Assembly (NCBI RefSeq): GCF_000013205.1
Contig: NC_007775.1
Location: forward strand, 186,001 to 250,000
Direction: 5' to 3'
Length of the DNA: 64,000 bases
From: Synechococcus sp. JA-3-3Ab
GTDB taxonomy: Bacteria; Cyanobacteriota; Cyanobacteriia; Thermostichales; Thermostichaceae
Shown here: positions 1 through 64,000 of the stretch, one piece after another
Numbering within the stretch: the first letter of the stretch is position 1
How the letters are laid out: the number at the start of each line of letters is the position of its first letter
Program-made: the position numbers and the translations under genes
The notes under the pieces: generated by a model
What the model saw: the letters and a program-made list of their open reading frames with translations, nothing else
Database searches by the model: none
Told to the model about the DNA's origin: nothing

Positions 1-1449
1 CGAGTGCAAGAAAGTCTCTTCCGCTTGGGGATCCGGCACCTCCCCTTGCCAGGCAAAGGCGCTGAACTCGCGGCGGCGTCCTTGGCGCACCGCTTCCACC
101 AGGTCGGGATCCCCGTGGCTGACGAAGTAGAGAAAGGGGGCCACCTCCCCATACTCTTCCCCCATAAACAGCAGCGGCAACATAGGAGCTAGCAGCAGGG
201 CAGCGGCGGCCAACTTGAGACCTTCAAAAGAAGTCAGCTGGCTGAGGCGCTCTCCCAGCCTGCGGTTGCCCACCTGGTCGTGGTTTTGGATGCAGATTAC
301 AAACTGGGATCCCGGCCTGCCGATGGCGGAATTGCCGTGGCGCCTGCCGCGGTAGGGGGAGTACTGGCCGGAATAGACGTAGCTTTCGCGGTAGGCCTTG
401 GCCAGGTGCTCCAATTGGCCAAAGTCTTGGTAGTAGCCTGTCTTTTCCCCGGTCAGCAGGGTGTGAACCGAGTGATGGAAGTCGTCGCACCACTGGGCGT
501 CTAGCCCGTAGCCCCCTTGCCTGCGGGGGGTGATGAGGCGGACGTCGTTGAGGTCGCTTTCAGCTACAAGCACCCTGGGCCAGCCCGTGCGCGCTTCTAG
601 GGCATCTACCCGCTCCGCCAATTCTTGCAAAAAAGGGTGGGCGCTGAAGTCGTAGATGGCGTGCACCGCGTCCAGCCGCAGGCCGTCCAGGTGAAACTCC
701 TCTAGCCAGTACTCGGCATTTTGCAGGAAAAACTCCCGCACGCCGTCGGAGGAGCGGTCGTCGAAGTTGAGGGCCTCTCCCCAAGGAGTGCGGTACTTGT
801 CGGTGAAGTAGGGGCCAAAGTCCCGCAGGTAGTTCCCCTCCGGCCCCAGGTGGTTGTAGACCACATCCAAGACGACAGCCAGGCCCTGCTGATGGCAGGC
901 GTTCACCAACGCTTTCAGGCCCGCTGCTCCCCCATAGCTAGTCTGCACGGCATAGGGATAGACGCCGTCATAGCCCCAGTTGCGCTCCCCCGGAAACTGG
1001 GCCACCGGCATCAGCTCCAGCACGTTGACCCCCAGCTCCACCAGGTGCGGCAGGCGAGGGATCAGGGCGGCAAAGGTGCCCTCTGGGGTAAAGGTGCCTA
1101 CATGGAGCTCGTAGAGGATCCACTGGGAGAGCGGGATCCCCCGCCAGCCCTGATCCTGCCAGTCGAAGTGGGGATCCACCACCCGCGATGGGCCGTGGAC
1201 GCCGTAGGGCTGGCAGCGGGAAGCGGGATCTGGCCGCTCCACCACCCCCGCTGCGGTGTGCAGACGGTAGAGGTAGTCCACCGGCCCCGGCGGGATCCCC
1301 TCCACCTCCGCCTGCCAATAGCCCTGCTCCTCCTGCTTGAGAGGGATAACCTGTTGGACAGGGCTGATTATCTTCAGCTCCACTTGTTCGACTAAGGGCG
1401 CCCATACCGAGAAGCGATAGCGGCCCTGCCCCAAGGGATAGGCGCCCAT
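1..1449 (-). CDS. treZ: Malto-oligosyltrehalose trehalohydrolase (TreZ), 3' end outside window
   Basis: The reading frame opens at ATG 1449 and runs off the left edge after 483 residues; the family is usually about 600. TreZ is a GH13 enzyme that releases trehalose from maltooligosyl-trehalose. Residues 1-100 form the N-terminal beta domain (start [18 protein letters not shown]). The catalytic barrel follows, with the nucleophile Asp260 in GLRLDAVHA, the acid/base Glu297 in [10 protein letters not shown] and the transition-state Asp391 in IQNHDQVGN. The conserved [13 protein letters not shown] segment separates TreZ from glycogen branching enzymes. Its usual partner TreY is not in view and could lie beyond the edge. 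All catalytic residues are present, so nothing suggests decay. Confidence 0.93.
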
Positions 1450-1544
1450 CCGTCCGAGCGGAGGAGAAGTCTGAAGCACGAAACCTGTCTGCACAACTTG
1501 GCTTCTACTATAGCGCCTTGCTCCCCTACACAAAAGGATAGCTT

Positions 1545-1804
1545 GGTAGCCCCGTACTTTAGTACGGGGCGGAAAAGCCCTTGAGCAACTTTAGTTGCTT
1601 CTTTTAGCTAGTACAGAGCTTCTCCAGGAAAACGACCTACTGCGGTGCAAAACCCGCGCGGCAATAACTAACCTGGAGGAACTTAAGTCCGAAGTAAGCA
1701 GAACTTTGAGGTTATGCCTCAAAGAACTGTCTAGGGGTGTGTTGAAAGCGCCTTCGCGAGTCCATTTTGAGCTGCGTAAGAATCCCCTGGGTGGGAGTGT
1801 CAAA
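1545..1804. mobile_element. Remnant or non-autonomous IS200/IS605-type element
   Basis: Two perfect hairpins with TT loops stand side by side: GCCCCGTACT/AGTACGGGGC at 1549-1570 and AGCAACT/AGTTGCT at 1584-1599. A third 8-bp stem, CTTTGAGG/CCTCAAAG, lies at 1704-1724, and the segment closes with GAATCCC...GGGAGTGTCAA at about 1781-1804. Subterminal palindromes at the left end and a GTGTCAA-like right end are typical of IS200/IS605 elements in cyanobacteria. No transposase is encoded; the one open frame across it lacks TnpA or TnpB motifs. I infer a short palindrome-associated derivative, possibly retaining a TnpB guide-RNA scaffold. Boundaries are approximate. Confidence 0.5.
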
Positions 1805-2058
1805 GAACCTAAACTCTCCTGCTTCCCCTGCTGAGAAGGAGCCAGCCAGGCAAGAGGGCACCTGGCTCAAAAGAACCCTAGGGGAAGTTGCACCTGCAAA
1901 CCCCCTCGGCGGATTCCCTTCTGGATGCAGGCGTGCTCAGCGCTATTCGGCGCTCCGCCCCCTTTCCTCCCTTGCCGAAGAGGTTTGCCGGCGAGAAACT
2001 GGTGCTGGAAGTTAAGGTGTTGAGCGGATCCCTGAAGGCTAGCCTCGTTGGGGATCCG
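1805..2058. other. Intergenic stretch, no gene recognised
   Basis: No reading frame here looks like a protein. One stem, AGCCAGG/CCTGGCT with a 10-base loop, lies near 1846-1869 but has no T-run on either strand, so it is not a convincing terminator. I looked for RNase P RNA, tmRNA, SRP RNA and tRNA signatures and saw none. Confidence 0.4.
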
Positions 2059-2086
2059 AAAAACTAAGCCGAACCCTGGTTTGGCT
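2059..2086 (-). terminator. Rho-independent terminator after rpsU
   Basis: Read on the minus strand, AGCCAAAC-CAGG-GTTCGGCT forms an 8-bp stem with a 4-base loop (one G-T pair) and is followed by TTAGTTTTT. It lies about 45 bases past the rpsU stop codon. Confidence 0.75.
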
Positions 2087-2129
2087 ACCTTGTATAGCCA
2101 CAAGCCAAGTTCAGACTACTGAGAATTGC

Positions 2130-2315
2130 CTAGGCCATGGACTTACGGCGGTTGCGCCGCATGGCTACCGCTTTGCGCTTGCGCTTTTCCAGGTTGGTTT
2201 CAAAGTGGCGATGGTTGCGCAGATCCCGCAGAATGCCCGCCTTGGAGACCTGGCGCTTGAAGCGGCGCAGCGCCGATTCGATCCCTTCGTTTTCGCCAAT
2301 CGTCACTTGAGTCAT
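2130..2315 (-). CDS. rpsU: 30S ribosomal protein bS21
   Basis: A 61-residue, very basic protein beginning [20 protein letters not shown] and ending in an Arg/Lys-rich tail, matching bS21 in length and sequence. bS21 sits on the small-subunit platform near the anti-Shine-Dalgarno sequence and helps initiation. A GGAGGAGAT ribosome-binding site lies just upstream of the ATG. It appears to be a single-gene unit, since a strong terminator follows and the next minus-strand gene upstream ends about 85 bases away. Confidence 0.96.
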
Positions 2316-2401
2316 AAAGAAGCTATCTCCTCCGTCGATGAGTAGAACGAAAGCACAATCGGGATCCCTATCCTAAACCATCTCCGCCCTGCTGCTGACG
2401 G

Positions 2402-3658
2402 TTACAGGGCGCGGCTGCCAAAGTTGAGGCCCGAAACCGCCTCACCCTCTCTCAAATTTACGACAAACGAGGCCGTTGTTCCGGTGGAAGGCGGCGGAGA
2501 AGGCGTTGGCGCTGGGCTGGGGGCGCTGCCGATTACGGATTGTACAAAACCCACAAAGCTGGACACTCGCGTGTACACCCCGTAGAAATTGGGCTGGGCG
2601 CAACCTTGGCCAAAACTAGCAATCCCGGCTAGGGCAAAGCCACTGCTGGTAGGAACAACCAAGGGCCCACCGCTATCACCCTTGCAAGTATCCACACCCC
2701 CTTGAGGAAAGCCAGCGCAGAGCATGGTTTCCAAAATGGCGCCGTTGTAAGACTGGGGAGCATTGCACACCTCGTTGCTGACGAGGGGAACTTCGGCCTG
2801 CTGTAGAGCCCTGGGAAAGCCGCTGGGTTCTTGATCCAGGGCGCTGGGGAAGGTGGCTCCCCAGCCGAGGATGGTGGCGAGAGTACCAGGGGCTGTCAGG
2901 TTGGTTTGGTTGGGCTGCACCAGCGGCAGGGTAGGCAGGGCCACTGGCCGAGAGAGGCGCACCAGGGCAATGTCATTCCCCCCCTCTGTCCCTCGTCGGG
3001 GGTCGTAGTTGGGGTGGATAACAATTTGCGCAGCCTGAATTCGCTGGCCGGCACCGATTTGCAAGACGGTGGTACCCAACAGCAGATCCAGACTTTGGAC
3101 ATCCACGTCCGGCTCGCCTCGAGGGTCGAAAAAGCAGTGGGCGGCGGTAAGCACCCACTCCGGGGCAATCAGGGATCCCCCGCAAAACTGCGCCTGAAAA
3201 GGATCCGGTTCAGTCGCGTCTAGCAAGGCCACCATCCAGGGAAAGGCTCCCGGCTGAGCCGGCCTACCACCGACAATCCGCCCCGCTCCTGGGCGCGGCG
3301 TGGTGAACACTCGCCCTGGAGGCAAGATGGCAGTAACCCGGTAGGTGCCGGGGGACAAGTTGGAGAAACGAAAGTTGCCGTTGGCATCGCTGACAGTGCT
3401 GGGTTCCCCTGGATCGAGGCGTCCATTGCTGTTCAAGTCCAGAAAGGTGGTGATGCCCGGCAGCCCTGGTTCCCCTGGATCCCACAGACCATTGCCGTTG
3501 AGATCGTCGAAATGGGATCCCTCGATGCGTCCTGCAGGAGGGGCCGGGAGCGGCGGCAGGGGGCGACCGGAATTCCCTCCGCCACAGGCGCTGAGGCCCA
3601 GAGCCAGCCACAGCCCCACCACAGGAGACCAGGAGCGAGACTTTGAGGGATGGGCCAT
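2402..3658 (-). CDS. Secreted trypsin-like serine protease with SD-repeat-like N-terminal domain (lipoprotein)
   Basis: 418 residues. The N-terminal signal ends in a lipobox (LSAC, Cys25), predicting an outward-facing lipid anchor. Residues 45-120 resemble an SdrD/Cna-B-like domain with two calcium-type loops, DLNGNGLWDPGE and DLNSNGRLDPGE. A classic activation site GRIVGG follows, with cleavage expected after Arg127. The S1-family triad is complete: His174 (TAAHC), Asp229 (NDIALV) and Ser329 (GDSGGP). Asp323, six residues before the serine, predicts trypsin-like cleavage after Arg/Lys. A proline-rich linker and GLNFGSRAL tail end the protein. Secreted chymotrypsin-fold zymogens are uncommon in cyanobacteria. 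It is divergent from the parA-like locus. Confidence 0.9.
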   Translation of the reverse strand: MAHPSKSRSWSPVVGLWLALGLSACGGGNSGRPLPPLPAPPAGRIEGSHFDDLNGNGLWDPGEPGLPGITTFLDLNSNGRLDPGEPSTVSDANGNFRFSNLSPGTYRVTAILPPGRVFTTPRPGAGRIVGGRPAQPGAFPWMVALLDATEPDPFQAQFCGGSLIAPEWVLTAAHCFFDPRGEPDVDVQSLDLLLGTTVLQIGAGQRIQAAQIVIHPNYDPRRGTEGGNDIALVRLSRPVALPTLPLVQPNQTNLTAPGTLATILGWGATFPSALDQEPSGFPRALQQAEVPLVSNEVCNAPQSYNGAILETMLCAGFPQGGVDTCKGDSGGPLVVPTSSGFALAGIASFGQGCAQPNFYGVYTRVSSFVGFVQSVIGSAPSPAPTPSPPPSTGTTASFVVNLREGEAVSGLNFGSRAL

Positions 3659-3920
3659 GCTCAGCTTCTCCGGGACGAGGAAGGGAGGTAGCGTCCGAGG
3701 GCGAGGGGCTGGGAGAGAGCCCGCAGTTCCTCAGCCGGCTTTGCCGACCAAGGATATCGTACCAGCGAAGCCCCTCGCGTGCGGAGAGAGGAAAACGTGA
3801 TGCGGCGCTCGGATCCCCTCAGTTGCCCAAAACCCCAGGCTCCGGCGCGCGGATGCACAGCTTGCCTCTTTCCGCCTCTGGAAGTGGGCTGTAAAACCAG
3901 GTTGGGAGGGTGTGTGGCAG

Positions 3921-4542
3921 ATGAATATCGCGGTCTTGGGGTTCAAAGGAGGTGTGGGCAAAACCACCACGGCGGTACACCTGGCCCTCTACCTTCAACA
4001 ACGGTGCGCAGCCCAGGCAGGTACACCCCAGGTGTCGCTGCTGCTCGACGCCGATCCCAATCGCTCTGCTTCTCGCTGGGCAGAACGCGGCTCTCCCTTT
4101 CCTGTCTAAAGTGGTGGCCGGGGATCCCACCACGCCCACGCCCACGAGCTTTCAGCATACGCTGATCGACACCCCCGCCCGCCCCACCCCCGAACAGTTG
4201 AGCCTGCTGGCGGAGCGGTGTGAAGTATTGCTTTTGCCCTGTTCTCCAGATGCCCTGGCCCTGGATGCTCTGATGCTGACTGTTAACGCCCTGAACCGTT
4301 TGGGGGCAAAACACTGCAAAGTTTTGCTGACGCTGGTTCCCCCCTGGCCCAACCGGGATGGGGCCGAGGCCCGCAGCTTTCTCCAACAGGCCGGGATCCC
4401 GCTCTGCCACCATTCGATTCGCCGCACGGTGGCCTTTCAGCAGGCTGCCCTGGAGGGAGTCTGTGTCAACGAGATCCCGGATCCCAGAGCCAAGCAAGCC
4501 TGGTCAGACTACGTTGCGGTGGGAGAGGAAATCCTGTCATGA
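3921..4542 (+). pseudogene. ParA-family ATPase gene split by a frameshift
   Basis: The N-terminal part starts at ATG 3921 (MNIAVLGFKGGVGKTTTAVHL) with an intact deviant Walker A and the LLLDADPNRSAS segment, then meets TAA at 4107-4109. The frame one base further on continues without interruption as KVVAGDP...LIDTPARPTPEQLSLLAE to 4542, which is the rest of a small ParA/MinD-type ATPase, including the LIDTPARP Walker B-like strand. Skipping one T near 4107 would give a continuous protein of about 206 residues. Partition-type ATPases of this size usually work with a small DNA-binding partner, and one overlaps the 3' end here. The break could be real inactivation, a sequencing error or, less likely, recoding. 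Confidence 0.8.
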
Positions 4543-4877
4543 GCAAGTTTAAGCGCCTGCTCGACCGACAGCCAGAGGGGATCCCGGCTCGCCCTGCCCC
4601 CAAAAAACTGAGCACCCAAGCCTACAAGATCCCTGAGCCGCCGGAAGCAGGCGCCAAGCCCAACAGCTCTGAGTACGTCAAGCTGACGGCCTACATTTCC
4701 AAAGAGACGCACCGAGCTGTGAAGCGCCTCCTGCTGGAATCGGATCAAGACCTCTCGGAGTTGATCGAGGCTCTGCTCGCCCAGTGGCTGCGCTCTCAAT
4801 CGGCTAAGGCCTGGCCCTCGGAGGATCCCTTGTCATCGAGAGGGCTGGCCTCAGGTGGAGCAGACCAGCCCAGATAG
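4539..4877 (+). CDS. Small ribbon-helix-helix-like partner of the ParA-type ATPase
   Basis: 112 residues. The ATG overlaps the stop codon of the ATPase gene (ATGA), which implies translational coupling. Residues 1-45 are a basic, proline-rich and probably disordered tail. Residues 48-85 (VKLTAYISKETHRAVKRLLLESDQDLSELIEALLAQWL) have the strand-helix-helix pattern of RHH/CopG-like DNA-binding domains. The arrangement matches small ParA plus ParB/ParG-like pairs on chromosomes and plasmids. The RHH assignment is by pattern only. The C-terminus is low complexity. Confidence 0.65.
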   Translation: MSKFKRLLDRQPEGIPARPAPKKLSTQAYKIPEPPEAGAKPNSSEYVKLTAYISKETHRAVKRLLLESDQDLSELIEALLAQWLRSQSAKAWPSEDPLSSRGLASGGADQPR

Positions 4878-5015
4878 GAATAAGATGAGGGCGGGAGGCA
4901 GGCCTACCCCTCTGCGAGGTGGAGCGCTAGGGCACAATGCGCCGTAAGGGCAGCGGTTTTTTTGCGCTCCTTCTCCTCAAGTTGATTAAATTGACTGGTG
5001 CAAAAGGGATCCCTT

Positions 5016-6194
5016 ATGCAAGCCATCACTCTGCTCGGCTCCACCGGCTCCATTGGCACCCAAACTCTGGATTTGGTGGCCCAGTATCCAGAGCGTTTTC
5101 GGGTTGTCGGCTTGACCAGCTACAGCAATGTTACCCTCCTGGCAGAACAGGTGTGGCGGTTTCGGCCCCAGATTGTGGCCATCGGTCGGGAGGAGCTGCT
5201 GCCGGAGCTGCGATCCCTGCTGACCGGGATGCGGCCGCTGCCGGAGCTGGTGGCGGGAACGGAGGGGCTGTGTCAGGTGGCGGCCCACCCGGCGGCCCAG
5301 CGGGTGGTGACCGGGATCGTTGGCTGTGCCGGCCTCTTGCCCACCTTGGCCGCTATCCGCGCCGGCAAAGACATTGCCCTGGCCAACAAAGAAACCCTGG
5401 TGGCAGGCGGCCCGGTGGTGCTGCCCCTGGTACGAGAGTACGGCGTCAAGCTCATCCCGGTGGACTCGGAGCATTCGGCCATCTTTCAATGCCTACAGGG
5501 GGTGCCGCCGGGATCCCTGCGCAGGATCTTGTTGACGGCTTCCGGGGGAGCTTTTCGGGATTGGCCTGCCGAAAAACTAGATCAGGTCACCTTGGCCGAC
5601 GCCCTCAAACACCCCAACTGGGTGATGGGGCGCAAGATCACCATCGACTCGGCCACCCTGATGAACAAGGGCCTGGAGGTGATCGAGGCCCACTGGCTGT
5701 TTGGTTTGGATTATGACCGGATCGAGGTCCTCATCCACCCCCAGAGCATTGTCCACTCCTTGATCGAGCTGGCAGATACTTCTGTTCTGGCCCAGTTGGG
5801 CTGGCCGGATATGCACCTGCCCATCCTCTATGGCCTCAGTTGGCCGGAGCGCTTAGCCACCCCTTGGGATCCCCTCGATTTGGTCAAGCTGGGATCCCTC
5901 ACTTTTAAGGCTCCGGATCACCGCAAGTACCCTTGCCTACAACTGGCTTATGCTGCTGGACAGGCAGGAGGAACCCTGCCGGCAGTGTTGAATGCCGCCA
6001 ACGAAGCGGCGGTGGCCCTCTTCCTACAGGAGCGCATCCGCTTTTTGGACATCCCTCGCCTTTTGGAGCAGGTGTGCGAGCGGCACCAGGTCATCCCTGC
6101 CCCCAGCCTGGAGGACATTCTGGAAGTGGATGCCTGGGCGCGGCAACAGGTGGAGCTGCTGGCGCAGCAGGCCCCGGCCCAAGTTCTGGCCTGA
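5016..6194 (+). CDS. dxr: 1-deoxy-D-xylulose 5-phosphate reductoisomerase
   Basis: 392 residues from ATG 5016 ([20 protein letters not shown]); a GTG 18 bases earlier is also open but adds non-conserved residues. DXR makes 2-C-methyl-D-erythritol 4-phosphate with NADPH, the committed step of the MEP isoprenoid pathway that supplies carotenoid, phytol and quinone tails. The GSTGSIG NADPH loop is at the N-terminus, [11 protein letters not shown] and [12 protein letters not shown] carry the metal and substrate residues, and [17 protein letters not shown] is the signature block. Length matches the family. It stands alone, with a co-directional exporter gene 59 bases downstream. Confidence 0.97.
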
Positions 6195-6253
6195 TCCCTA
6201 CCGGGGGGATCCGGCACAGCGCTAGAGTGGGAAAAGGCTTGAGGAGCACCTGA

Positions 6254-8020
6254 GTGGCGGGATCCCATCTCCGACAACTGGCCCATTATCTGCGCCCCTA
6301 TCGCCGGCAGGTGGCGCTGGGCATTGGATCCCTGCTGGTGGTAAACGGCCTGGGGGTGTTCCTGCCCTGGTACGTCAAGCTGGCCATCGACGATCTCAGC
6401 CAGAACTTGGCCGCCCTGTCGCCGCAGCGCATTGCACTTTACGCCCTGACGGTGTTGATCGTCTCCAGCCTGATGATGGGCATTCGCATTGCCTCGCGGG
6501 TGTGGATGTTTGGCGTGGGGCGGCAGGTGGAGTTCCGCCTCAAGCAGGCCATCTTCGAGCATTTGCTGACGCTGCAGCCTTCCTACTTTGCCCAGCAGAC
6601 GCTTGGGGATATCCTCACCCGCATCACCAGCGATGTGGAAAATGTCCGCCGCCTGTTGGGCTTTGCCCTGCTCAACTCGACCAACACAATCTTTGCCTAC
6701 GGCACCACCTTGCCGGCCATGTTTGGCATTGAGCCGCGTCTGAGCGCCCTGGCCCTATCGGTGTTTCCGGTGATGCTGGTGCTGGTGAAGTTGAGCAGCT
6801 CCCGTCTGCAGCAGGAGCAGCTCCAGGTGCAGCAGGAGCTGGCGGATCTAAGCGATCTCATCCAGGAGGACATGAACGGCATTGCCCTGATCAAGGTGTA
6901 TGCCCAGGAAGAGCACGAGCAGAGGGAGTTTCGCCGCCGCAACGAGCGGCTGCTGCAGGCCAATTTGCGCCTGGCCCTCACCCGCAACCTGCTTTTTCCT
7001 TCCCTGGTGGCCTTGGTCAGCCTGAGCCTGCTGCTGCTGCTGGCGGTGGGCGGACCCCAGATTGCCGCCGGGACGCTGACGATTGGGGATTTTTCTGCCC
7101 TCACCCTCTACGTGGAACGGCTGGTGTTTCCCACCACTCTGCTGGGCTTTACCATCACTGCCTACCAGCGGGGCCAGGTCAGCCTGGAGCGGATTGACGC
7201 CTTGCTGCGGGTAGAGCCCACCATCCGCGATGCTCCCCAGGCTCTACCCCTACCTCTGGAACAGGTGCAGGGGCGTATCGAGGCCAGGGGCCTGACTTTT
7301 GCCTATGCCGACACAGGATCCGCAACGCCGGCGCTGCAGGATCTGCACTTTTGCGTCGAGCCGGGCCAATTGGTGGCGGTGGTGGGGCCGATTGGGGCGG
7401 GCAAATCCACCCTGGCCAATGCCCTTCCTCGCCTGCTGGAGATCCAGCCGGGGCAACTGTTTTTGGATGGGCAGGACATCACCCAGCTCCAACTGGGATC
7501 CCTGCGGCGGGCCATTGCCTACGTGCCCCAGGAGAGCTTTCTGTTCAGCGCCACGGTTCGGGACAACATCCGCTACGGCAAGCCGGATGCCGAAGACTGG
7601 GAGGTGGAATGGGCCGCCAAGGCCGCCCACATCCACGCCGAGATCCTCACCTTTCCCAAGGGCTACGACACTCTGGTGGGAGAGCGGGGCATCACCCTTT
7701 CTGGCGGCCAGCGGCAGCGGGTGGCCTTGGCCCGGGCTTTACTGGTGGATGCTCCCATCTTGATCCTGGATGACTCTCTCTCCAGCGTGGACAATCAGAC
7801 GGCTCAGGCCATTCTCCGCCACCTGCGCCAGGCCAGGGCCCAGAAAACGGCGATCTTCATTACCCATCGCCTCACGGCGGCGGCGGAGGCGGATCAGATC
7901 TGGGTCATGGACAAGGGCCGCATCGTGCAGAAGGGATCCCATGCCCAGTTGCTGGCAGATCCCCAGGGGCTCTACGCCCGTCTCTGGGCCAAGCAGAAGC
8001 TGGAAGAGGCCCTGGCCTAG
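6254..8020 (+). CDS. ABC exporter half-transporter (ABCB/BmrC-like)
   Basis: 588 residues from GTG 6254, preceded by GAGGAG. The N-terminal half is a six-helix exporter membrane domain (about residues 15-310). The C-terminal half is an ATPase with Walker A GPIGAGKST, signature LSGGQ and Walker B ILILDD. The residue after Walker B is Asp (LDDSLSSVD) where a catalytic Glu is usual; this substitution is typical of the degenerate-site subunit of heterodimeric exporters such as BmrC/TM287. I therefore infer a partner subunit elsewhere, as none is in the window. The substrate cannot be read from sequence; drugs or lipids are the family norm. Confidence 0.9.
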   Translation: MAGSHLRQLAHYLRPYRRQVALGIGSLLVVNGLGVFLPWYVKLAIDDLSQNLAALSPQRIALYALTVLIVSSLMMGIRIASRVWMFGVGRQVEFRLKQAIFEHLLTLQPSYFAQQTLGDILTRITSDVENVRRLLGFALLNSTNTIFAYGTTLPAMFGIEPRLSALALSVFPVMLVLVKLSSSRLQQEQLQVQQELADLSDLIQEDMNGIALIKVYAQEEHEQREFRRRNERLLQANLRLALTRNLLFPSLVALVSLSLLLLLAVGGPQIAAGTLTIGDFSALTLYVERLVFPTTLLGFTITAYQRGQVSLERIDALLRVEPTIRDAPQALPLPLEQVQGRIEARGLTFAYADTGSATPALQDLHFCVEPGQLVAVVGPIGAGKSTLANALPRLLEIQPGQLFLDGQDITQLQLGSLRRAIAYVPQESFLFSATVRDNIRYGKPDAEDWEVEWAAKAAHIHAEILTFPKGYDTLVGERGITLSGGQRQRVALARALLVDAPILILDDSLSSVDNQTAQAILRHLRQARAQKTAIFITHRLTAAAEADQIWVMDKGRIVQKGSHAQLLADPQGLYARLWAKQKLEEALA

Positions 8021-8110
8021 GTTTTCTCGGGGAGAGATCTGGCGGATCTATGGCCAGGAAGCCGGCTGAGCGGATACCGTAGGCGGCAAAGCATTGGGGT
8101 GAGAGGTGAC

Positions 8111-9700
8111 ATGGAGACTGCCGGGATCGTTGGCGTTAGCGGTGCGGAGCCTTCTCTAGGCCAATTGCTCAACCAAGCCGGGATCCAACCCCAGGTGGTT
8201 CAGGGATCCCTAGAGGGCGTGCAGGTCAGGGGTCTGTGTGCCGATTCGCGCCAGGTGCAGGCTGGGGATCTCTTCTTGGGCATGCCGGGATCCCGCGTTG
8301 ACGGCGGCGAGTTTGTCCGCGAGGCGCTCACCCGAGGAGCCGTGGCGGCCCTTATTGCCCAGGAGGCTTGGGAGAAAGTTAGCGGAGAGGCTGGAGGAGG
8401 CAGTCAGCCCATTCTGGTTTTGCCCCGCAGCGGCATCAACAGGGCCCTGGCCCAGGTGGCGGCGGCCTTCTACGGCTTTCCCGCCCGCCAGCTTACCCTG
8501 GTGGGAGTTACCGGCACCAACGGCAAGACCACCACCACCCATCTCATCGAGCATCTGCTGCAGGCCGCCGGTCGCCCCACTGCTTTGCTGGGCACCCTCT
8601 ACAACCGCTGGCCTGGGCACTGTGAAGTAGCCCCCCACACCACCCTGTTTCCGCTGGAGCTGCAGCGCAGCCTGAGACAAGCCAAAGAAGCCGGGGCGGA
8701 GGTGGCGGTGATGGAGGTCAGCTCCCATGCCTTGGCCCAGGATCGGGCCTGGGGGTGTAGCTTTGCCGCTGCCGTCTGGACCAACCTCACCCAGGATCAC
8801 CTGGATTTCCACGGCAGCATGGAAAACTACTGGCAGGCCAAGGCCACCCTCTTCCAGCCGGAGTACTTGCAGGGGCGGGCGGTGGTCAACGCCGACGACG
8901 AGGGGGGACGGCGGCTGCTTGAGACCATCCCAGCCTCTCTGGAGCCCTGGGCCTATTCCCTGCAGCCCCTGGAAGGGATCCCTGCCCTCTGGCCCGGCGA
9001 CGTTCAAGTTCACCCCAACGGCCTGCAGGCCACCCTGCACACCCCTCTGGGCACCTTGGCCGTGGCAGCGCCCCTGGTGGGATCCTTCAACCTGGCCAAC
9101 CTGCTGGCGGCGGTGGGGGTGGCGCTGCACCTGGGGATCCCCCTTGAGCTCATCCAGGCGGCCCTGCCCCATTTTCCCGGGGTGCCGGGGCGGATGGAGC
9201 GGGTAACCTTGCCGGGGCAGGACATCACGGTAATCGTGGACTATGCCCACACCCCCGATGGGCTGGAGAACTTGCTCAAGGCCCTGCGCCCGCAAGTGCA
9301 AGGCCGGCTGATCTGCGTCTTTGGCTGTGGCGGGGATCGGGATCGGGGCAAACGCCCACAGATGGGCCGCATTGCCGCCACCTGGGCCGACCGGGTGGTG
9401 GTGACCTCGGATAACCCCCGCACCGAGGATCCACAGCAGATCTTGCAGGATATCCTGGCCGGGATCCCTGGATCCCCCTGGGCGGTGGAGGTGGATCGGC
9501 GCCAAGCCATCCGCCTGGCCATCCTAGAGGCCCAGCCGGGCGATACGGTGGTGATTGCCGGCAAAGGCCACGAGGACTACCAGATCCTGGGCAGGGAGAA
9601 AATCCACTTCGACGACCGAGAAGAAGCCCGTGCCGCCCTCGCCCTACGCCTCTGCTCCCCTCTCCCTTTGGGAGAGGGGCTGGGGGTGAGGGGCGGCTAA
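8111..9700 (+). CDS. murE: UDP-N-acetylmuramoyl-L-alanyl-D-glutamate--2,6-diaminopimelate ligase
   Basis: 529 residues from ATG 8111, which has GAGAGG five bases upstream; GTG 8099 is an in-frame alternative. MurE adds the third peptide-stem residue of peptidoglycan in the cytoplasm. The N-terminal domain has [18 protein letters not shown], the central domain the ATP loop [11 protein letters not shown], and the C-terminal domain the DNPRTEDP motif, which selects meso-diaminopimelate over lysine. The last 16 residues or so ([14 protein letters not shown]) come from a copy of the CCCTC palindromic repeat, which also supplies the stop. The stop overlaps that of convergent carA by two bases. Confidence 0.96.
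9655..9693. repeat. CCCTC palindromic repeat, copy 1 (in murE 3' end)
   Basis: Inverted repeat CCTCTCCCTTTGGGAGAGG followed by GGCTGGGGGTGAGGGG. It is in frame with murE and encodes its C-terminal residues, and lies in the convergent murE/carA junction, where it could also act as a bidirectional RNA hairpin. Confidence 0.85.
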
Positions 9701-10884
9701 CGCGAGCGGTTTTGCAGCATCAGCTCGACAAACTCCCGAAAGAGGTGGTCGGCATCGTGGGGGCCGGGGCTGGCTTCCGGGTGGTACTGCACCGAAAAGA
9801 GGGGCAACTGGCGGTGGCGGATCCCGGCCACGGTGCGGTCATTGAGGTTGAGGTAGCTGATCGCCACCCCATCCCCAGGGAGCGAAGCGGCCTCCACCGC
9901 AAAGCCGTGGTTTTGGCTGGTGATCTCCACTTCCTTCTCCAGCCCACAGGGGTGGTTGAGGCCGCGGTGGCCGAACTTGAGCTTGTAGGTGGATCCGCCC
10001 AGGGCCAGGCTGAGGATCTGGTGGCCTAGGCAGATGCCGAACATCGGCTTCCCGCTCTGCAGCAGCGCCTGGGTGGTGCGGATGGCCGTCGTCTCTGCCG
10101 CCGGATCCCCCGGCCCGTTGGAGAGGAGGATCCCGTCGGGGTTGTAACTCAAAATCTCCTCGGGGCTGGCGTGGGCCGGCAACACCATCACCCGGCAGCC
10201 GTAGCGGGCCAGGCGGCGCAAGATGTTGCGCTTGATGCCAAAATCCAGCGCCACCACCCGCAAGGGGGGATCCGGAATCGGGATCCCTTGGCTGCGGCCA
10301 TAGTCCCAGTCGGCGGGGGTGGGCTCCAGCCACTCGTAGGGCTTAGGGGTTGTTACCTCTGCCACCAGGCTCAGCCCCTGCATGGAAGGGGCCTGGCGCA
10401 CCCGCTCCAGCAACGCCTGCGGATCCAGGATCTCCGTCGAGATGGCCCCATTCATCACCCCCTGGGAGCGCAGCCGCCGCGTCAGGGCCCGCGTGTCCAC
10501 CCCAGCAATGCCCGGGATCCCGTGCCCTTTTAGATATTCAGGCAGGGTTCCTGTGGCCCGCCAGGAGCTGGCCAGGCGCGACACGTTGCGGGCGATGATC
10601 CCGGCGGCCTGGGGCCGGGCCGACTCCTGATCCAGCTCGTTGATCCCGGTGTTCCCCAACTCCGGGCAGGTGAACGTGATCAACTGCCCCCGATAGCTTG
10701 GATCGGTAATCACCTCCTGGTAGCCGGTCATGCCCGTGTTGAACACCACCTCCCCCACCGCCGTGCCTGGCGCCCCAAACGACCAGCCGGGGAAGGCGGT
10801 GCCATCGGCCAGCACCAACAGAGCCGGCTGCCGAGCGTGCCAGGGGAAGACTTTTTCCGGAGCTTCAAGAGTTGAGGAGACCAT
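9697..10884 (-). CDS. carA: Carbamoyl-phosphate synthase small subunit
   Basis: 395 residues from ATG 10884 ([13 protein letters not shown]). A longer frame from 10944 begins inside a CCCTC repeat and adds [10 protein letters not shown]-type residues, so it is rejected as a start. CarA hydrolyses glutamine and channels ammonia to CarB for arginine and pyrimidine synthesis. The N-terminal domain has [21 protein letters not shown]. The class I amidotransferase domain has the nucleophile Cys in FGICLGHQ and the His/Glu pair in [11 protein letters not shown]. It lies about 100 bases downstream of the pseudopilin genes on the same strand, separated by a repeat copy, so co-transcription is uncertain. 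Confidence 0.97.
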
Positions 10885-10902
10885 AACCTGTGAACCTAGA
10901 CA

Positions 10903-10941
10903 ACCCCCCTCTCCCAAAGGGAGAGGGGCTGGGGGTGAGGG
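10903..10941. repeat. CCCTC palindromic repeat, copy 2
   Basis: CCCCTCTCCCAAAGGGAGAGGGG then CTGGGGGTGAGGG, between carA and the gspH-like gene. The 11-bp stem could end transcripts coming from the pilin cluster, although no T-run follows. Confidence 0.85.
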
Positions 10942-10980
10942 CAATGGACCGGGATCGGCAGCCTGCCTATCCTACCCCAA

Positions 10981-11541
10981 CTAGACCTCCTCCGGCTCGT
11001 TGGCCACGTTGCCACACTCGGGGTTGTTGTCCTTGCGCAGGGTGCCGATCAACGTGCTCACCACCACGCAGCGGTTCTCGCCTTGGGAGTAGGTGCTGCT
11101 GACTACAAAGCGCCCCAACTGACGCGCCCGCCCCTCCGAGTCGAAAACGGCCCTTCCGCCGTTGAAGGTATTGCTGACAGTAACAAAATTATTCAGGCGC
11201 ACCCACTGGCAAGGGGTGGGCTCATCGCAAAGGCCCTCCTCGTCCTGGATCACCAGCGTGGGGACATTGGGATCTGAGTTATCGATCCCGACCACCCAAG
11301 CGCGGCCCTGGAGAGAGGCTCTGGCGTTGGTGCGGGCGGTGCGCAGGGCTCGCTCCACCTTGTTTTGCGCGTCCTCCAGTTGGATGCGCGCCCAGATGTT
11401 GATCCCGGAGGGGACGGCCAGCCCGGCCAGAATGCCGATAATAACCACCACCGCCAGGACTTCTACCAGCGTAAAGCCCAGGGATCGAAGCGGCTGAGCT
11501 CGGCCAATTGTTTTTTTCTCCAAGGCCAACATACTGGACAT
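10981..11541 (-). CDS. GspH/FimT-type pseudopilin
   Basis: 186 residues with a type III (prepilin) signal: a short basic leader, then cleavage before Phe in LGFTLVEVLAVVVIIGILAGLAVP. The Glu at +5 of the mature protein (FTLVE) is conserved for pilin assembly. The hydrophobic helix is followed by a polar helix (EDAQNKVERALRTARTNA) and a beta-rich domain, the GspH/FimT layout. Minor pseudopilins of this kind prime or cap type IV pili and related secretion filaments. It starts five bases after the preceding pseudopilin gene ends, so the two share an operon. Cleavage would need PilD, which is not in the window. Confidence 0.82.
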   Translation of the reverse strand: MSSMLALEKKTIGRAQPLRSLGFTLVEVLAVVVIIGILAGLAVPSGINIWARIQLEDAQNKVERALRTARTNARASLQGRAWVVGIDNSDPNVPTLVIQDEEGLCDEPTPCQWVRLNNFVTVSNTFNGGRAVFDSEGRARQLGRFVVSSTYSQGENRCVVVSTLIGTLRKDNNPECGNVANEPEEV

Positions 11542-11546
11542 TCCCC

Positions 11547-12674
11547 CTAGGAGAGCTGACGGTTGATAACGCCGCGGGCAAGAACCAGTGTTTGCATTGG
11601 CAGCAAGTAGCGCGACACCTCTGAGATATCGACGCTGGTGGCATTTCGGATGTAGCGACGGAAAAGGCCAGGGTTGGCCCGCTCCATGGCCGTGGCGGTG
11701 ATGTTGATGATCACATCCTGCGGTCGGTCAGCGCCGACGCTTTGCCGCACGCAGACATAGAAGCCCACGTCGTTTTGGTTATCTTCCAGCTCTGGGAAGG
11801 TGACGCCGTTGGGCCTGCCGCCACCAAAGGCATAGCCCTGCGGGCAAGCGGGCGCAACCTGCGGACTTCCCTCTCGGCTGCTGAAGATGTTGGAGACTAG
11901 AGTTGTCAGGCGGGGGCCATCTGTCCTGCCGGCAATCGGGATCTGGCGTGCTCGGGCCTGCTCGGAAGGCCAAGCGAGAAAACCATCTCGGAAAGGATCG
12001 GGATCTTCGACAAAGAACGGGCTGCGCCCGGCGCAGTCGTTGTTCCCCTGCCTTGCAAAAGGTCTCAGCTCAAAACGCTCGATCCGCGCGTTGCCTTCCC
12101 AAGGGGTTGTCGAACCATCCGCCAAGTTGCCGGCGTTGTTGTAGTTGCGGCGCAGGTAATACACCACCAAGGTGTAGATGCCGCGGCGGCTGAGCAGCGT
12201 TTCCCAATCCGCATTTCTGCCGTTCTGGTCGCGCGGGAACCCATCAGGTGGTTGGTTGGGCAATCTAGCACGGCCTTCGCGAATCTGTTGCAAGGTGGGG
12301 TTGCCCGCGTAGCATCCCTGCGGGATCGGCTCCAGCTTCCAAAAGGCGACAACCGGGATAGCGCCCGCGGGTTGGCGGATCCAGCCGGGGGTGTAAAGCC
12401 GCTGGATAACATCCGGGATCCCGTCTCCATTGGGTTGTTCGGTGTCGTTGTAAATGTAGAGAGCCTCCGCCAGATCCTGCTGGATATATTCCATGGCTTG
12501 GGTCAGCTCCGCCTGCACCTGGGTGCGCCCTGTCTCCTCCCGATCCAGCCGCATCGTCTCGACGACGATCATCCCTGTGGCCAGGAGAAAGATGGAGGCA
12601 ATCAGCAGCGAGACCAACAACTCAATGAGGGTAAACCCTCTGCTGGCTCGGCGGCGAAAACTCTTGAAAACCAT
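11547..12674 (-). CDS. PilW-like pseudopilin, HpsC-like
   Basis: 375 residues from ATG 12674; an upstream TTG at 12698 is open but has no advantage. The prepilin signal is RRRASRGFTLIELLVSLLIASIFLLATGMIV, with Glu at mature +5. The long extracytoplasmic domain is rich in Asn, Pro and Arg, as in PilW-family minor pilins. In filamentous cyanobacteria the hormogonium polysaccharide locus encodes pseudopilins HpsB and HpsC next to HpsA; the order and sizes here agree. The HpsC name is from layout and general features, so I leave the symbol blank. Confidence 0.75.
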   Translation of the reverse strand: MVFKSFRRRASRGFTLIELLVSLLIASIFLLATGMIVVETMRLDREETGRTQVQAELTQAMEYIQQDLAEALYIYNDTEQPNGDGIPDVIQRLYTPGWIRQPAGAIPVVAFWKLEPIPQGCYAGNPTLQQIREGRARLPNQPPDGFPRDQNGRNADWETLLSRRGIYTLVVYYLRRNYNNAGNLADGSTTPWEGNARIERFELRPFARQGNNDCAGRSPFFVEDPDPFRDGFLAWPSEQARARQIPIAGRTDGPRLTTLVSNIFSSREGSPQVAPACPQGYAFGGGRPNGVTFPELEDNQNDVGFYVCVRQSVGADRPQDVIINITATAMERANPGLFRRYIRNATSVDISEVSRYLLPMQTLVLARGVINRQLS

Positions 12675-12730
12675 AGGGAAACACCCCCATCTTCTCAACA
12701 GGTTTTGCGGGAAGGAACTTAGGCTCTACC

Positions 12731-13495
12731 TCACGGTGCAACAGGATTAACAGGCAGGGGGAAAGCCCGGCACCTCTCGACGGGATCCTCACCTCTGGCG
12801 ATGGCTATCTGCCGGCAAACATCTCCCAAGTTGGCGGCGGGGTTGACTTCTACAAACGAGGCGGCCATGGGAAAGAGCCAGACATCGGCATTGGCCAAGT
12901 TCTGGTTGGCCGAAACCACCTCCGCCCTCAAGCCAGGCAGCGCTCGGCGAGTGTTTGGATCAAAAGAAAAGCGGTGGTAAACCCTCACACCCATGAGAAA
13001 GCTGCAGGGCACTCCCGCGATGATCTCATTTTGGCGCCGGTCGATGCAGGGTGCCCCCTCGTCGCGGAAGGTTTGGATGACGTACTCTTCCGGATTCCGC
13101 CCCGGCACTTGAACTTGGGCCAGGCGAAGAGAATACCTGTCTCTGTGCATGTAGTTGCCGGCATTTGCATCGGCGGGCATTTCGTCAGGGGGTGGGGTGT
13201 CTGCCAGCGGGTCGGCTCCTACCATAGGCAGTTGGGCCAACCGAACTGGATCCTGAAAAGCCCTTGGAGCAGCAGCCAGCTCGATATCCACCAGGGTGCG
13301 GATGCGATCCACCTCCTCCTGGGCCAGGCGATTGGCCAGCTCCACCCGCTCGCTCATGGCCCGCCGGTAGGCAACTAAGGTAAGGGCAGGGGCAAGAGCA
13401 GCCATGGCCAGGGCCACGAGGACGACCGAAGCCAAGACTTCAATGAGGGTGAAACCCTCCGCTTGGTGTTGCTGCCAAAGCCGCCACTTGTTCAT
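12731..13495 (-). CDS. PilV-like pseudopilin, HpsB-like
   Basis: 254 residues with prepilin signal EGFTLIEVLASVVLVALAMAALAPAL and Glu at mature +5. A helical stalk (RVELANRLAQEEVDRIRTLV) leads into a globular domain with two well-separated cysteines (APCIDRR and GVPCSFLMG) that could form a disulphide outside the cytoplasm. It lies between the HpsA-like gene (57 bases upstream) and the PilW-like gene (56 bases downstream), all on the minus strand. The position is that of hpsB in filamentous cyanobacteria. Confidence 0.75.
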   Translation of the reverse strand: MNKWRLWQQHQAEGFTLIEVLASVVLVALAMAALAPALTLVAYRRAMSERVELANRLAQEEVDRIRTLVDIELAAAPRAFQDPVRLAQLPMVGADPLADTPPPDEMPADANAGNYMHRDRYSLRLAQVQVPGRNPEEYVIQTFRDEGAPCIDRRQNEIIAGVPCSFLMGVRVYHRFSFDPNTRRALPGLRAEVVSANQNLANADVWLFPMAASFVEVNPAANLGDVCRQIAIARGEDPVERCRAFPLPVNPVAP

Positions 13496-13552
13496 GGATC
13501 CCTCCCTGCTTTGCCCCTACCTTGAATCTACCCCTGGCCGAACGGGTTGATA

Positions 13553-16500
13553 TCAGTTGAACTCATTGCAGCCGCCAATCTGGGCAGACGGATCCAACGG
13601 CACATCCGGCTGGTTCTGAAGCTCGCAGCGCAGCCGCCGCACATACGGATCCTGTGGATCCAGCTCGCGCAAGAACTCGGTGCGCGTGTTGGAGGGGAAT
13701 TGGAAGCGGGACGACACAGGGCCGGGGCGGCGGGCAATTTGCAAGCCCACGTCATAGCCGAAGCGGCGGTTGGGTGGGTAGTAGTAGTCGAAGCCCCGCA
13801 CAAAGGTTGGATCGTCTACCAGAGCGGGTGGCTCAAAGCTGTGCTGCAGGAAGGGGCCGGTAGCATAGGTGCTGTAGTTGAGCTGGATCATCGAGCCGCT
13901 GAAGAAGAGGTTGGTATTTCTCCACAGCTCGTTGAGCCGCAGGAAGTTATGCATGCCGCCGGCAGTTTGATGCAGCCGCGAGGGCAGGGTACCGCTGATG
14001 GCAGTGGCGTTCACCCGCGTTTCCCTAGCTGGCTGCAGTTGATGGTTGTTTTCGCCAGTGTCGTTGCGGCGGCGCTGGTTTACATCCGCTGAGGCCAGCT
14101 CTTGGAAGCCGGGAATGGGAATAGGCCGGCGGGTTACTTCATCCAGGATCACCCCTAGCACTGGGTTGTCCCCAGCAAAGCCAGTGGTGGGCTTGTTCAG
14201 GTCCAGGGTGAAGGGCTCCACATCCACCCACTTCAAGTCGTCATTACTGCCACCTGCGCCACCGTTGAAGTCAATTTGCACCTGGATGGTGCTGCCGTTG
14301 GGCTTGACGTAGAAGCACAGGCCATTGCGGATATCTTCACTCCCTTTGTGGTCGATGTAGTAGCCGTCCGCGTACTTGGATGCGGGGGTGTAACCCTGCG
14401 CCGCAGCATTTTTGTTGACGCGGGCGTAGGGGTTGAGCGCCATCTGGGGCTGGATCTCTAGCCCTGGCTTGTTGGGATCCAAATCAAACCCAAACAGCGG
14501 ATCCCGATCCAAAACGTTCGTCGGCTCGCCTGGATCCCAAGCGCCATTGCCGTTGAGATCCTCAAAGGTGGGATCAGCACCTCCGATGGTGCGCAACGTG
14601 CTGGGGCGGCTGGCACCGGTGTAGGCGGTGTACTTGAAGCGGTCGTTGAAGTTGGGGCGAAACACCCCCGGTACCCAGAAGCCACCGTCGGTGGGAGTGA
14701 CCTTTTCTTCTGAGTCACAGCGAACAGTTCCATTGGGATTGAGCAATCGCCGCCGCAGTTGCCGCGCCCAGTCGTCGGTGCCTAGGCTAAGAGTTCCGGA
14801 AATCGGAGAAGCACCACTCTCGGCAGGGCGAATGCCGGGTTCTTTGCTGGGGTTGGCGATCTGGCTGGAGAGCAAATTGCCTCTCAGTCCGGCGCGGGCA
14901 GCATAGGCCGGTTCGCCAAACATCCAATTGAAGGCCGCCTGCAGAGCCTCGGCAGGGTTGGGCCACTTGGGCGGCTTGGGCACTCCCGCCTTCACCTCCA
15001 GCACCGGCGAGAGCTGCGGCTGCAGAGCAATGGTTACGCCCTCGGCAGGAGCCGCAGCCACCGTATTCACGCTGATGGTCTCCGGCTCCGGATCCGCTTG
15101 GATTTCCCAGACGGGGCGCAGATCCACCGTGTTGGGCTTGGCTGCCATCCACTCGCCCAAGGGGCTCTTGGAACGAGTTTCTGGGGCAAAGGTGCTCGAC
15201 CCGCAAGGCCGACCTTGACAGGTCAAAGATTGTGTCTGCGTTGCAGTGCGCGAGCAGGTGGGGCTGCTGGTGCTGTCGATGAGGGTGCCCGTCCGGGTTT
15301 GGGTAAAGGTTTTGGTTGTGCCGCAGGCGATTTGGTCGATGACCTCATCGCAACTGGCCGGCGTCCAAGGCCCCCAGTTGTAGTTGCAGGTCTGCCGGCA
15401 GTCGACCGTCTGGGATTGCGTCTCGGTGTAGCTGGTTCCGCAAACTGCCACTGTGCAGGTGCGGCGGCGAGTTTGGGTGACTCTGGTGCCACCGTTGGCC
15501 ACCGTACACTCAGGAGTCCATTCAGACCAAGCACCGCAGGTACCCCTCGGTTGGCAGGTAACCCGTCGAGGTGTTGGTGGCTGGCCTGGGCAGCCAGCAG
15601 GCAACGTTGCTGTTTGGTCAATGGTTACAGGCTGACAGATATTGGTCGGGCAGGGGGGATTCCAGATGGGATCGCAGGTCTTGCAATGCGCCTGGTTAGA
15701 CTCAAGAGCCTTCTGAGGATCCGGCTGGCATGGCTTGTTGACCGGCGGCAGCGGCTTTAGGTAGCGCAGGTCGTAGTCTTCCCACTCGCTGCCATCGCGG
15801 GTAGCAAAGCGCAGCCGGGCGTTGCCAGTGTTTTCATAGGTTTGAATTTCTATCAAGTAGGGCGAGTCCTGGGAGGGATCCGCGCACTCCAGCTCCAATC
15901 GCAGGGCAACCTCGTTGGCGCGGCCATCTTGCCAGGCTTCGGCCCCTGCTGCGTTTGGCCCTAGGTTGAGGGGAGTTCCGTTCCAAACTCCGCGGTTCTC
16001 GAAAGTGGCATCGGAGCCGTCCCGCCGGCGAATGATCAGCCGCACACCATCATCGCCCTCGAAAATGCGGTAGGTCTGCAAGCCCGGCCAACGGGGATAC
16101 AGCTCCCCTACCCAGCGCACCACGAAAAAGTCGTTGCCGTTGTTGTTGCCAGTCGGCCCTGCCCCACTTCTACGCCGCCAGCAGGAGCGCAGGAAGTTGA
16201 AGTGACCCGGGAAGTTGAGATCATCTGCGTCGGTCAGCAGATTCGTAAAGCCATTGTTGCCATCTGGCTCTCCGCAACTAGGCATCCAGAACCAGTCGCC
16301 GCGATCCCGTCGATCGGGGCTGACAGGCGGCACCGACAAGCGGCAAAGGGGCTGCAGGATGTCAACCAATGTGCCATTGCATTCGGGGGGATTATTGTAC
16401 AGCCGCTGCTTGAAAGGCGAGTTGGAGTCTAGCGTTGTGCTGTTGCCGAAAAAGTACTGGAAGCCTCCCCACCAGGGAAAATCGCCGCCGCTGCGGGCAA

Positions 16501-19500
16501 AGCGGCCAAGGGGCCCTGAGTTGCTCGGGTCATTGATAGCATCGCGCACGCAGGCCCAGCGTTGGTTGGTGTTGGCGCTGCCCAGGTTGTCCTTGGGGGG
16601 GCAAGTGTGAGTACTGCTGGTAAAGCCGTTGTTAAACCGACCGAGGGCGTCAGGCACTCCTTGCGCCGGGAATACCGGATCGGGCCAGCGCACTGCCCGC
16701 AGGTAGGGCAGGTTGTCCCTTTGAGCCTCTTCGGCCAGGGGGCCTACGGCTCCGGTGTCCCCAAACCCTGTGTCGCGTTTGTACCGGTTCTGCGGGCTGG
16801 TCAGCCAGCCGTTGTAGTACTCGGCCAGCAACCCAGAGCCGCCGGGATCCGGGCAGGGTCCCAGCGGAGCCACCAGCACCCAGCGGGAGGTATCCAGCAC
16901 CGGGTTGCCCAAAGCCGAAATGCGGGTGCCGAAGTTGGCATAGCCCACATCGGGTGCCCGCAAGGGCCGCACTGCCGGCACGCCACCGCCCGCCGTTCTG
17001 TCATCGTTATTGGGATCCGAATCGGCGTTGTTGAAGGGAGCCAGAATGGTGTCGCGGGCAAACACATCCGGCCAACCCGGTTGGTTGGTATTGTCGCCCA
17101 GGTTCTGGGCCCCGTTCGTGTTGTCGAAGCGCAGGACACCAGCACCATCTCTGTCGGGATCCGGAGCCGGCCAGTTGTTGCCGCGGATCACCAGCGCTTG
17201 GTTGAGGAAGGAGGTGTTGAATCCCAGGTTATCCCTGTCGTTCTCACCCCTGAGACAGCCGTAGTAATCCCACCGCCGAGGGGCTGATGCCCGCCCACCG
17301 TTGTAGTCCTGCCCGGGGTCGTAGTTAACGCCGCCGCCATTGAGGGTGCCATCCTGGACAAAGGCATCGTCGATGCTGCCATCGCAGAAATCGGCAGAGA
17401 GGATGTTCACCGCGTCGCCCAAGACCTCGCTGGGCCGCCAGAGATCCTCCGCCGCCCGGGCAAAGCGCCGGTCTTCCCGGTTTTCATTGGGTCCGGATCG
17501 CAGCCGCCCGTAGAAGTTTCTGTAGAGGCCAGTTTGCGGGTCGAACTCAAGGAGGGTGGTGAACTCCTCTAGCCGTCTCCCGTCCCTTGTCTGATGCAGG
17601 TTGAAGTCTCCTTGGATGTAGACGGGGTTATCAGAAACAAAGGAGAGACCAAAGACAGCTTCATCGAGGTTAAACCCGCCGCGGGCCAGCCTTGCTCCAT
17701 TGCGCAGCCGGAAGCCGTAGGGCCGCCGATCCGGATCGGCATAGTAGTCCACCGGTTTGGGGCTGAGTCCACCTGGATCGGAAACAGGGGGATCCCAGAC
17801 CGTTTGGCCATTGGCCGTGCCGCGACCCGGCTGGCCGGCGTTCATAATACCGGCGCTGCCCAAGTCACCGCTGGCATAGTCACTGCTGGCATTTCTGTTG
17901 CGCCAGCTGGTTAGGTAGCTATCAAAAGTGCCCAAGGGCGGGCGGGCAATGGCATCCTCCCGTACCGCATCTTCCCGGAAGGCGTAGAAAATGCCACCCT
18001 CGCGGCCTTCTTGCACACCGGCAGGCAGCCAAGTATCTCGCCAAGTATCTCCGTTGATCAACCCGTTGGCCTGTCCGTTGACGTTGTTGGTCAGCAGGGC
18101 CAGGTCGATGTTGAGGGTCCGCACCGCCATTGCCTCGCGGCCATCGTAAAAGACAGAATCTTTAAAGGGCACGCGGTAGCACTGGTTGCCAATCCGAATG
18201 AGATCAAATTGGTTGCTATTGGGGCCAGCAGCAGTGCAATTGGCTGGGGCATAGGGCAAAGCCCAGTTGCCAATTCCAGAACGGGGCTCCAGAGCAACCT
18301 CGTTTAAGTTGGTTACAGCCTGATAGCTGACTGTGCTCGGAAGGAAGGAGTAAGCGCTGCGCCGCTCCGTTTCCAGGGTATCCGTCTGGTTGAAACTGGT
18401 GGTCGGGAAGATGTAGCGCAGCGGCAGATAAAACCGATTGGCCGCCTCTCGGTTCCCAGCTCGGCTGGCTTGAATGTCGTTCCAGAGGGTTTGAGCCGCT
18501 GGATCCCCGGCATTGGCGGCCGCCTCAATGCGGAGCATGTTGTCGGCCAGCATGCCCAACATGCAGCCTGCCGTTTGCAGTGTCGATTGATCCGCCAAGC
18601 TGAGGTTTGTCGGGTTTTCAATGATTCGCCGCAGCTCCGAGAAGTTGCCAAAAGCCGTAATAAACGGATCCGGGTGAATGCGGCCCGCTTGTTGCTTGGG
18701 TGGATAGGCCCCGTCAGGATCGCCGGCAAAATTGGCCAGGTTGGTGAGGGCCGTCCACAAGGAGGTGCCCGGAGCTAGCCGAGCCTGCATCGGGGTTGGG
18801 TCATACTCCCAAACGTTGGTGCCCTCTCCAGTAAAGAAGTTGATGCCCAGTTGAGTACGCTGGTCGCCGGTAGGGAAGGTGGAAGCCCGCTGCAAGCTCC
18901 AGGGAGAGCCGGGGTGGGCTACCGTGGCCAGGCAAGCAATGGGGAAGCGCCCATCTCGGTGGCTGTAGTGGTAAACGGCTGTAGCCTGCACCGCCGCTGG
19001 GTTATCTCGCAGGGTTAGCCGTTGCCGCGCCTCGTTGCTGATGAAAATGGCCTGTAACTTGGTGGGATCGTTGGGATCCCCAGGCAGCACCAAAGGCAAA
19101 GGCAAAGAATCGGTGCGGGTTAGCTCCAGCCGCTGGCCCACGATCACCCGCAGACCTTCCACACGGGCCCGCCGCTCCCAATAGCCATCCAAGCCCACCT
19201 CGGAAAGGGCGCCTGGGGGTGGGTTGTCCTCGGTTAGAGATTCCCCCTGGTTGTTCCTGGCATCGGGAGGAATGGGATCACCGGCCTTAGCACGATACCT
19301 TTGCGCAAAGGTGTCCACGTCGCAGCCTCTCTGCGGGTCAGGAGTTACAGGCGGACGGTCGTAGCTGGCTTTGGGGCCAAAGCGGTTGTCAGCCCGATAG
19401 ACATCGTCTACATAGGGAGGGCAGACCTGGTCGGCACCAGCCTGAAAACCACCGGCCTTGATCCGCCCAGGGCTGCGAGGGTTCTTGGCGTTGAGAGGAG

Positions 19501-20794
19501 ATTTTGCCCATTCTCCTGCATCTTGCTGGTAATTCCCTCGGGGGCGGATGCGGCCAAAAAGGTGCAGCTCCAGCGGATCCAGGGCCACACTTTCCGGCTC
19601 TACCCCGTTTTGCACCGAGTCAGAGTTCAGGTTGTTTAGCTTAGGAGGCGGCTCGTTGGGCGGCACATCCGCCACGCCAGGGTGGGCATCGAAACTGAGA
19701 GAGTCGCTCACCCGCTGGCCGGCGTAGCCAATGGCTCCTGCCACCAGCTCCCCGAAGGCCGTAATCTCCGAGTTATCTGCAGGCATGTAGAAGCAGGATT
19801 CCTGGGAGCTGATCAGGAAAGCCCGGAACAAGTTGTTGGGGGCATAGCGGAAAAAGAGGCTGCCGCCGGCGTAGATGGCGCCGTTCCAGTTGTAGCCGGG
19901 GGTGAAAAAGAACTCTACATCGCCGCGGCTAAAGATCCCCCACTTGTTGAGCAGATCGCGCTTGCGATCCTGCTGGAATTGCAAAGCCGAGATGGCGCGG
20001 GTGGTGGAGTCGGCCCCTTGAATGGGCAAGGTGACCGCGAAGACCTGGAAAGGCTTGTACAGCGCCGATCCCACCTGGAACCAGTCTCCCACGTTGGGGT
20101 TGATCGTCTGCTGAAGGGGGTTATCGTTGCAGCCAGCCAAGGCCGAGCCCTGCAGGGGGCCACTGCGGATCATCAGGCGCCGCGCCCGCTCCGTATCCGT
20201 TAGCCGGCTGTCCTCAAAGTCCCTGCCGCCGGCCCGACGGGTGTTGAGAATGGTGTAGGCAGTTACGGAGTCGTCGACGCCGTTGTTGTCGGTGTCCACC
20301 AAAAACCACCAGGCCGGCGCCCGCACCGGCACGGGCAGGGTTTGCCCGGGGTTGTTGGGATCCTCTACCTCGATGTTGGTTGTAATTACGAACTGGGTTT
20401 CATCGGGGAGGATGTAGGGATCGTTCTCATCCCGCGGGATCAGCTCTCCCGCCCCATCGTTAATCAAAGCCTCAACCAATTGGGCATCGGTGGGGTTGCT
20501 TGCGGGCAGGCGGGGATCGCGTATCAGGTAGTCGATCTTGGCCCGTGCCCGGTCGATGGCGGCGTTCAGTTGCCGGCTAACCGTCTGCCCCGCCCGTTCC
20601 ACCTGGGTTTGGATGTTGCGCTGGGTGGAGCGGGTCAGCAGGCCCACCGTGACCAAGCTCAACACCAGCACAATTAAGATGGCGACCGGCAGCACAAAGC
20701 CGCGCTCGCGGATCCTGCGCCGATCCACCGGGATCTTCAGAGAGCTGAGCAGGCGCAGGGCAAGTTTGAGCAACAGCGGGGAAGGAGCAGACAT
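13553..20794 (-). CDS. Giant HpsA-like surface protein with PilX-type N-terminus, PA14 and TSP1-like segments
   Basis: 2413 residues. A PilX-like signal and helix (RERGFVLPVAILIVLVLSLV, about residues 28-55) is followed by IDRARAKIDYLIRDPRLPAS, a block I recognise from hormogonium polysaccharide protein HpsA. A calcium-type loop DTDNNGVDD is near residue 165. About residues 1318-1680 look like a PA14 domain opened by a long insertion: LLAEYYNGW at the start, then VRWVGELYP and FEGDDGVRLII 240 residues later. Two Cys-rich thrombospondin-1-like modules follow near 1753-1860 (CGAWSEWTPEC and CNYNWGPWTPASC). A DLNGNGAWDPGE loop is near 2075. The C-terminus has the HpsA-type GGMHNFLRLNELW and FFSGSMIQLNYSTYATG. 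It probably acts at the cell surface in polysaccharide secretion or gliding. It is longer than the HpsA proteins I know. Confidence 0.8.
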   Translation of the reverse strand: MSAPSPLLLKLALRLLSSLKIPVDRRRIRERGFVLPVAILIVLVLSLVTVGLLTRSTQRNIQTQVERAGQTVSRQLNAAIDRARAKIDYLIRDPRLPASNPTDAQLVEALINDGAGELIPRDENDPYILPDETQFVITTNIEVEDPNNPGQTLPVPVRAPAWWFLVDTDNNGVDDSVTAYTILNTRRAGGRDFEDSRLTDTERARRLMIRSGPLQGSALAGCNDNPLQQTINPNVGDWFQVGSALYKPFQVFAVTLPIQGADSTTRAISALQFQQDRKRDLLNKWGIFSRGDVEFFFTPGYNWNGAIYAGGSLFFRYAPNNLFRAFLISSQESCFYMPADNSEITAFGELVAGAIGYAGQRVSDSLSFDAHPGVADVPPNEPPPKLNNLNSDSVQNGVEPESVALDPLELHLFGRIRPRGNYQQDAGEWAKSPLNAKNPRSPGRIKAGGFQAGADQVCPPYVDDVYRADNRFGPKASYDRPPVTPDPQRGCDVDTFAQRYRAKAGDPIPPDARNNQGESLTEDNPPPGALSEVGLDGYWERRARVEGLRVIVGQRLELTRTDSLPLPLVLPGDPNDPTKLQAIFISNEARQRLTLRDNPAAVQATAVYHYSHRDGRFPIACLATVAHPGSPWSLQRASTFPTGDQRTQLGINFFTGEGTNVWEYDPTPMQARLAPGTSLWTALTNLANFAGDPDGAYPPKQQAGRIHPDPFITAFGNFSELRRIIENPTNLSLADQSTLQTAGCMLGMLADNMLRIEAAANAGDPAAQTLWNDIQASRAGNREAANRFYLPLRYIFPTTSFNQTDTLETERRSAYSFLPSTVSYQAVTNLNEVALEPRSGIGNWALPYAPANCTAAGPNSNQFDLIRIGNQCYRVPFKDSVFYDGREAMAVRTLNIDLALLTNNVNGQANGLINGDTWRDTWLPAGVQEGREGGIFYAFREDAVREDAIARPPLGTFDSYLTSWRNRNASSDYASGDLGSAGIMNAGQPGRGTANGQTVWDPPVSDPGGLSPKPVDYYADPDRRPYGFRLRNGARLARGGFNLDEAVFGLSFVSDNPVYIQGDFNLHQTRDGRRLEEFTTLLEFDPQTGLYRNFYGRLRSGPNENREDRRFARAAEDLWRPSEVLGDAVNILSADFCDGSIDDAFVQDGTLNGGGVNYDPGQDYNGGRASAPRRWDYYGCLRGENDRDNLGFNTSFLNQALVIRGNNWPAPDPDRDGAGVLRFDNTNGAQNLGDNTNQPGWPDVFARDTILAPFNNADSDPNNDDRTAGGGVPAVRPLRAPDVGYANFGTRISALGNPVLDTSRWVLVAPLGPCPDPGGSGLLAEYYNGWLTSPQNRYKRDTGFGDTGAVGPLAEEAQRDNLPYLRAVRWPDPVFPAQGVPDALGRFNNGFTSSTHTCPPKDNLGSANTNQRWACVRDAINDPSNSGPLGRFARSGGDFPWWGGFQYFFGNSTTLDSNSPFKQRLYNNPPECNGTLVDILQPLCRLSVPPVSPDRRDRGDWFWMPSCGEPDGNNGFTNLLTDADDLNFPGHFNFLRSCWRRRSGAGPTGNNNGNDFFVVRWVGELYPRWPGLQTYRIFEGDDGVRLIIRRRDGSDATFENRGVWNGTPLNLGPNAAGAEAWQDGRANEVALRLELECADPSQDSPYLIEIQTYENTGNARLRFATRDGSEWEDYDLRYLKPLPPVNKPCQPDPQKALESNQAHCKTCDPIWNPPCPTNICQPVTIDQTATLPAGCPGQPPTPRRVTCQPRGTCGAWSEWTPECTVANGGTRVTQTRRRTCTVAVCGTSYTETQSQTVDCRQTCNYNWGPWTPASCDEVIDQIACGTTKTFTQTRTGTLIDSTSSPTCSRTATQTQSLTCQGRPCGSSTFAPETRSKSPLGEWMAAKPNTVDLRPVWEIQADPEPETISVNTVAAAPAEGVTIALQPQLSPVLEVKAGVPKPPKWPNPAEALQAAFNWMFGEPAYAARAGLRGNLLSSQIANPSKEPGIRPAESGASPISGTLSLGTDDWARQLRRRLLNPNGTVRCDSEEKVTPTDGGFWVPGVFRPNFNDRFKYTAYTGASRPSTLRTIGGADPTFEDLNGNGAWDPGEPTNVLDRDPLFGFDLDPNKPGLEIQPQMALNPYARVNKNAAAQGYTPASKYADGYYIDHKGSEDIRNGLCFYVKPNGSTIQVQIDFNGGAGGSNDDLKWVDVEPFTLDLNKPTTGFAGDNPVLGVILDEVTRRPIPIPGFQELASADVNQRRRNDTGENNHQLQPARETRVNATAISGTLPSRLHQTAGGMHNFLRLNELWRNTNLFFSGSMIQLNYSTYATGPFLQHSFEPPALVDDPTFVRGFDYYYPPNRRFGYDVGLQIARRPGPVSSRFQFPSNTRTEFLRELDPQDPYVRRLRCELQNQPDVPLDPSAQIGGCNEFN

Positions 20795-20914
20795 GGCTGT
20801 ATCCCGGAGTAGGCGAGTGCCAAGATAGCAACAGTATGCAAGGGATCCCGAGTCTCAGACATCCCCACGGGTGGGGGGAAGGGACAGCCTGCTCTTTTCA
20901 GGATTCCCAAGCTT

Positions 20915-21511
20915 TTACAAAATCCCCAGTTGCTGCGCCTTGAGCAGGGCGGTGACACGGTCGCTAGCATCCAGCTTGCGGTAGGCGGCGCTGGCGTACT
21001 CTTTGACGGTTTCGATGCTCAGGCCCAGACGGCGGGCGATCTGTTTGTTGGCCAAGCCCTCTTTCATCAGTTGCAGCACACACAGCTCGCGGGGGGTGAG
21101 CTTGGGCAGCTCCTGTCGGGCAGGCAGCCAGTCTCGTTCGGGGTTGGACAAAATCTGACGGATGACGCGGGCCAATTCCGCCGGGTCGGTCTCTTTGGAA
21201 AGGTAGCCTTTGGCCCCGGCGCGGCGGGCTGCCTCAATCAGACCCGGCTCCTGAAAGGTGGTCATCATCACCACCACCACCGGCAGGCCCAGCTCGACAA
21301 TCTGCTGGCAGGCCAGGATCCCGTCTCCATCCGGCATGCGCACATCCAAAAGGGCCACCTCGACGGGGCAACGGCGGCAGTACTCAACGGCCTGGGATCC
21401 CGTCTCGGCTTCGGCCACCACCTCAAATCCTTGCGCTTGCAGGGCAAACTTTAGCCCCAGCCGAAACAGGGGATGGTCGTCGGCAATCAGAACCCGGACA
21501 GGGGAACTCAT
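20915..21511 (-). CDS. NarL/FixJ-family response regulator
   Basis: 198 residues: a receiver domain (residues 5-120) with acidic pocket ADDHP, phospho-acceptor Asp56 in ALLDVRMPDGDG and the conserved Lys in GAKGYLSKE; then a LuxR-type HTH (about 135-195, LTPRELCVLQLMKEGLANKQIARRLGLSIETVKEY). It should bind DNA as a phosphorylated dimer. No histidine kinase is in the window. The gene ends 121 bases before the HpsA-like gene on the same strand, so regulation of that cluster is plausible but unproven. Confidence 0.92.
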   Translation of the reverse strand: MSSPVRVLIADDHPLFRLGLKFALQAQGFEVVAEAETGSQAVEYCRRCPVEVALLDVRMPDGDGILACQQIVELGLPVVVVMMTTFQEPGLIEAARRAGAKGYLSKETDPAELARVIRQILSNPERDWLPARQELPKLTPRELCVLQLMKEGLANKQIARRLGLSIETVKEYASAAYRKLDASDRVTALLKAQQLGIL

Positions 21512-21570
21512 GGCAGGGGATCCCGGCCTATGAGAGGGCTAAGCTTAATCTGCCCAAAAGAGGGAGCTAG

Positions 21571-21608
21571 CCCTCACCCCCAGCCCCTCTCCCTCAGGGA
21601 CAGGGGAG
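21571..21608. repeat. CCCTC palindromic repeat, copy 3
   Basis: CCCTCACCCCCAGCCCCTC followed by TCCCTCAGGGACAGGGGAG, directly past the stop codon of the pentapeptide-repeat gene, between it and the response regulator. Confidence 0.85.
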
Positions 21609-22208
21609 CTAGTTTTTCACAAAGACCATGCCGCGGGCGCCGGGGTTCAGGGTGGGATCCAGTTGGGTTTGGGCGTTGTAGAGGGCGCCTGTCAGATCGG
21701 CTGCTTCCAAAAAAGCGCCGCGCAGGTCGGCCCCGCGCAGATCGGCCTGGCGCAGGTTGGCTCCTGTGAGGTCGGCACCGACGAGGACGGCCCCGCGCAA
21801 GTCGGCGCCGCTGAGGTTGGCCACCTGCAGGTTGGCGCCGGTGAGATTGGTCTGCTGCAGGTTGGTCTGGCTGAGATCGGCTTCCCACAGAAAGGCCCCG
21901 CCCTGATCCGAGCCGCGCAAGTTGGCGCCGCGCAAATCGGCCAAGTTGAGGATCGCCTGAGAGAGGTCGGCAGCTTGCAGGTTGGCCTGCCTGAGGATGG
22001 CTTCTTTCAGGTTGGCGCCGCTCAAATCCACTCCCGGCAGCTCGGCTCCCGTCAGATCGCAGGCGGGGCAATCTTTGCTGGGGGCAACAACCTGGGATCG
22101 GCCCAGTTGGGCATCCAGCTCCAGTTGGGCAAAAACAGGAAGTGCCGCGATCCCGACCACCCCGCCGAGGAGACCGACCCAGCACTGGGACCATGCCATT
22201 TTTTTCAC
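21609..22208 (-). CDS. Exported pentapeptide-repeat protein
   Basis: 199 residues. The N-terminal 27 residues form a Sec signal (MKKMAWSQ then a hydrophobic stretch ending PVFAQ). From residue 47 onward the protein is almost entirely A(N/D)LXX pentapeptides ([20 protein letters not shown] and so on), about 25 in a row, which fold as a right-handed quadrilateral beta-helix. Two cysteines (CPAC) precede the repeats. Exported proteins of this type are abundant in cyanobacteria and their function is mostly unknown. It has its own repeat elements on both sides and seems monocistronic. Confidence 0.88.
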
Positions 22209-22227
22209 GGGGATCCCTCCTGGCTGA

Positions 22228-22265
22228 CCCTCACCCCCGGCCCCTCTCCCAGAGGGAGAGGGGAG
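22228..22265. repeat. CCCTC palindromic repeat, copy 4
   Basis: CCCTCACCCCCGGCCCCTC then TCCCAGAGGGAGAGGGGAG, in the gap between mutM and the pentapeptide-repeat gene. Same orientation as copy 3. Confidence 0.85.
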
Positions 22266-22310
22266 CTGGAGATCAACCTAGAACTATAGCCGTTGGCGGG
22301 AGATACGCCA

Positions 22311-23162
22311 TCAAGTCTCAACCCGGCCTGGAGGCGGCTGGCAGCGGGGGCAAAAGTGGGCCGAGCGGCCCGAGAGCTTACTCCGCTGAATGGGGGTGCC
22401 ACAGAGGCGACAGGGATCCCCTTCTCGACCGTACACCCACGCCTGCCCCTGGTAGTTGCCGTTGAGCCCACGCAGATCCCGGTAATCCCGCAGGGTGGTG
22501 CCCCGCTGCTCCAGCCCGGCCCGTAACACCTGGATCAGGCTTTCTCGCAGGCGGCTCTTGGCAGCGTCGGAAAGCTGCGCGGCGGGTGTTGAGGGGTGGA
22601 TGCCGCTCAGAAACAGGGCCTCGTCGGCGTAGATGTTGCCCACCCCCGCCACCAGCGACTGATCCAGCAAGGCGGCTTTGATGGGGCGGCGGCTCTTCTG
22701 CAAGGCAGCTTGGAAATAGGCCTCGGAAAAGGCCGGCGAAAGCGGCTCCGGCCCCAAGCTCTGCAGGGCAGGGATCACCGTCTCCGGCTCCACCCCGGCG
22801 GGCACCAGCCACATCTGGCCAAAGGTGCGCAGATCAACAAAGCGCAGCTCCCACCCCTGCTCCAAATGCAGCCGGACGCGAGTGTGGATCGGCAAAGGCG
22901 CGGATCCCTGAACCCAGAGCAGTTGCCCGGTCATGCGCAGATGCACGCCCAGAACCGCTCCAGAGTCCAGGGATCCCAGAAGATATTTGCCTCGCCGCTG
23001 CCACTGGGTCAAACAGCTGCCTGCCAGCCCCTGCGCAAACTCGTCTTTGCCGGGGTAGGCCACGGTGCGAGGGAGAAGCACCTCCACCGACAGGATGCAC
23101 AGACCCAGGGTGAGGCGCTGCAGATCCCGCCTGACGGTTTCAACTTCCGGCAGCTCGGGCAC
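22311..23162 (-). CDS. mutM: Formamidopyrimidine-DNA glycosylase
   Basis: 283 residues starting MPELPEVETVRRDLQ, with the catalytic N-terminal Pro (after Met removal) and Glu3. The enzyme excises 8-oxoguanine and formamidopyrimidines and nicks the abasic site. The H2TH region (DQSLVAGVGNIYADEALFLSGIHP) and the C-terminal zinc finger (CRLCGTPIQRSKLSGRSAHFCPRC) are complete. It follows psaE by 45 bases on the same strand and is probably co-transcribed with it; a link between Fpg and high-light survival has been reported in a thermophilic Synechococcus, as I recall. Confidence 0.96.
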   Translation of the reverse strand: MPELPEVETVRRDLQRLTLGLCILSVEVLLPRTVAYPGKDEFAQGLAGSCLTQWQRRGKYLLGSLDSGAVLGVHLRMTGQLLWVQGSAPLPIHTRVRLHLEQGWELRFVDLRTFGQMWLVPAGVEPETVIPALQSLGPEPLSPAFSEAYFQAALQKSRRPIKAALLDQSLVAGVGNIYADEALFLSGIHPSTPAAQLSDAAKSRLRESLIQVLRAGLEQRGTTLRDYRDLRGLNGNYQGQAWVYGREGDPCRLCGTPIQRSKLSGRSAHFCPRCQPPPGRVET

Positions 23163-23207
23163 AGGAAGAGGAAGCCAAAGAGCTTGGTTGAGTTGGCAGG
23201 GGCAGCC

Positions 23208-23429
23208 TTAGCTGGAAGCTTTGGCTTTGGGCTTGGGCTCCTCCACCACTTCCAGCTCATCTTCGCGGAAGTTGTTGGTGTTGATGTTGTAGTAGTTGAT
23301 CTTGTCGAAGCGGACGATCACCGGGTAGAGAATGCCGCTGGTATCCACCGCCGCAACCGTTCCCACATCCCGATACCAGTAGGATTCTTTCCGCAACACC
23401 CGGACTTTGGCACCACGCTGAATCGCCAT
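23208..23429 (-). CDS. psaE: Photosystem I reaction centre subunit IV (PsaE)
   Basis: 73 residues from ATG 23429 ([20 protein letters not shown]); an ATG 15 bases earlier is less likely because PsaE proteins start at this point. PsaE is a small SH3-fold subunit on the cytoplasmic face of photosystem I that helps dock ferredoxin and supports cyclic electron flow. [23 protein letters not shown] and [20 protein letters not shown] are family blocks. The C-terminal tail is Glu/Pro/Lys-rich. It is followed by mutM and faces away from hliP. Confidence 0.96.
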
Positions 23430-23708
23430 AGAGGTTCTCTCCATTGACCTGCCCTTCAGATTACCCTAGTCCGTGAGAAGGCTGCGATTTCCGAATTTTT
23501 GTAACGGGGATCCCTGTGGCTTCCCTGCAGGTGGGAATCTTCTGGACGCTGGTGCCGCCCCTGCGTTAGGGCAAAGCCCAGCCCCCAAGGCTGCCACTCC
23601 CCTGCTGCCGTCGGAAGCGGCTGGTGTTGCGATGTGAAGAAATGCAAACTATACTGAAGGGCAGGTGCTCCTCTTGTAGCCCTTCCCAAGCCCTAACTGG
23701 AGGTTTCC

Positions 23709-23861
23709 ATGTCCAACCCCAACTTGTCTGAGCCCAAGTTTGGCTTTAACGAATATGCCGAGCGTCTCAACGGCCGCGCGGCCATGATCGGCTTTGTGTT
23801 GGCCATTGTCATCGAAGCGGTGACGGGCCAAGGCGTCGCCTCCTGGCTGGGCCTGATCTAG
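23709..23861 (+). CDS. High-light-inducible protein (HLIP/small CAB-like)
   Basis: A 50-residue gene. The protein starts MSNPNLSEPKFGFNEYAERL and carries the chlorophyll-binding signature ERLNGRAAMIGFV in its single transmembrane helix, as in one-helix light-harvesting-like proteins. HLIPs bind chlorophyll and carotenoid and dissipate energy in photosystem II assembly and stress. ATG at 23709 is preceded by AACTGGAGG. A terminator follows, so it is a single-gene unit, expected to respond to high light. It is divergent from psaE-mutM with a 279-base gap between the two starts. Confidence 0.93.
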   Translation: MSNPNLSEPKFGFNEYAERLNGRAAMIGFVLAIVIEAVTGQGVASWLGLI

Positions 23862-23931
23862 AAAACTCAGCTTGCCGCGCTATGGAGTCGCTCCCGAAGC
23901 GGTAAACGCGAGATTATGGGATCCCTGTGAG

Positions 23932-23971
23932 CAGAGAGGCAAGCTTGAAAGCCCTGCTCTCTCTGTTTTTT
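23932..23971 (+). terminator. Terminator after hliP
   Basis: CAGAGAG (23932-23938) pairs with CTCTCTG (23959-23965) and is followed by six T. An alternative GAGCAG/CTGCTC pairing overlaps it. Confidence 0.7.
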
Positions 23972-24094
23972 GTTGAGTTGAGGAAAAGCTTTGTTCTGGG
24001 GTCTGCCGGCCGGCAGGCCCTCATTCACAGAAAACATACCCGCACCCCTACCCCAATCCTTGCAGGAAAAGCGAAACCGGTTGCGCTCTCCCAA

Positions 24095-24133
24095 CCCTCC
24101 TCTCCCTCTGGGAGAGGGACCGGGGGTGAAGGT
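24095..24133. repeat. CCCTC palindromic repeat, copy 5
   Basis: CCCTCCTCTCCCTCTGGGAG then AGGGACCGGGGGTGAAGG, abutting the 3' end of nadE. Confidence 0.75.
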
Positions 24134-25803
24134 CAACTGATCCCTTCCTGGCGTTTGGCAATGGGCATGCGCCAGCCGGTGCCAAAGGCGCGATCGGTCA
24201 CGCGCAGGCCAGGGGGAGCCTGGTGGCGCTTGAACTCGGCACTCTGCACCAGGTGCAGCACCTGCTGCACCGTGTCAGGTTCAAACCCCTGGGCCACCAG
24301 CTCACCGGCCGACTGGTGCTGTTCGATGTGCCGCTGGAGGATAGCGTCCAGCAAGTCGTAGGGAGGCAGGCTATCGCTATCTTTCTGGCCAGGTCGCAGC
24401 TCTGCTGAGGGGGGCTTGGTGAGGATGGGGAGGGGAATCCGTTCCTGGTGGCGGTTGATCCAGCGGGCCAGGCGGTAGACCCAGGTTTTGGGCACATCGG
24501 AAATCACGGCCAGGCCACCGGACATATCCCCGTAGATGGTGCAGTAGCCCACCGCCAGCTCCGACTTGTTGCCCGTGGTCAAGAGCAGCCGGCCAAACTT
24601 GTTGGAGAGGGCCATGAGCAAGGTGCCGCGGATGCGCGACTGCAGGTTCTCTTCCGTGATGTCGGGGGGCAGGCCAGCGAAGGGCTCAGCCAGGAGGTGC
24701 TGGTAGCTCTCCATAATCGACTGGATGGGCAGCTTCAGGGTCGGGATCCCCAGGTTTTGCGCCAGTTGGTAGGCGTCCGTCAGGCTGCCGGGACTGGAAT
24801 AGGGAGAGGGCATGAGCACCCCCAGCACCCGCTCTGGCCCCAAGGCGTCGGCGGCAATGACGGCAGTAACAGCCGAGTCAATCCCTCCCGACAGGCCCAG
24901 CAACACCTCGCGAAAGCCACATTTGCTGACGTAGTCGCGGGTGCCCAAAACCAGCGCCTCGTAGAGCTCCGCTTCCGGCTCCGCTGGCCAGCGGGATCCC
25001 TGAACTTCCGGGCCTTCCTCAGGAGGGTGAACCAGCGCCTCCACATCTACCATCAGGCAGTCCGGCTGAAAGGCAGCGGCTTGGGCCACCACCCGGCCCC
25101 GGCAGTCTAGGGCGCAACTGGCCCCGTCGAAAATGAGGTCGTCGTTGCCCCCCACCTGGTTGACATAGAGGATGGGCAGGGCGTGCTTGCGGGCCAGGGA
25201 TCCCAGCATCTGCACCCGCAATTTTTGCTTGCCCAGGCTAAAGGGAGAGGCCGACAGGTTGATCAGCACATCGGCGCCGCAGCGGGCCATCTCTTCCACC
25301 GGATCCCGGTGGTAGCGGCGGTGTTGCCAAAAGTCGCGGTCGTTCCAGATGTCTTCACAGATGGTGAAGCCCACTCGGCGGCTACGGTACTCAATGGGCT
25401 GGGGCGGGGATCCCGGCTCAAAGTAGCGGTCTTCGTCGAAGACATCGTAGGTGGGCAGGAGCGACTTCTGGAACCAGTGGCGGATCTGCCCCCCTTCCAG
25501 CCAGGCCGCGGCGTTGTAGAGGGGTCGCCCCTCCGGCAGCGGGTTGGGCTGCACGGATCCCACCACCACCGGAATGCTCTCCCGCAGCCGGGCCGCCAAC
25601 TGCTGCAAAACTTGGCCTACCCTCTCAATCAGGGCCGGGTAGAGCAACAGATCCCGGGGCGGGTACCCCAACAGGGCCAGCTCAGAAGTAATGGCCAGCT
25701 CCGCTCCTGCCGCTGCCACCGCCTCGACCGCCGCACGGATGCGCTCGGCATTGCCGCTGAGATCGCCAACGGTATAGTTGAGTTGCAACAGCGCTACCTT
25801 CAC
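24133..25803 (-). CDS. nadE: Glutamine-dependent NAD+ synthetase
   Basis: 556 residues from GTG 25803 (start V/MKVALLQLNYTVGDL), which has AAGGGGG just upstream and matches the family's start; a 23-residue longer frame from ATG 25872 is open. The N-terminal nitrilase-like glutaminase has Glu in ITSELALLGYP and Cys in GFTICEDIW. The C-terminal synthetase has the P-loop GLSGGIDSAVTAVIAADALGP. The enzyme amidates nicotinate adenine dinucleotide with glutamine nitrogen. It follows uvrC closely on the same strand (about 80 bases from this start), so the pair may be co-transcribed. Confidence 0.95.
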   Translation of the reverse strand: MKVALLQLNYTVGDLSGNAERIRAAVEAVAAAGAELAITSELALLGYPPRDLLLYPALIERVGQVLQQLAARLRESIPVVVGSVQPNPLPEGRPLYNAAAWLEGGQIRHWFQKSLLPTYDVFDEDRYFEPGSPPQPIEYRSRRVGFTICEDIWNDRDFWQHRRYHRDPVEEMARCGADVLINLSASPFSLGKQKLRVQMLGSLARKHALPILYVNQVGGNDDLIFDGASCALDCRGRVVAQAAAFQPDCLMVDVEALVHPPEEGPEVQGSRWPAEPEAELYEALVLGTRDYVSKCGFREVLLGLSGGIDSAVTAVIAADALGPERVLGVLMPSPYSSPGSLTDAYQLAQNLGIPTLKLPIQSIMESYQHLLAEPFAGLPPDITEENLQSRIRGTLLMALSNKFGRLLLTTGNKSELAVGYCTIYGDMSGGLAVISDVPKTWVYRLARWINRHQERIPLPILTKPPSAELRPGQKDSDSLPPYDLLDAILQRHIEQHQSAGELVAQGFEPDTVQQVLHLVQSAEFKRHQAPPGLRVTDRAFGTGWRMPIAKRQEGIS

Positions 25804-25883
25804 TTGGCCCCCTTGGCCGAGAATGGCGGACTCCACGATGATAGGCCAGCTCAGGTCGTTCGGCTTGCCCACAGGCGGGTCGG

Positions 25884-27749
25884 CTACTCCGCTGTTGCTG
25901 GCAACTCTGTTTCGGCTTCTGGATGGAAGTAGCGGTAGATCTGGCGGGCCAGCTTGGGGCCAATGCCTGGCACCTGGGCCAACTGCTCTTCCGTAGCCAC
26001 TTGAATGCGGGCAAGGGAGCGAAACGCCTCCATGAGCAGCTTTTGCCGCTGCTTGCCTAGACCAGGGATCTCCTCCAGAACCGAAGCCTGTTGGCGTAGT
26101 TTCCGCTGCTGGCGATGGTAGGCAAGGGCAAAGCGGTGGGCCTCATCCCGCAGACGCTGCAACAGCAGGCGGGCCGGATCCTGGGGCGGCAGCCGCAGCG
26201 GCTCAGGATCCCCAGGCCGAAAGATCTCCTCTTCCCGCTTGGCCAGGGCAAAGACCGGCAGGTGATCCAGCCCCAGCTCTGCCAAGACGGCCATCACTGC
26301 TGCCAGTTGCCCCTTGCCCCCGTCGATGAGCACCAAGTCCGGCTGATCCTCGGAAGTCATCTTGCTGAAGCGACGCCGCGCCACCTCGGCATGGCTGGCA
26401 AAGTCGTCGGAGTGGCCAGGCCGCACCTGGGGGTTGCGAATCTTGTAGCGGCGGTAGTGTTGCTTGGCCGGCAGGCCATCGATAAACACCACCTGGCTGC
26501 CCACAGCGTCGGATCCCTGGATGTGGGAGATGTCGTAGGCTTCTAGGCGACGGGGCGGCTCTGGCAGATCCAAAACTTCCGCCAAGCGCTCCAGCGCTGC
26601 TGCCTCCCGCTCCGCCAGGCGCTGGCTGCGGGCTAGCTCTAGCTGGGCGTTCCGCTCCACCAGTTCGATTAGCTCGGCTTTGCTCTGCCGCTGCGGGGCA
26701 AGGAGGCTGACCTTGCGCCCCTTTTTCTGGCTCAGCCAAGATTCCAAAAAATCGCGATCCGGCAACTCATACTGGGTCAAAATCTCGGAGGGAATTTCCA
26801 CCGGGTCGCAATATTGGTAATGTTCCTGCAAAACCCGCTGCAAAATAAGAGCCGGGTCGTCGCCGCGGTTTTCGGCCACAAACCCTAGCCGTCCCACCAA
26901 CTTGCCCGCCCGCACCTGAAACAACTGGATGCAAGCCCGCGAGTCGTTCATGGCCAAAGCTATGGCATCGCGGCTGGCGGTAGAGTTGGGCAAAGAGACC
27001 TTCTGGGATTGGCCCAGTTGCTCTAGGCCGCGGATTTGATCCCGATAGCGCGCCGCCGCCTCATAGTTTTCTTGCTGCGCTGCCTGGGCCATTTTCTCCT
27101 TCAACTCACGGATAAGCTCGTCCGTCTGGCCTTGGAAGATCATCGCCACTTGAGCAACGGTCTTGCGATACGCTTCCGGGCTAATCAAGCCCTGACAGAC
27201 ACCAGGGCAACGCCCGATGTCATAGTTCAAACAGGGGCGGTCCTTGTAAAGCGGCTTGGGGCGCTGGCGCAAGGGAAAAATGCGCTTTACCAGACCGAGG
27301 GTGTAACGCAGCAGGCCCACATCGGTATAGGGCCCGTAGTACTTATCTTGATTTTGGTTGAGACGGCGGTGGCGGGTAATGTAAATCTGCGGGTAAGGCT
27401 CTGACCACGTAATGCACAAATAGGGGTATTTTTTATCCTCTTTGAGGAGAACATTGTAGGGCGGCTGATAGGTTTTAATGAGATTGTCTTCCAGGGCTAG
27501 AGCTTCGCTTTCGTTATCAGTGACGATAAACTCGATCTCGCAAACCTGAACTACCATGCGCTGAATACGAGGAGACAGGTCGCCGGTAAAGCGAAAATAG
27601 GATCGCACGCGAGATCGCAACTTTTTGGATTTGCCCACATAGAGAATCTGGTCGGTGGCATCCCGCATCAAATAGACACCAGGTTCGGCAGGAATCTCCT
27701 TAAGGCGGCTTTCTAGAACCTCAGGGTTTTGAATCAGAGGGACAGTCAT
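25884..27749 (-). CDS. uvrC: UvrABC excinuclease subunit C
   Basis: 621 residues from ATG 27749 ([20 protein letters not shown]). UvrC makes both incisions during nucleotide excision repair. The GIY-YIG domain ([26 protein letters not shown]) makes the 3' cut. The UvrB-binding segment (about residues 200-235) is coiled, the RNase H-like domain ([18 protein letters not shown] and [11 protein letters not shown]) makes the 5' cut, and the C-terminus has tandem helix-hairpin-helix motifs ([15 protein letters not shown] and [15 protein letters not shown]). Length and domain order are normal. Confidence 0.97.
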
Positions 27750-28081
27750 ACAGCTTCGCTCCAACAGGCAAAGCCAGGGATCCCAAGGCTTTCATTCAGT
27801 GATGACCAAGTCACTCCCATCTTAAAATCATCCCATCGCCCAGTTGGCTGCAGTTCATTTTCTGGCCGGCTAAGTGTAGCTATCACTCGACTGAAAAACC
27901 TCCCAAGCGTTTCGCAACGCTGCCGGGCCGCAGCCCTGCCGCCCCTAAGCCCGTTTCCTTCGGGGGAGGAGATGTGACAGACGGTTTCGCGACAGCTTGC
28001 AACGCTCCCACCGGGCACTTCCCCCTGGAGAAGGGGGAGAGGTTTTCTGTCAAGTTGTTAGAACTTGTTTGCCAAGGTCGC
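27750..28081. other. Intergenic region with repeat-like hairpins
   Basis: No gene is recognised. At 28022-28043 CCCCCTGGAGAAGGGGGAGAG is a degenerate relative of the CCCTC palindromic family. The start side of uvrC (27750-27900) is less GC-rich and probably holds its promoter. Confidence 0.4.
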
Positions 28082-30415
28082 CTATTGAATGACTTGGCTC
28101 ATGTAGTTTCTCCAAGTTTGGGCGGCGATGCTGCTGCTGCCGCGGGTGGGGCTGGCGTCGTCGTTGCCCAGCCAAATGCCGGTTACCAGAGGCGGATTGG
28201 GCGTGTAGCCGACAAAGAGCAGATCCCTGTTGGCGGTGGTGGTGCCCGTTTTGCCGGCCTCCCCGATCCCAAGGCGGGCGGCGGTGCCGGTGCCGGAGCG
28301 GATCACCCCTTGCAATACGGCGGTCATCTGCTGGGCGACGCTCTCCGACAAAACCAGCCGCTGCGAGCGGGGATCCTCGCGACCGGGGTAGATCTCGCGG
28401 CAGGTGCGAAAGTCGTCGGGGTTGGCGCAATCGCTGCTATCCAGGATGCGGCGGATGGTGTGGGGCCTAGACCAAAGGCCGCGATTGGCCAAAGGGGCAA
28501 AGGCCGCGGTCAGCTCCAGCAGGTTCACCTCCATCGTGCCGAGAACCAGGGAAGGATAGGGCTGTAAGGGGGATTGGATGCCCATTTGCCGCGCCATGGC
28601 CACCACCCGCTCCAGCCCTACCTGTTGGGCCAGCCGCAGGGCGATCACGTTTTCGGAGAGGATCAGGCCGCGGGCCAAGTCCATGGGGGCACTTCCCGAG
28701 CGGCAGCCCTGAAAGGTGAGGTTGCCCCAAGTAAGCGGCTCACAGGAGAGCACCTGCGACAGCGGGATCCCCTGGCTGAGGGCAGCGGCATAGGCGAAGA
28801 CTTTGAAGGTGGATCCGGGCTGCCGTTGGGCTTGGGTGGCACGGTTAAAGGGGCTGGCGGTGTAGTCGATCCCGCCCACGAGAGCTAGGATCTCGCCGTT
28901 GCGGCTGTCGAGGCTGACCAAGGCGCCTTGGTTGAAGCCCAGGCGGGATCCCACCTCGCGCACCGTTTGGGCCAGGGCCTGCTCCGCCAGCCGCTGGTAG
29001 GGCAAATGCAGCGTCGTCTCGATGACGAAGTTGCCCTCTGCCGAGAGATCTTGCCCCAAAAGCTGCCGCAGCTCCTGGAAGACGGTGCTGTAGAAGTAGG
29101 GGGCAACTGTCGAGGTCTGGGAGCGCAGGTTGGGGTTGAGGGTGAGGCGGCTGCGCCGGGCCCGCCGAATCTCCTCTTCCGGGAAAACTTTGAGCTCGCT
29201 GAGGCGATCCAACACCCGATCCCGGCCCCGCACGGCGGCCTCGTAGTTGGCGACGGGGTTGAAGGCGTTGGGGGCGGGCAGAATGGCGGCCAGGGTGGCG
29301 GCTTCGGAAAGGCTGAGCTGGCGGCTGGGGATCCCGAAGTAGAACTGGGCGGCGGTCTCAAAGCCGTAGAGGCCGTTGCCCAGGTAGACGTTGTTGAGGT
29401 AGAGGGTGAGGATTTCGTCTTTGCTGTAGCGCCGTTCCAGCTTGAGGGCGGCGACGGCCTCCCGCAGCTTGCGGCCAAAGGTGTTGCCTGAGCCGGTGTA
29501 GTCGCGCAAGACGGTGCGAGCCAGTTGTTGGCTGATGGAGCTGCCCCCCTGCTGCACCTCCCCGGAGCGCAGGTTGACCCAAAAGGCGCGGGCAATGCCC
29601 AGCAGATCGACCCCGAAGTGGGAGTAGAAGCGGTGATCTTCGGCGGCCACCACCACTTTGGGCAGAATCGGGCCAAAGGCTTCCAGGTTGGGCAGCTCCC
29701 GGTAGAGATCCCCCTGGTGGCGGCGCAGCTCGGTTTGCCGATCCCCGGCCAGGACGATCAGGGGGTTGCGATCGGCGGCCAGCGGCGGTTCTACTGAGAA
29801 CTTGCTCCACTCATGGCCGATCCAAAGCCTCGCCCCCAGCCCCAAGAGCGCCATCAGGATCAGGCAGCCGCGCACCCCGTACACCTGCGGCGGCGGTGGA
29901 TCCAACACCTGAATAACCACGCTCTCCGGATCCCGGGGCGGGCCAAGGCTGAGTCGCTGGCCGTGGCGCAGGATCACCCGCCGCACCCGCTCGGCGCCGC
30001 CAAAGGGCTTGAGGCGAAAGACGCCGTTGGTGGAGTCTTGATCTTCCAGTTGGTAGCGACCAGCGTTCCACCCCAGCCAGTAGAGGAGGGGATGCAGAGG
30101 GATCCGCCACCCCAAGCCAGGCAGACGCCAGCCCGGACGCGGGCGAATGCGGGCGTGCAGATGGCTCACCGCAGGGGCGGGGATGCGGATGGTGGCCACC
30201 GTCTGGCTGCGACCAAGAATGTCGGATCCCTGCAGGACAAACACCTGGGGAGGCTCTCCTGGGCAGGTGATCTGCAGGCGCACCGGGCGTTTGGGGGGAG
30301 GGGGCTCGGCAGGCTTGAGGAGGGCCGTAGGCCCGACCGGAAAGGGCCTCGCCAGGGTCTTGAAGAAGCGAGCGACGGTGCCCCGTAGGGAATTCTTGTC
30401 TTCAGAAGCAGACAT
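28082..30415 (-). CDS. Class A penicillin-binding protein with N-terminal FHA domain
   Basis: 777 residues. Residues 45-170 form an FHA-like phosphothreonine-binding domain (ILGRS, VSHLHARI, DSTNGVFRL, RLSLGP). A transmembrane helix lies at about 182-199. The GT51 glycosyltransferase has catalytic Glu259 in VVAAEDHRFYSHFGVD and GGSSISQQLAR. The transpeptidase has SXXK at 535-538 (STFK), SXN at 587-589 (SEN) and KTG at 722-724. It polymerises and crosslinks peptidoglycan in the periplasm while the FHA domain faces the cytoplasm. The Ser/Thr kinase gene ends three bases upstream, so the pair is one operon and the FHA domain may read the kinase's product. Confidence 0.94.
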   Translation of the reverse strand: MSASEDKNSLRGTVARFFKTLARPFPVGPTALLKPAEPPPPKRPVRLQITCPGEPPQVFVLQGSDILGRSQTVATIRIPAPAVSHLHARIRPRPGWRLPGLGWRIPLHPLLYWLGWNAGRYQLEDQDSTNGVFRLKPFGGAERVRRVILRHGQRLSLGPPRDPESVVIQVLDPPPPQVYGVRGCLILMALLGLGARLWIGHEWSKFSVEPPLAADRNPLIVLAGDRQTELRRHQGDLYRELPNLEAFGPILPKVVVAAEDHRFYSHFGVDLLGIARAFWVNLRSGEVQQGGSSISQQLARTVLRDYTGSGNTFGRKLREAVAALKLERRYSKDEILTLYLNNVYLGNGLYGFETAAQFYFGIPSRQLSLSEAATLAAILPAPNAFNPVANYEAAVRGRDRVLDRLSELKVFPEEEIRRARRSRLTLNPNLRSQTSTVAPYFYSTVFQELRQLLGQDLSAEGNFVIETTLHLPYQRLAEQALAQTVREVGSRLGFNQGALVSLDSRNGEILALVGGIDYTASPFNRATQAQRQPGSTFKVFAYAAALSQGIPLSQVLSCEPLTWGNLTFQGCRSGSAPMDLARGLILSENVIALRLAQQVGLERVVAMARQMGIQSPLQPYPSLVLGTMEVNLLELTAAFAPLANRGLWSRPHTIRRILDSSDCANPDDFRTCREIYPGREDPRSQRLVLSESVAQQMTAVLQGVIRSGTGTAARLGIGEAGKTGTTTANRDLLFVGYTPNPPLVTGIWLGNDDASPTRGSSSIAAQTWRNYMSQVIQ

Positions 30416-30418
30416 GGC

Positions 30419-32263
30419 TCAATCTCCCCGCAATTCGCGCGCGCGGCGCAGCAGCTCCTGCAGGGTCTGGCCGGGACGAGGGCCGGCGGCGGCTGGAGTG
30501 GCTCTGGGGGCTGGGCGGGGCTGGGCAACGGGGACGGTGGGCGGGGGATCCCAAACGGCCATGTAGAGGTGGCCCTGGGGGGTGCGCTCGACCACGCCAG
30601 ACCAGGGGCCGACGCGGAACTGGACGCGCTCAGAACGGTTTTCCCGCACCGCCTGCAGTTCTCGCTGCAACTGGGGGGGCAAGGGGGCCTGCAGCATGTC
30701 TTCCAGCAGCCCTTCCGCCTGCGGGGCGGGCACGTCGTCGGCGACGGTGGCCTCGATTTGTTGCAGCGCCAGGCTGGATTCGTCGTAGGTGAGGCTCAAG
30801 TTCATGCTGCCCAAGCGGTACAGGTCGTAGACGGTGTTGGGCCGAGCGCCTCGCCCCTGCTGGCTGGGGGATCCCAGGGCGGCCCGCACCACCTCACGGG
30901 AAGTCTGGAGAGGGAAGGCGCGCAACACCGGCCCGCTGTAGGGTTCTAGCTCCGGTGCCGGATCCCGACGGGTTGCGCCCTCGTCCTGCCCAGCACTGCT
31001 GCCAAGGATATCCGGAACGAGAACTTCAGGGGCCGTATCGGGCTGCGCCTCCGCTCCTGGGCGCTCATCCTCTAACTCCGTGGCAGCTGGCGAGGGGCGA
31101 GAGCCGGAGAGCACCGGAGCCGCAGGGCGCTGCAGCAACCGTCCCAACCCCCAACTCACCAAGGCCAAGCCCAGCAAACTGCCCCCCAAGAAGGGGATCA
31201 GGCGGGCCCAGAGCAGGGATCCCCTGTTCTCGCTGGCCATTGTCGGGGGCGCAAGCCGCAGCGTGCCGGCCGTGGCCAGGGGGGGCGCCGAGGGAAAAAG
31301 CGGGCCAGAGGGGATCGCTGGAAATTGAAGGGCAACAGCCTGGGAAGCTCCTCTGGGGGATCCCTGCGCTCTGGCTTGGATGCGCTCCAGCTCCGCCAAC
31401 ACATTGGCCACCGTGGGCGGACGGGCGGCCGGATCTTTGGCCAAACAACTGAGGATCAGATCCGACAAACCGGCGGGCAGCGCCAACGGCAGTCCCAGCT
31501 CTTCCAAAGGCAGGGGACGCTGCTTGTGGTGGGCCTGGTACCAGCCCGGGAAAGATTCGGTGGTAGGCTGGAGGGGCATCTGGCCGGACACCATCTGGTA
31601 GAGCATGATCCCGAAGCTGTAGATGTCGGAGCGGGCATCCAGCGGCAACCCTTCCAGTTGCTCCGGGGAGGAGTAGGCCAGCGTCCCCAGGTAGGCGTGG
31701 GTAAGGCTGAGCGACTCGCGGGTGTTGAGCAGCTTGGCAATGCCAAAGTCCACCAGCTTCGCCAGCTCCCCCAAGCTTTCGTCGGCCAGCACGATCACGT
31801 TGGCCGGCTTGAGGTCGCGGTGGATCACCTGGATCCGCTGTCCTTCCAGGAGGATCCCTTCGTGGGCTGCTTTGAGCCCCAGGCCAATTTGGCGGGCCAG
31901 CCGAAAAAAGCGCTCCAGCGGCAGAGATCCCGTCGCCAGAATGTCCTTGAGGGTTTGGCCGTTGAGGTATTCCATCACATAGAAAGGCACCCCATCGGCA
32001 GTGATGCCGTAGTCGCTTACCTTGACAATGTGCAGGCTTTTCTGGCCCAAAGCGGCGCAGGCTTTGGCTTCCCGCTCAAAGCGCAGGCGGGCCTGCTCGT
32101 CCATCGCCGGCTGGGAGAGCAGCTTAACGGCCACTTCCACCCCGCCAAAAAGCAGATCCTGGGCCAAGTAGACCCGCCCCATGCCTCCTTGCCCCAGCAG
32201 ATGGGTCAGGCGATAGCGCTGGGCCAAGAGGCGACCCAAAAAGGGATCCGACGCAGTAAACAT
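30419..32263 (-). CDS. Membrane-anchored Ser/Thr protein kinase (Hanks type)
   Basis: 614 residues from ATG 32263 (MFTASDPFLGRLLAQRYRL); a longer frame from 32368 is not conserved in character. The kinase domain (20-300) has the glycine loop GQGGMGRVY, Lys47, catalytic Asp150 in HRDLKPANV, DFG at 172-174 and the SPEQLEG P+1 loop. A proline/alanine-rich linker leads to a transmembrane helix (about 352-376) and an extracytoplasmic domain of some 230 residues with no PASTA repeats. The outside domain could sense envelope state. It is three bases upstream of the FHA-PBP gene, with a PP2C gene about a kilobase away. Confidence 0.94.
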   Translation of the reverse strand: MFTASDPFLGRLLAQRYRLTHLLGQGGMGRVYLAQDLLFGGVEVAVKLLSQPAMDEQARLRFEREAKACAALGQKSLHIVKVSDYGITADGVPFYVMEYLNGQTLKDILATGSLPLERFFRLARQIGLGLKAAHEGILLEGQRIQVIHRDLKPANVIVLADESLGELAKLVDFGIAKLLNTRESLSLTHAYLGTLAYSSPEQLEGLPLDARSDIYSFGIMLYQMVSGQMPLQPTTESFPGWYQAHHKQRPLPLEELGLPLALPAGLSDLILSCLAKDPAARPPTVANVLAELERIQARAQGSPRGASQAVALQFPAIPSGPLFPSAPPLATAGTLRLAPPTMASENRGSLLWARLIPFLGGSLLGLALVSWGLGRLLQRPAAPVLSGSRPSPAATELEDERPGAEAQPDTAPEVLVPDILGSSAGQDEGATRRDPAPELEPYSGPVLRAFPLQTSREVVRAALGSPSQQGRGARPNTVYDLYRLGSMNLSLTYDESSLALQQIEATVADDVPAPQAEGLLEDMLQAPLPPQLQRELQAVRENRSERVQFRVGPWSGVVERTPQGHLYMAVWDPPPTVPVAQPRPAPRATPAAAGPRPGQTLQELLRRARELRGD

Positions 32264-32391
32264 AGGGAATCGCGGCGGTAGAGAGAACAGCGCAGAGCCC
32301 CCGCAGGGATCCGGCCAGAGTGGGCTACCTCTACCATAAGCACTGGGGCCCCAATAGGCTATGCTCACCCCCGTCGATCCGGTTGCTTGGA

Positions 32392-33309
32392 ATGTCTTTG
32401 CCCGTCGTTTACCACCCCGACTACAGCGCCCCCCTGCCGCCGGGCCATCGCTTTCCCATGCCCAAATTCCGCCTCCTGCACGAGCTGCTGCTGCGGGAAG
32501 GGGTGATCCGCCCTCAGCAAGTGCATCAGCCGGAACTCCCCCCCCTGGCTTGGATCGAATCGGTGCACACGCCAGAGTACGTGCGGGCCTACTGCGAGGG
32601 ATCCCTGGAGGCCAAACTGCAGCGGCGCATCGGCCTGCCCTGGAGTCCCGAGCTGGTGCAGCGCACCTGTCGCGCGGTGGGCGGCACCGTCCTGACCGCC
32701 CAATTGGCCCTGCGCCATGGCTTGGCCTGCAACACCGCCGGCGGCACCCACCATGCCTTCCCCGCCTACGGCTCCGGCTTTTGTATCTTCAACGACCTGG
32801 CCATTGCCGCCCAAGTCCTGCTGCAGCAGGGGCTGGTGCAAAAGGTTCTGATTGTAGACCTGGATGTGCACCAGGGCGACGGCACCGCCTGGATCTTCCG
32901 CTCCGAGCCGCGGGTGTTTACCTTTTCCATGCACTGCGCCGCCAACTTCCCCGCCACCAAGCAGGCCAGCGACCTGGACGTGCCCCTGCCGGTGGGCCTG
33001 GAAGACGAAGCTTATCTGCAAACCCTGGCCGACTACCTGCCCGATCTGTTGGCTCAGGTGCGCCCGGATCTGGTGCTCTATGATGCGGGGGTGGATCCCC
33101 ACCGCGAAGATCTCTTGGGCAAGCTGGCCCTCAGCGACGAGGGGCTCTTCCGCCGCGATATGCAGGTGCTGGACACCTGCTTAAAGCGAGGCTACCCCGT
33201 TGCCTGCGTTATCGGCGGCGGCTACGGCAACGACCTCGCTCAGCTTGTCTACCGCCACTCGCTCCTGCACCGGGCTGCCGGCGAAGTGTACCGGCAATAC
33301 CGTCTCTAG
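32392..33309 (+). CDS. Histone-deacetylase-superfamily (AcuC/HDAC-like) amidohydrolase
   Basis: 305 residues from ATG 32392 (MSLPVVYHPDYSAPLPPGHRFPM). The zinc enzyme motifs are GGTHHAF (catalytic His pair), DLDVHQGDGTAWIF (zinc Asp and His) and YDAGVDPHREDLLG (second zinc Asp). Bacterial members deacetylate acetyl-polyamines, acetyl-lysine on acetyl-CoA synthetase or related amides; the substrate here is unknown. The gene stands alone on the plus strand between the minus-strand kinase and phosphatase genes and converges on the phosphatase with 11 bases between stops. Confidence 0.92.
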   Translation: MSLPVVYHPDYSAPLPPGHRFPMPKFRLLHELLLREGVIRPQQVHQPELPPLAWIESVHTPEYVRAYCEGSLEAKLQRRIGLPWSPELVQRTCRAVGGTVLTAQLALRHGLACNTAGGTHHAFPAYGSGFCIFNDLAIAAQVLLQQGLVQKVLIVDLDVHQGDGTAWIFRSEPRVFTFSMHCAANFPATKQASDLDVPLPVGLEDEAYLQTLADYLPDLLAQVRPDLVLYDAGVDPHREDLLGKLALSDEGLFRRDMQVLDTCLKRGYPVACVIGGGYGNDLAQLVYRHSLLHRAAGEVYRQYRL

Positions 33310-33320
33310 CTGGCCGCGAA

Positions 33321-34043
33321 CTAGGCGTATTCGGCGATCACCACCGTGATGTTGTCCCGACCGCCCCGCTCTTTGGCCGCCTCGACCAACTGGCAGGCCA
33401 GTTGATCCAAATCCTCCACCTTCAGGCAGTACTCGGCGATGACCTCGTCATCTAGCTCTTCGGTGAGCCCGTCACTACACAACAGCAGGCGATCCCCAGG
33501 GCGCATTGTAATCGGCTGAACAGCAGGCGGCCCTGCATCGGGGCGGCCCAGGCAGCGCTCGAGAATGTGGCGCCAGGGGTGCATGCGGGCTTGCGCCTGG
33601 GTCAACTCCCCTTGGCGAACCGAGCGAGCTACCAAGGTGTGATCCTCCGTCATCTGCTGCATCTCAGATCCGCGGAGGCGGTAAAGGCGAGAGTCGCCGA
33701 TGTGAGCGCTCCAGCAATTGTTGTTGGGATCCACCAGAGCCACCACCACGGTGGTGCCCATGTCGGCCCGCTCCGGGTTTTCTCGCTGGTCTTTAAGAAT
33801 GGCCTCGTTGGCCGCTTCTATCGCCTCGCTGAGCAGCTTGGGCGCTGGCACGGTCTGCCAACCCCGCTCAAGGCACTCGCGAATGACCTCGACCGCCAAC
33901 AGGCTGGCTGTTGCTCCGGCAGCGTGCCCTCCCATGCCATCGGCAACGATGAAGTAACGTCCTTCTGGATCACAGTAGTAGGCATCCTGATTGCTGCTGC
34001 GGACCTTGCCTGGATCCGTAGCGCAGGCATATCGTCGCATCAC
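33321..34043 (-). CDS. PP2C-family Ser/Thr protein phosphatase
   Basis: 240 residues with all PP2C metal motifs: SSNQDAYY, VADGMGGHAAG, HIGDSRLYRL, LCSDGLTEELDDE and GGRDNITVVI. It is a stand-alone cytoplasmic catalytic domain of normal length for bacterial PstP/PrpC types, which reverse Hanks-kinase phosphorylation. Its ATG overlaps the stop of the ABC1-family kinase gene by four bases, indicating translational coupling. The neighbouring Ser/Thr kinase is a likely partner. Confidence 0.95.
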   Translation of the reverse strand: MMRRYACATDPGKVRSSNQDAYYCDPEGRYFIVADGMGGHAAGATASLLAVEVIRECLERGWQTVPAPKLLSEAIEAANEAILKDQRENPERADMGTTVVVALVDPNNNCWSAHIGDSRLYRLRGSEMQQMTEDHTLVARSVRQGELTQAQARMHPWRHILERCLGRPDAGPPAVQPITMRPGDRLLLCSDGLTEELDDEVIAEYCLKVEDLDQLACQLVEAAKERGGRDNITVVIAEYA

Positions 34044-35776
34044 ATCAGTGGCTCTGATCCATTTGCCTTTAAGAGTACCCTGACCAGCGCCAAAGCGGCG
34101 AGAACGGCCAAAGCCAGGGTGACGATCGCTAAAGTAGCATGCCCAGCCGAAAATAGCTGGGTTGCGCTGAGAAAAAAAGTTGCAAACAACACCGCGTAGA
34201 TAACTCCCCGTCCGGTGCTGTTCAGCTTGCGCAGCAAACGCTCTGCCTCGCTGGATCGCACCCGCAGGCGTAGCTCCCCCTGTTCCAGCTTGCTCAAGGT
34301 CGCTTCAAGACGGCGGGGCAAGCTGAGGCTGCTGCTGGTGAACTCTGCCGCCTGGCGGCTGACCTGGGCTAGCAGAGTCTCCGTCTCCGGTTTGCTACCG
34401 TTCATCAGCTCCTCCGCGAAAGGCTTGGCCACTTCCAGGAAATTGAACTCCGGATCCAAGCTTTTCCCCAGCCCCTCCAACGTGGTCAGGGCCCGCATCA
34501 CAAAGGTAAAGGTGGCGGGAAAGCGAAACGGCTGATCGTAGGCCAGCTCGTAGAGGTCTTCGCTGATGGCCATCACCGAGATCTCGTCGGAGCTGTTGGA
34601 AAAGGGCTTGTCCATGAAGTGATCCAACATGTACTGCACCGAGCGGCGTACTGGCGCCAGATCGGCAGTGGGCACCAACACGCCCAGCTCCACCAGCGAG
34701 GCCACCACCAGGTCGGCATTTTTGGCCACCACAGCCGCCAGCATGGCCACCAACTTTCCCTTGATGCCAGGGCGAATGCGCCCCATCATGCCGAAGTCGT
34801 AGAAGATCAGCGTGCCATCCGGCTTGACGGCAATGTTGCCAGGGTGGGGATCGGCGTGAAAAAAGCCGTCTTTGAGCAGTTGCCGCAAATAGGCCTCTGC
34901 CCCCAAGCGGGCCAAGAGCTTGCGATCCAGCCCCGCCGCGCTCAGGGCTTCGTAGTCGCTGATCTTGATCCCTGGCAGGTATTCCAGCGTCAGCAGGCGG
35001 GGGGAAGTGTAGCGCCAGTACACTTTGGGGACGGCAATTTGTGGCATGTCCCGAAAGTTGCGGCGAAAGGTGTCGGCGTTGCGGCCCTCGTTGAGGTAGT
35101 CCACTTCCTCCCAGAGGGTGCGCCGACACTCTTCGTAGATGCCGATCCAGTCGCGGCCCGGCCCGCCCCAACGGGTGTGGTACTGAAAGAACTCGGCAAT
35201 ACCGCGGCAGATCTCCAGATCGATCGTGAACAGGCGGGTCAGGCCCGGACGCTGCACCTTGACCACCACTTCTTCGCCGGTCTTGAGCTTGGCCCGATGC
35301 ACCTGCCCCAAGCTGGCCGCCGCCAAGGGGGTGGGATCGAAATAGCTGTAGATCTGCTCAATGGGCTTGCCCAACTCTTGCTGCACGATGGCTGCCACCT
35401 GTTCGTAGCCAAAAGCAGGCACCCGATCCTGCAGCTTGGACAGCTCCTCGACGTACTCGGAGGGGAAGAGATCGGCCCGGGTGGAGAAAAACTGCCCCAC
35501 CTTGATAAAAGTAGGACCGAGGTGGAGCAGCGTCTCGCGGATCCAGATGGCCCTGGCGCGGCGGCGTTTGGCTTTGCGCTCCGCTGTGGGCTGCCCCCCG
35601 TAGCTCCACGCCTGCTGATCCAGCCAGAGGTAAAACAGCCAGGTGAGCACAAATCGCCAAATATCAATGAGGCGGCCCCAGCGGGTGTAGTTTTCTCGGG
35701 CCCAACGGTAGGCGGTATAGGGCTTGGCGGGTTCGGATCCCAAAACGGCTCGGGATGGGAGTGTGCTGGCGTTCAA
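34040..35776 (-). CDS. ABC1/UbiB (AarF)-family atypical kinase
   Basis: 578 residues. The family-defining KxGQ motif is in TFIKVGQFFSTRADLFP, with ASLGQVHRAKL, the catalytic loop FHADPHPGNIAV and IFYDFGMMG. Two hydrophobic helices occupy the last 60 residues, placing it at a membrane. In cyanobacteria and plastids these proteins regulate prenyl-lipid (quinone, tocopherol) metabolism and light-stress responses. It overlaps the genes on both sides by four bases (DUF6825 upstream, PP2C downstream), so the three form a tight operon. Confidence 0.94.
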   Translation of the reverse strand: MNASTLPSRAVLGSEPAKPYTAYRWARENYTRWGRLIDIWRFVLTWLFYLWLDQQAWSYGGQPTAERKAKRRRARAIWIRETLLHLGPTFIKVGQFFSTRADLFPSEYVEELSKLQDRVPAFGYEQVAAIVQQELGKPIEQIYSYFDPTPLAAASLGQVHRAKLKTGEEVVVKVQRPGLTRLFTIDLEICRGIAEFFQYHTRWGGPGRDWIGIYEECRRTLWEEVDYLNEGRNADTFRRNFRDMPQIAVPKVYWRYTSPRLLTLEYLPGIKISDYEALSAAGLDRKLLARLGAEAYLRQLLKDGFFHADPHPGNIAVKPDGTLIFYDFGMMGRIRPGIKGKLVAMLAAVVAKNADLVVASLVELGVLVPTADLAPVRRSVQYMLDHFMDKPFSNSSDEISVMAISEDLYELAYDQPFRFPATFTFVMRALTTLEGLGKSLDPEFNFLEVAKPFAEELMNGSKPETETLLAQVSRQAAEFTSSSLSLPRRLEATLSKLEQGELRLRVRSSEAERLLRKLNSTGRGVIYAVLFATFFLSATQLFSAGHATLAIVTLALAVLAALALVRVLLKANGSEPLM

Positions 35777-36084
35777 GCGTTTCGACTCCGATACTTCTGC
35801 AATTCGGAGCGCAACTGCGCCACCTCTGCCCGCAGGTCGTCTAGGGTTGCCTGCAGGTCTTCTGCCTTGAAGGGGGGTGCCGCCATTTCCTGGGCAGCTA
35901 GCGATGCTTCCGCCTCAGCCCGGGCCATGACATCCTGGGCAAAGGTCTGCCAGCCCTCTTGGAGCTCCGCCCACACCTTGCCCACTTCCCCGGCAAGGTC
36001 GGCAAGGGTGCTCTCCAGGCGCTCTCGCAGCACGTCGGCCACCGCCTTGCCGACAAAAAAAGCCCGCACAACTGGATTGTTCAT
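35773..36084 (-). CDS. DUF6825-like small helical protein
   Basis: 103 residues from ATG 36084 (MNNPVVRAFFVGKAVADVLRERLE). It is almost entirely helical: an amphipathic N-terminal segment, then heptad-patterned coiled coil at about 70-98 (EDLQATLDDLRAEVAQLRSELQKY). Proteins of this type are conserved across cyanobacteria and reach plastids, with no settled function. Its stop overlaps the aarF-like start by four bases and it heads the operon, with a TATAAT -10 box about 30 bases upstream. Confidence 0.8.
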   Translation of the reverse strand: MNNPVVRAFFVGKAVADVLRERLESTLADLAGEVGKVWAELQEGWQTFAQDVMARAEAEASLAAQEMAAPPFKAEDLQATLDDLRAEVAQLRSELQKYRSRNA

Positions 36085-36114
36085 GTAACCCAAGTGTTAA
36101 GAAGCATCACCCAG

Positions 36115-36120
36115 ATTATA
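36115..36120 (-). promoter_or_regulatory. Probable -10 box of the DUF6825-aarF-PP2C operon
   Basis: TATAAT on the minus strand, 31 bases upstream of the ATG. No good -35 hexamer is seen at the usual spacing (GGCTTG). Confidence 0.5.
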
Positions 36121-36147
36121 ACGAATCTTGCCCCAACCAAGCCGAAG

Positions 36148-36182
36148 AGCCGATCCACCCGAACGGCGTCGGATGATCGGCT
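36148..36182 (-). terminator. Hairpin after cpcG, possible terminator of the phycocyanin operon
   Basis: AGCCGATC (36148-36155) pairs with GATCGGCT (36175-36182), extended inward by further pairs. There is no T-run, so it may be a stabilising hairpin rather than a true terminator. Confidence 0.45.
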
Positions 36183-36223
36183 TGAGAGCTTGGCAAGGGC
36201 GCAGTGGGTAGGAGGCCGAACCC

Positions 36224-36949
36224 TCAGCGGCGGTTGGTGGTCATGTCGGGGATCTTCAGATCGAAGACGCTGATGTTTTGCCGCGCTGCCGGCTTGGGAT
36301 TGAGCATGCGGGCCATGTTGAGGAAGTTTTCCGGATCCCCGGGCTTGGGAGGCCGAGTAATCCGGTAGGTGCGCACCACTTCCCGCGTCGAGCGCTTCAC
36401 GCCGGAAACATCCCGCCACCGCGCCCCGTAGCGGGGGTTGAGCAAGTTGGTCGGCTTCTCGGAAAGGCGGCGGCGCTGGTAAGGCACCACATCGTCCCCG
36501 AAGGCGGCGTTGTACTCCTCACTGTCGACAACGGCGTCGATAAAGCCGTTCAGACCGCGGGTGGCCAGGATGATGGAGTACTTGATGCGCTCCTGCTGGC
36601 TGTAGGTGGGCCGGCCCAGGAAGCGCTGGAAGGTGATCTCGACGAAGCGGTAGTTGTCGTTAGGAACCATGACCAGATCCCGGTACACCTCCGACTTGCC
36701 CAGGCCACGGATAAACTCCTTCACCGAGATCGCCCCGTTGCGCAGCTGGGACTCCAGCGCTTTTTGCCGGTAGCTCTCCAGCATCAGGTGTTCGCTGAAG
36801 ATCTGCCGGTAGGCGGCGCGGATGACATTTTCGATGCCCGTCGGGTCGTCGGGGCGATAGGCGGGCGGGGTTTCGTCGCTGGGTACAAAGTAGCGCTCCA
36901 CCCGCACGCTTTGCGTGGTGGGGCGATCGGCAAGCAGCGGAAGAGTCAT
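36224..36949 (-). CDS. cpcG: Phycobilisome rod-core linker CpcG
   Basis: 241 residues. The N-terminus MTLPLLADRPTTQSVRVERY is the CpcG-type start and the linker (PBS_linker) domain spans about residues 25-165, including AAYRQIFSEH, ISVKEFIRGLGKSEVYRDL and RFVEITFQRFLGRPTYSQQE. CpcG attaches phycocyanin rods to the allophycocyanin core. The C-terminus lacks the hydrophobic stretch of CpcL-type variants, so this is the standard core-attached form. It is last in the cpcBADEFG series, 42 bases after cpcF. Confidence 0.95.
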   Translation of the reverse strand: MTLPLLADRPTTQSVRVERYFVPSDETPPAYRPDDPTGIENVIRAAYRQIFSEHLMLESYRQKALESQLRNGAISVKEFIRGLGKSEVYRDLVMVPNDNYRFVEITFQRFLGRPTYSQQERIKYSIILATRGLNGFIDAVVDSEEYNAAFGDDVVPYQRRRLSEKPTNLLNPRYGARWRDVSGVKRSTREVVRTYRITRPPKPGDPENFLNMARMLNPKPAARQNISVFDLKIPDMTTNRR

Positions 36950-36991
36950 AGGTTATGCTCCTGAGGAAACGAAACAACAAAATGGCAGGGG

Positions 36992-37633
36992 TTATGGATC
37001 AGCAGCCAGCTCCTGCTGGCTTAGGCGGGCGCGTAGGGGAATCAAGGGATCCGCATCCTGCAAGGCCATTTGCAGGGCTGCCTCGACGGCAGATCGCAGG
37101 GACGCCTCTCCCAGCCGAGCCAAATCCGTCAGGGATCCGACGGCGGCATAGCGAACTCCCCAGTCGGCGTCGCCCAGGCATTGCCGCAACAGGTGCAAGG
37201 CTCGCTCTTGATCGGAGAGGGGCCGCCGTGCCGCTACCTGTCCCAGCCCACGGGCCGCCGCTCGCCGCACGCTAGGGGCGAAGTCCGCCACAATGGCTTC
37301 CGCCAAAAAGGGGTAGGCATCGCCGTGGCCGATACGGGCCAACGCCCGCACCGAATAGGCGCGCGCCCCATAGTCGAAGCCATCGATGTTGGCCAGCAAA
37401 GGCCCTACCGCCGCCTCCCCAAAGCGCAACACCTCTTCCAGCGCGGCCTCCCCCACGGCAGGGCGGTTGAAGCCAAAGGCGCGAATGAGCAGGGGGATCC
37501 CTTCCACGTGGCCCAAGGATCCCAGCGCTCTCACCACCCGCAACAGTTCTTCCGCTGAGGTGGCCTGTTCCAGTTCAGCGGCCAGTTGAGCCACAGCAGC
37601 GGGAAGCACTTGCGCAGCCGAGGAAGAGGACAT
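36992..37633 (-). CDS. cpcF: Phycocyanobilin lyase subunit CpcF
   Basis: 213 residues from ATG 37633 (MSSSSAAQVLPAAVAQLAAELEQ); an upstream in-frame start at 37708 adds a hydrophobic stretch not expected of CpcF. The protein is built of HEAT-like helical repeats (GVRYAAVGSLTDLARLG, SVRRAAARGLGQVA). With CpcE it forms the heterodimeric lyase that attaches phycocyanobilin to Cys84 of the alpha subunit. The gene directly follows cpcE. Confidence 0.93.
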   Translation of the reverse strand: MSSSSAAQVLPAAVAQLAAELEQATSAEELLRVVRALGSLGHVEGIPLLIRAFGFNRPAVGEAALEEVLRFGEAAVGPLLANIDGFDYGARAYSVRALARIGHGDAYPFLAEAIVADFAPSVRRAAARGLGQVAARRPLSDQERALHLLRQCLGDADWGVRYAAVGSLTDLARLGEASLRSAVEAALQMALQDADPLIPLRARLSQQELAADP

Positions 37634-37720
37634 AGACAACCCAGAGGCCAAGGTAAGTAAAAAACTAACGAAACATCCAAGCGAGCCAATAGGGGGGGAG
37701 AGCCCCAAGCCCTTTCACGT

Positions 37721-38491
37721 CTAGAACAGCCTGTCCAGTTGCGGGATGATCGCTGCTGCCACCCGATCCGGCGGCACTCGCCCTAACTGCAGCGCCACGT
37801 CGAACAGTCGCTTCAGAGCATTGATGCGCAGGTTAAGCGCCACATCGGCTGTCGCCAACAGCGGCGCCCCTGCCACCCAGCCGGATTCTGCCAGATCGAA
37901 AAGGGCCGCCTGGCGCAGGCTGAAATTGGGGTGGGCCAGCAGCGCCACCAGAACTTGGGTCAGCTCCTCGGCTTGTGTAAAGCGATAGAGCACCCAAGCG
38001 GCTGCCGAACGCACCCGCTCCGAGGGGTGGCTTAAGAAAGGCCGAATCGCCGCCTCGGCCTCGGTGGCGTTGAGCTGGCCCAGCGCTTCGATGAAGGCTT
38101 CCCAGGGCTGCTCCTGCTCCCGCGACTGCAGCAAGGCCAGCAAGGGAGCCACCGCCCGCCGGTCTCCCAACTGGGCCAGGGCATAGGCAGCCTCTTCCCG
38201 CACATGCAGATCGCTACAGCCAAGGGCCTCGATCAGGCCGGGCACGGCCCGCACGTCGCCAATTTGCCCAAGGGCTTTGGCCGCATTGCGCCGTAGCGGG
38301 TAGCCCCCCAAGGCGGTGCGATCCCGCTCATCTCGCAACGCCAACAGCAGTGGCTCTACCCCCCGCGGATCCCGAACCGTGCCCAAGTACCAAGCGGCAT
38401 AGTACCGATCTTGCGGGTCATCCCCCTGCAGCCGCGCTATCGCCTGCTCCCAGGTGAGCGGCTGGGGCAGCACCGCTGTGTTGGATGTCAT
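37721..38491 (-). CDS. cpcE: Phycocyanobilin lyase subunit CpcE
   Basis: 256 residues from ATG 38491, which has AAGGG upstream; ATG 38515 is an in-frame alternative. The start TWEQAIARLQGDDPQDRYYAAWYLG and the repeated HEAT motifs (LRRNAAKALGQIGD, VREEAAYALAQLGD) are typical of CpcE. It partners with CpcF in alpha-phycocyanin chromophorylation. Position between cpcD and cpcF agrees with most cpc operons. Confidence 0.94.
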   Translation of the reverse strand: MTSNTAVLPQPLTWEQAIARLQGDDPQDRYYAAWYLGTVRDPRGVEPLLLALRDERDRTALGGYPLRRNAAKALGQIGDVRAVPGLIEALGCSDLHVREEAAYALAQLGDRRAVAPLLALLQSREQEQPWEAFIEALGQLNATEAEAAIRPFLSHPSERVRSAAAWVLYRFTQAEELTQVLVALLAHPNFSLRQAALFDLAESGWVAGAPLLATADVALNLRINALKRLFDVALQLGRVPPDRVAAAIIPQLDRLF

Positions 38492-38563
38492 GGGAACCCT
38501 TGCAGAGCCGTCCATGGAATCGAGGCCACCTTGCCGATGACTGCCGTTGAGCAGAGGGATCCC

Positions 38564-38824
38564 TTACTCAGCAGCGCCGTTGCTCTGGGCAGGGGCCGCC
38601 GATAGAGCAGTGACCTGCACGATTTTGCCGCCCATCCGCAGAATGCGCTGCATCTCCGTGGACAGCCGGCTGTAAGGAACTGTGATGCTCATGGTACTGC
38701 GACGCACCTTAGCCGAGGTGGCCAGAGCATCGGGTGGGTTGAGCAGGCCAGTGTACTCAACCTTGTAAACCCGGCTGCCGGCTTCCGTCAAAGTTTCAGG
38801 GCCGCTGGTGCTTTGACCAAACAT
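38564..38824 (-). CDS. cpcD: Phycobilisome rod-capping linker CpcD
   Basis: 86 residues from ATG 38824 (MFGQSTSGPETLTEAGSRVYKVE). The CpcD domain block RVYKVEYTG and the SITVPYSRLSTEMQRILRMGGKIVQV end are complete. CpcD terminates rods at their distal end and fixes their length. A longer frame from 38935 has no support. It comes after cpcA with a 288-base gap that holds a hairpin but no cpcC. Confidence 0.93.
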   Translation of the reverse strand: MFGQSTSGPETLTEAGSRVYKVEYTGLLNPPDALATSAKVRRSTMSITVPYSRLSTEMQRILRMGGKIVQVTALSAAPAQSNGAAE

Positions 38825-39059
38825 CGTTTTCCCCCGAGTCGAGTTCAACTTTGTGCGGCACCTGGGCACGAAGACCTCTTGACCGCCAGAGAGGCCGCAA
38901 AAGCCACCTCTAGAGGCAGAACTGTACCCAGGCACAAAAGCTTGGGAAGCAGGCAGACAACCTAGCTGGCTCGAAGAGAGCCGCGGCGCCGAAAACCTGG
39001 AAACGACCAGCTCAGCTCCACTTGGGCTGCTGCCTGCTCTGTAGGGGCACTCAATTGGA

Positions 39060-39099
39060 AGACGAAGAAAGAGATCGCTCCCCCAAAAACGGGATCTCT
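39060..39099 (-). terminator. Hairpin between cpcA and cpcD, likely attenuator
   Basis: On the minus strand AGAGATC and GATCTCT pair around a 16-base loop, followed by TTCTTCGTCTT. It lies 14 bases past the cpcA stop and could reduce transcription of the linker and lyase genes relative to cpcBA. Confidence 0.6.
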
Positions 39100-39112
39100 A
39101 CTCTGGCATCCC

Positions 39113-39601
39113 TTAGCTAAGGGCGTTGATGGCGTAGTCGAAGTAAATGGCTGCTTCGTTCGCCGCTTGGCCCTTCAGCATGCCCAGAGCACGGCTCTTC
39201 ATGTGCTGCAGAGCTACAATGTACCAGCTCGGGGAGAGGTTAAAGGAGCGGTTCACCTCCCGCAGGCCCGCCACCAGGTATTCATCGAGGGGGCCCGTGC
39301 CGCCTGCAACCAGCGAGTAGGTGATAAAGCGCAGGTAGTAGCCAATGTCGCGGGCACACTTGGCCTGAAACACATCGCCGTGACCCATTTCGCCCGGCTG
39401 GGTCAGGTAGGGGAAGCGCTTGAACACTTCCTGCACCGCTTCGCGCACCAGCGTTTGTTGGTTTTGGGTCAAGACACGGGCCGCTTCCAGAGAGGCAGCA
39501 GCGCGCTGGTAACGACCATTAACGGCCTGCAGCTCGCTGGCATTGAGAAAACGCCCTTGATTGTCAGCAGCGGCAATCGCTTCGGTAATGACAGTTTTCA
39601 C
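39113..39601 (-). CDS. cpcA: C-phycocyanin alpha subunit
   Basis: 162 residues, the exact family length, when started at GTG 39601 ([18 protein letters not shown]); AGGAG stands at the right distance upstream. The chromophore-binding Cys84 is in [14 protein letters not shown], with the conserved [20 protein letters not shown] block. CpcA pairs with CpcB in the rod hexamers that harvest orange-red light. A longer frame from 39658 reads into the cpcB-cpcA spacer and is rejected. Confidence 0.97.
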
Positions 39602-39748
39602 CTTGCAACTCCTAAATGCGTTGACTGTTAGCAAAAGTCTTAGTTGAGCAGCCGGCACTCCTCCAAGTTGGGAATGCCTGTCTGCCTGTCGGAAAGAAGG
39701 GATCTAGGCGATCTCACGGAGCTTTAAAGAGGGACGACCGCTTTTAAC

Positions 39749-40267
39749 TTAAACAATGGCGGCAGCCGCCTTGTCGAAGTAGCTGGCCACCTCGCTTTGC
39801 AGCGCCGAGCAGTCGCCAGGGGTGATGCCGTTCGGATCCATGATCTTGGCCAGGGCTTCCTTCTTCATGGCCGCAATGGCGTTGGCCATGGAGCTGGTGG
39901 GCACCCCCAGCGCAATGTAGGTCTCCCGCAGGCCGTTGAGGCAGCGATCTTCCAGCACCGAGCTATCCCCCGCCAAGGTGGCGTAGGTGATGTAGCGCAA
40001 GATGATCTCCATGTCCCGCAGGCAGGCGGCCATGCGACGGTTGGTGTAGGCATTACCGCCAGGGGCGATCAGATCCGGCTCCTGGGCAAACAGGGAACGA
40101 GCCGCGTTGGTTACGATTTGGGCGGCGTTGCTGGTCATGCGGTTGACAGCATCCAGGCGTTTGTTGCCTTCTGCCACCAAAGCCGCCAGACGGTCGAAGT
40201 CTTGATCACTTAAAAAGGCACCGCGTGCATCTGCCTGAGCGATCACCCGGGTAAAGGCGTCTTGCAT
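39749..40267 (-). CDS. cpcB: C-phycocyanin beta subunit
   Basis: 172 residues, the normal beta-phycocyanin length, from ATG 40267 ([20 protein letters not shown]) with AAGGAGAT upstream. Both bilin cysteines are present: Cys82 in [16 protein letters not shown] and Cys153 in [14 protein letters not shown]; the methylated Asn72 is in GGNAYTNRR. First gene of the operon, with a long leader between the likely promoter and the start. Confidence 0.97.
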
Positions 40268-40483
40268 GATGGATCTCCTTCTGGTCTTTCCAAAAAGCGA
40301 TGGGCGACTGGCTGAACCTCTCAAAAGTGGGATCCCAAACTCTGTTGTTTGCGGGATCCTCCTTGCCCAAAAACCGGGGATCCTGTGGAGCGGGTTGCTC
40401 AAAACTACCCCCACCGAAGCCCCAGATTTTGAGACAGGTCAAGAACCTCTGCGACTTTCAGACAGCCGAGCATCCAGGTCAAT

Positions 40484-40489
40484 TTTATA
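40484..40489 (-). promoter_or_regulatory. Probable -10 box of the phycocyanin operon
   Basis: TATAAA in the minus-strand context GCTATAAAATTG, about 217 bases upstream of cpcB. A consensus -35 is not seen. It implies a leader of about 200 nucleotides. Confidence 0.45.
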
Positions 40490-40645
40490 GCGTGGGAGGG
40501 ATGAGTGTTTTGTGAAGATTTACAAATAAACAGGCACCAGAGTGTCTGCTTGGCCGCCAATCCTCTGGCTCTGTTGGGTCAGCAGGCCAGAAACTGGTCG
40601 GCGAGGGCAGTAAAAAAATGTAAACATTCGTTTCACTTGTTTTGA

Positions 40646-40666
40646 GATAAAGGCAAGCCTCTTGCC
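40646..40666 (-). terminator. Terminator after trpA
   Basis: GGCAAG-AGG-CTTGCC followed by TTTATC on the minus strand, about 16 bases past the trpA stop. The stem is six pairs, so moderate strength. Confidence 0.55.
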
Positions 40667-40681
40667 CACACACTGCAGCAG

Positions 40682-41497
40682 TCAATGTTGCGGGGTACCT
40701 ATGCCTTGCAGGGCAGCTTTGAGATCCCGGCAGAAGTGGGCAATTTGTTGCAGCCCTTGGGCGGGGGTGGGGGCCTTGGCCAGCCGTTGCACAAAGGCAC
40801 TGCCCACGATCGCCGCATCCGCTCCCCAGAGAGCAATCTGGCGGGCCTGGTCGGGGGTGGAGATGCCGAAGCCTACCCCAATCGGCAGGGAGGTGTATTG
40901 GCGCAGTTGCTGCAGCAAGGCCGGGATCCGCTGCTCCAGGGTGGCCCGTTCGCCGGTGACGCCGGTGGTGCTGACCAGGTAGATAAAGCCGCTGGACTGT
41001 TGGGCAATACGGCGCATTCGCTCGGCGGGGCTGGTGGGGGCCACCAGCAGGATGAGGTCGATCCCCTCCGCCTGCGTTGCTTCCCGCAGGGATCCGGCCT
41101 CTTCCAGGGGCAGGTCGGGGACGACCAAGCCGGCACAGCCGGCCTGGCGCAGTTGCCGCACAAAGGTGGGGATGCCGAGCTGGTGGATGGGGTTGTAGTA
41201 GGTGAACAGGACGAGGGGAGCCCGCAGCGAGAGGCCCCGCAAGCCCTGCAAGATGTCGCCCAAGGTGACGCCCCGGCTGAGGGCGCGGGTGGCTGCTGCC
41301 TGGATCACCGGCCCATCGGCCAGGGGATCCGAATAGGGCACCCCCAACTCGATGAGGTCGGCGCCGTTCTCCTCCAAAACTTGCAGGGCCGCAAAGGTGG
41401 TTTCCAAGTTGGGATCCCCGGCGGTGAGGTAGGGGATGAGGGCGGCTTCGCCGCGGCTGCGCAGCGCCTGAAAACACGCGGTGATCCGGCTGGGCAT
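40682..41497 (-). CDS. trpA: Tryptophan synthase alpha chain
   Basis: 271 residues from ATG 41497 (MPSRITACFQALRSRGEAAL). TrpA cleaves indole-3-glycerol phosphate and passes indole to TrpB. Catalytic Glu is in DLIELGVPYSDPLADGP and catalytic Asp in VVPDLPLEEA; the phosphate site GVGFGISTPDQ and IVGSAFV are intact. No other trp gene is adjacent, which is the usual scattered arrangement in cyanobacteria. Confidence 0.97.
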   Translation of the reverse strand: MPSRITACFQALRSRGEAALIPYLTAGDPNLETTFAALQVLEENGADLIELGVPYSDPLADGPVIQAAATRALSRGVTLGDILQGLRGLSLRAPLVLFTYYNPIHQLGIPTFVRQLRQAGCAGLVVPDLPLEEAGSLREATQAEGIDLILLVAPTSPAERMRRIAQQSSGFIYLVSTTGVTGERATLEQRIPALLQQLRQYTSLPIGVGFGISTPDQARQIALWGADAAIVGSAFVQRLAKAPTPAQGLQQIAHFCRDLKAALQGIGTPQH

Positions 41498-41550
41498 GGG
41501 ATCTGTCCAAGCTGAGGAGATGGAGAGCACCCCCTACTGTAGCGCCTGCC

Positions 41551-42951
41551 CTAGGGGAGGGGCACAAAATCGTAGCCGGTGCCGGAGCGGTTGCCCCGTT
41601 CAATGCGCACCAGCACATGGGGAGCATCGCGGTCGCCGGAGGGCAAAAAGCGCACCTCCCCGGAAGCGCCGTCTGGCAAGCGGAAGTTGGGGTCGCCCAG
41701 GGCAGTGAGAATGCCGCTGCGGCTGGGGGATCCCTGCCGAATAGCCTGGAGAAAAACACGGGTGGCGTCGTAGGCCAGTGCCGTGCGCCAACTCACCTGC
41801 CCTCCCCACATCTGGGCTGCCTTCTGGGCAAAGCCGCGGTTGCGGGGCACGTCGGGATGCCAGGGCACCGCCACCACCAGCCCCTCTACTGCTGCCCCCC
41901 CTTCCTTGAGGGTGGTGAGACTAAACAGCACATCCCCCCCCACCAGGGCGAGGGGCTGGCCAAGGGCAGCGTTCTCGCGGGCAACGGCCAGCGCTTTTTC
42001 GGCCACGGAAGCCGTGGGCGCCAAGAAAGCCGCCTGAGATCCCTGCCCCAGAGCTGTCTGCAGGCTGGCCTGGGGGTTGAAATCGGCTGCCGACAGGTCG
42101 AAGGTCGCCAGCACAACGCCCCCTTCGCTGGTCAGGGTAGCGGCAAAGGCGTCGCGCAGGCTGGTGCTGTAGGCGCTGTTGGGGTTGTAGAAGATGGCCA
42201 CCCTCTGCAGGCGCAGTTTGTTAAGGACATAGCGGGCCAGTTGCGTGCCAGCAATCTGGTCGGAGGGGACGGTGCGAAAGATGGCGTTCCCCAGCAGGCT
42301 GATGCGGGTGCTGGTGGAGGTGGAGGAGATCATGGCCAGGCCGGCAGACTGATAGATCTCAGCCGCCGCCAGGGTGGCATCGCTGGCGTTGTGGCCGATC
42401 ACCCCCAGGATCTCGGGCTGGCCCACCAGGGCTTTGGCCACTGCCGCCGCTCGCTCTGGGTTATCCCCGTCGTCGGCAATCACCACCCGCAGCAGCCGCC
42501 CTGCAATACCCCCTTGCTGAAATAGCTCCTCTTGGGCCTGGGCCACGCCGCGCAGGGTCTCCTTGGCGCGGTTGGGGTTGCTGGAGATGGGCACCACCAC
42601 GGCTATGCTCAAGGGGTTGCCCTGCTGCTGGGCGCGGGCGTTGTTGAGGAAAATGCGAGCTTCCGGGTCGTTGCGGTTGTTCTGTAGCCCCATCTCTAGG
42701 AGCGGGATCGCCGCGCCGAAATTGCCCTGGCGCAACAGCTCTGCTGCAGCCACGGCGGCGGGACTGCTATCGGCAAACAGGGTGCGCTCGCCGCTGGTTA
42801 AGAGCAGATCTTGGGCCCTACCGCCCAACCCTGGCAGAGGGATCCCTTCTGGCCAGCGGATGTAGCCCGCCTGCCAGGCGCGATGACCACCCCAGAGGAG
42901 CAATAGCCCTAGGGCAATGTAGACGATAGGGGGTGGAGACTTCGCAGCCAT
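41551..42951 (-). CDS. Membrane-anchored Leu/Ile/Val-type periplasmic-binding protein
   Basis: 466 residues from ATG 42951 (MAAKSPPPIVYIALGLLLLW). An uncleaved-looking N-terminal helix is followed at about 60-110 by a TPR-like segment (AAELLRQGNFGAAIPLLEMGLQNNRNDPEARIF), then a type 1 periplasmic-binding fold (SIAVVVPISSNPNRAKETLRGVAQAQEEL, GVIGHNASDATLAAAEIY, GLAMISSTSTST). No permease or ATPase genes are near, so this may be a receptor or sensor rather than transport protein. The ligand is unknown. It is 54 bases upstream of trpA on the same strand. Confidence 0.85.
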   Translation of the reverse strand: MAAKSPPPIVYIALGLLLLWGGHRAWQAGYIRWPEGIPLPGLGGRAQDLLLTSGERTLFADSSPAAVAAAELLRQGNFGAAIPLLEMGLQNNRNDPEARIFLNNARAQQQGNPLSIAVVVPISSNPNRAKETLRGVAQAQEELFQQGGIAGRLLRVVIADDGDNPERAAAVAKALVGQPEILGVIGHNASDATLAAAEIYQSAGLAMISSTSTSTRISLLGNAIFRTVPSDQIAGTQLARYVLNKLRLQRVAIFYNPNSAYSTSLRDAFAATLTSEGGVVLATFDLSAADFNPQASLQTALGQGSQAAFLAPTASVAEKALAVARENAALGQPLALVGGDVLFSLTTLKEGGAAVEGLVVAVPWHPDVPRNRGFAQKAAQMWGGQVSWRTALAYDATRVFLQAIRQGSPSRSGILTALGDPNFRLPDGASGEVRFLPSGDRDAPHVLVRIERGNRSGTGYDFVPLP

Positions 42952-43066
42952 GGGCCCCAAGGAAGAGAACAGCAGAATCCGGACAGCAGGGGTACCGCTC
43001 ACGCCTTCAGGAAGCTCTTGGACCCCCCCTCTTCAAGGATCTTCAAGAACTTTCTTGAAGTATACG

Positions 43067-43282
43067 CTAAGGATCGGGACGGTAGGAAGGGCTGTTGCGG
43101 TATTGGCGCTCCAGTTGCTCCACAATGGAAACAGGAACAGATGGGGTTGCCGGGGGCTCTTCTGGAGGTGCGCCGGCCTGTGGCTCGGTCTCCAAGTTAG
43201 CCGGCTGAGAGGTGGCCCAAACGACTCCTGCGATCAGCAAAAGAACCAAAGCGGCAGCGTAAAGAAATGCGGCAATGGCCAT
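43067..43282 (-). CDS. Small single-helix membrane protein
   Basis: 71 residues: a transmembrane helix at residues 2-24 (IAAFLYAAALVLLLIAGVVWA), then a proline-rich linker and a polar C-terminus (SIVEQLERQYRNSPSYRPDP). I do not recognise the family. It sits between the TnpB gene and the binding-protein gene on the same strand; the TnpB element is inserted directly in front of it and may have changed its promoter. Confidence 0.5.
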   Translation of the reverse strand: MAIAAFLYAAALVLLLIAGVVWATSQPANLETEPQAGAPPEEPPATPSVPVSIVEQLERQYRNSPSYRPDP

Positions 43283-43316
43283 TGGGGCAAGACTCTAGCT
43301 TTCCGCTCCGAAAGAC

Positions 43317-44522
43317 TTATGCAACGCTGAACAAAGCAGAACTTTGCCCAGCATCGCTGCTTTCTTCCTGCTTCAGCGACCCATGACTAGCGGCAGAGTT
43401 CACCCCTACCACCCCGCCAGAGGGATCTCCACAGGCGTCACTTCCCCCAGAGCTTGAGGTAGTTCTGTACCACCGCAACAGGTTTAGGGCTGCATTCAAG
43501 TCGCGGTCTAGCTCCAGACCACAACACGGGCAGCAGAACATCCTTTCCTGTAGCGGCATCTTCTGTCGGTGCCCACAGCGAGAACACAGTTGGCTGGACG
43601 GATAAAACCTATCCGCCACCACCACCTGACAGCCGTAGAGCCGGGCCTTATACTCTAGCTGTCGCCGAAACTCGTAAAAGCCACAATCTGACAGCGCTCC
43701 TGCCAGCTTGTGGTTCTTAAGCAGGTTCTTCACCTGCAAGTCCTCAATCACCACTACCCGATATTTCTTGGCCAGGTAGGTCGTTAGCTTGTGCAGATTG
43801 TCTTGCCGAATGTCTGCCACCCGCTTATGGGCCTTAGCGAGCTGGGCTACTGCCTTCTTACGGTTAGCGGATCCCTTCTGCTTACGACTCAGTCGCCGTT
43901 GCAGCCTGGCCAGACGCTTCTTCGCTTTGTAATAGGGCTTTGGATTCTCGAATACTTCCCCGTCGGAACAGGTGGCCAAGCGATTGATACCTAAGTCTAC
44001 TCCCACAACTTCCCCGGTCTTCTCCACCTGAGGCGCCGGAGCTTCATACTTGAAGGAGACATACCAATGTCCAGCGCGAAGACTAATGACCACGTTCTTG
44101 GGTGTGGCAGTGGGGAGCAGCTCCGCACAGCGTAACCAACCAAGGATAGGTACCTTGATGCGGTCACCAGAGATGCGGATGCTACCTTCCAAGTAAAAGC
44201 TGTCTCGCACTCCCTTGCGTTTGAAGCGGGGGAACTTCCCCAACCCACTCCGCCAGCGCTTAAAGGCTTGCTCCAAGTTGCGGAGGGCCTGCTGAGGAGC
44301 GCATTTGGAGACCTGGTAGTACCAGGGATTTTCTTTCTTCACCTCGGCTACCAAGCGCTTGTGCAGGTCAATAGCCGTGGGTAGCTTCTGTTTGGATTCA
44401 ACAGCCTGCTTGCAGATAGCCAGACCCCAGTTGTAGGCGTGACGAGCTACCCCTGCATGCTGAGCGGCCAAGGTCTTTTGCCGGTTATTTAGTTCCAATC
44501 GGGTGCAAAAACCTAGCAACAT
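43317..44522 (-). CDS. tnpB: RNA-guided endonuclease TnpB (IS200/IS605 or IS607 accessory protein)
   Basis: 401 residues, complete. The RuvC-like catalytic residues are visible: Asp176 in VVGVDLGINRLA, Glu260 in VVVIEDLQVKN and Asp341 in LDRDLNAALNLL. The zinc ribbon is CSRCG (313-317) and CCPCCG (330-335). The N-terminal helix-turn-helix block includes HAYNWGLAICKQ. TnpB is a guide-RNA-directed nuclease that maintains its transposon at the donor site. No TnpA transposase is beside it, so the element depends on another copy or is immobile. Just past the stop a CTTTC/GAAAG hairpin may mark the right end. Boundaries beyond the gene are unclear. Confidence 0.92.
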   Translation of the reverse strand: MLLGFCTRLELNNRQKTLAAQHAGVARHAYNWGLAICKQAVESKQKLPTAIDLHKRLVAEVKKENPWYYQVSKCAPQQALRNLEQAFKRWRSGLGKFPRFKRKGVRDSFYLEGSIRISGDRIKVPILGWLRCAELLPTATPKNVVISLRAGHWYVSFKYEAPAPQVEKTGEVVGVDLGINRLATCSDGEVFENPKPYYKAKKRLARLQRRLSRKQKGSANRKKAVAQLAKAHKRVADIRQDNLHKLTTYLAKKYRVVVIEDLQVKNLLKNHKLAGALSDCGFYEFRRQLEYKARLYGCQVVVADRFYPSSQLCSRCGHRQKMPLQERMFCCPCCGLELDRDLNAALNLLRWYRTTSSSGGSDACGDPSGGVVGVNSAASHGSLKQEESSDAGQSSALFSVA

Positions 44523-44627
44523 AACTTTGGGATAGCCGCGGCAGCACGCTTAATTCAGTATGGCTATTTTAGTTCCGTAAGACAATATGTTGTTCAGCAA
44601 ATTCAGGACTAGAGGCTTTCCCTTCCC

Positions 44628-45440
44628 ATGATAGAGGTTGTCGAAAACCCTTTGCCTCAGGATCCGCTCGAGCAAGCCCTGTGGGACTGGCACCGGGGCC
44701 AGGCGAGGGGATCCCTGCTCTTGCACGCCTACAGCGCCGAGGGGATCCCGCTGGCAGAGGAGCCCCAGGTGGTCTCGCCGGAGGTGTTCTTCACCCAAGA
44801 GCTGCCGGAGGTGGAGGCCCTGGCCTTAGAGCTCTGCCGCGGTCGGGTGCTGGACATTGGCGCCGGCACGGGCCGCCACAGCCTGCTGTTGCAGGAGGAG
44901 GGGTTTGCCGTAGCCGCCCTGGATCGCTCGCCGGTGGCGTTGCAGATCATGGCCGAACGGGGGGTGCATTGCCGCATCGCCGCCGACCTGTTCCACTGGG
45001 AGGGGCCGGAAGAGCCCTTCGATACGCTGCTGCTGCTGATGAACGGCGCCGGCCTGGTGGGATCCCTGGCGGGGTTGGAGCGCTTTTTAAGCTTGGCCCG
45101 CCACTGGGTTCAGCCCACCGGCCAGTTGCTTGTGGATTCCACCGATCTAGCCGATCTCAGTGAAGAGGGCGACGCGGCGGATCTGCCGCAGGTAGAAAGT
45201 TCAGCTAATTCTGAAGCCGAGGATCGGGAGAAGGGGAGAGACTGCAGAACAGCGGGCGAGGCAAAAGCCAGGGTGGTGAACTTTGTGGCCGAGTACGGCG
45301 GGCAGCGCGGGGATCCCTTTCCCTGGCTGTTTGTGGATCCGGAAACCCTGCTGCGCTGTGCCCACGCCAACGGCTGGCAGGGACAAATTCTCTACCAAGA
45401 GCCGGAGGGGGCCTTTCTGGCACGGCTTGCGCCTCTCTAA
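44628..45440 (+). CDS. Class I SAM-dependent methyltransferase
   Basis: 270 residues. Motif I is GRVLDIGAGTGRHSLLL (about residues 70-86), followed by AALDRSPVALQIM for the ribose-binding acidic residue and FDTLLLLMNGAGLVG as motif IV/post-II. The middle (about 175-215) is a polar, possibly flexible insertion. The substrate cannot be assigned; neighbours give no clue. It converges with the glnQ fragment, 10 bases between ends. Confidence 0.85.
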   Translation: MIEVVENPLPQDPLEQALWDWHRGQARGSLLLHAYSAEGIPLAEEPQVVSPEVFFTQELPEVEALALELCRGRVLDIGAGTGRHSLLLQEEGFAVAALDRSPVALQIMAERGVHCRIAADLFHWEGPEEPFDTLLLLMNGAGLVGSLAGLERFLSLARHWVQPTGQLLVDSTDLADLSEEGDAADLPQVESSANSEAEDREKGRDCRTAGEAKARVVNFVAEYGGQRGDPFPWLFVDPETLLRCAHANGWQGQILYQEPEGAFLARLAPL

Positions 45441-45450
45441 GCGCAGCCCC

Positions 45451-45864
45451 TTAGTGGGACAGGATCTGCGACAAGAAAAGGCGAGAACGCTCTTCCTTGG
45501 GGTTGCTGAAAAACTCTTGGGGGGTGTTTTCTTCCACGATCTTGCCGCGGTCGAAGAAGACAATCCGATCCGCCACCTCGCGGGCAAAGCCCATCTCGTG
45601 GGTTACACACACCATGGTCATGCCCGAGCGGGCCAGCTCCCGCATCACGTCCAGCACCTCTTTGACCATCTCCGGATCCAAGGCCGAGGTGGGCTCATCG
45701 AAGAGCATCACCGCCGGATTTATGGCCAAAGCGCGGGCAATCGCCACCCGCTGCTGCTGCCTCCCCGAAAGTTGACCAGGATACTTCTCGGCTTGCTCGG
45801 CGATCCCCACTCGTCTCAACACCTCCATAGCCCGTTCAACTGCCTCGGCCTTTTTCTATCTATT
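45451..45864 (-). pseudogene. 3' fragment of a GlnQ-type amino-acid ABC transporter ATPase
   Basis: The readable part begins around [27 protein letters not shown] and continues to the end of a polar amino-acid transporter ATPase, with Walker [17 protein letters not shown] and the switch His in VTHEMGFA. The whole first half, including Walker A and Q-loop, is absent; the sequence changes abruptly near 45865. The signature motif reads LSGRQ in place of LSGGQ, a change expected to impair ATP hydrolysis. Both points indicate a decayed gene. A frame from ATG 45828 is open for 125 residues but could not make a working ATPase. Confidence 0.85.
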
Positions 45865-45867
45865 TCT

Positions 45868-46023
45868 ATGAGCGCAACTGCTGAAGCGAGTGGAGCTAGC
45901 TTTCTGGCCCGCCATCGGCGGAACATCGCTGTCTCTCTGGCCCATCGTCTAGAAGCAGCCAGGGCAGCCAACAACACCCACCTGCTGGAGTTGCTGGAAC
46001 AGGAGCATGACTCTAGTCAATAA
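45868..46023 (+). CDS. Small conserved-looking protein of unknown function
   Basis: 51 residues from ATG 45868, beginning MSATAEASGASFLARHRRN and continuing as an amphipathic basic-acidic helix (SLAHRLEAARAANNTHLLELLEQEH). I have a general memory of about 50-residue cyanobacterial proteins with a FLxRHRRNLA...RLEAARA pattern, but cannot name a family. The start is at the exact breakpoint of the glnQ fragment, in an AT-rich stretch, so a promoter may have come with the rearrangement. Confidence 0.5.
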   Translation: MSATAEASGASFLARHRRNIAVSLAHRLEAARAANNTHLLELLEQEHDSSQ

Positions 46024-46212
46024 TAAGCTCAACTATACTGAAAATAATGTATAATATGTTCAGTACGGATTACTACCAGTTGATCTTTCTGTTTACTTTC
46101 GAGTCTGCCAACATGGTAGCCAAAGCAAAGCAGAAAATTGGTAGTAAGACGACACGGAAACTGCGCTTTGGGTATTCTACTCAAAGCTTTGCGGGATACC
46201 GCCATTCTGTTT

Positions 46213-46238
46213 GGACTCCGTCCCGCTAACGCGAATGG
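46213..46238 (+). repeat. GGACTCCG repeat, copy 1
   Basis: GGACTCCGTCCCGCTAACGC followed by GAATGG. Shares more than 20 of 26 positions with the copies at 53525, 55793 and 55891. Confidence 0.7.
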
Positions 46239-46267
46239 AAACAAGCAGAATGCTATCGCTGCATAGT

Positions 46268-46293
46268 TGAACAGTGATGTTCAGCAGTGTTCA
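46268..46293. promoter_or_regulatory. Perfect dyad with an extra half-site
   Basis: TGAACA (46268-46273), four bases, TGTTCA (46278-46283), then another TGTTCA at 46288-46293. The layout looks like a repressor-type operator about 170 bases upstream of the GvpG-like gene. No factor is identified. Confidence 0.35.
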
Positions 46294-46463
46294 GCGTAAA
46301 TGTATCAGCAACGGCAACCAGCAGCAGAGTCCAGCGGCAGGGATCCCTCTGTTTCGGGTCTATGGCGCCACCTTTGGGAGGGTCTGAGCATCGGTTATCG
46401 GGCTTTAGGCGGAGGTGGGATCCGCTTGTTAGGATTGACCTAAATCACGGGAGAGGCGCGGGG

Positions 46464-46709
46464 ATGGTTTGGCAATTGCTGACGTGGCCGGCCCAGAGCT
46501 TGCTGTGGTTGGCGGAGCAGATTCGCGAGCGGGCCGAGGCACAACTCGACAGCAAAGAAAACCTCCAGAAAGAACTCACCGCTCTCCAGATTCAGCTCGA
46601 TCTGGGGGAGATCGATGAAGAGACCTATAGCCAGCGAGAAGAGGAGATCCTGCTGGCTCTGGAAGCCCTGGCCCAGGCCGAAGCCGGCAGTGCCGACGAG
46701 GATCCCTGA
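46464..46709 (+). CDS. GvpG-like protein
   Basis: 81 residues from ATG 46464 (MVWQLLTWPAQSLLWLAEQIRERA). The sequence follows the gas-vesicle GvpG pattern: a hydrophobic N-terminal helix ending in WLAEQIRERAEAQLD, then a helical ELTALQIQLDLGEIDEETYSQREEEILLALEAL segment. GvpG is an assembly accessory in gas vesicle clusters. No gvpA or other gvp gene is in the window, and many non-vacuolate bacteria have lone homologues. The role here is unknown. A DUF3727 gene follows 72 bases on. Confidence 0.75.
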   Translation: MVWQLLTWPAQSLLWLAEQIRERAEAQLDSKENLQKELTALQIQLDLGEIDEETYSQREEEILLALEALAQAEAGSADEDP

Positions 46710-46781
46710 GTTCTGCGGGGGATCAGAACATGGGAGAATAAGCTTTGGTTGACCTCATTTTCCTACCCTGGGTTGCTTTCC

Positions 46782-47399
46782 ATGGCCGAATCCCGCGAAA
46801 CCTTAGTGCTCCGCGACGAGCAGAACCAGCCTCTGAAATGCGAGATCCTGAGGCAGGTGGTCATTGAGGAACAAGCCTATGCACTGGCCACGCCCGTGGA
46901 CGCCGTGATCAAAGTTCTGGTTTGGGAGGGGGAAGAAGAGCCCGGCCAAGCGGTGAACGGAGATGCGGACATGGAAGGGATCCTGGATGAGCCGGATCCA
47001 GAGGAGCTCCAGGCTGCTATCCCCACCATCCAGGCCGTCTTGGAGGAGTTGAACTTGACTCTGCAGCAAAACGGCTTCGACATCCTGACGGTGCAGGGAG
47101 AGTTGCCCCCTGTTGAAGAGGAAGATGTGTTCGAGCTGGGCGAAAGCGAGGAAGATGCCCAGGAATTCCAACTGCTGGCTACCTTCTTCTACAAAGACAA
47201 GAAATACGGCATCTTTACGCCCCTCGACCCAGTTCTGGTCTACGTGGCCCTGCCTGACGAGGGGGATCCCTACCTACTGAACCCAGAGGACTCGCCAGCC
47301 CTGTTCGACCAACTCAATGCTGTGCTGCTCGATCTGGACGAGGTAGTGGAAGAGGAGGAGTACGATGATGAAGAATATGACGATGAAGACGAGGACTAG
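46782..47399 (+). CDS. DUF3727 (DUF1292-like) acidic protein
   Basis: 205 residues from ATG 46782 (MAESRETLVLRDEQNQPLKCEI); an earlier frame from 46749 is open. Two modules are visible: residues 1-100 with YALATPVDAVIKVL and residues 125-185 with ATFFYKDKKYGIFTPLDPVLVYVAL. Both end in a similar I/V-x-P-LDPV pattern. The C-terminus is a run of Glu/Asp/Tyr. The family is found in cyanobacteria and plants and has no firm function. Confidence 0.82.
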   Translation: MAESRETLVLRDEQNQPLKCEILRQVVIEEQAYALATPVDAVIKVLVWEGEEEPGQAVNGDADMEGILDEPDPEELQAAIPTIQAVLEELNLTLQQNGFDILTVQGELPPVEEEDVFELGESEEDAQEFQLLATFFYKDKKYGIFTPLDPVLVYVALPDEGDPYLLNPEDSPALFDQLNAVLLDLDEVVEEEEYDDEEYDDEDED

Positions 47400-47618
47400 G
47401 CAGCTCGGGGTTTCTGCCTGAGAATTGAAGGCACCTGGGCCAAAAAGCCCAAAGGTGGAAGTACCAAGCCTCTTGCCCCAATGCAGCCCCTTGGTTGCCG
47501 CTCAAGTCGATTGGGCGGAGTCTTTTTGTTGCCAGCGCCAGCTAGGGGAGCGGCAGATAATGGAAGGAGGCCCTCGTTCAGTTCCCCAGGCGTTGCCCGA
47601 TCCCAAGGAGCAGCAGGG

Positions 47619-49439
47619 ATGCAACCGGTTGACCTGACCACCCTCCGTGCTGTGCTGGCAGATCTAAAAGGGGCTGAGGCCGGGGGGGATCCCTTGCTGC
47701 CTGCCCGCGTGGAGTGGATCCAGCAGACGGATCTGTGGACGGTGGTGATTGGCCTGCGCACCCTCAAGGCGCGTCCTTGCTTGCTACTGTCTTGGCATCC
47801 TCAGGCGGCCCGAGTTCACCTCTGTCAGGCTCCCCCCAAGGAAGCAGAGGACTTGCCCTTTAGCCAACACCTGCAACGGCACCTGCGGGGTTTGGCGCTG
47901 ACGGAGCTGGCGCTGCTGGACGAGTGGGAGCGGGTGATTGACTTTCGCTTTGCCCCTCGCCCCGCGGATCCCCCTCAACGCCACCTTTATCTGGAAGTGA
48001 TGGGCAAGTACAGCAACGCCATCTTGGTGGACGAGGGGGGCATGATCTTGGCCTGCGGCCACGGGGTAAGCGAGCGACAGTCGCGGGTACGGCCGGTGCA
48101 GCCGGGTCTACTTTACGAAGCTCCCCCTGCCCTCAGCGATCCCATCCCCCAGCGAGCCGAGCCCTTCTCCCAGTGGCAAGAGCGTCTTGCCCTAATCCCT
48201 GGCCCCATTGCTCAGCGGCTGCTGCGCTGCTACCGCGGCCTGAGCCGGCATTTGGCAGAGGCCATGTGCCTGCAGGCCGGGATCCCACCCCAAACCCCCA
48301 GCAACCAACTCTCGCCCCAGGAGTGGCAGGCCCTGTTTTTTTGGTGGCAGGACTGGCTGGCCCGCCTGGAAACGGCTCAGTTTAAGCCGGCCCTTACCCC
48401 CCAGGGGTACACTGTTCTCGGCTGGAGGGGCTCTGGCGGGGATCCCTCTACACCCAACTTGCATCAGCTCCTGGAAGCCTACTACCAAGCCCAGCTCAAC
48501 CGCGAACGCTTTGAGCGAGAGCGGCAGCGCCTGGGGCAAAAGCTGGCTGCCCTGCTGAAAAAACTCCGCCAGCGGCAAGAGCACTTCGAGAGGATGCTGG
48601 CCGACTCGGCCCAAGCGGAAGCCTCCAAGCAGGCTGCCGATCTGCTCATGGCCCATCTCCACCTCTGGCGGCCAGGGCTGAGCTTGATGGAGCTGCCAGA
48701 CTTTTTTAGCGGCCAGATGGTCAAGATCCCGCTGGATCCGGAGAAAAACGCTGTTCTCAACGCCCAGGCCTACTACCGCAAGCACCGCAAACAAAAACGA
48801 GCCCAGGAGGCCGTCCAGCCCTTGCTAGAAGCTGTAGCGCAAGAGATCCGCTACCTGGAGCAGGTGGAAGCGACCCTGCAGCATCTGGGAACCTATCGGG
48901 ATCCCCAGGACTTGGCCGCCCTTCGAGAAGTTGAGACCGAGCTGATTCAACAAGGCTACCTAGAGAGCCCCAGCCGGGCAGAGGGATCCAGACGGGCCTC
49001 TTCAGCCAGCTTCAACCCCTATCGCTTCACTAGCCCCAGCGGCTTCTCCATCTGGGTGGGGCGCAACAACTGGCAAAATGATCGGCTGACCTTCCGCGTG
49101 GCCCAAGACCAAGATTGGTGGTTTCACGCCCAAGAGATCCCCGGTAGCCACGTGCTGTTGCGCCTGCCTCCGGGCGCGGTGGCCGAAAGTGAAGATCTGC
49201 AGGCGGCTGCCGATCTGGCGGCGTATTTTAGCCGCGGTCGCTTCAGCGACCAGGTACCGGTGGTGTATACCCGCCCTAAGTGCGTCTTCAAACCCAAGGG
49301 ATCCCCACCCGGCATGGTGGTTTACCAGCAGGAGCAGGTGCTGTGGGGCCGTCCCAGCCGTGCCCAGTTGCTTGTGGAAAAGGAGGGGGCGCCCAAGCCG
49401 GAGGTTCCAGCAGAGCTACAGCCCTCTACTTGGGGTTGA
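47619..49439 (+). CDS. rqcH: NFACT-family ribosome quality control protein RqcH
   Basis: 606 residues from ATG 47619 (MQPVDLTTLRAVLADLKGAE), with AAGGAG upstream; the longer frame from 47481 has no homology-like start. NFACT-N occupies the first 200 residues, two coiled-coil regions the middle (about 290-340 and 390-450), and the NFACT-R domain the end (SPSGFSIWVGRNNWQNDRLTF, DWWFHAQEIPGSHVLLR). Bacterial RqcH recruits alanyl-tRNA to stalled 50S subunits and adds C-terminal alanine tails that mark nascent chains for degradation. It converges with the serpin gene, the ends overlapping by 14 bases. Confidence 0.92.
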   Translation: MQPVDLTTLRAVLADLKGAEAGGDPLLPARVEWIQQTDLWTVVIGLRTLKARPCLLLSWHPQAARVHLCQAPPKEAEDLPFSQHLQRHLRGLALTELALLDEWERVIDFRFAPRPADPPQRHLYLEVMGKYSNAILVDEGGMILACGHGVSERQSRVRPVQPGLLYEAPPALSDPIPQRAEPFSQWQERLALIPGPIAQRLLRCYRGLSRHLAEAMCLQAGIPPQTPSNQLSPQEWQALFFWWQDWLARLETAQFKPALTPQGYTVLGWRGSGGDPSTPNLHQLLEAYYQAQLNRERFERERQRLGQKLAALLKKLRQRQEHFERMLADSAQAEASKQAADLLMAHLHLWRPGLSLMELPDFFSGQMVKIPLDPEKNAVLNAQAYYRKHRKQKRAQEAVQPLLEAVAQEIRYLEQVEATLQHLGTYRDPQDLAALREVETELIQQGYLESPSRAEGSRRASSASFNPYRFTSPSGFSIWVGRNNWQNDRLTFRVAQDQDWWFHAQEIPGSHVLLRLPPGAVAESEDLQAAADLAAYFSRGRFSDQVPVVYTRPKCVFKPKGSPPGMVVYQQEQVLWGRPSRAQLLVEKEGAPKPEVPAELQPSTWG

Positions 49440-50730
49440 CTACGGATCCCATAAACAGCACAGTTTGCGCCTCCCGGTTGGCTCCGGAGGCCACAATGGC
49501 AAACCAGAAGGGGCGATCTGCTACGAACTGGAAGGGCTCTTGCCGGTCGCTGGCGGTGCGGGAGACGATGACCCCGGTGGCGGCTGCCGCCCCGGATCCC
49601 TTTTCATCTACTTCGATGGCCGCCTTGTGCAAGACTCTGCTGACCTGCGTCGGCTCTGGGGTCATCTGGCTGAAATCGGCCCGACGGGAAAAGGCGATCC
49701 CCAGGCCCAACTGCTGCAAAGCCGGCACCAGATCGGTCTCGTAGGCCAGCTTAAACTTGGGGAGCCGCAGCGAGCCGGGGCGGGTGGGCAGGGATCCCGT
49801 CCATTCTTGCCAAGTTTCTGGGCTGAGCTCCTGTCGCAGGGCTTCCAGGCTCACCCCTGGCTTGGGCAGCAGGATCACCATAGCCAGTTCCCCTTCCCCA
49901 TAGGGCAGGCGCACCACCTGGAGCTGCTCGGTCTCCCGGTAGCCGTAGCGACCGGATTGGGCCATCAGCAGCACTTGGACACGGCGGCCATCTGGGCGGG
50001 TAAAGGGCTGGGGCTCTGTCAGGGCCGGATCGAAGGGTTGGGTCCACTCTCCCTTGAAGTAAATGGCGTTGAGCAAAACCAGCCTGTCTTCCCGGCTGAG
50101 GCGATCCACGATGCGGTCGATCTGGCCCTGGGTGCGCTCGGCTACCCAACGGTTAATCGCCTGCACCGTCTGGCGGGATCCCAGCTCCACCCGATTGGCC
50201 ACTGCTTGGTAATAGGTGGCCAGCGCCTGCAAAAAGGGAGGCCGCAGGGTGAGGGTTTGATCGACCCAAAGGCCGTTGGCAATTTGCACCTGGATCGGCC
50301 CTTCTGCTTGGGATCGCTCCACCAGCCAGCGCGCCATCTGGGCATTGGTCCAGTTCAACTCATGGAGGGAGAGGTCTTGGGCCTCCAGCACCTCGGCCAT
50401 GGCCGCCTGCGTTTCCCCAGCGGCGCCATTGTACAGCATGCTCAGAGCCAAGTGAATGCTCAAAGGAGAGAAAAAGAGGTTCTCTTGCGGCTGCTGCTGG
50501 AGCAGGCGATCAAACAGCTTTAGCGCAAAGCGACTTTGGGCTTGTTGGGCCACAGCCTCTTCTCCATAGCCTTCCCCATAGGTCACCGTTGGCTCAAAGG
50601 GAATCCGCACCGGGGTTTCCTGTGAACGGGATCCCATCCCGTGAGTGGGCCAGAGGCCCAGGCTCAGTAAACTCAGCAGAGCCAGAAGAGGGATCCGGCT
50701 CACCAAGGATCGATTAAACAGGTCTTTCAT
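49426..50730 (-). CDS. Secreted serpin
   Basis: 434 residues. A Sec signal (LLALLSLLSLGLWPTHG) precedes a complete serpin fold: FALKLFDRLLQQ, NLFFSPLSIHLALSMLYNGAAGET, LVLLNAIYFKGEWTQPFDP, RLPKFKLAYETDLVPALQQLG, and the final FWFAIVASGANREAQTVLFMGSV. The reactive-centre hinge EKGSGAAAATG has the small residues needed for strand insertion, so it should be an inhibitor. Counting 17 residues from the hinge Glu puts Arg-Thr at P2-P1, so trypsin-like proteases are possible targets. Serpins are sporadic in bacteria, mainly thermophiles and some cyanobacteria. Confidence 0.93.
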   Translation of the reverse strand: MKDLFNRSLVSRIPLLALLSLLSLGLWPTHGMGSRSQETPVRIPFEPTVTYGEGYGEEAVAQQAQSRFALKLFDRLLQQQPQENLFFSPLSIHLALSMLYNGAAGETQAAMAEVLEAQDLSLHELNWTNAQMARWLVERSQAEGPIQVQIANGLWVDQTLTLRPPFLQALATYYQAVANRVELGSRQTVQAINRWVAERTQGQIDRIVDRLSREDRLVLLNAIYFKGEWTQPFDPALTEPQPFTRPDGRRVQVLLMAQSGRYGYRETEQLQVVRLPYGEGELAMVILLPKPGVSLEALRQELSPETWQEWTGSLPTRPGSLRLPKFKLAYETDLVPALQQLGLGIAFSRRADFSQMTPEPTQVSRVLHKAAIEVDEKGSGAAAATGVIVSRTASDRQEPFQFVADRPFWFAIVASGANREAQTVLFMGSVVNPK

Positions 50731-50955
50731 AGGGCTCTCCTGGCAGAGTCTATGGCTATGCTATCGGGTCGGTTGTGGACTTCCCTTGCCCAGGGCCGCC
50801 ATTCCGGCTGCGCTCAAGGGGGAAAAGCACAGGCCGCTTCCGGCAAGCAAGAATTGGCAAGGCTCTCCCAGGGGGGAACTTCCTGCGTCTGGCTGGTCAA
50901 GTCGCAGCAGCAGCGTCTGGCGCGATAGGATGAAGCCTGCACAGGAGAGTGCCAC

Positions 50956-51525
50956 ATGGTTCTGTTCACGATACACGTTCCAAAAGGGTGCAGAGTCGCC
51001 TTGGGCCTGGCTCTACTGCTCCTGGGATCCGGCTTGGGATGTACTGCTGCCACGGAGAGATCTCCCGCCTCACAAACTCAGGTAACCGAAGCCATCTCTC
51101 CATCCCCCCCAGCCATAGGGCAGCCCCAGCAACTGCCGGTTGAAGCCGAAGTCACCCTTGCCGGCCAACGCTTTGAGCTAGAGGTGGCCCGCACCCCTGA
51201 GCAACAGCGCTTGGGCCTGATGTTTCGCACCGATTTGCCGCCGGATCGGGGCATGTGGTTTCCCTTTGATCCGCCCCAGCCAGCTTCTTTTTGGATGTTC
51301 AACACCCTGATCAACCTGGACATCATTTTCCTCTACCAAGGCAAGGTGGTGTACATTGCCGCCGATGTGCCCGGTTGCCCCGCCCAACCCTGCCCCGTCT
51401 ATGGGCCACCCTCTGACCAGTTGGTAGATGGCGTGCTGGAGTTCCGCGGCGGGACGGCGGCGGCCTTAGGTTTGCAAGTGGGAGATACGGTTGAGATCCG
51501 CGAGCTTCCCAGCTCCGCCCCTTGA
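50956..51525 (+). CDS. DUF192 family lipoprotein
   Basis: 189 residues. The signal ends in a lipobox (LLGSGLGC). The DUF192 domain spans residues 65-180: VEVARTPEQQRLGLMFRTDLPPDRGM in the typical form, then WMFNTLINLDIIFL and DGVLEFRGGTAAALGLQVGDTVEI. The fold is a small beta-barrel found in many cyanobacteria; biochemical function unknown. Next gene on either side is independent; a CCCTC repeat follows the stop. Confidence 0.87.
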   Translation: MVLFTIHVPKGCRVALGLALLLLGSGLGCTAATERSPASQTQVTEAISPSPPAIGQPQQLPVEAEVTLAGQRFELEVARTPEQQRLGLMFRTDLPPDRGMWFPFDPPQPASFWMFNTLINLDIIFLYQGKVVYIAADVPGCPAQPCPVYGPPSDQLVDGVLEFRGGTAAALGLQVGDTVEIRELPSSAP

Positions 51526-51531
51526 TCTCTA

Positions 51532-51570
51532 TCTCCCCTCTCCCTTTGGGAGAGGGGCTGGGGGTGAGGG
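51532..51570. repeat. CCCTC palindromic repeat, copy 6
   Basis: TCCCCTCTCCCTTTGGGAGA then GGGGCTGGGGGTGAGGG, six bases past the DUF192 stop. Nearly identical to copy 1 in murE. Confidence 0.85.
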
Positions 51571-51765
51571 AAGACAAGCTTGCAGAAGAGGTTGAGACCA
51601 TGCTCCTGGGATCCCAAAAGCTGCCGTTGGCCGTCTTGCTTGCGGCCTGGGATGATCTTTTCAGGGATCTTTGCGATGATTTTTGAGGGTCGCCAACTGC
51701 TTTGAGATTGATGCCAAGAGGCGACCGCGAGCCCAGGATGGTTTGGCTACTGCCGGCAAAGCCCT

Positions 51766-53034
51766 ATGGATGTTAGCAGCGTAACTCAGTGGCTGGGGGT
51801 TGGGGTCGTTGCCCTGGCTTCCGTCCTTTGGGCCGAGGTTGTGCGGGATGAGCGCCATTGGCTGGCCCACCAGTGGCCCTGGCTGATGCCCAAGCACACT
51901 CTGCACCACCGCCTGTTTCGCCCCGATCTCAGCGTGGTAGACCCGAAGCTGTACCGAGAATCCCAGTGGCACCACGATGTCCCCGAAGCGGCGACGATGA
52001 TCCTGGCCGGGATCCCTTGGGTGGTGCTGTTGGGACAGGGATCCTGGCTGTATGGCCTAGCGGCGGCGGTGGGGGTACTCTACTCGGCCAGTTTTCTGGT
52101 TGCCGGCATGTTGCGCGGCTGGGGGCTGGCCCTGCAGACGGACATTACCCACCAACCCGGGCCTTTCCCTGCTCCTCCTGCCCAGTGGCATGTCAACCGC
52201 GCCTACCACTGGCGGCACCACTTCGACGATACCAACGCCTACTTTTGCGGCACCCTGACCTTAGTGGATCGGATCATGGGCACCAGTCTCTCCTTTAAAG
52301 GCAAGCGCGTGGCCGTCACCGGTGCCTCTGGCACTCTGGGCCGGGCCCTCTTGAAGCACTTTTCCCGCCATGGGGCCAAAGTCATCGCCCTCAGCTCCCA
52401 TGCGGATTCGGTCGCCATCGAAGTGGACGGCCAGCCCCAGCCGGTGGAGACCATCCACTGGCAGGTGGGTCAGGAGGGATCCCTGGCCGGGCTCCTGGAA
52501 CGAGTCGATATCTTGGTGATCAACCACGGCCTCAACGTGCATGGGGAGCGGGATCCCGAGTCGGTCCACCAGTCCTATGCTGTCAACACCTTCTCCGCTT
52601 GGCGCCTGATGGAGCTGTTTTTCCAAACGGTGCGCGGCAATCGGGAAATGGCCACCAAAGAGGTTTGGGTGAACACCTCCGAAGCCGAGGTCAGCCCTGC
52701 TTTTAGCCCTCTCTACGAGCTCTCCAAACGGGCCCTGGGCGATCTGGTTACCTTACGCCGTCTCGATGCCCCCTGTGTGGTGCGCAAGCTCATCCTCGGG
52801 CCCTTCAAGAGCCAGCTCAACCCGATTGGAGTCATGTCAGGCGATTGGGTGGCCGCCCAGATCCTGGCCCAGGCCAAGCGCGATTGCCGCAACATCATCG
52901 TTACCATCAACCCCCTCACCTACCTGCTTTTCCCGCTGAAAGAGTTGGCCGTCAGCACCTATTTCCGCTTGTTCAGCCGCCGCTCTTCTCGCCCAGCTCT
53001 TCTGGGTCCGGCCGCCGGGATCCCTTTGATTTAG
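51766..53034 (+). CDS. Sterol desaturase/fatty-acid hydroxylase fused to a short-chain dehydrogenase
   Basis: 422 residues. The N-terminal 170 residues have the diiron membrane hydroxylase pattern of histidine clusters: HTLHHRLFRP, QWHHDVPE and WHVNRAYHWRHHFDD, with hydrophobic segments between. The C-terminal half is a Rossmann SDR with GASGTLGRALLKHF, INHGLNVHGE and the YELSKRA catalytic pair. The fusion suggests hydroxylation and then oxidation or reduction of the same lipid or carotenoid substrate at the membrane. I know the fused architecture from cyanobacterial annotation, but no substrate. It stands alone. Confidence 0.88.
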   Translation: MDVSSVTQWLGVGVVALASVLWAEVVRDERHWLAHQWPWLMPKHTLHHRLFRPDLSVVDPKLYRESQWHHDVPEAATMILAGIPWVVLLGQGSWLYGLAAAVGVLYSASFLVAGMLRGWGLALQTDITHQPGPFPAPPAQWHVNRAYHWRHHFDDTNAYFCGTLTLVDRIMGTSLSFKGKRVAVTGASGTLGRALLKHFSRHGAKVIALSSHADSVAIEVDGQPQPVETIHWQVGQEGSLAGLLERVDILVINHGLNVHGERDPESVHQSYAVNTFSAWRLMELFFQTVRGNREMATKEVWVNTSEAEVSPAFSPLYELSKRALGDLVTLRRLDAPCVVRKLILGPFKSQLNPIGVMSGDWVAAQILAQAKRDCRNIIVTINPLTYLLFPLKELAVSTYFRLFSRRSSRPALLGPAAGIPLI

Positions 53035-53219
53035 GGGGGCCGCAAATCCTGCCCGGCTCTATGGCATCAGGCGCAAAACTGGGGTAAGACAAGAGCAGGT
53101 TCCTTGGCGGCAGGGGATGGGATCCCTTGCGCTAACCCGAACTTTTGGGGAGCGAGAGGGCTCTTCCGCTCGATCTCCCTTATGAACCCTGGGTGTGAGG
53201 AGTAGGAGTGAGTGTAAAC

Positions 53220-54008
53220 ATGGTGCGACAGTGGGTGAGCGCAGTCCTCTGCGTGGTGGGCGGGGCTTTAATGCCGGGGCTTTTGTCCGGCTGTGCCATC
53301 CCGATGCCTTCGGCATCCGCGGGAGTTTCTGAGATCCAGGTGCGCTTGGTGCATGTGGCCCCCAATGCCCCTCGGATCGACTTGGAAGTGGGAGGGGTAA
53401 GGGCTGCTCAAGGTGTAGCCTATGGCTCGGTGAGCGAGTACGTGCGTATGCCGGCGGGCGAGTACGACATTGTTTTGTTTTCAACCCCTGAGACGACCAG
53501 CCCTGGCCAGCCCGCGAGTTTTAAGGACTCCGTTCCGCTAGCGCGAACGGTTGCGGCCAGAACTGTGGCCAACCTCAGAGGCGGGGGAGTGTTCTCGGTG
53601 GTGGCTGCTGACGAGCCCAATCGCGTGACGGCCTTAGTTTTGGAAGACAACATCAACTCGCTGTTTGACCAAGCCCTGGTTCGGTTTGTTCACGCTGCCC
53701 CTGATGCGCCGGCCCTGCAATGGCAGGGGGAGCAAGGGCGGGTGCTGATACCTCAGTTGGCCTTCGGGCAAGTTTCCACCTTTCAAGCCATGCGACCCGG
53801 CTTTACCCAAATTCAGGTGGCCATAGCTCCTTCAGCCCCCGCGCCAGGTGGGCAGTCGTCTCCTGGCCGGAGCATTCCCTTGCAACGGTTTGACCTCCAG
53901 TTAGAGGCAGGGAAAGTCTATACCCTTTACGTGGCGGGGCTGATGCGCAGCAATCCGGGCCTAAACTTGGTGCTGGCAGAGGAAACGCGGGCTCGTAGGC
54001 TCCTATAG
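53220..54008 (+). CDS. DUF4397 domain lipoprotein
   Basis: 262 residues from ATG 53220; GTG 53208 is also open. The lipobox is LLSGC. Two DUF4397 units follow: VRLVHVAPNAPRIDLEVGGVRAAQGVAYG and VRFVHAAPDAPALQWQGEQGRVLIPQLAFG, each with a (L/F)VHxAPxAP core and a Y-x-V-Y(F)-F beta pattern. The family is surface-exposed and of unknown role. A GGACTCCG repeat copy lies inside the coding sequence (residues about 103-111) and keeps the frame. Confidence 0.85.
   Translation: MVRQWVSAVLCVVGGALMPGLLSGCAIPMPSASAGVSEIQVRLVHVAPNAPRIDLEVGGVRAAQGVAYGSVSEYVRMPAGEYDIVLFSTPETTSPGQPASFKDSVPLARTVAARTVANLRGGGVFSVVAADEPNRVTALVLEDNINSLFDQALVRFVHAAPDAPALQWQGEQGRVLIPQLAFGQVSTFQAMRPGFTQIQVAIAPSAPAPGGQSSPGRSIPLQRFDLQLEAGKVYTLYVAGLMRSNPGLNLVLAEETRARRLL
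53525..53550 (+). repeat. GGACTCCG repeat, copy 2 (inside the DUF4397 gene)
   Basis: GGACTCCGTTCCGCTAGCGC then GAACGG, in frame; it encodes part of a loop between the two domain units (DSVPLARTV). Confidence 0.7.
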
Positions 54009-54082
54009 CAAGGCTGCTTGCGGCTTGATCCTCTCTATACTGTGAGACTAGCCAGTCGTCTCTAGCTTTGGGGACACAGCCC

Positions 54083-54940
54083 GTGGATGCCTTATTTCAA
54101 GTGGTGGTGCTCAGCCAAACCCCAGATCCCGAACGGGTGATCTACCAGGCGATGCACCAAGATCACAGCCCTGATTTTGTTACCCCAGAGAGCCGGATCC
54201 CGGAAAAATATGGCGAGGCCGTGGTGCGGCATCTGCTGGAGGGCAACCGTGGCCACTATGGGCCGCTGGAGCACCCTCAGATCACGTTTGGGGTAGGCTA
54301 TTTTCCCCATGCTGTCATGCAACAGGCCCGTACTCATCGGGTGGGAATTTCTTTCGACGTTCAATCTTTTCGATATACAGGCCAGCAAATTGCCGATTTG
54401 GGCAAAAGACTCTTGTCTGGGCCCCGGAGAACGCCCCCCAACCCCCCGCCCGGCCCCCCCAACCAGCCCCCCAGCCCCCCGTATACGGGGGGCTGGGACG
54501 AAACTTCTGCTTTTGCCGACAAAACCGGGGCAGAGTTAGCTTTGCAAGAGTTGGAAACTCTATTTTACGTTCCCGCCAGCGTCAAGGAAGGCAAAGCCAA
54601 AACCCGCCAAGGCTTCAAGCCCATCTCTCCCGAGGCCCTAAACATCATTCTTGAGCAGTATCGCAGCCAGGCCATTGCCTATTATCGCCTGGTCGAAGAG
54701 TGTGGGGTGCCCTATGAGGATGCTCGTAACATCATCGGCTACGGGATCCGCCAACATTTTGTAGTGTCTTTTAATTGCCGCAGCTTGATGCACTTTCTGG
54801 ATTTGCGGGCTAAGGAGGATGCCCAGCGGGAGATCCGCGAGCTGTGCGAGTTGATGTGGCCCCACTTCGAGGCTTGGTGCCCCCATGTGGCCGCCTGGTA
54901 CCGCCAAAACCGCTGGGGCAAGGCCAGGCTTTCTCCCTAA
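54083..54940 (+). CDS. thyX: FAD-dependent thymidylate synthase
   Basis: 285 residues from GTG 54083 (V/MDALFQVVVLSQTPDPERV), with GGGGA seven bases upstream; TTG 54068 is an alternative without a binding site. ThyX makes dTMP with FAD and methylene-tetrahydrofolate, replacing ThyA. The signature is RTHRVGISFDVQS. FAD and dUMP residues are in the EHPQITF and NIIGYGIRQHFVVSFNCRSLMHFLDLR regions. Between RYTGQ and FYVPAS is an unusual Pro/Gly-rich insert (RTPPNPPPGPPNQPPSPP) encoded by a C-tract and a perfect palindrome at 54471-54496. The frame stays open. Confidence 0.95.
   Translation: MDALFQVVVLSQTPDPERVIYQAMHQDHSPDFVTPESRIPEKYGEAVVRHLLEGNRGHYGPLEHPQITFGVGYFPHAVMQQARTHRVGISFDVQSFRYTGQQIADLGKRLLSGPRRTPPNPPPGPPNQPPSPPYTGGWDETSAFADKTGAELALQELETLFYVPASVKEGKAKTRQGFKPISPEALNIILEQYRSQAIAYYRLVEECGVPYEDARNIIGYGIRQHFVVSFNCRSLMHFLDLRAKEDAQREIRELCELMWPHFEAWCPHVAAWYRQNRWGKARLSP
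54471..54496. repeat. Perfect 26-base palindrome inside thyX
   Basis: Arms CCAGCCCCCCGTA and TACGGGGGGCTGG with no loop, preceded by a C-rich tract from about 54433. It contributes PPSPPYTGGW to ThyX and should form a strong cruciform or mRNA hairpin. Confidence 0.9.
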
Positions 54941-54966
54941 CAAGTTCCCAACCATTGGGGACGACT

Positions 54967-55740
54967 ATGGATCCCAAAGCTTATGAACAAATGGCAGGCC
55001 TAGAGGATCGACATTGGTGGTTTGTGGGCCGCCGACAGATTCTCAGCCGGGTTATTGCAGGGATCCCTCTTCCTCCCTCAGCTTGTATCTTGGAAGCGGG
55101 ATGTGGCAGCGGTGGCAACCTGGAAATGTTGTCTCAGTTTGGCCAAGTCTGGGCCATGGAAAGAAGCGAAATAGCATTGCCTTTGGCCCGGGCTCGTGGC
55201 ATTGCGATTGTGGAAGAAGGCGAATTGCCGCATCGGATCCCTTTTGGCTCTCAACAATTTGATTTAATTGCTCTGCTGGACGTTCTGGAACATTTAGACG
55301 AAGACACAGCAGCTCTGGAAGCCCTCATCCAGAGGTTAAAGCCATCTGGCTACATGGTGATCACGGTGCCGGCTTATCCCTGGCTGTGGAGCGCCCATGA
55401 CGAGCTCAATCACCACAAGAGACGCTACACAGCGGCACAACTTCTCTCCTTACTCAAGAGCGCCGGCTTGCAAATTCATACCTTTACCTTTTTCAACAGC
55501 TTTCTCTTCCCTCTGGCAGCAGGGATCCGCCTAGCCCAGAAAATACTTCGCCTGCGGGAAAGTCCAGACTTGAAAATGCCGCCCCTTTGGCTCAATCAAC
55601 TTCTAGCAGAGATTTTTGCCGCGGAAGCCTATTTGATCCCCAAGTTTTCGTTGCCCTTTGGCCTGTCGTTGTTGGCGGTAGCCAGCCCTATTGCGGCAGC
55701 GGGACGGAGCCCTTTGAAAATTGCTCCTCTGGGAAACTGA
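54967..55740 (+). CDS. Class I SAM-dependent methyltransferase
   Basis: 257 residues from ATG 54967 (MDPKAYEQMAGLEDRHWWFVGRR). Motif I is CILEAGCGSGGNLEML; FDLIALLDVLEHLDEDTAAL and YMVITVPAYPWLWSAHDELNHHKRRY follow, a Methyltransf_11/23-type arrangement. The C-terminal 70 residues are more hydrophobic and may associate with the membrane. The gene precedes a sugar-phosphate transferase by about 150 bases, so a role in surface polysaccharide or glycolipid modification is possible. It begins 26 bases after thyX ends. Confidence 0.85.
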   Translation: MDPKAYEQMAGLEDRHWWFVGRRQILSRVIAGIPLPPSACILEAGCGSGGNLEMLSQFGQVWAMERSEIALPLARARGIAIVEEGELPHRIPFGSQQFDLIALLDVLEHLDEDTAALEALIQRLKPSGYMVITVPAYPWLWSAHDELNHHKRRYTAAQLLSLLKSAGLQIHTFTFFNSFLFPLAAGIRLAQKILRLRESPDLKMPPLWLNQLLAEIFAAEAYLIPKFSLPFGLSLLAVASPIAAAGRSPLKIAPLGN

Positions 55741-55792
55741 GCCTCTTAATCCTCAACTTCTCGCCGTTATTACCAGTTTTTTGAGTCAACTT

Positions 55793-55820
55793 GGCCGATC
55801 GCGCTAGCGAGACGGAGTCC
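55793..55820 (-). repeat. GGACTCCG repeat, copy 3
   Basis: GGCCGATCGCGCTAGCGAGA then CGGAGTCC on the plus strand, the reverse of copies 1 and 2. It is repeated directly 98 bases downstream. Confidence 0.75.
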
Positions 55821-55888
55821 TTGCAGCCTCAAGGGGATAATCTTTTCATAAGATTGTTCCCAGTCTTCGTTTTTGGAGGAGATAGCTC

Positions 55889-57349
55889 TTGGCCGATCGC
55901 GCTAGCGGGACGGAGTCCTTTCGCACCAGGGAGACGGAACCTTTGCGCAGCTACGCCCTTCGCTTGGATCCGCATCGTCTGTGGGTGCCCCTAGCTTGCT
56001 TCGGGGATGGCCTTTGTATTTGGTTGGCCTTTGGGGCAGGTTACTGGCTGCGCAGCTTGCGCCCTCACCAGCTTTTGCCGTGGGATGTTTATGCCGGCCT
56101 GGGATTGCTGACCGTTCTCAGCTACTGGGGCGTTCAGGCCGGTTTGGGCGGATATGGCGAATCGAAGCGCCTATCCCGCTTTGAGGAATGGGCCAGTTTG
56201 CTGCTGGGGCTGGGGGTGACCTTTGGCCTGGTGTTAGCAGGGGCCTTCTTCGTGCGCTCTGTCTCGCTGTCGCGCTTGGTAGTGGGCTATGCCGGCCTGC
56301 TGGCCCTGCTCGGCTTGACAGTAATGCGGACAGCGCTGCGGCTGGGCATGGGCTGGCTCTACGCCCGCGGTCAGGGGAGGCGACGGGTCATCTGGGTGGG
56401 ATCCGGCTTGCTGTTGGCCGAGGTGCTGGAGCGGCTAGAGCGCTGCCCGGCTTTGGGGTTTGAGATCAAGGCTTGGGCCGTGGCCGGGGATCCCTCGGCG
56501 CCAGAAGCGGGGCCTCTGCAAAAGCTGGAGCGCCTGGATCCCGCTCATCTGGTGGCCTATGTGCAAGCTCACCCTGAGATCCAAGAGGTGTGGTTTGGGC
56601 AGCCGGAGCTGGCCAACGCGCCCCTGCTTCTTACTTTGCAGGCTCTGTCGGTGCAGGTGCGCCTGGTGCCAGATATTCTTGGCTTCTTAACGGTTAACCT
56701 GCAGTTCCACTCTCTGGACGGGATCCCGCTGCTGACGCTGCGCCACCCCCCTTTGCGCTACGCCCACAACCGTTTCCTCAAGCGAGCTATGGACATCTTG
56801 GGAGCTTCCCTGGGCTTACTGTTGCTCAGCCCCCTGTTTGTGGTCATCGCCGTGCTGGTGGCCTGCAGCAGCCCCGGCCCCATCCTGTATTGGCAGGAGC
56901 GGGTGAGCTTGGATGGGCGTCGCTTTTGGATTGCCAAGTTCCGCACCATGCGGGTGGATGCTGAAGCACCCGGCCAGCCGCGCTGGACGCGCCCCGGGGA
57001 TCCGCGCCGAACCAAGATAGGAGCCTTTTTGCGCCGCACCAACCTGGACGAGCTGCCCCAACTGTGGAACGTCCTGAAAGGGGAAATGAGCCTAGTGGGC
57101 CCCCGCCCAGAGCGGCCCTACTTTGTCGAGCAGTTTAGCCAGGAGATCCCCAAGTATCCGGATCGGCATTTGGTAAAAAGTGGCCTCACCGGCTGGGCTC
57201 AGATCCACGGCCTACGGGGGGATACCAGCATTGCCCGCCGCACCCAGTATGATCTCTATTACGTGCAAAACTGGTCGCTGTGGCTGGATCTGCGCATCTT
57301 GGCCATCACCTTCTGGCAAGGGATCCGCGGACGGCTGGCCGGATACTAG
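55889..57349 (+). CDS. Exopolysaccharide polyprenyl glycosylphosphotransferase (WcaJ/WbaP type)
   Basis: 486 residues if started at TTG 55889; the true start is uncertain because this TTG lies in a repeat copy, and no ATG is near; an in-frame GTG occurs in WVPLACF (about 55985). The N-terminal half has hydrophobic helices and a Rossmann-like domain (VIWVGSGLLLAEVLERLERC). The C-terminal sugar transferase domain has FLKRAMDILGASLGLLLLSP, WIAKFRTMRVDAE, RRTNLDELPQLWNVLKGEMS and LVGPRPERPYFVEQF. It transfers a sugar-1-phosphate to undecaprenyl phosphate, the first step of exopolysaccharide repeat assembly. The upstream methyltransferase may belong to the same process. Confidence 0.93.
   Translation: MADRASGTESFRTRETEPLRSYALRLDPHRLWVPLACFGDGLCIWLAFGAGYWLRSLRPHQLLPWDVYAGLGLLTVLSYWGVQAGLGGYGESKRLSRFEEWASLLLGLGVTFGLVLAGAFFVRSVSLSRLVVGYAGLLALLGLTVMRTALRLGMGWLYARGQGRRRVIWVGSGLLLAEVLERLERCPALGFEIKAWAVAGDPSAPEAGPLQKLERLDPAHLVAYVQAHPEIQEVWFGQPELANAPLLLTLQALSVQVRLVPDILGFLTVNLQFHSLDGIPLLTLRHPPLRYAHNRFLKRAMDILGASLGLLLLSPLFVVIAVLVACSSPGPILYWQERVSLDGRRFWIAKFRTMRVDAEAPGQPRWTRPGDPRRTKIGAFLRRTNLDELPQLWNVLKGEMSLVGPRPERPYFVEQFSQEIPKYPDRHLVKSGLTGWAQIHGLRGDTSIARRTQYDLYYVQNWSLWLDLRILAITFWQGIRGRLAGY
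55891..55918 (-). repeat. GGACTCCG repeat, copy 4 (over the sugar-transferase start)
   Basis: GGCCGATCGCGCTAGCGGGA then CGGAGTCC. Copy 3 differs at one base (GAGA for GGGA). It encodes the first residues (ADRASGTES) of the frame. Confidence 0.75.
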
Positions 57350-57359
57350 GGGTTAGCGT

Positions 57360-58130
57360 ATGCCATTCTCCCCCCAAGAGCTGCTCTACGAGGGCAAGGC
57401 CAAGCGCATCTACCGCACTGCCGATCCCAGGGTTTATCTTTGCCAATACAAAGACGACGCCACGGCCTTCAACGCCCAAAAGCGGGGATCCATCGCCGGC
57501 AAGGGAGAGGTGAATTGCACCGTCTCCAGCCATGTGTTTGCCTACCTGGCGCAGCAAGGGATCCCCAACCATTTCTTGGCCCAAACCGGCCCCACCGAGA
57601 TGCAGGTGCGAGCCTTGCACATCCTGCCTTTGGAAGTGGTGGTGCGCAACCGCACTGCCGGCAGCCTCTGCCAGCGCTTAGGCCTGGAGCAGGGCCTGCC
57701 CATCGAGCCACCCCTGGTGGAGTTCTACTACAAAAACGACGCCTTGGGAGATCCCCTGGTCACTCCCGACCACATCCGCCTGTTGCACCTGGCCACGCCG
57801 GAGCAGGTGGAGAAACTGGGATCCCTGGCTTTGGCAGTCAACACTCACCTTGGCAACTTCTGGCGGCGCTGCCGGCTGGAGCTGGTGGACTTTAAGCTGG
57901 AGTTTGGCCTGGACGAGGAAGGGCAGATTTGGCTGGCGGACGAGATCAGCCCCGACACCTGCCGCCTGTGGGATCTCCAAGGGACCGAGCCGCGGGTGCT
58001 GGATAAAGACCTTTTTCGCTTTGATCTCGGCGATCCGGCAGCCGGCTACCAAGAGGTGCTGCAGCGAGTGCTCCAGGCTACTGATCCCAATCTCCCCTCT
58101 CCTGCAGCGCGGGAGAGGGGCAGGGGGTGA
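57360..58130 (+). CDS. purC: Phosphoribosylaminoimidazole-succinocarboxamide synthase
   Basis: 256 residues starting MPFSPQELLYEGKAKRIYRT. PurC condenses CAIR with aspartate using ATP in purine synthesis. LYEGKAKRIY, DDATAFNAQKR, VVVRNRTAGSLCQRLG and ADEISPDTCRLWD are family blocks. The final residues (SPAARERGRG) come from a CCCTC repeat copy, which also provides the stop. The gene starts 10 bases after the sugar transferase ends and the DUF2157 gene starts seven bases after it, so the three may be co-transcribed. Confidence 0.96.
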   Translation: MPFSPQELLYEGKAKRIYRTADPRVYLCQYKDDATAFNAQKRGSIAGKGEVNCTVSSHVFAYLAQQGIPNHFLAQTGPTEMQVRALHILPLEVVVRNRTAGSLCQRLGLEQGLPIEPPLVEFYYKNDALGDPLVTPDHIRLLHLATPEQVEKLGSLALAVNTHLGNFWRRCRLELVDFKLEFGLDEEGQIWLADEISPDTCRLWDLQGTEPRVLDKDLFRFDLGDPAAGYQEVLQRVLQATDPNLPSPAARERGRG

Positions 58131-58133
58131 GGG
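58091..58133. repeat. CCCTC palindromic repeat, copy 7 (in purC 3' end)
   Basis: TCTCCCCTCTCCTGCAGCGC then GGGAGAGGGGCAGGGGGTGAGG, in frame with purC. The hairpin loop differs from other copies (TGCAGCGC). Confidence 0.8.
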
Positions 58134-58137
58134 TGCC

Positions 58138-59547
58138 ATGACTTCTCCCCGCCCCCCCGGCCCTGACGAGCGCTTCCGCCGCCAACTGGCCGACCTGTTG
58201 GACACCTGGGTGGAGCAGGGGCTCATCCAGCCGGCGCAGCGGGATCGCCTGCGCGAGCACTACCAACTGGACAGCTTGCCGCGAACAGCTGGCAGCCGCT
58301 TTGCCCTGTTGCTGCTGCTGTTGGGCGCCGTGCTGGTGGGCTTGGGGGTGATCTCCTTCGTGGCCGCCAACTGGGACGCCATTCCCCGCTCGGCCCGAGC
58401 CTTGGGATCCCTGGCCCTCATGGTGGGGCTGCAGGTGGCCGGCTTGCGGCTCTGGCAGCAGGGATCCCCGCGCTTAGGCAGCGCTTTGTTGATGGCCGGC
58501 GAGCTGTCTTTGGGGGCCGCCATTGGCTTGATGGCCCAGTGGGTTCAAATCGGGGGATCCCTGGCGGGCTTGTTTTTGGGCTGGGGGCTGGGCAGCTTGG
58601 CCGTGGCCTACAGCTTGGTCCACACCCCCAGCGGCATCTTGGCCTGTCTCTTATTCGCCCTGGCTGGGATAACTACCCTGTGGGAGGAGGGGATCGGCTC
58701 GGTTCTGGATCCTCTCTACCCCTGGCTGGCCCTGGGCCTGTTGCTGCCTCTTGCCTATGGGTGCCGCTCCCGCTGGATCTTGGCTTTGGCGCTGGTGAAC
58801 TTCGGCCTGGCGCTACAAAGGTTGGCAGAGCGCTGGGACAGCTGGACCCTCTGGCTGCTGCTTGGCCTTGCCGTCGTCTGGGGGCTGGGAGTCGGGCACC
58901 AACGCCATGGGCACTGGCTAAGCCGGATCTGGACCGGAGAAGAGGGCCAGGGTGGCGAGCAGGAGCAGGGCTTGGATCTGATCCCGACGGCGGAGGGGCT
59001 GGCTTTGCTGGGGTTGGGCTTCTTGCTCTACATTTGGAGCTTTCGTGACGCCTGGGACTGGGATCCCAAACCCCTGCCCTTGTTCCAAGCTGGGGATCCC
59101 TGGGCGGGCCTGTCGGCAGCAGGATTGCTATTGCTAGCCGGTTGGAGCTGGTGGCAGGGCTGGCAGGCAAAGAGTTCCCAGCCCGTTTCTGCTTGGCTGA
59201 AGGATGCTGCCGTTCTGTTCTCGCTGGTTGCCTTGGTGCTTTTGCTGGGGATCCGCAGCGCCCTGCCTTTGAACCTAACCGCAAAGGTAGCCTTGGCCTT
59301 CTTTGCTCCCTGGATCGTGACCCTTTTGCTCGTGGGATTGTCGGTGGTGCTCTGCTGGGAAGGGCTGCAGCAGGGGCGGCGGAGCCGCTTCTGGCAGGGG
59401 CTATTGGGCCTGACCTTGGTGGTGCTGACCCGCTTTTTCGAGTACCAGACCAACCTGATGACCAAATCGGCGGTGCTGGTGGCCTGTGGGATCGGCGTGA
59501 TCTGGCTTGGGCTGAAGTTTGAGCGGCGGATTTTCTCCCGTCTCTAA
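58138..59547 (+). CDS. DUF2157 polytopic membrane protein
   Basis: 469 residues from ATG 58138 (MTSPRPPGPDERFRRQLADLLD). The N-terminal 55 residues are the cytosolic DUF2157-type helix pair (WVEQGLIQPAQRDRLREHYQL). About 12 hydrophobic segments follow (for example LLLLLLGAVLVGLGVISFVAANW and GLFLGWGLGSLAVAYSLV). The family is common in cyanobacteria; no activity known. It follows purC by seven bases. Confidence 0.85.
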   Translation: MTSPRPPGPDERFRRQLADLLDTWVEQGLIQPAQRDRLREHYQLDSLPRTAGSRFALLLLLLGAVLVGLGVISFVAANWDAIPRSARALGSLALMVGLQVAGLRLWQQGSPRLGSALLMAGELSLGAAIGLMAQWVQIGGSLAGLFLGWGLGSLAVAYSLVHTPSGILACLLFALAGITTLWEEGIGSVLDPLYPWLALGLLLPLAYGCRSRWILALALVNFGLALQRLAERWDSWTLWLLLGLAVVWGLGVGHQRHGHWLSRIWTGEEGQGGEQEQGLDLIPTAEGLALLGLGFLLYIWSFRDAWDWDPKPLPLFQAGDPWAGLSAAGLLLLAGWSWWQGWQAKSSQPVSAWLKDAAVLFSLVALVLLLGIRSALPLNLTAKVALAFFAPWIVTLLLVGLSVVLCWEGLQQGRRSRFWQGLLGLTLVVLTRFFEYQTNLMTKSAVLVACGIGVIWLGLKFERRIFSRL

Positions 59548-59599
59548 TTCTTGCCCTTCTAGGAAGCCAAGCCCCGCTACATGATCAAGCAAAGGAAAA

Positions 59600-59620
59600 A
59601 GCTGGAATTGAGCTGGAATT
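59600..59620 (+). promoter_or_regulatory. Tandem AGCTGGAATT boxes
   Basis: AGCTGGAATT at 59600-59609 and again at 59611-59620, one helical turn apart, in the AT-rich leader of the unknown secreted protein. Possible protein-binding site. Confidence 0.3.
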
Positions 59621-59680
59621 CACAAGAATTTACAAAGTTTAAGGAACCTGCTTGTATTCCCCAACGTCTTTGCTAGTAGA

Positions 59681-59706
59681 TTCTCAGCTTTGGCTTGAGC
59701 TGAGAA
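59681..59706 (+). promoter_or_regulatory. Leader hairpin before the unknown secreted protein
   Basis: TTCTCAGCT (59681-59689) and AGCTGAGAA (59698-59706) form a perfect 9-bp stem with an 8-base loop, 37 bases before the ATG. No T-run follows. It could control translation or mRNA stability. Confidence 0.4.
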
Positions 59707-59743
59707 GGAAGTGGGCATCTCTATCAAGATTTGGAGAATACAA

Positions 59744-60574
59744 ATGAAAGTAGGACTGCGTTTGGGCATTTTGGCTTTGCTACTTACGCCCCTTTGGGAG
59801 AGTGGTTCTCTTTCGGGTGTTGCCTTGGCTGAAGATCATCTTTTAGTGGCTCAGGCCCCGGAGCCAGCTAGGCGGCCTATGCCTTCTGTGCCTAGATCGA
59901 TACCCTCCCTAGTTCCCATAGATCCCATAGCTCCGGCAGAATCCTCAGACTCCCCAGTTCCCATAGATCCCATAGCTCCGGCAGAATCCTCAGAAACTGT
60001 AGATGAGCTATTCCGCCAGGTTCCTTTCCCCCCTTCGCTAAGATCTCTGCCTGGCCTTCGGTGCTCGAGACCCATGGTGTTGCGCTCAGTAACCCTCAGC
60101 GCTCCTCCGCCAAACCCTGCTTCCCCCCTGCAATCGGAGGTTCACCCCAACATTTGGAAAAATCTCCAGGGCCGTTTCGGGACAGTCAAGTGGGGAGAGA
60201 CCCAACCCGATAAACTCTTTGCTCATACCTTCCAATGGAGCCCCCCTTGTAAAGCAGGCTGCCGGATGGGAGGCACCCTTACGTTTACCTATCGCAATAA
60301 CTTGCAGGCAACAAGTAACACAGCTCCTAATGCCGGGAACGACAAGTACTACATATACAACGGCGGGAATTTAACTCAAGCGGGGTTTTTGTATACTTTC
60401 TCAAGTCCGCCTTCCCCAATTCCGCCTGGCCAAACCTTCACCAAAACTCTAACCCTCTCGCCGGCAGAGATTGCCAACAACCGAGTGACCTTAGTAGTTC
60501 AAGATGATACGGCGGTTTTGGAAGCTAAGCTAGAGCTTAGATACTGCTGCTGTGAATGCGAGTTTCCCATTTGA
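59744..60574 (+). CDS. Unknown secreted Cys-rich protein
   Basis: 276 residues from ATG 59744 (MKVGLRLGILALLLTPLWES); a frame from 59711 adds 11 residues. A Sec signal ends near GVALAED. A proline-rich linker contains VPIDPIAPAESS twice in tandem. The C-terminal 140 residues form a predicted beta domain (IWKNLQGRFGTVKWGE, GGTLTFTYRNNLQ, KTLTLSPAEIANNRVTLVVQDDTAVLEAKLEL) with Cys pairs PPCKAGCRM and a closing YCCCECEFPI. The LTFTYRNN/VTLVVQDD pattern recalls carbohydrate-binding beta-sandwiches, but I do not recognise a family. It is monocistronic with its own terminator and leader hairpin. Confidence 0.7.
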   Translation: MKVGLRLGILALLLTPLWESGSLSGVALAEDHLLVAQAPEPARRPMPSVPRSIPSLVPIDPIAPAESSDSPVPIDPIAPAESSETVDELFRQVPFPPSLRSLPGLRCSRPMVLRSVTLSAPPPNPASPLQSEVHPNIWKNLQGRFGTVKWGETQPDKLFAHTFQWSPPCKAGCRMGGTLTFTYRNNLQATSNTAPNAGNDKYYIYNGGNLTQAGFLYTFSSPPSPIPPGQTFTKTLTLSPAEIANNRVTLVVQDDTAVLEAKLELRYCCCECEFPI

Positions 60575-60595
60575 AGTTGAGTGAAATTTGCCTTA

Positions 60596-60620
60596 GGGGG
60601 GACTTCCGTGCCCCCCTTTT
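60596..60620 (+). terminator. Rho-independent terminator
   Basis: GGGGGG-ACTTCCGTG-CCCCCC-TTTT, 21 bases past the stop of the unknown secreted protein gene. Confidence 0.85.
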
Positions 60621-60675
60621 CTTCAACTCCCCCTGGCTGCAGACCTCAAAGCTTACTCAGAAAGGGTGGAAAAGC

Positions 60676-61662
60676 CTAACGGCGGGCCTGGGCAAAAATG
60701 GCCTGCAAAATCTCGTCGGCCCCCTGCCGTTTTAGCTTTTCTGCAAGAGCCATCCCCACTGCCTCGGGATCGGCGGTGGATCCCGTCTGGGTATCGCGGA
60801 TGAGCTGTCGCCCCTCCAGGTCGGCCACCATGCCGGTCAGGTGCAGCTCTTCCCCCTGGACTTGGCTGTGGACGCCGATGGGCACCTGACACCCCCCCTC
60901 CAAGGCCCGCAGGAAAGCTCGCTCGGCCAAACAGCGGGCTGTGGCCTCCGCATCGGCTAAGGGTCGGATGAGCTCCAGAATCCGCTCATCCCCCTGCCGG
61001 CACTCGATCCCCAGGGATCCCTGGCCAACCGCGTACAGAGACACACTGGGATCCAGCACCTCGTGGATCCGCTGTTCTTGGCCCAGGCGCTTCAGCCCCG
61101 CCACCGCCAAAATTAGGCCGTCGTACTCCCCCCGATCCAGCTTGGCCAAGCGAGTGTTGAGGTTGCCCCGCACATTCTTAAATTGCAGGTGGGGAAAGGC
61201 GTGGCGCAGTTGGGCCAATCGCCGCAAAGATGAAGTGCCGATCACCGTTCCTGCTGGCAGGGTGGCCAGTTGGTAGCCGCGCAGCTCTTCCCGCAGCACC
61301 AGCGCGTCCAAAGGATCCTCCCTCTGCGTAATCGCCCCCAGGACCAGGCCTTCCGGCAAACGGGTGGGCAGATCCTTAAGGCTGTGCACCGCTAGATCGC
61401 TGCTGCCGTTGAGCAGGCTGACCTCCAGCTCCTTGGTAAACAGGCCCTTATCGCCAATTTTGGCCAGCGCCACATCCAGGATGATGTCTCCCTGGGTGGA
61501 AAGGGTGTGCAGCTCTAGCGGCAATCCTGGATGGTGGGCCTGCAACTGTCCCATTACCCAGTAGGTCTGGGCCAAGGCCAGCTCACTTTTGCGGGAGGCG
61601 ATCCGCACCGGCTGGGCAGCCCCTGCCGAGGGTTGCCAGGGAGTTGAGGCCAGTTCGCTCAT
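60676..61662 (-). CDS. hemC: Porphobilinogen deaminase (hydroxymethylbilane synthase)
   Basis: 328 residues from ATG 61662 ([12 protein letters not shown]); ATG 61686 is an in-frame alternative. HemC joins four porphobilinogen units on a dipyrromethane cofactor, leading to haem, chlorophyll and bilins. [31 protein letters not shown] and IGTSSLRR are substrate-binding blocks, and the cofactor Cys is in [12 protein letters not shown]. Divergent from the YlqD-like gene with 275 bases between starts. Confidence 0.97.
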
Positions 61663-61937
61663 GGCTGCTGCAAAATCCGAGAACACCGTCTTTCACGCTA
61701 ACTGACTTTGCGGCGCCGCACGGCAGCGGCCTTCAAGATCCTTAACCAAAACTGCCATTTCCCCCCGATCCAGACTTTACTACGGGGATCCCAGCCGGTA
61801 GGATAAGTAGACGGATTCTCCGCCGCGGCGGGGAGAGTTGTGGTCTGTCAAGCCTCCTTCTCCAAGGTTGCTAGAGGACAATTCTCTGTAAGCACAGGGC
61901 CCCCTGATTTGCTTGGTAGTCTGCCTGGATAGGTCTT

Positions 61938-62399
61938 ATGGAAGAAAACAACGTCGGCAACGGCACTCAGTTACTGCTCAAGCGCACCATCCCTGTCAAG
62001 GTGGTGGTCACCCCCCTTTGGAAGAAAGAAATGCAGGAGCAATTGGAGCGGCAGATCGAAGCCACCGATGCTCAGATGCAGCAACTGGAGTTTCAGGGCA
62101 AGCGGGCCATTGCCGAGCTGGAGAAGCAAAGCCCTAACCCCAACAGCCCCCAGGTGCTCCAACAGGTGGAAGCGGTGAAAAGCCGCGTGAACGAGCAAAA
62201 GATCAAGCTCTTGGATCAAAAAAACCAGTTGCTTCAGCAGATCAACCAACTGAACAACCTGGAGCTGAACCAAGAGGTGCTCCAGGGCAGCGTGGAGAGC
62301 TTCTTCCGCGTGCAAAAGGGAGACAACCTGATCCAGAAAATGCAGGTGGAGATCCTGCTGGAAGATGGGGTGATCAAGGAAATTCGCGGCAACCCATAA
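61938..62399 (+). CDS. YlqD-like coiled-coil protein
   Basis: 153 residues. LLLKRTIPVKVVVTPLWKKEMQEQL at the N-terminus and MQVEILLEDGVIKEIRG at the end are typical of YlqD proteins; residues 38-118 are a long coiled coil rich in Gln/Glu/Leu (QIEATDAQMQQLEF, KSRVNEQKIKLLDQKNQLLQQINQL). The family occurs in Firmicutes and cyanobacteria and has no known function. Likely its own transcription unit. Confidence 0.85.
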   Translation: MEENNVGNGTQLLLKRTIPVKVVVTPLWKKEMQEQLERQIEATDAQMQQLEFQGKRAIAELEKQSPNPNSPQVLQQVEAVKSRVNEQKIKLLDQKNQLLQQINQLNNLELNQEVLQGSVESFFRVQKGDNLIQKMQVEILLEDGVIKEIRGNP

Positions 62400-62587
62400 G
62401 CTCTTCATATCCTTTGGGAGGACAGGGATCCCTTGCTGTGGGGTAGCAGATCAAGACCTTTGGTCTTAACCCAAGTCGGTGGCAACACAATAGGTGACAA
62501 TAATTAACGGCCTCTTAACAGCCGCTGGGCTCAAGCTTGGGACGGCTGGTGCGTACGGGCAAAGTTGTTACCTACGAGATGCTCGCC

Positions 62588-64000
62588 ATGTCTGAGTTTG
62601 TCTGGTCAGAGCCTGCCCCCCTCGAGGACCTACATCTTCCCGATTGGTTGCTCACCTCGGCTCAGCGCCGCCGTCTCAAAGCTTTCCTGGTTCTGGCGAC
62701 GGTGTGGGGGCTGGTCAGCCTGATGCACCAGGTAGCGGTAGCCCGCTGGTTTACCGTTGGCCTGGCCACCTTCATGGTCATCCACATCAACCGCCTGTTC
62801 CGGCTGCAACCGGCGGCTCTGCCGCCCCCCTTGAGGCTTTACCCTCCTGGAACAATGGCCTGGGATCCCGCCGCCGCCGAAACGGCCTCCCTGCCTTTGC
62901 CTGAGGTGGGCGGGGCTCAGCCCTTAGCGCTGGCGGGTTCTCCTCTGCCGCGAGTGGCGGTGTTGATCCCGGCCAAAAACGAAAGCGCAGTGCTGCCGCG
63001 GCTGCTGCACAGCCTCACCCAGTTGGATTACCCCAGCAGCCACCTGGAGCTGTGGGCCATTGACGATGCCAGCAGCGATGCTACCCCCGACATCTTGCAG
63101 GAAGCCCAAAAGCGGATCCCTCACCTGCGAGTTTACCGACGGCCACCAGGGCGAGGAGGCGGCAAGTCTGGCGCCCTCAACGAGGTGCTGCCCCTGACGC
63201 GGGGGGAGATTATCTTGGTCTGCGACGCCGACGCCATTGTGCCTCCGGATTTGCTGACTCGCACCCTGCCGCTGTTCGGCCAGACCCCCCGCCCCGGCAG
63301 ACGGACAATCGGCGCCGTTCAGGTGCGCAAAGCCTTGAGCAACCCCAACGTCAACTTCTGGACCCTGGGCCAGGTGGCGGAGATGGCCTCCGATGCCTAC
63401 TTGCAGCAGCAGCGGGTGGCCATCCGCGGGATTGGGGAGCTGCGAGGCAACGGCCAACTGGTGCGACGGGATGTCCTGGAAAAGTGCGGCGGCTGGAACG
63501 AGAACAGCCTCACCGACGACCTGGATCTTACTTTTAAGTTGCACCTGGCGGGGGTGGATATTGCCTTTTTGACGGAGCCGGCCATCGTCGAAGAGGGAGT
63601 CACCTCTTGGAAAAGCCTTTGGCACCAGCGTTGCCGCTGGGCGGAGGGGGGCTACCAGCGCTACCTCGACTACTGGCCAGGGATCCTCAGCCGCCGCCTG
63701 GGCATGGCCAAGACAGTCGATCTCTGGGCCTTTTTCATCTCTCAGTACCTGCTGCCGATGGCCTTAGTTCCCGATACCCTCTGGGTGCTGTTGACGGGCC
63801 ACTCCTCGGTGCTGCTCCCCTTGAACGCCCTGGTCATGGGATCTGTGACGGTGGCCTTCTACCGCGGCCTGCGCCAGGTGGAGGGGCTGCGCGGGCGAAA
63901 ACTCTGGTGGCGTACGGCTCTGGGCTTGGTGTACATGCTCCACTGGCTGCCGGTCATGATCGTGACCACGGCTCGTATGTGTGTGCAGCCCAAGCGGTTG
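62588..64000 (+). CDS. GT2 glycosyltransferase, monoglucosyldiacylglycerol synthase-like, 3' end outside window
   Basis: 471 residues visible from ATG 62588; ATG 62579 and upstream GTG/TTG codons are also in frame and no binding site decides between them. Two N-terminal hydrophobic segments precede a processive GT2 domain: VLIPAKNESAVLPRLL, WAIDDASSD, CDADAIV (DXD), TDDLDLTFKLHLAG and QRCRW (the QXXRW motif). GGGKSGALNEVLPLTRGEI and VRKALSNPN match what I remember of cyanobacterial MGlcDG synthase (Sll1377), which starts galactolipid synthesis. Membrane helices follow the catalytic domain. The frame is open at the right edge. Confidence 0.82.
   Translation, partial: MSEFVWSEPAPLEDLHLPDWLLTSAQRRRLKAFLVLATVWGLVSLMHQVAVARWFTVGLATFMVIHINRLFRLQPAALPPPLRLYPPGTMAWDPAAAETASLPLPEVGGAQPLALAGSPLPRVAVLIPAKNESAVLPRLLHSLTQLDYPSSHLELWAIDDASSDATPDILQEAQKRIPHLRVYRRPPGRGGGKSGALNEVLPLTRGEIILVCDADAIVPPDLLTRTLPLFGQTPRPGRRTIGAVQVRKALSNPNVNFWTLGQVAEMASDAYLQQQRVAIRGIGELRGNGQLVRRDVLEKCGGWNENSLTDDLDLTFKLHLAGVDIAFLTEPAIVEEGVTSWKSLWHQRCRWAEGGYQRYLDYWPGILSRRLGMAKTVDLWAFFISQYLLPMALVPDTLWVLLTGHSSVLLPLNALVMGSVTVAFYRGLRQVEGLRGRKLWWRTALGLVYMLHWLPVMIVTTARMCVQPKRL

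Follow-up and report, generated by a model that had tools for sequence, protein, structure and literature searches.

A hormogonium-polysaccharide-type pseudopilin cassette in a unicellular Synechococcus as a candidate type IV pilus tip complex with a giant, modular HpsA

Introduction

The closest described counterpart of the locus analysed here is the hps locus of Nostoc punctiforme (hpsA-K), which, hpsA included, has been tied to a motility polysaccharide (PMC6495340, PMC4284469). A second group of related systems is formed by the H-I-J-K minor pilins (GspH-I-J-K; FimU-PilV-PilW-PilX), which cap and prime type IV filaments, with the K subunit, that lacks the glutamate at position +5 (Glu5), capping the tip (PMC9934059). 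For cyanobacteria, the minor pilins that make up this tip complex were described as difficult to identify (PMC12288463). Finally, some pilins are modular: PilB and PilC of Streptococcus sanguinis carry von Willebrand-type (vWA) or lectin modules, and PA14 is among the frequent modules of such proteins, so that a modular pilin with PA14 is a recognised architecture (PMC8179133).

Here we describe a four-gene cassette (A to D) of Synechococcus sp. JA-3-3Ab, found in a window of 64,000 nucleotides that corresponds to positions 186001-250000 of the single contig (2,932,766 bp) of which the examined genome consists. It shares with the Nostoc punctiforme locus the same A-B-C-D pseudopilin block and an HpsA that scores above the NCBIfam cut-off, but it differs in that neither hpsE nor another glycosyltransferase adjoins it and the genome has no HpsE, in that its HpsA belongs to a different deep clade and its HpsB and HpsC fall below their cut-offs, and in that its HpsA bears an insert of about 1,100 residues with a PA14-like module. 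As in the H-I-J-K complexes, there are four minor pilins, one bulky and without Glu5 and three small with Glu5, and likewise one secretin/ATPase machine; the K-like subunit here, however, has 2413 residues with large modules and gives no detectable match to the PilX_N or GspK profiles. The pilin-type N-terminus joined to an unrelated binding module recalls PilB and PilC of S. sanguinis, except that the module sits in an internal slot of a giant protein and not at its C-terminus. Of the PA14 lectins, RsgI3 is matched by sequence profile and Epa1 and Flo5 by a weak structural model, whereas a long internal expansion sets the present module apart from all three.

The cassette and its neighbourhood

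All genes of the cassette lie on the minus strand, as do the regulator that precedes it and the carA gene that follows it:

20915..21511, minus strand, NarL-type response regulator (Response_reg and GerE), directly upstream of hpsA
13553..20794, minus strand, A, hpsA-like gene, 2413 aa (NF038301, 511 bits), putative giant minor pilin of the tip-most K position
12731..13495, minus strand, B, PilV/GspI-type minor pilin, HpsB-like, 254 aa, G|FTLIE (NF038303, 45 bits)
11547..12698, minus strand, C, PilW/GspJ-type minor pilin, HpsC-like, 383 aa from TTG, G|FTLIE (NF038304, 94 bits)
10981..11541, minus strand, D, GspH/FimU-type minor pilin, 186 aa, G|FTLVE (N_methyl; TIGR01708 gspH)
9697..10944, minus strand, carA, downstream neighbour of D

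The first-pass annotation had placed four same-strand genes between 10981 and 21511; the four were confirmed at 10981-20794, while the upper end of that span takes in the regulator (20915-21511), which is not one of them. The start listed for C is a TTG, and an ATG is present at 12674. Since the gaps from A through B, C and D to carA are only 57, 32, 5 and 36 bases, a single transcript is possible; a scan upstream of hpsA gave no promoter-like site. The earlier observation that no hps glycosyltransferase adjoins the cassette holds, its neighbours being carA on one side and, upstream of hpsA, the regulator, a pentapeptide-repeat-like ORF and fpg on the other. The NarL-type regulator adjoins hpsA upstream in all examined family members that cover this position and was found there in none outside the family, and it is, by association, a candidate controller of the cassette.

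Two observations concern surroundings of other kinds. At the end of the window (62537-64000) a glycosyltransferase-like ORF, with a weak HpsE match of 16 bits and an out-of-frame GFTLLE pattern hit, runs off the sequence. In a Thermosynechococcus-like genome, tandem DUF2887/DUF4351 genes stand upstream of hpsA (L090:2311-6523); glycosyltransferases had been suspected there, and the four that were scanned proved to be DUF2887/DUF4351 proteins.

Family assignment and distribution among cyanobacteria

The giant protein, earlier called HpsA-like, is a bona fide member of the HpsA family, as its 511 bits exceed the curated NCBIfam cut-off of 400. When its partners were searched with the corresponding models, HpsB (E=1e-11, cut-off 150) and HpsC (E=1e-26, cut-off 200) were the best matches of B and C, yet both remained below the cut-offs. 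Protein C matches the N_methyl profile with 32.6 bits and D with 24.6 bits, the latter being best matched by N_methyl and by general pilin, GspG and GspH models (TIGR01708 gspH, E=3.6e-7). The partners are thus pseudopilins, as had been proposed: PilV/HpsB-like, PilW/HpsC-like and GspH-like prepilins. Weak matches of C and D to the Verru_Chthon cassette protein C and D models indicate that a comparable pilin cassette may exist outside cyanobacteria.

The set had been regarded as peculiar to filamentous cyanobacteria, and its distribution does not support this view: HpsA was detected in 272 of 390 cyanobacterial genomes, many of them unicellular, and in 126 of 157 genera, and the named loci include the unicellular Thermosynechococcus, Aphanothece, Chroococcus, Gloeocapsa, Prochloron and Gloeomargaritaceae. 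About 93 of the 120 homologous stretches keep the order A-B-C-D, frequently together with a second D, which argues that the arrangement is not due to chance. The flanks differ between lineages, and the A-B-C-D(-D) cassette usually stands alone. An hps-type cassette in a unicellular cyanobacterium is therefore not surprising; the unexpected features are the signature of a tip subunit and a giant, variable cargo, both described below.

A maximum-likelihood tree of HpsA (107 rows) separates an 11-row clade from a 96-row clade that holds the window protein, with an SH-aLRT value of 100, support being expressed as SH-aLRT only, without bootstrap. The smaller clade comprises Nostocales, Microcystaceae-like and other sequences, including one genome with hpsE after D, and the HpsA of the window falls outside the Nostocales clade that served to define the hps locus (SH-aLRT 100). 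In three heterocystous (Nostocales) genomes the window-type (clade-II) HpsA adjoins hpsE and is the only HpsA, so the two types look interchangeable and not paralogous; a model of a second, coexisting HpsA type was rejected for these three genomes on the same ground. Two further observations were made during this survey. In a 5.07-Mb genome of the same order (loci L105 and L106) there are two short HpsA-like proteins of about 670-700 aa, and each of their genes is accompanied by B-, C- and D-like neighbours, arranged D-B-C-A. A cyanobacterial HpsA that is sister to Hydrococcus in the tree lies on a contig (L130) with the label Candidatus Gracilibacteria, probably a mis-binned MAG contig.

The N-terminus of HpsA and the pilus machinery of the genome

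Outside its central insert, HpsA consists of conserved parts:

20522..20701, minus strand, predicted site of prepilin cleavage (G32|F33), followed by a long N-terminal alpha-1 helix, aa 35-91 (sequence; AF2; start conserved in relatives)
17345..20698, minus strand, conserved N-terminal core, aa 33-1150 (59-row alignment; AF2 pLDDT 76, pTM 0.77)
13556..14059, minus strand, conserved C-terminal core, aa 2246-2413 (matches NF038301 positions 1317-1486)

A GFVLPT-type start is conserved in 50 aligned HpsA relatives, in which the G, F and P of GF.LP are invariant. The start had been annotated as that of PilX. Profiles lend this no support, for Pfam PilX_N matched one of 50 HpsA N-termini (E=0.05), and the designation goes back to the prepilin-type motif (G|FVLPV) and the gene position. 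The N_methyl profile gave no match on HpsA, so Pfam does not see the protein as a pilin, and in a Foldseek search the AF2 model of the N core matched no PDB entry, GspK and PilX included. The residue at position +5, however, sets A apart from its partners: it is Glu in 0 of 118 homologues of A, where it is mostly Thr, as opposed to 133 of 133 homologues of D, 105 of 107 of C and 83 of 107 of B, the sites having been located by script, so that some of the 24 B ORFs without Glu5 are likely mis-sited. In the window itself B, C and D all carry Glu5. The absence of Glu5 from A, together with its almost constant presence in C and D and its presence in most B, is the pattern characteristic of the K subunit at the very tip of an H-I-J-K complex, and we infer from this pattern and from gene position, not from homology, that HpsA may be the K subunit.

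What kind of machine could such a complex serve in this genome? The N_methyl profile detected B, C, D, a single major pilin and nothing else, and the pattern GFTLxE the same four and one out-of-frame match (GFTLLE, window position 62835), with the reservation that counts resting on profile and motif searches could miss strongly divergent pilins. The genome has a single secretin, adjoined by pilM and pilN, and a single PilB, after which come PilT and PilC, and PilT occurs a second time; no second type II-like machine was seen. Proteins A-D are, as the single minor-pilin set detected, the only candidates found for the pilus tip complex. A search for PilY1 (PF05567) gave 0 matches in 390 genomes, but as no control matched either, it carries no weight.

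The cargo insert of HpsA

The two cores are separated by a slot, which in the protein of the window is filled as follows:

14060..17344, minus strand, cargo insert, aa 1151-2245 (slot sizes by alignment and flanking HMMs)
15749..16840, minus strand, PA14-like module, aa 1319-1682, expanded by an internal loop (PDB profile; Foldseek)
15197..15640, minus strand, Cys-rich WSxW/TQTRT repeats like thrombospondin type-1 repeats (TSR), about aa 1719-1866 (sequence pattern; Foldseek)

Among 79 named loci, the slot between residues 1150 and 2245 measures 1,095-1,168 aa in the genus, 717 aa in one other family member and 67-212 aa in all other complete relatives. Delimited by flanking HMMs in 139 proteins, it measures 1,110-1,200 aa in six of the six examined genomes of the genus and stays below 300 aa in almost every other member of the clade (293 aa in L095), with 238-1,376 aa in the 11-row clade. 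In a member of the Gloeomargaritaceae (L092) it holds a proline-rich insert of 726 aa in which no PA14 motif is obvious. The content of the slot varies as well: in four HpsA proteins of the other clade (L107, L030, L034, L110) it holds the ice-binding-like PF11999 (8e-18, 1.5e-13 and two weaker matches), and in one Microcystaceae-like protein a sub-threshold match to Calx-beta was obtained.

Pfam found neither PA14 nor TSR in the insert. A five-row profile of the PA14 segment, however, retrieved exactly two sequences from the PDB, both of them PA14 (the PA14 of RsgI3, 6qe7, E=4e-7; 6qdi, E=6e-5), and a profile of the whole insert also matched 6qe7 (5e-4); by profile comparison the PA14-like segment is homologous to solved PA14 domains, and sugar binding may be predicted for it. 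The WSxW/TQTRT repeats, whose content differs between strains, gave no match to PDB sequences, so the profile evidence does not extend to a thrombospondin type-1 repeat. As AF2 modelled the insert poorly (pLDDT 32), sequence profiles and this weak model are the basis of the domain calls, with Foldseek used as support only; matches of the low-confidence model included the Epa and Flo PA14 lectins, RsgI3 and the TSR of properdin (prob 0.66). HpsA combines a prepilin-type motif with a PA14 profile match, though the N_methyl profile goes undetected. What is new here is the large PA14/TSR-like insert in HpsA of the genus; the modular minor pilin itself is a known kind of protein.

The whole of HpsA is under purifying selection and the cargo is less constrained, dN/dS against the nearest strain being 0.145 in the N core and 0.136 in the C core, as compared with 0.24 in the insert, 0.31 in PA14 and 0.39 in the repeats. 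Against the sister strain L076, dS is 0.3-0.6 in many windows of the protein, while in those of PA14 (1301-1700) dN reaches 0.38-0.75 and dS 0.86 to saturation, the latter in one window. This sharp divergence of the PA14 segment suggests allele exchange or diversifying change between sister strains; windows 101-400, 1701-1800 and 2001-2200 are likewise raised, which makes exchange of the PA14 segment a reading and not a demonstration.

A proposed role at the pilus tip and its alternatives

We propose, with a probability of about 0.7, that A-D form the minor-pilin tip complex of the only type IV pilus detected in this genome, with HpsA as a giant K-type cap that carries a gripping cargo. According to this model PilD would cleave the A-D prepilins, after which D, B and C, as H-, I- and J-type minor pilins, would start the fibre, and HpsA would sit at its very tip as the cap; the complex as a whole would prime assembly. 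PilB would then add PilA, and PilT would retract the fibre. The PA14-like and thrombospondin-repeat-like head would grip mat polysaccharide or the surfaces of neighbouring cells, so that retraction by PilT would pull the cell along and result in surface motility and mat adhesion. Tip location, priming of assembly, sugar binding and a role in motility are what we infer for A-D.

In the first-pass annotation the cassette was read as a marker of a polysaccharide system and as a possible system for polysaccharide secretion or surface motility in mats. Protein A does belong to the HpsA family (NF038301), and hpsA-D of Nostoc were proposed to aid export of the hormogonium polysaccharide (HPS) via the pilus system (PMC6495340), with clade-II HpsA adjoining hpsE in three Nostocales genomes; A-D might then constitute a pseudopilus that pushes slime through PilQ, supplied by an unrelated sugar-making set elsewhere. 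Owing to the polysaccharide tie in Nostoc punctiforme such a secretion role keeps some chance, but we consider it unlikely. The genome has no HpsE (best match 52.5 bits, cut-off 300) and gave 0 matches to the Wza-type exporter Poly_export (PF02563), for which controls were positive in 4 genomes. HpsE exceeds the cut-off in 138 of 390 genomes, none of them from the family of the window; it occurs together with HpsA in 135, leaving 137 of the 272 HpsA genomes without it, and it was found in the flanks of about 7 of 120 stretches, mainly in Nostocales, the lengths of these flanks being variable, so that in most lineages no HpsE lies beside the cassette. Moreover, a 2025 review states that HPS secretion gives no propulsion force and that the Wza route may export HPS (PMC12288463). 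The data therefore do not support the cassette as a marker of a polysaccharide system, while surface motility or adhesion in mats is plausible. As the same four genes form, for the most part, a conventional minor-pilin cluster in relatives, their reading as an hps locus is largely unsupported. The earlier interpretation is thereby supported in its family assignment, its pseudopilins and its missing glycosyltransferase, and not in the restriction to filamentous species or in the polysaccharide locus.

Two other functions may be considered for a sole set of minor pilins. Transformation in other cyanobacteria needs minor pilins (PMC12288463), and the only set of the genome, if it is such, may also serve transformation; a tip complex for DNA uptake instead of an adhesin is nevertheless improbable, as a cargo with PA14-like and thrombospondin-like parts suggests binding of sugars or surfaces and nothing DNA-specific was seen. 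A type II-like pseudopilus devoted to protein secretion and with no part in surface motility is slightly more improbable still. The matches to GspG/H/J models would fit it, and HIJK sets are common to type II secretion systems and type IV pili, but one secretin, one PilB-type ATPase and one PilT pair leave no separate type II system. Thus, the tip complex of the type IV pilus is the reading that we prefer, and the cassette is probably a general pilus-tip platform and not a slime-making locus borrowed from filamentous species.

Implications

A broader reading is offered tentatively, as one that we hold to be rather less probable than not in its entirety: the HpsA family might be a common cyanobacterial pilus-tip platform, composed of giant minor pilins of the K type, each with a single exchange slot that lineages fill with heads of their own, PA14/TSR-like in Thermostichus, ice-binding-like elsewhere and possibly Calx-beta-like in Microcystaceae. 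Co-occurring mat ecotypes would diversify or swap the PA14 head, which would set what each of them sticks to, and the hps polysaccharide phenotype of Nostoc would be partly secondary to the role at the tip. Taken together, the signature at Glu5, the single cassette of the genome and the exchange slot give a concrete prediction, namely that HpsA is the tip. If this is true, about half of the genomes with HpsA carry a misleading database label in 'hormogonium polysaccharide biosynthesis protein HpsA', and the PA14-like head would offer a testable molecular basis for the attachment and movement of hot-spring mat strains.
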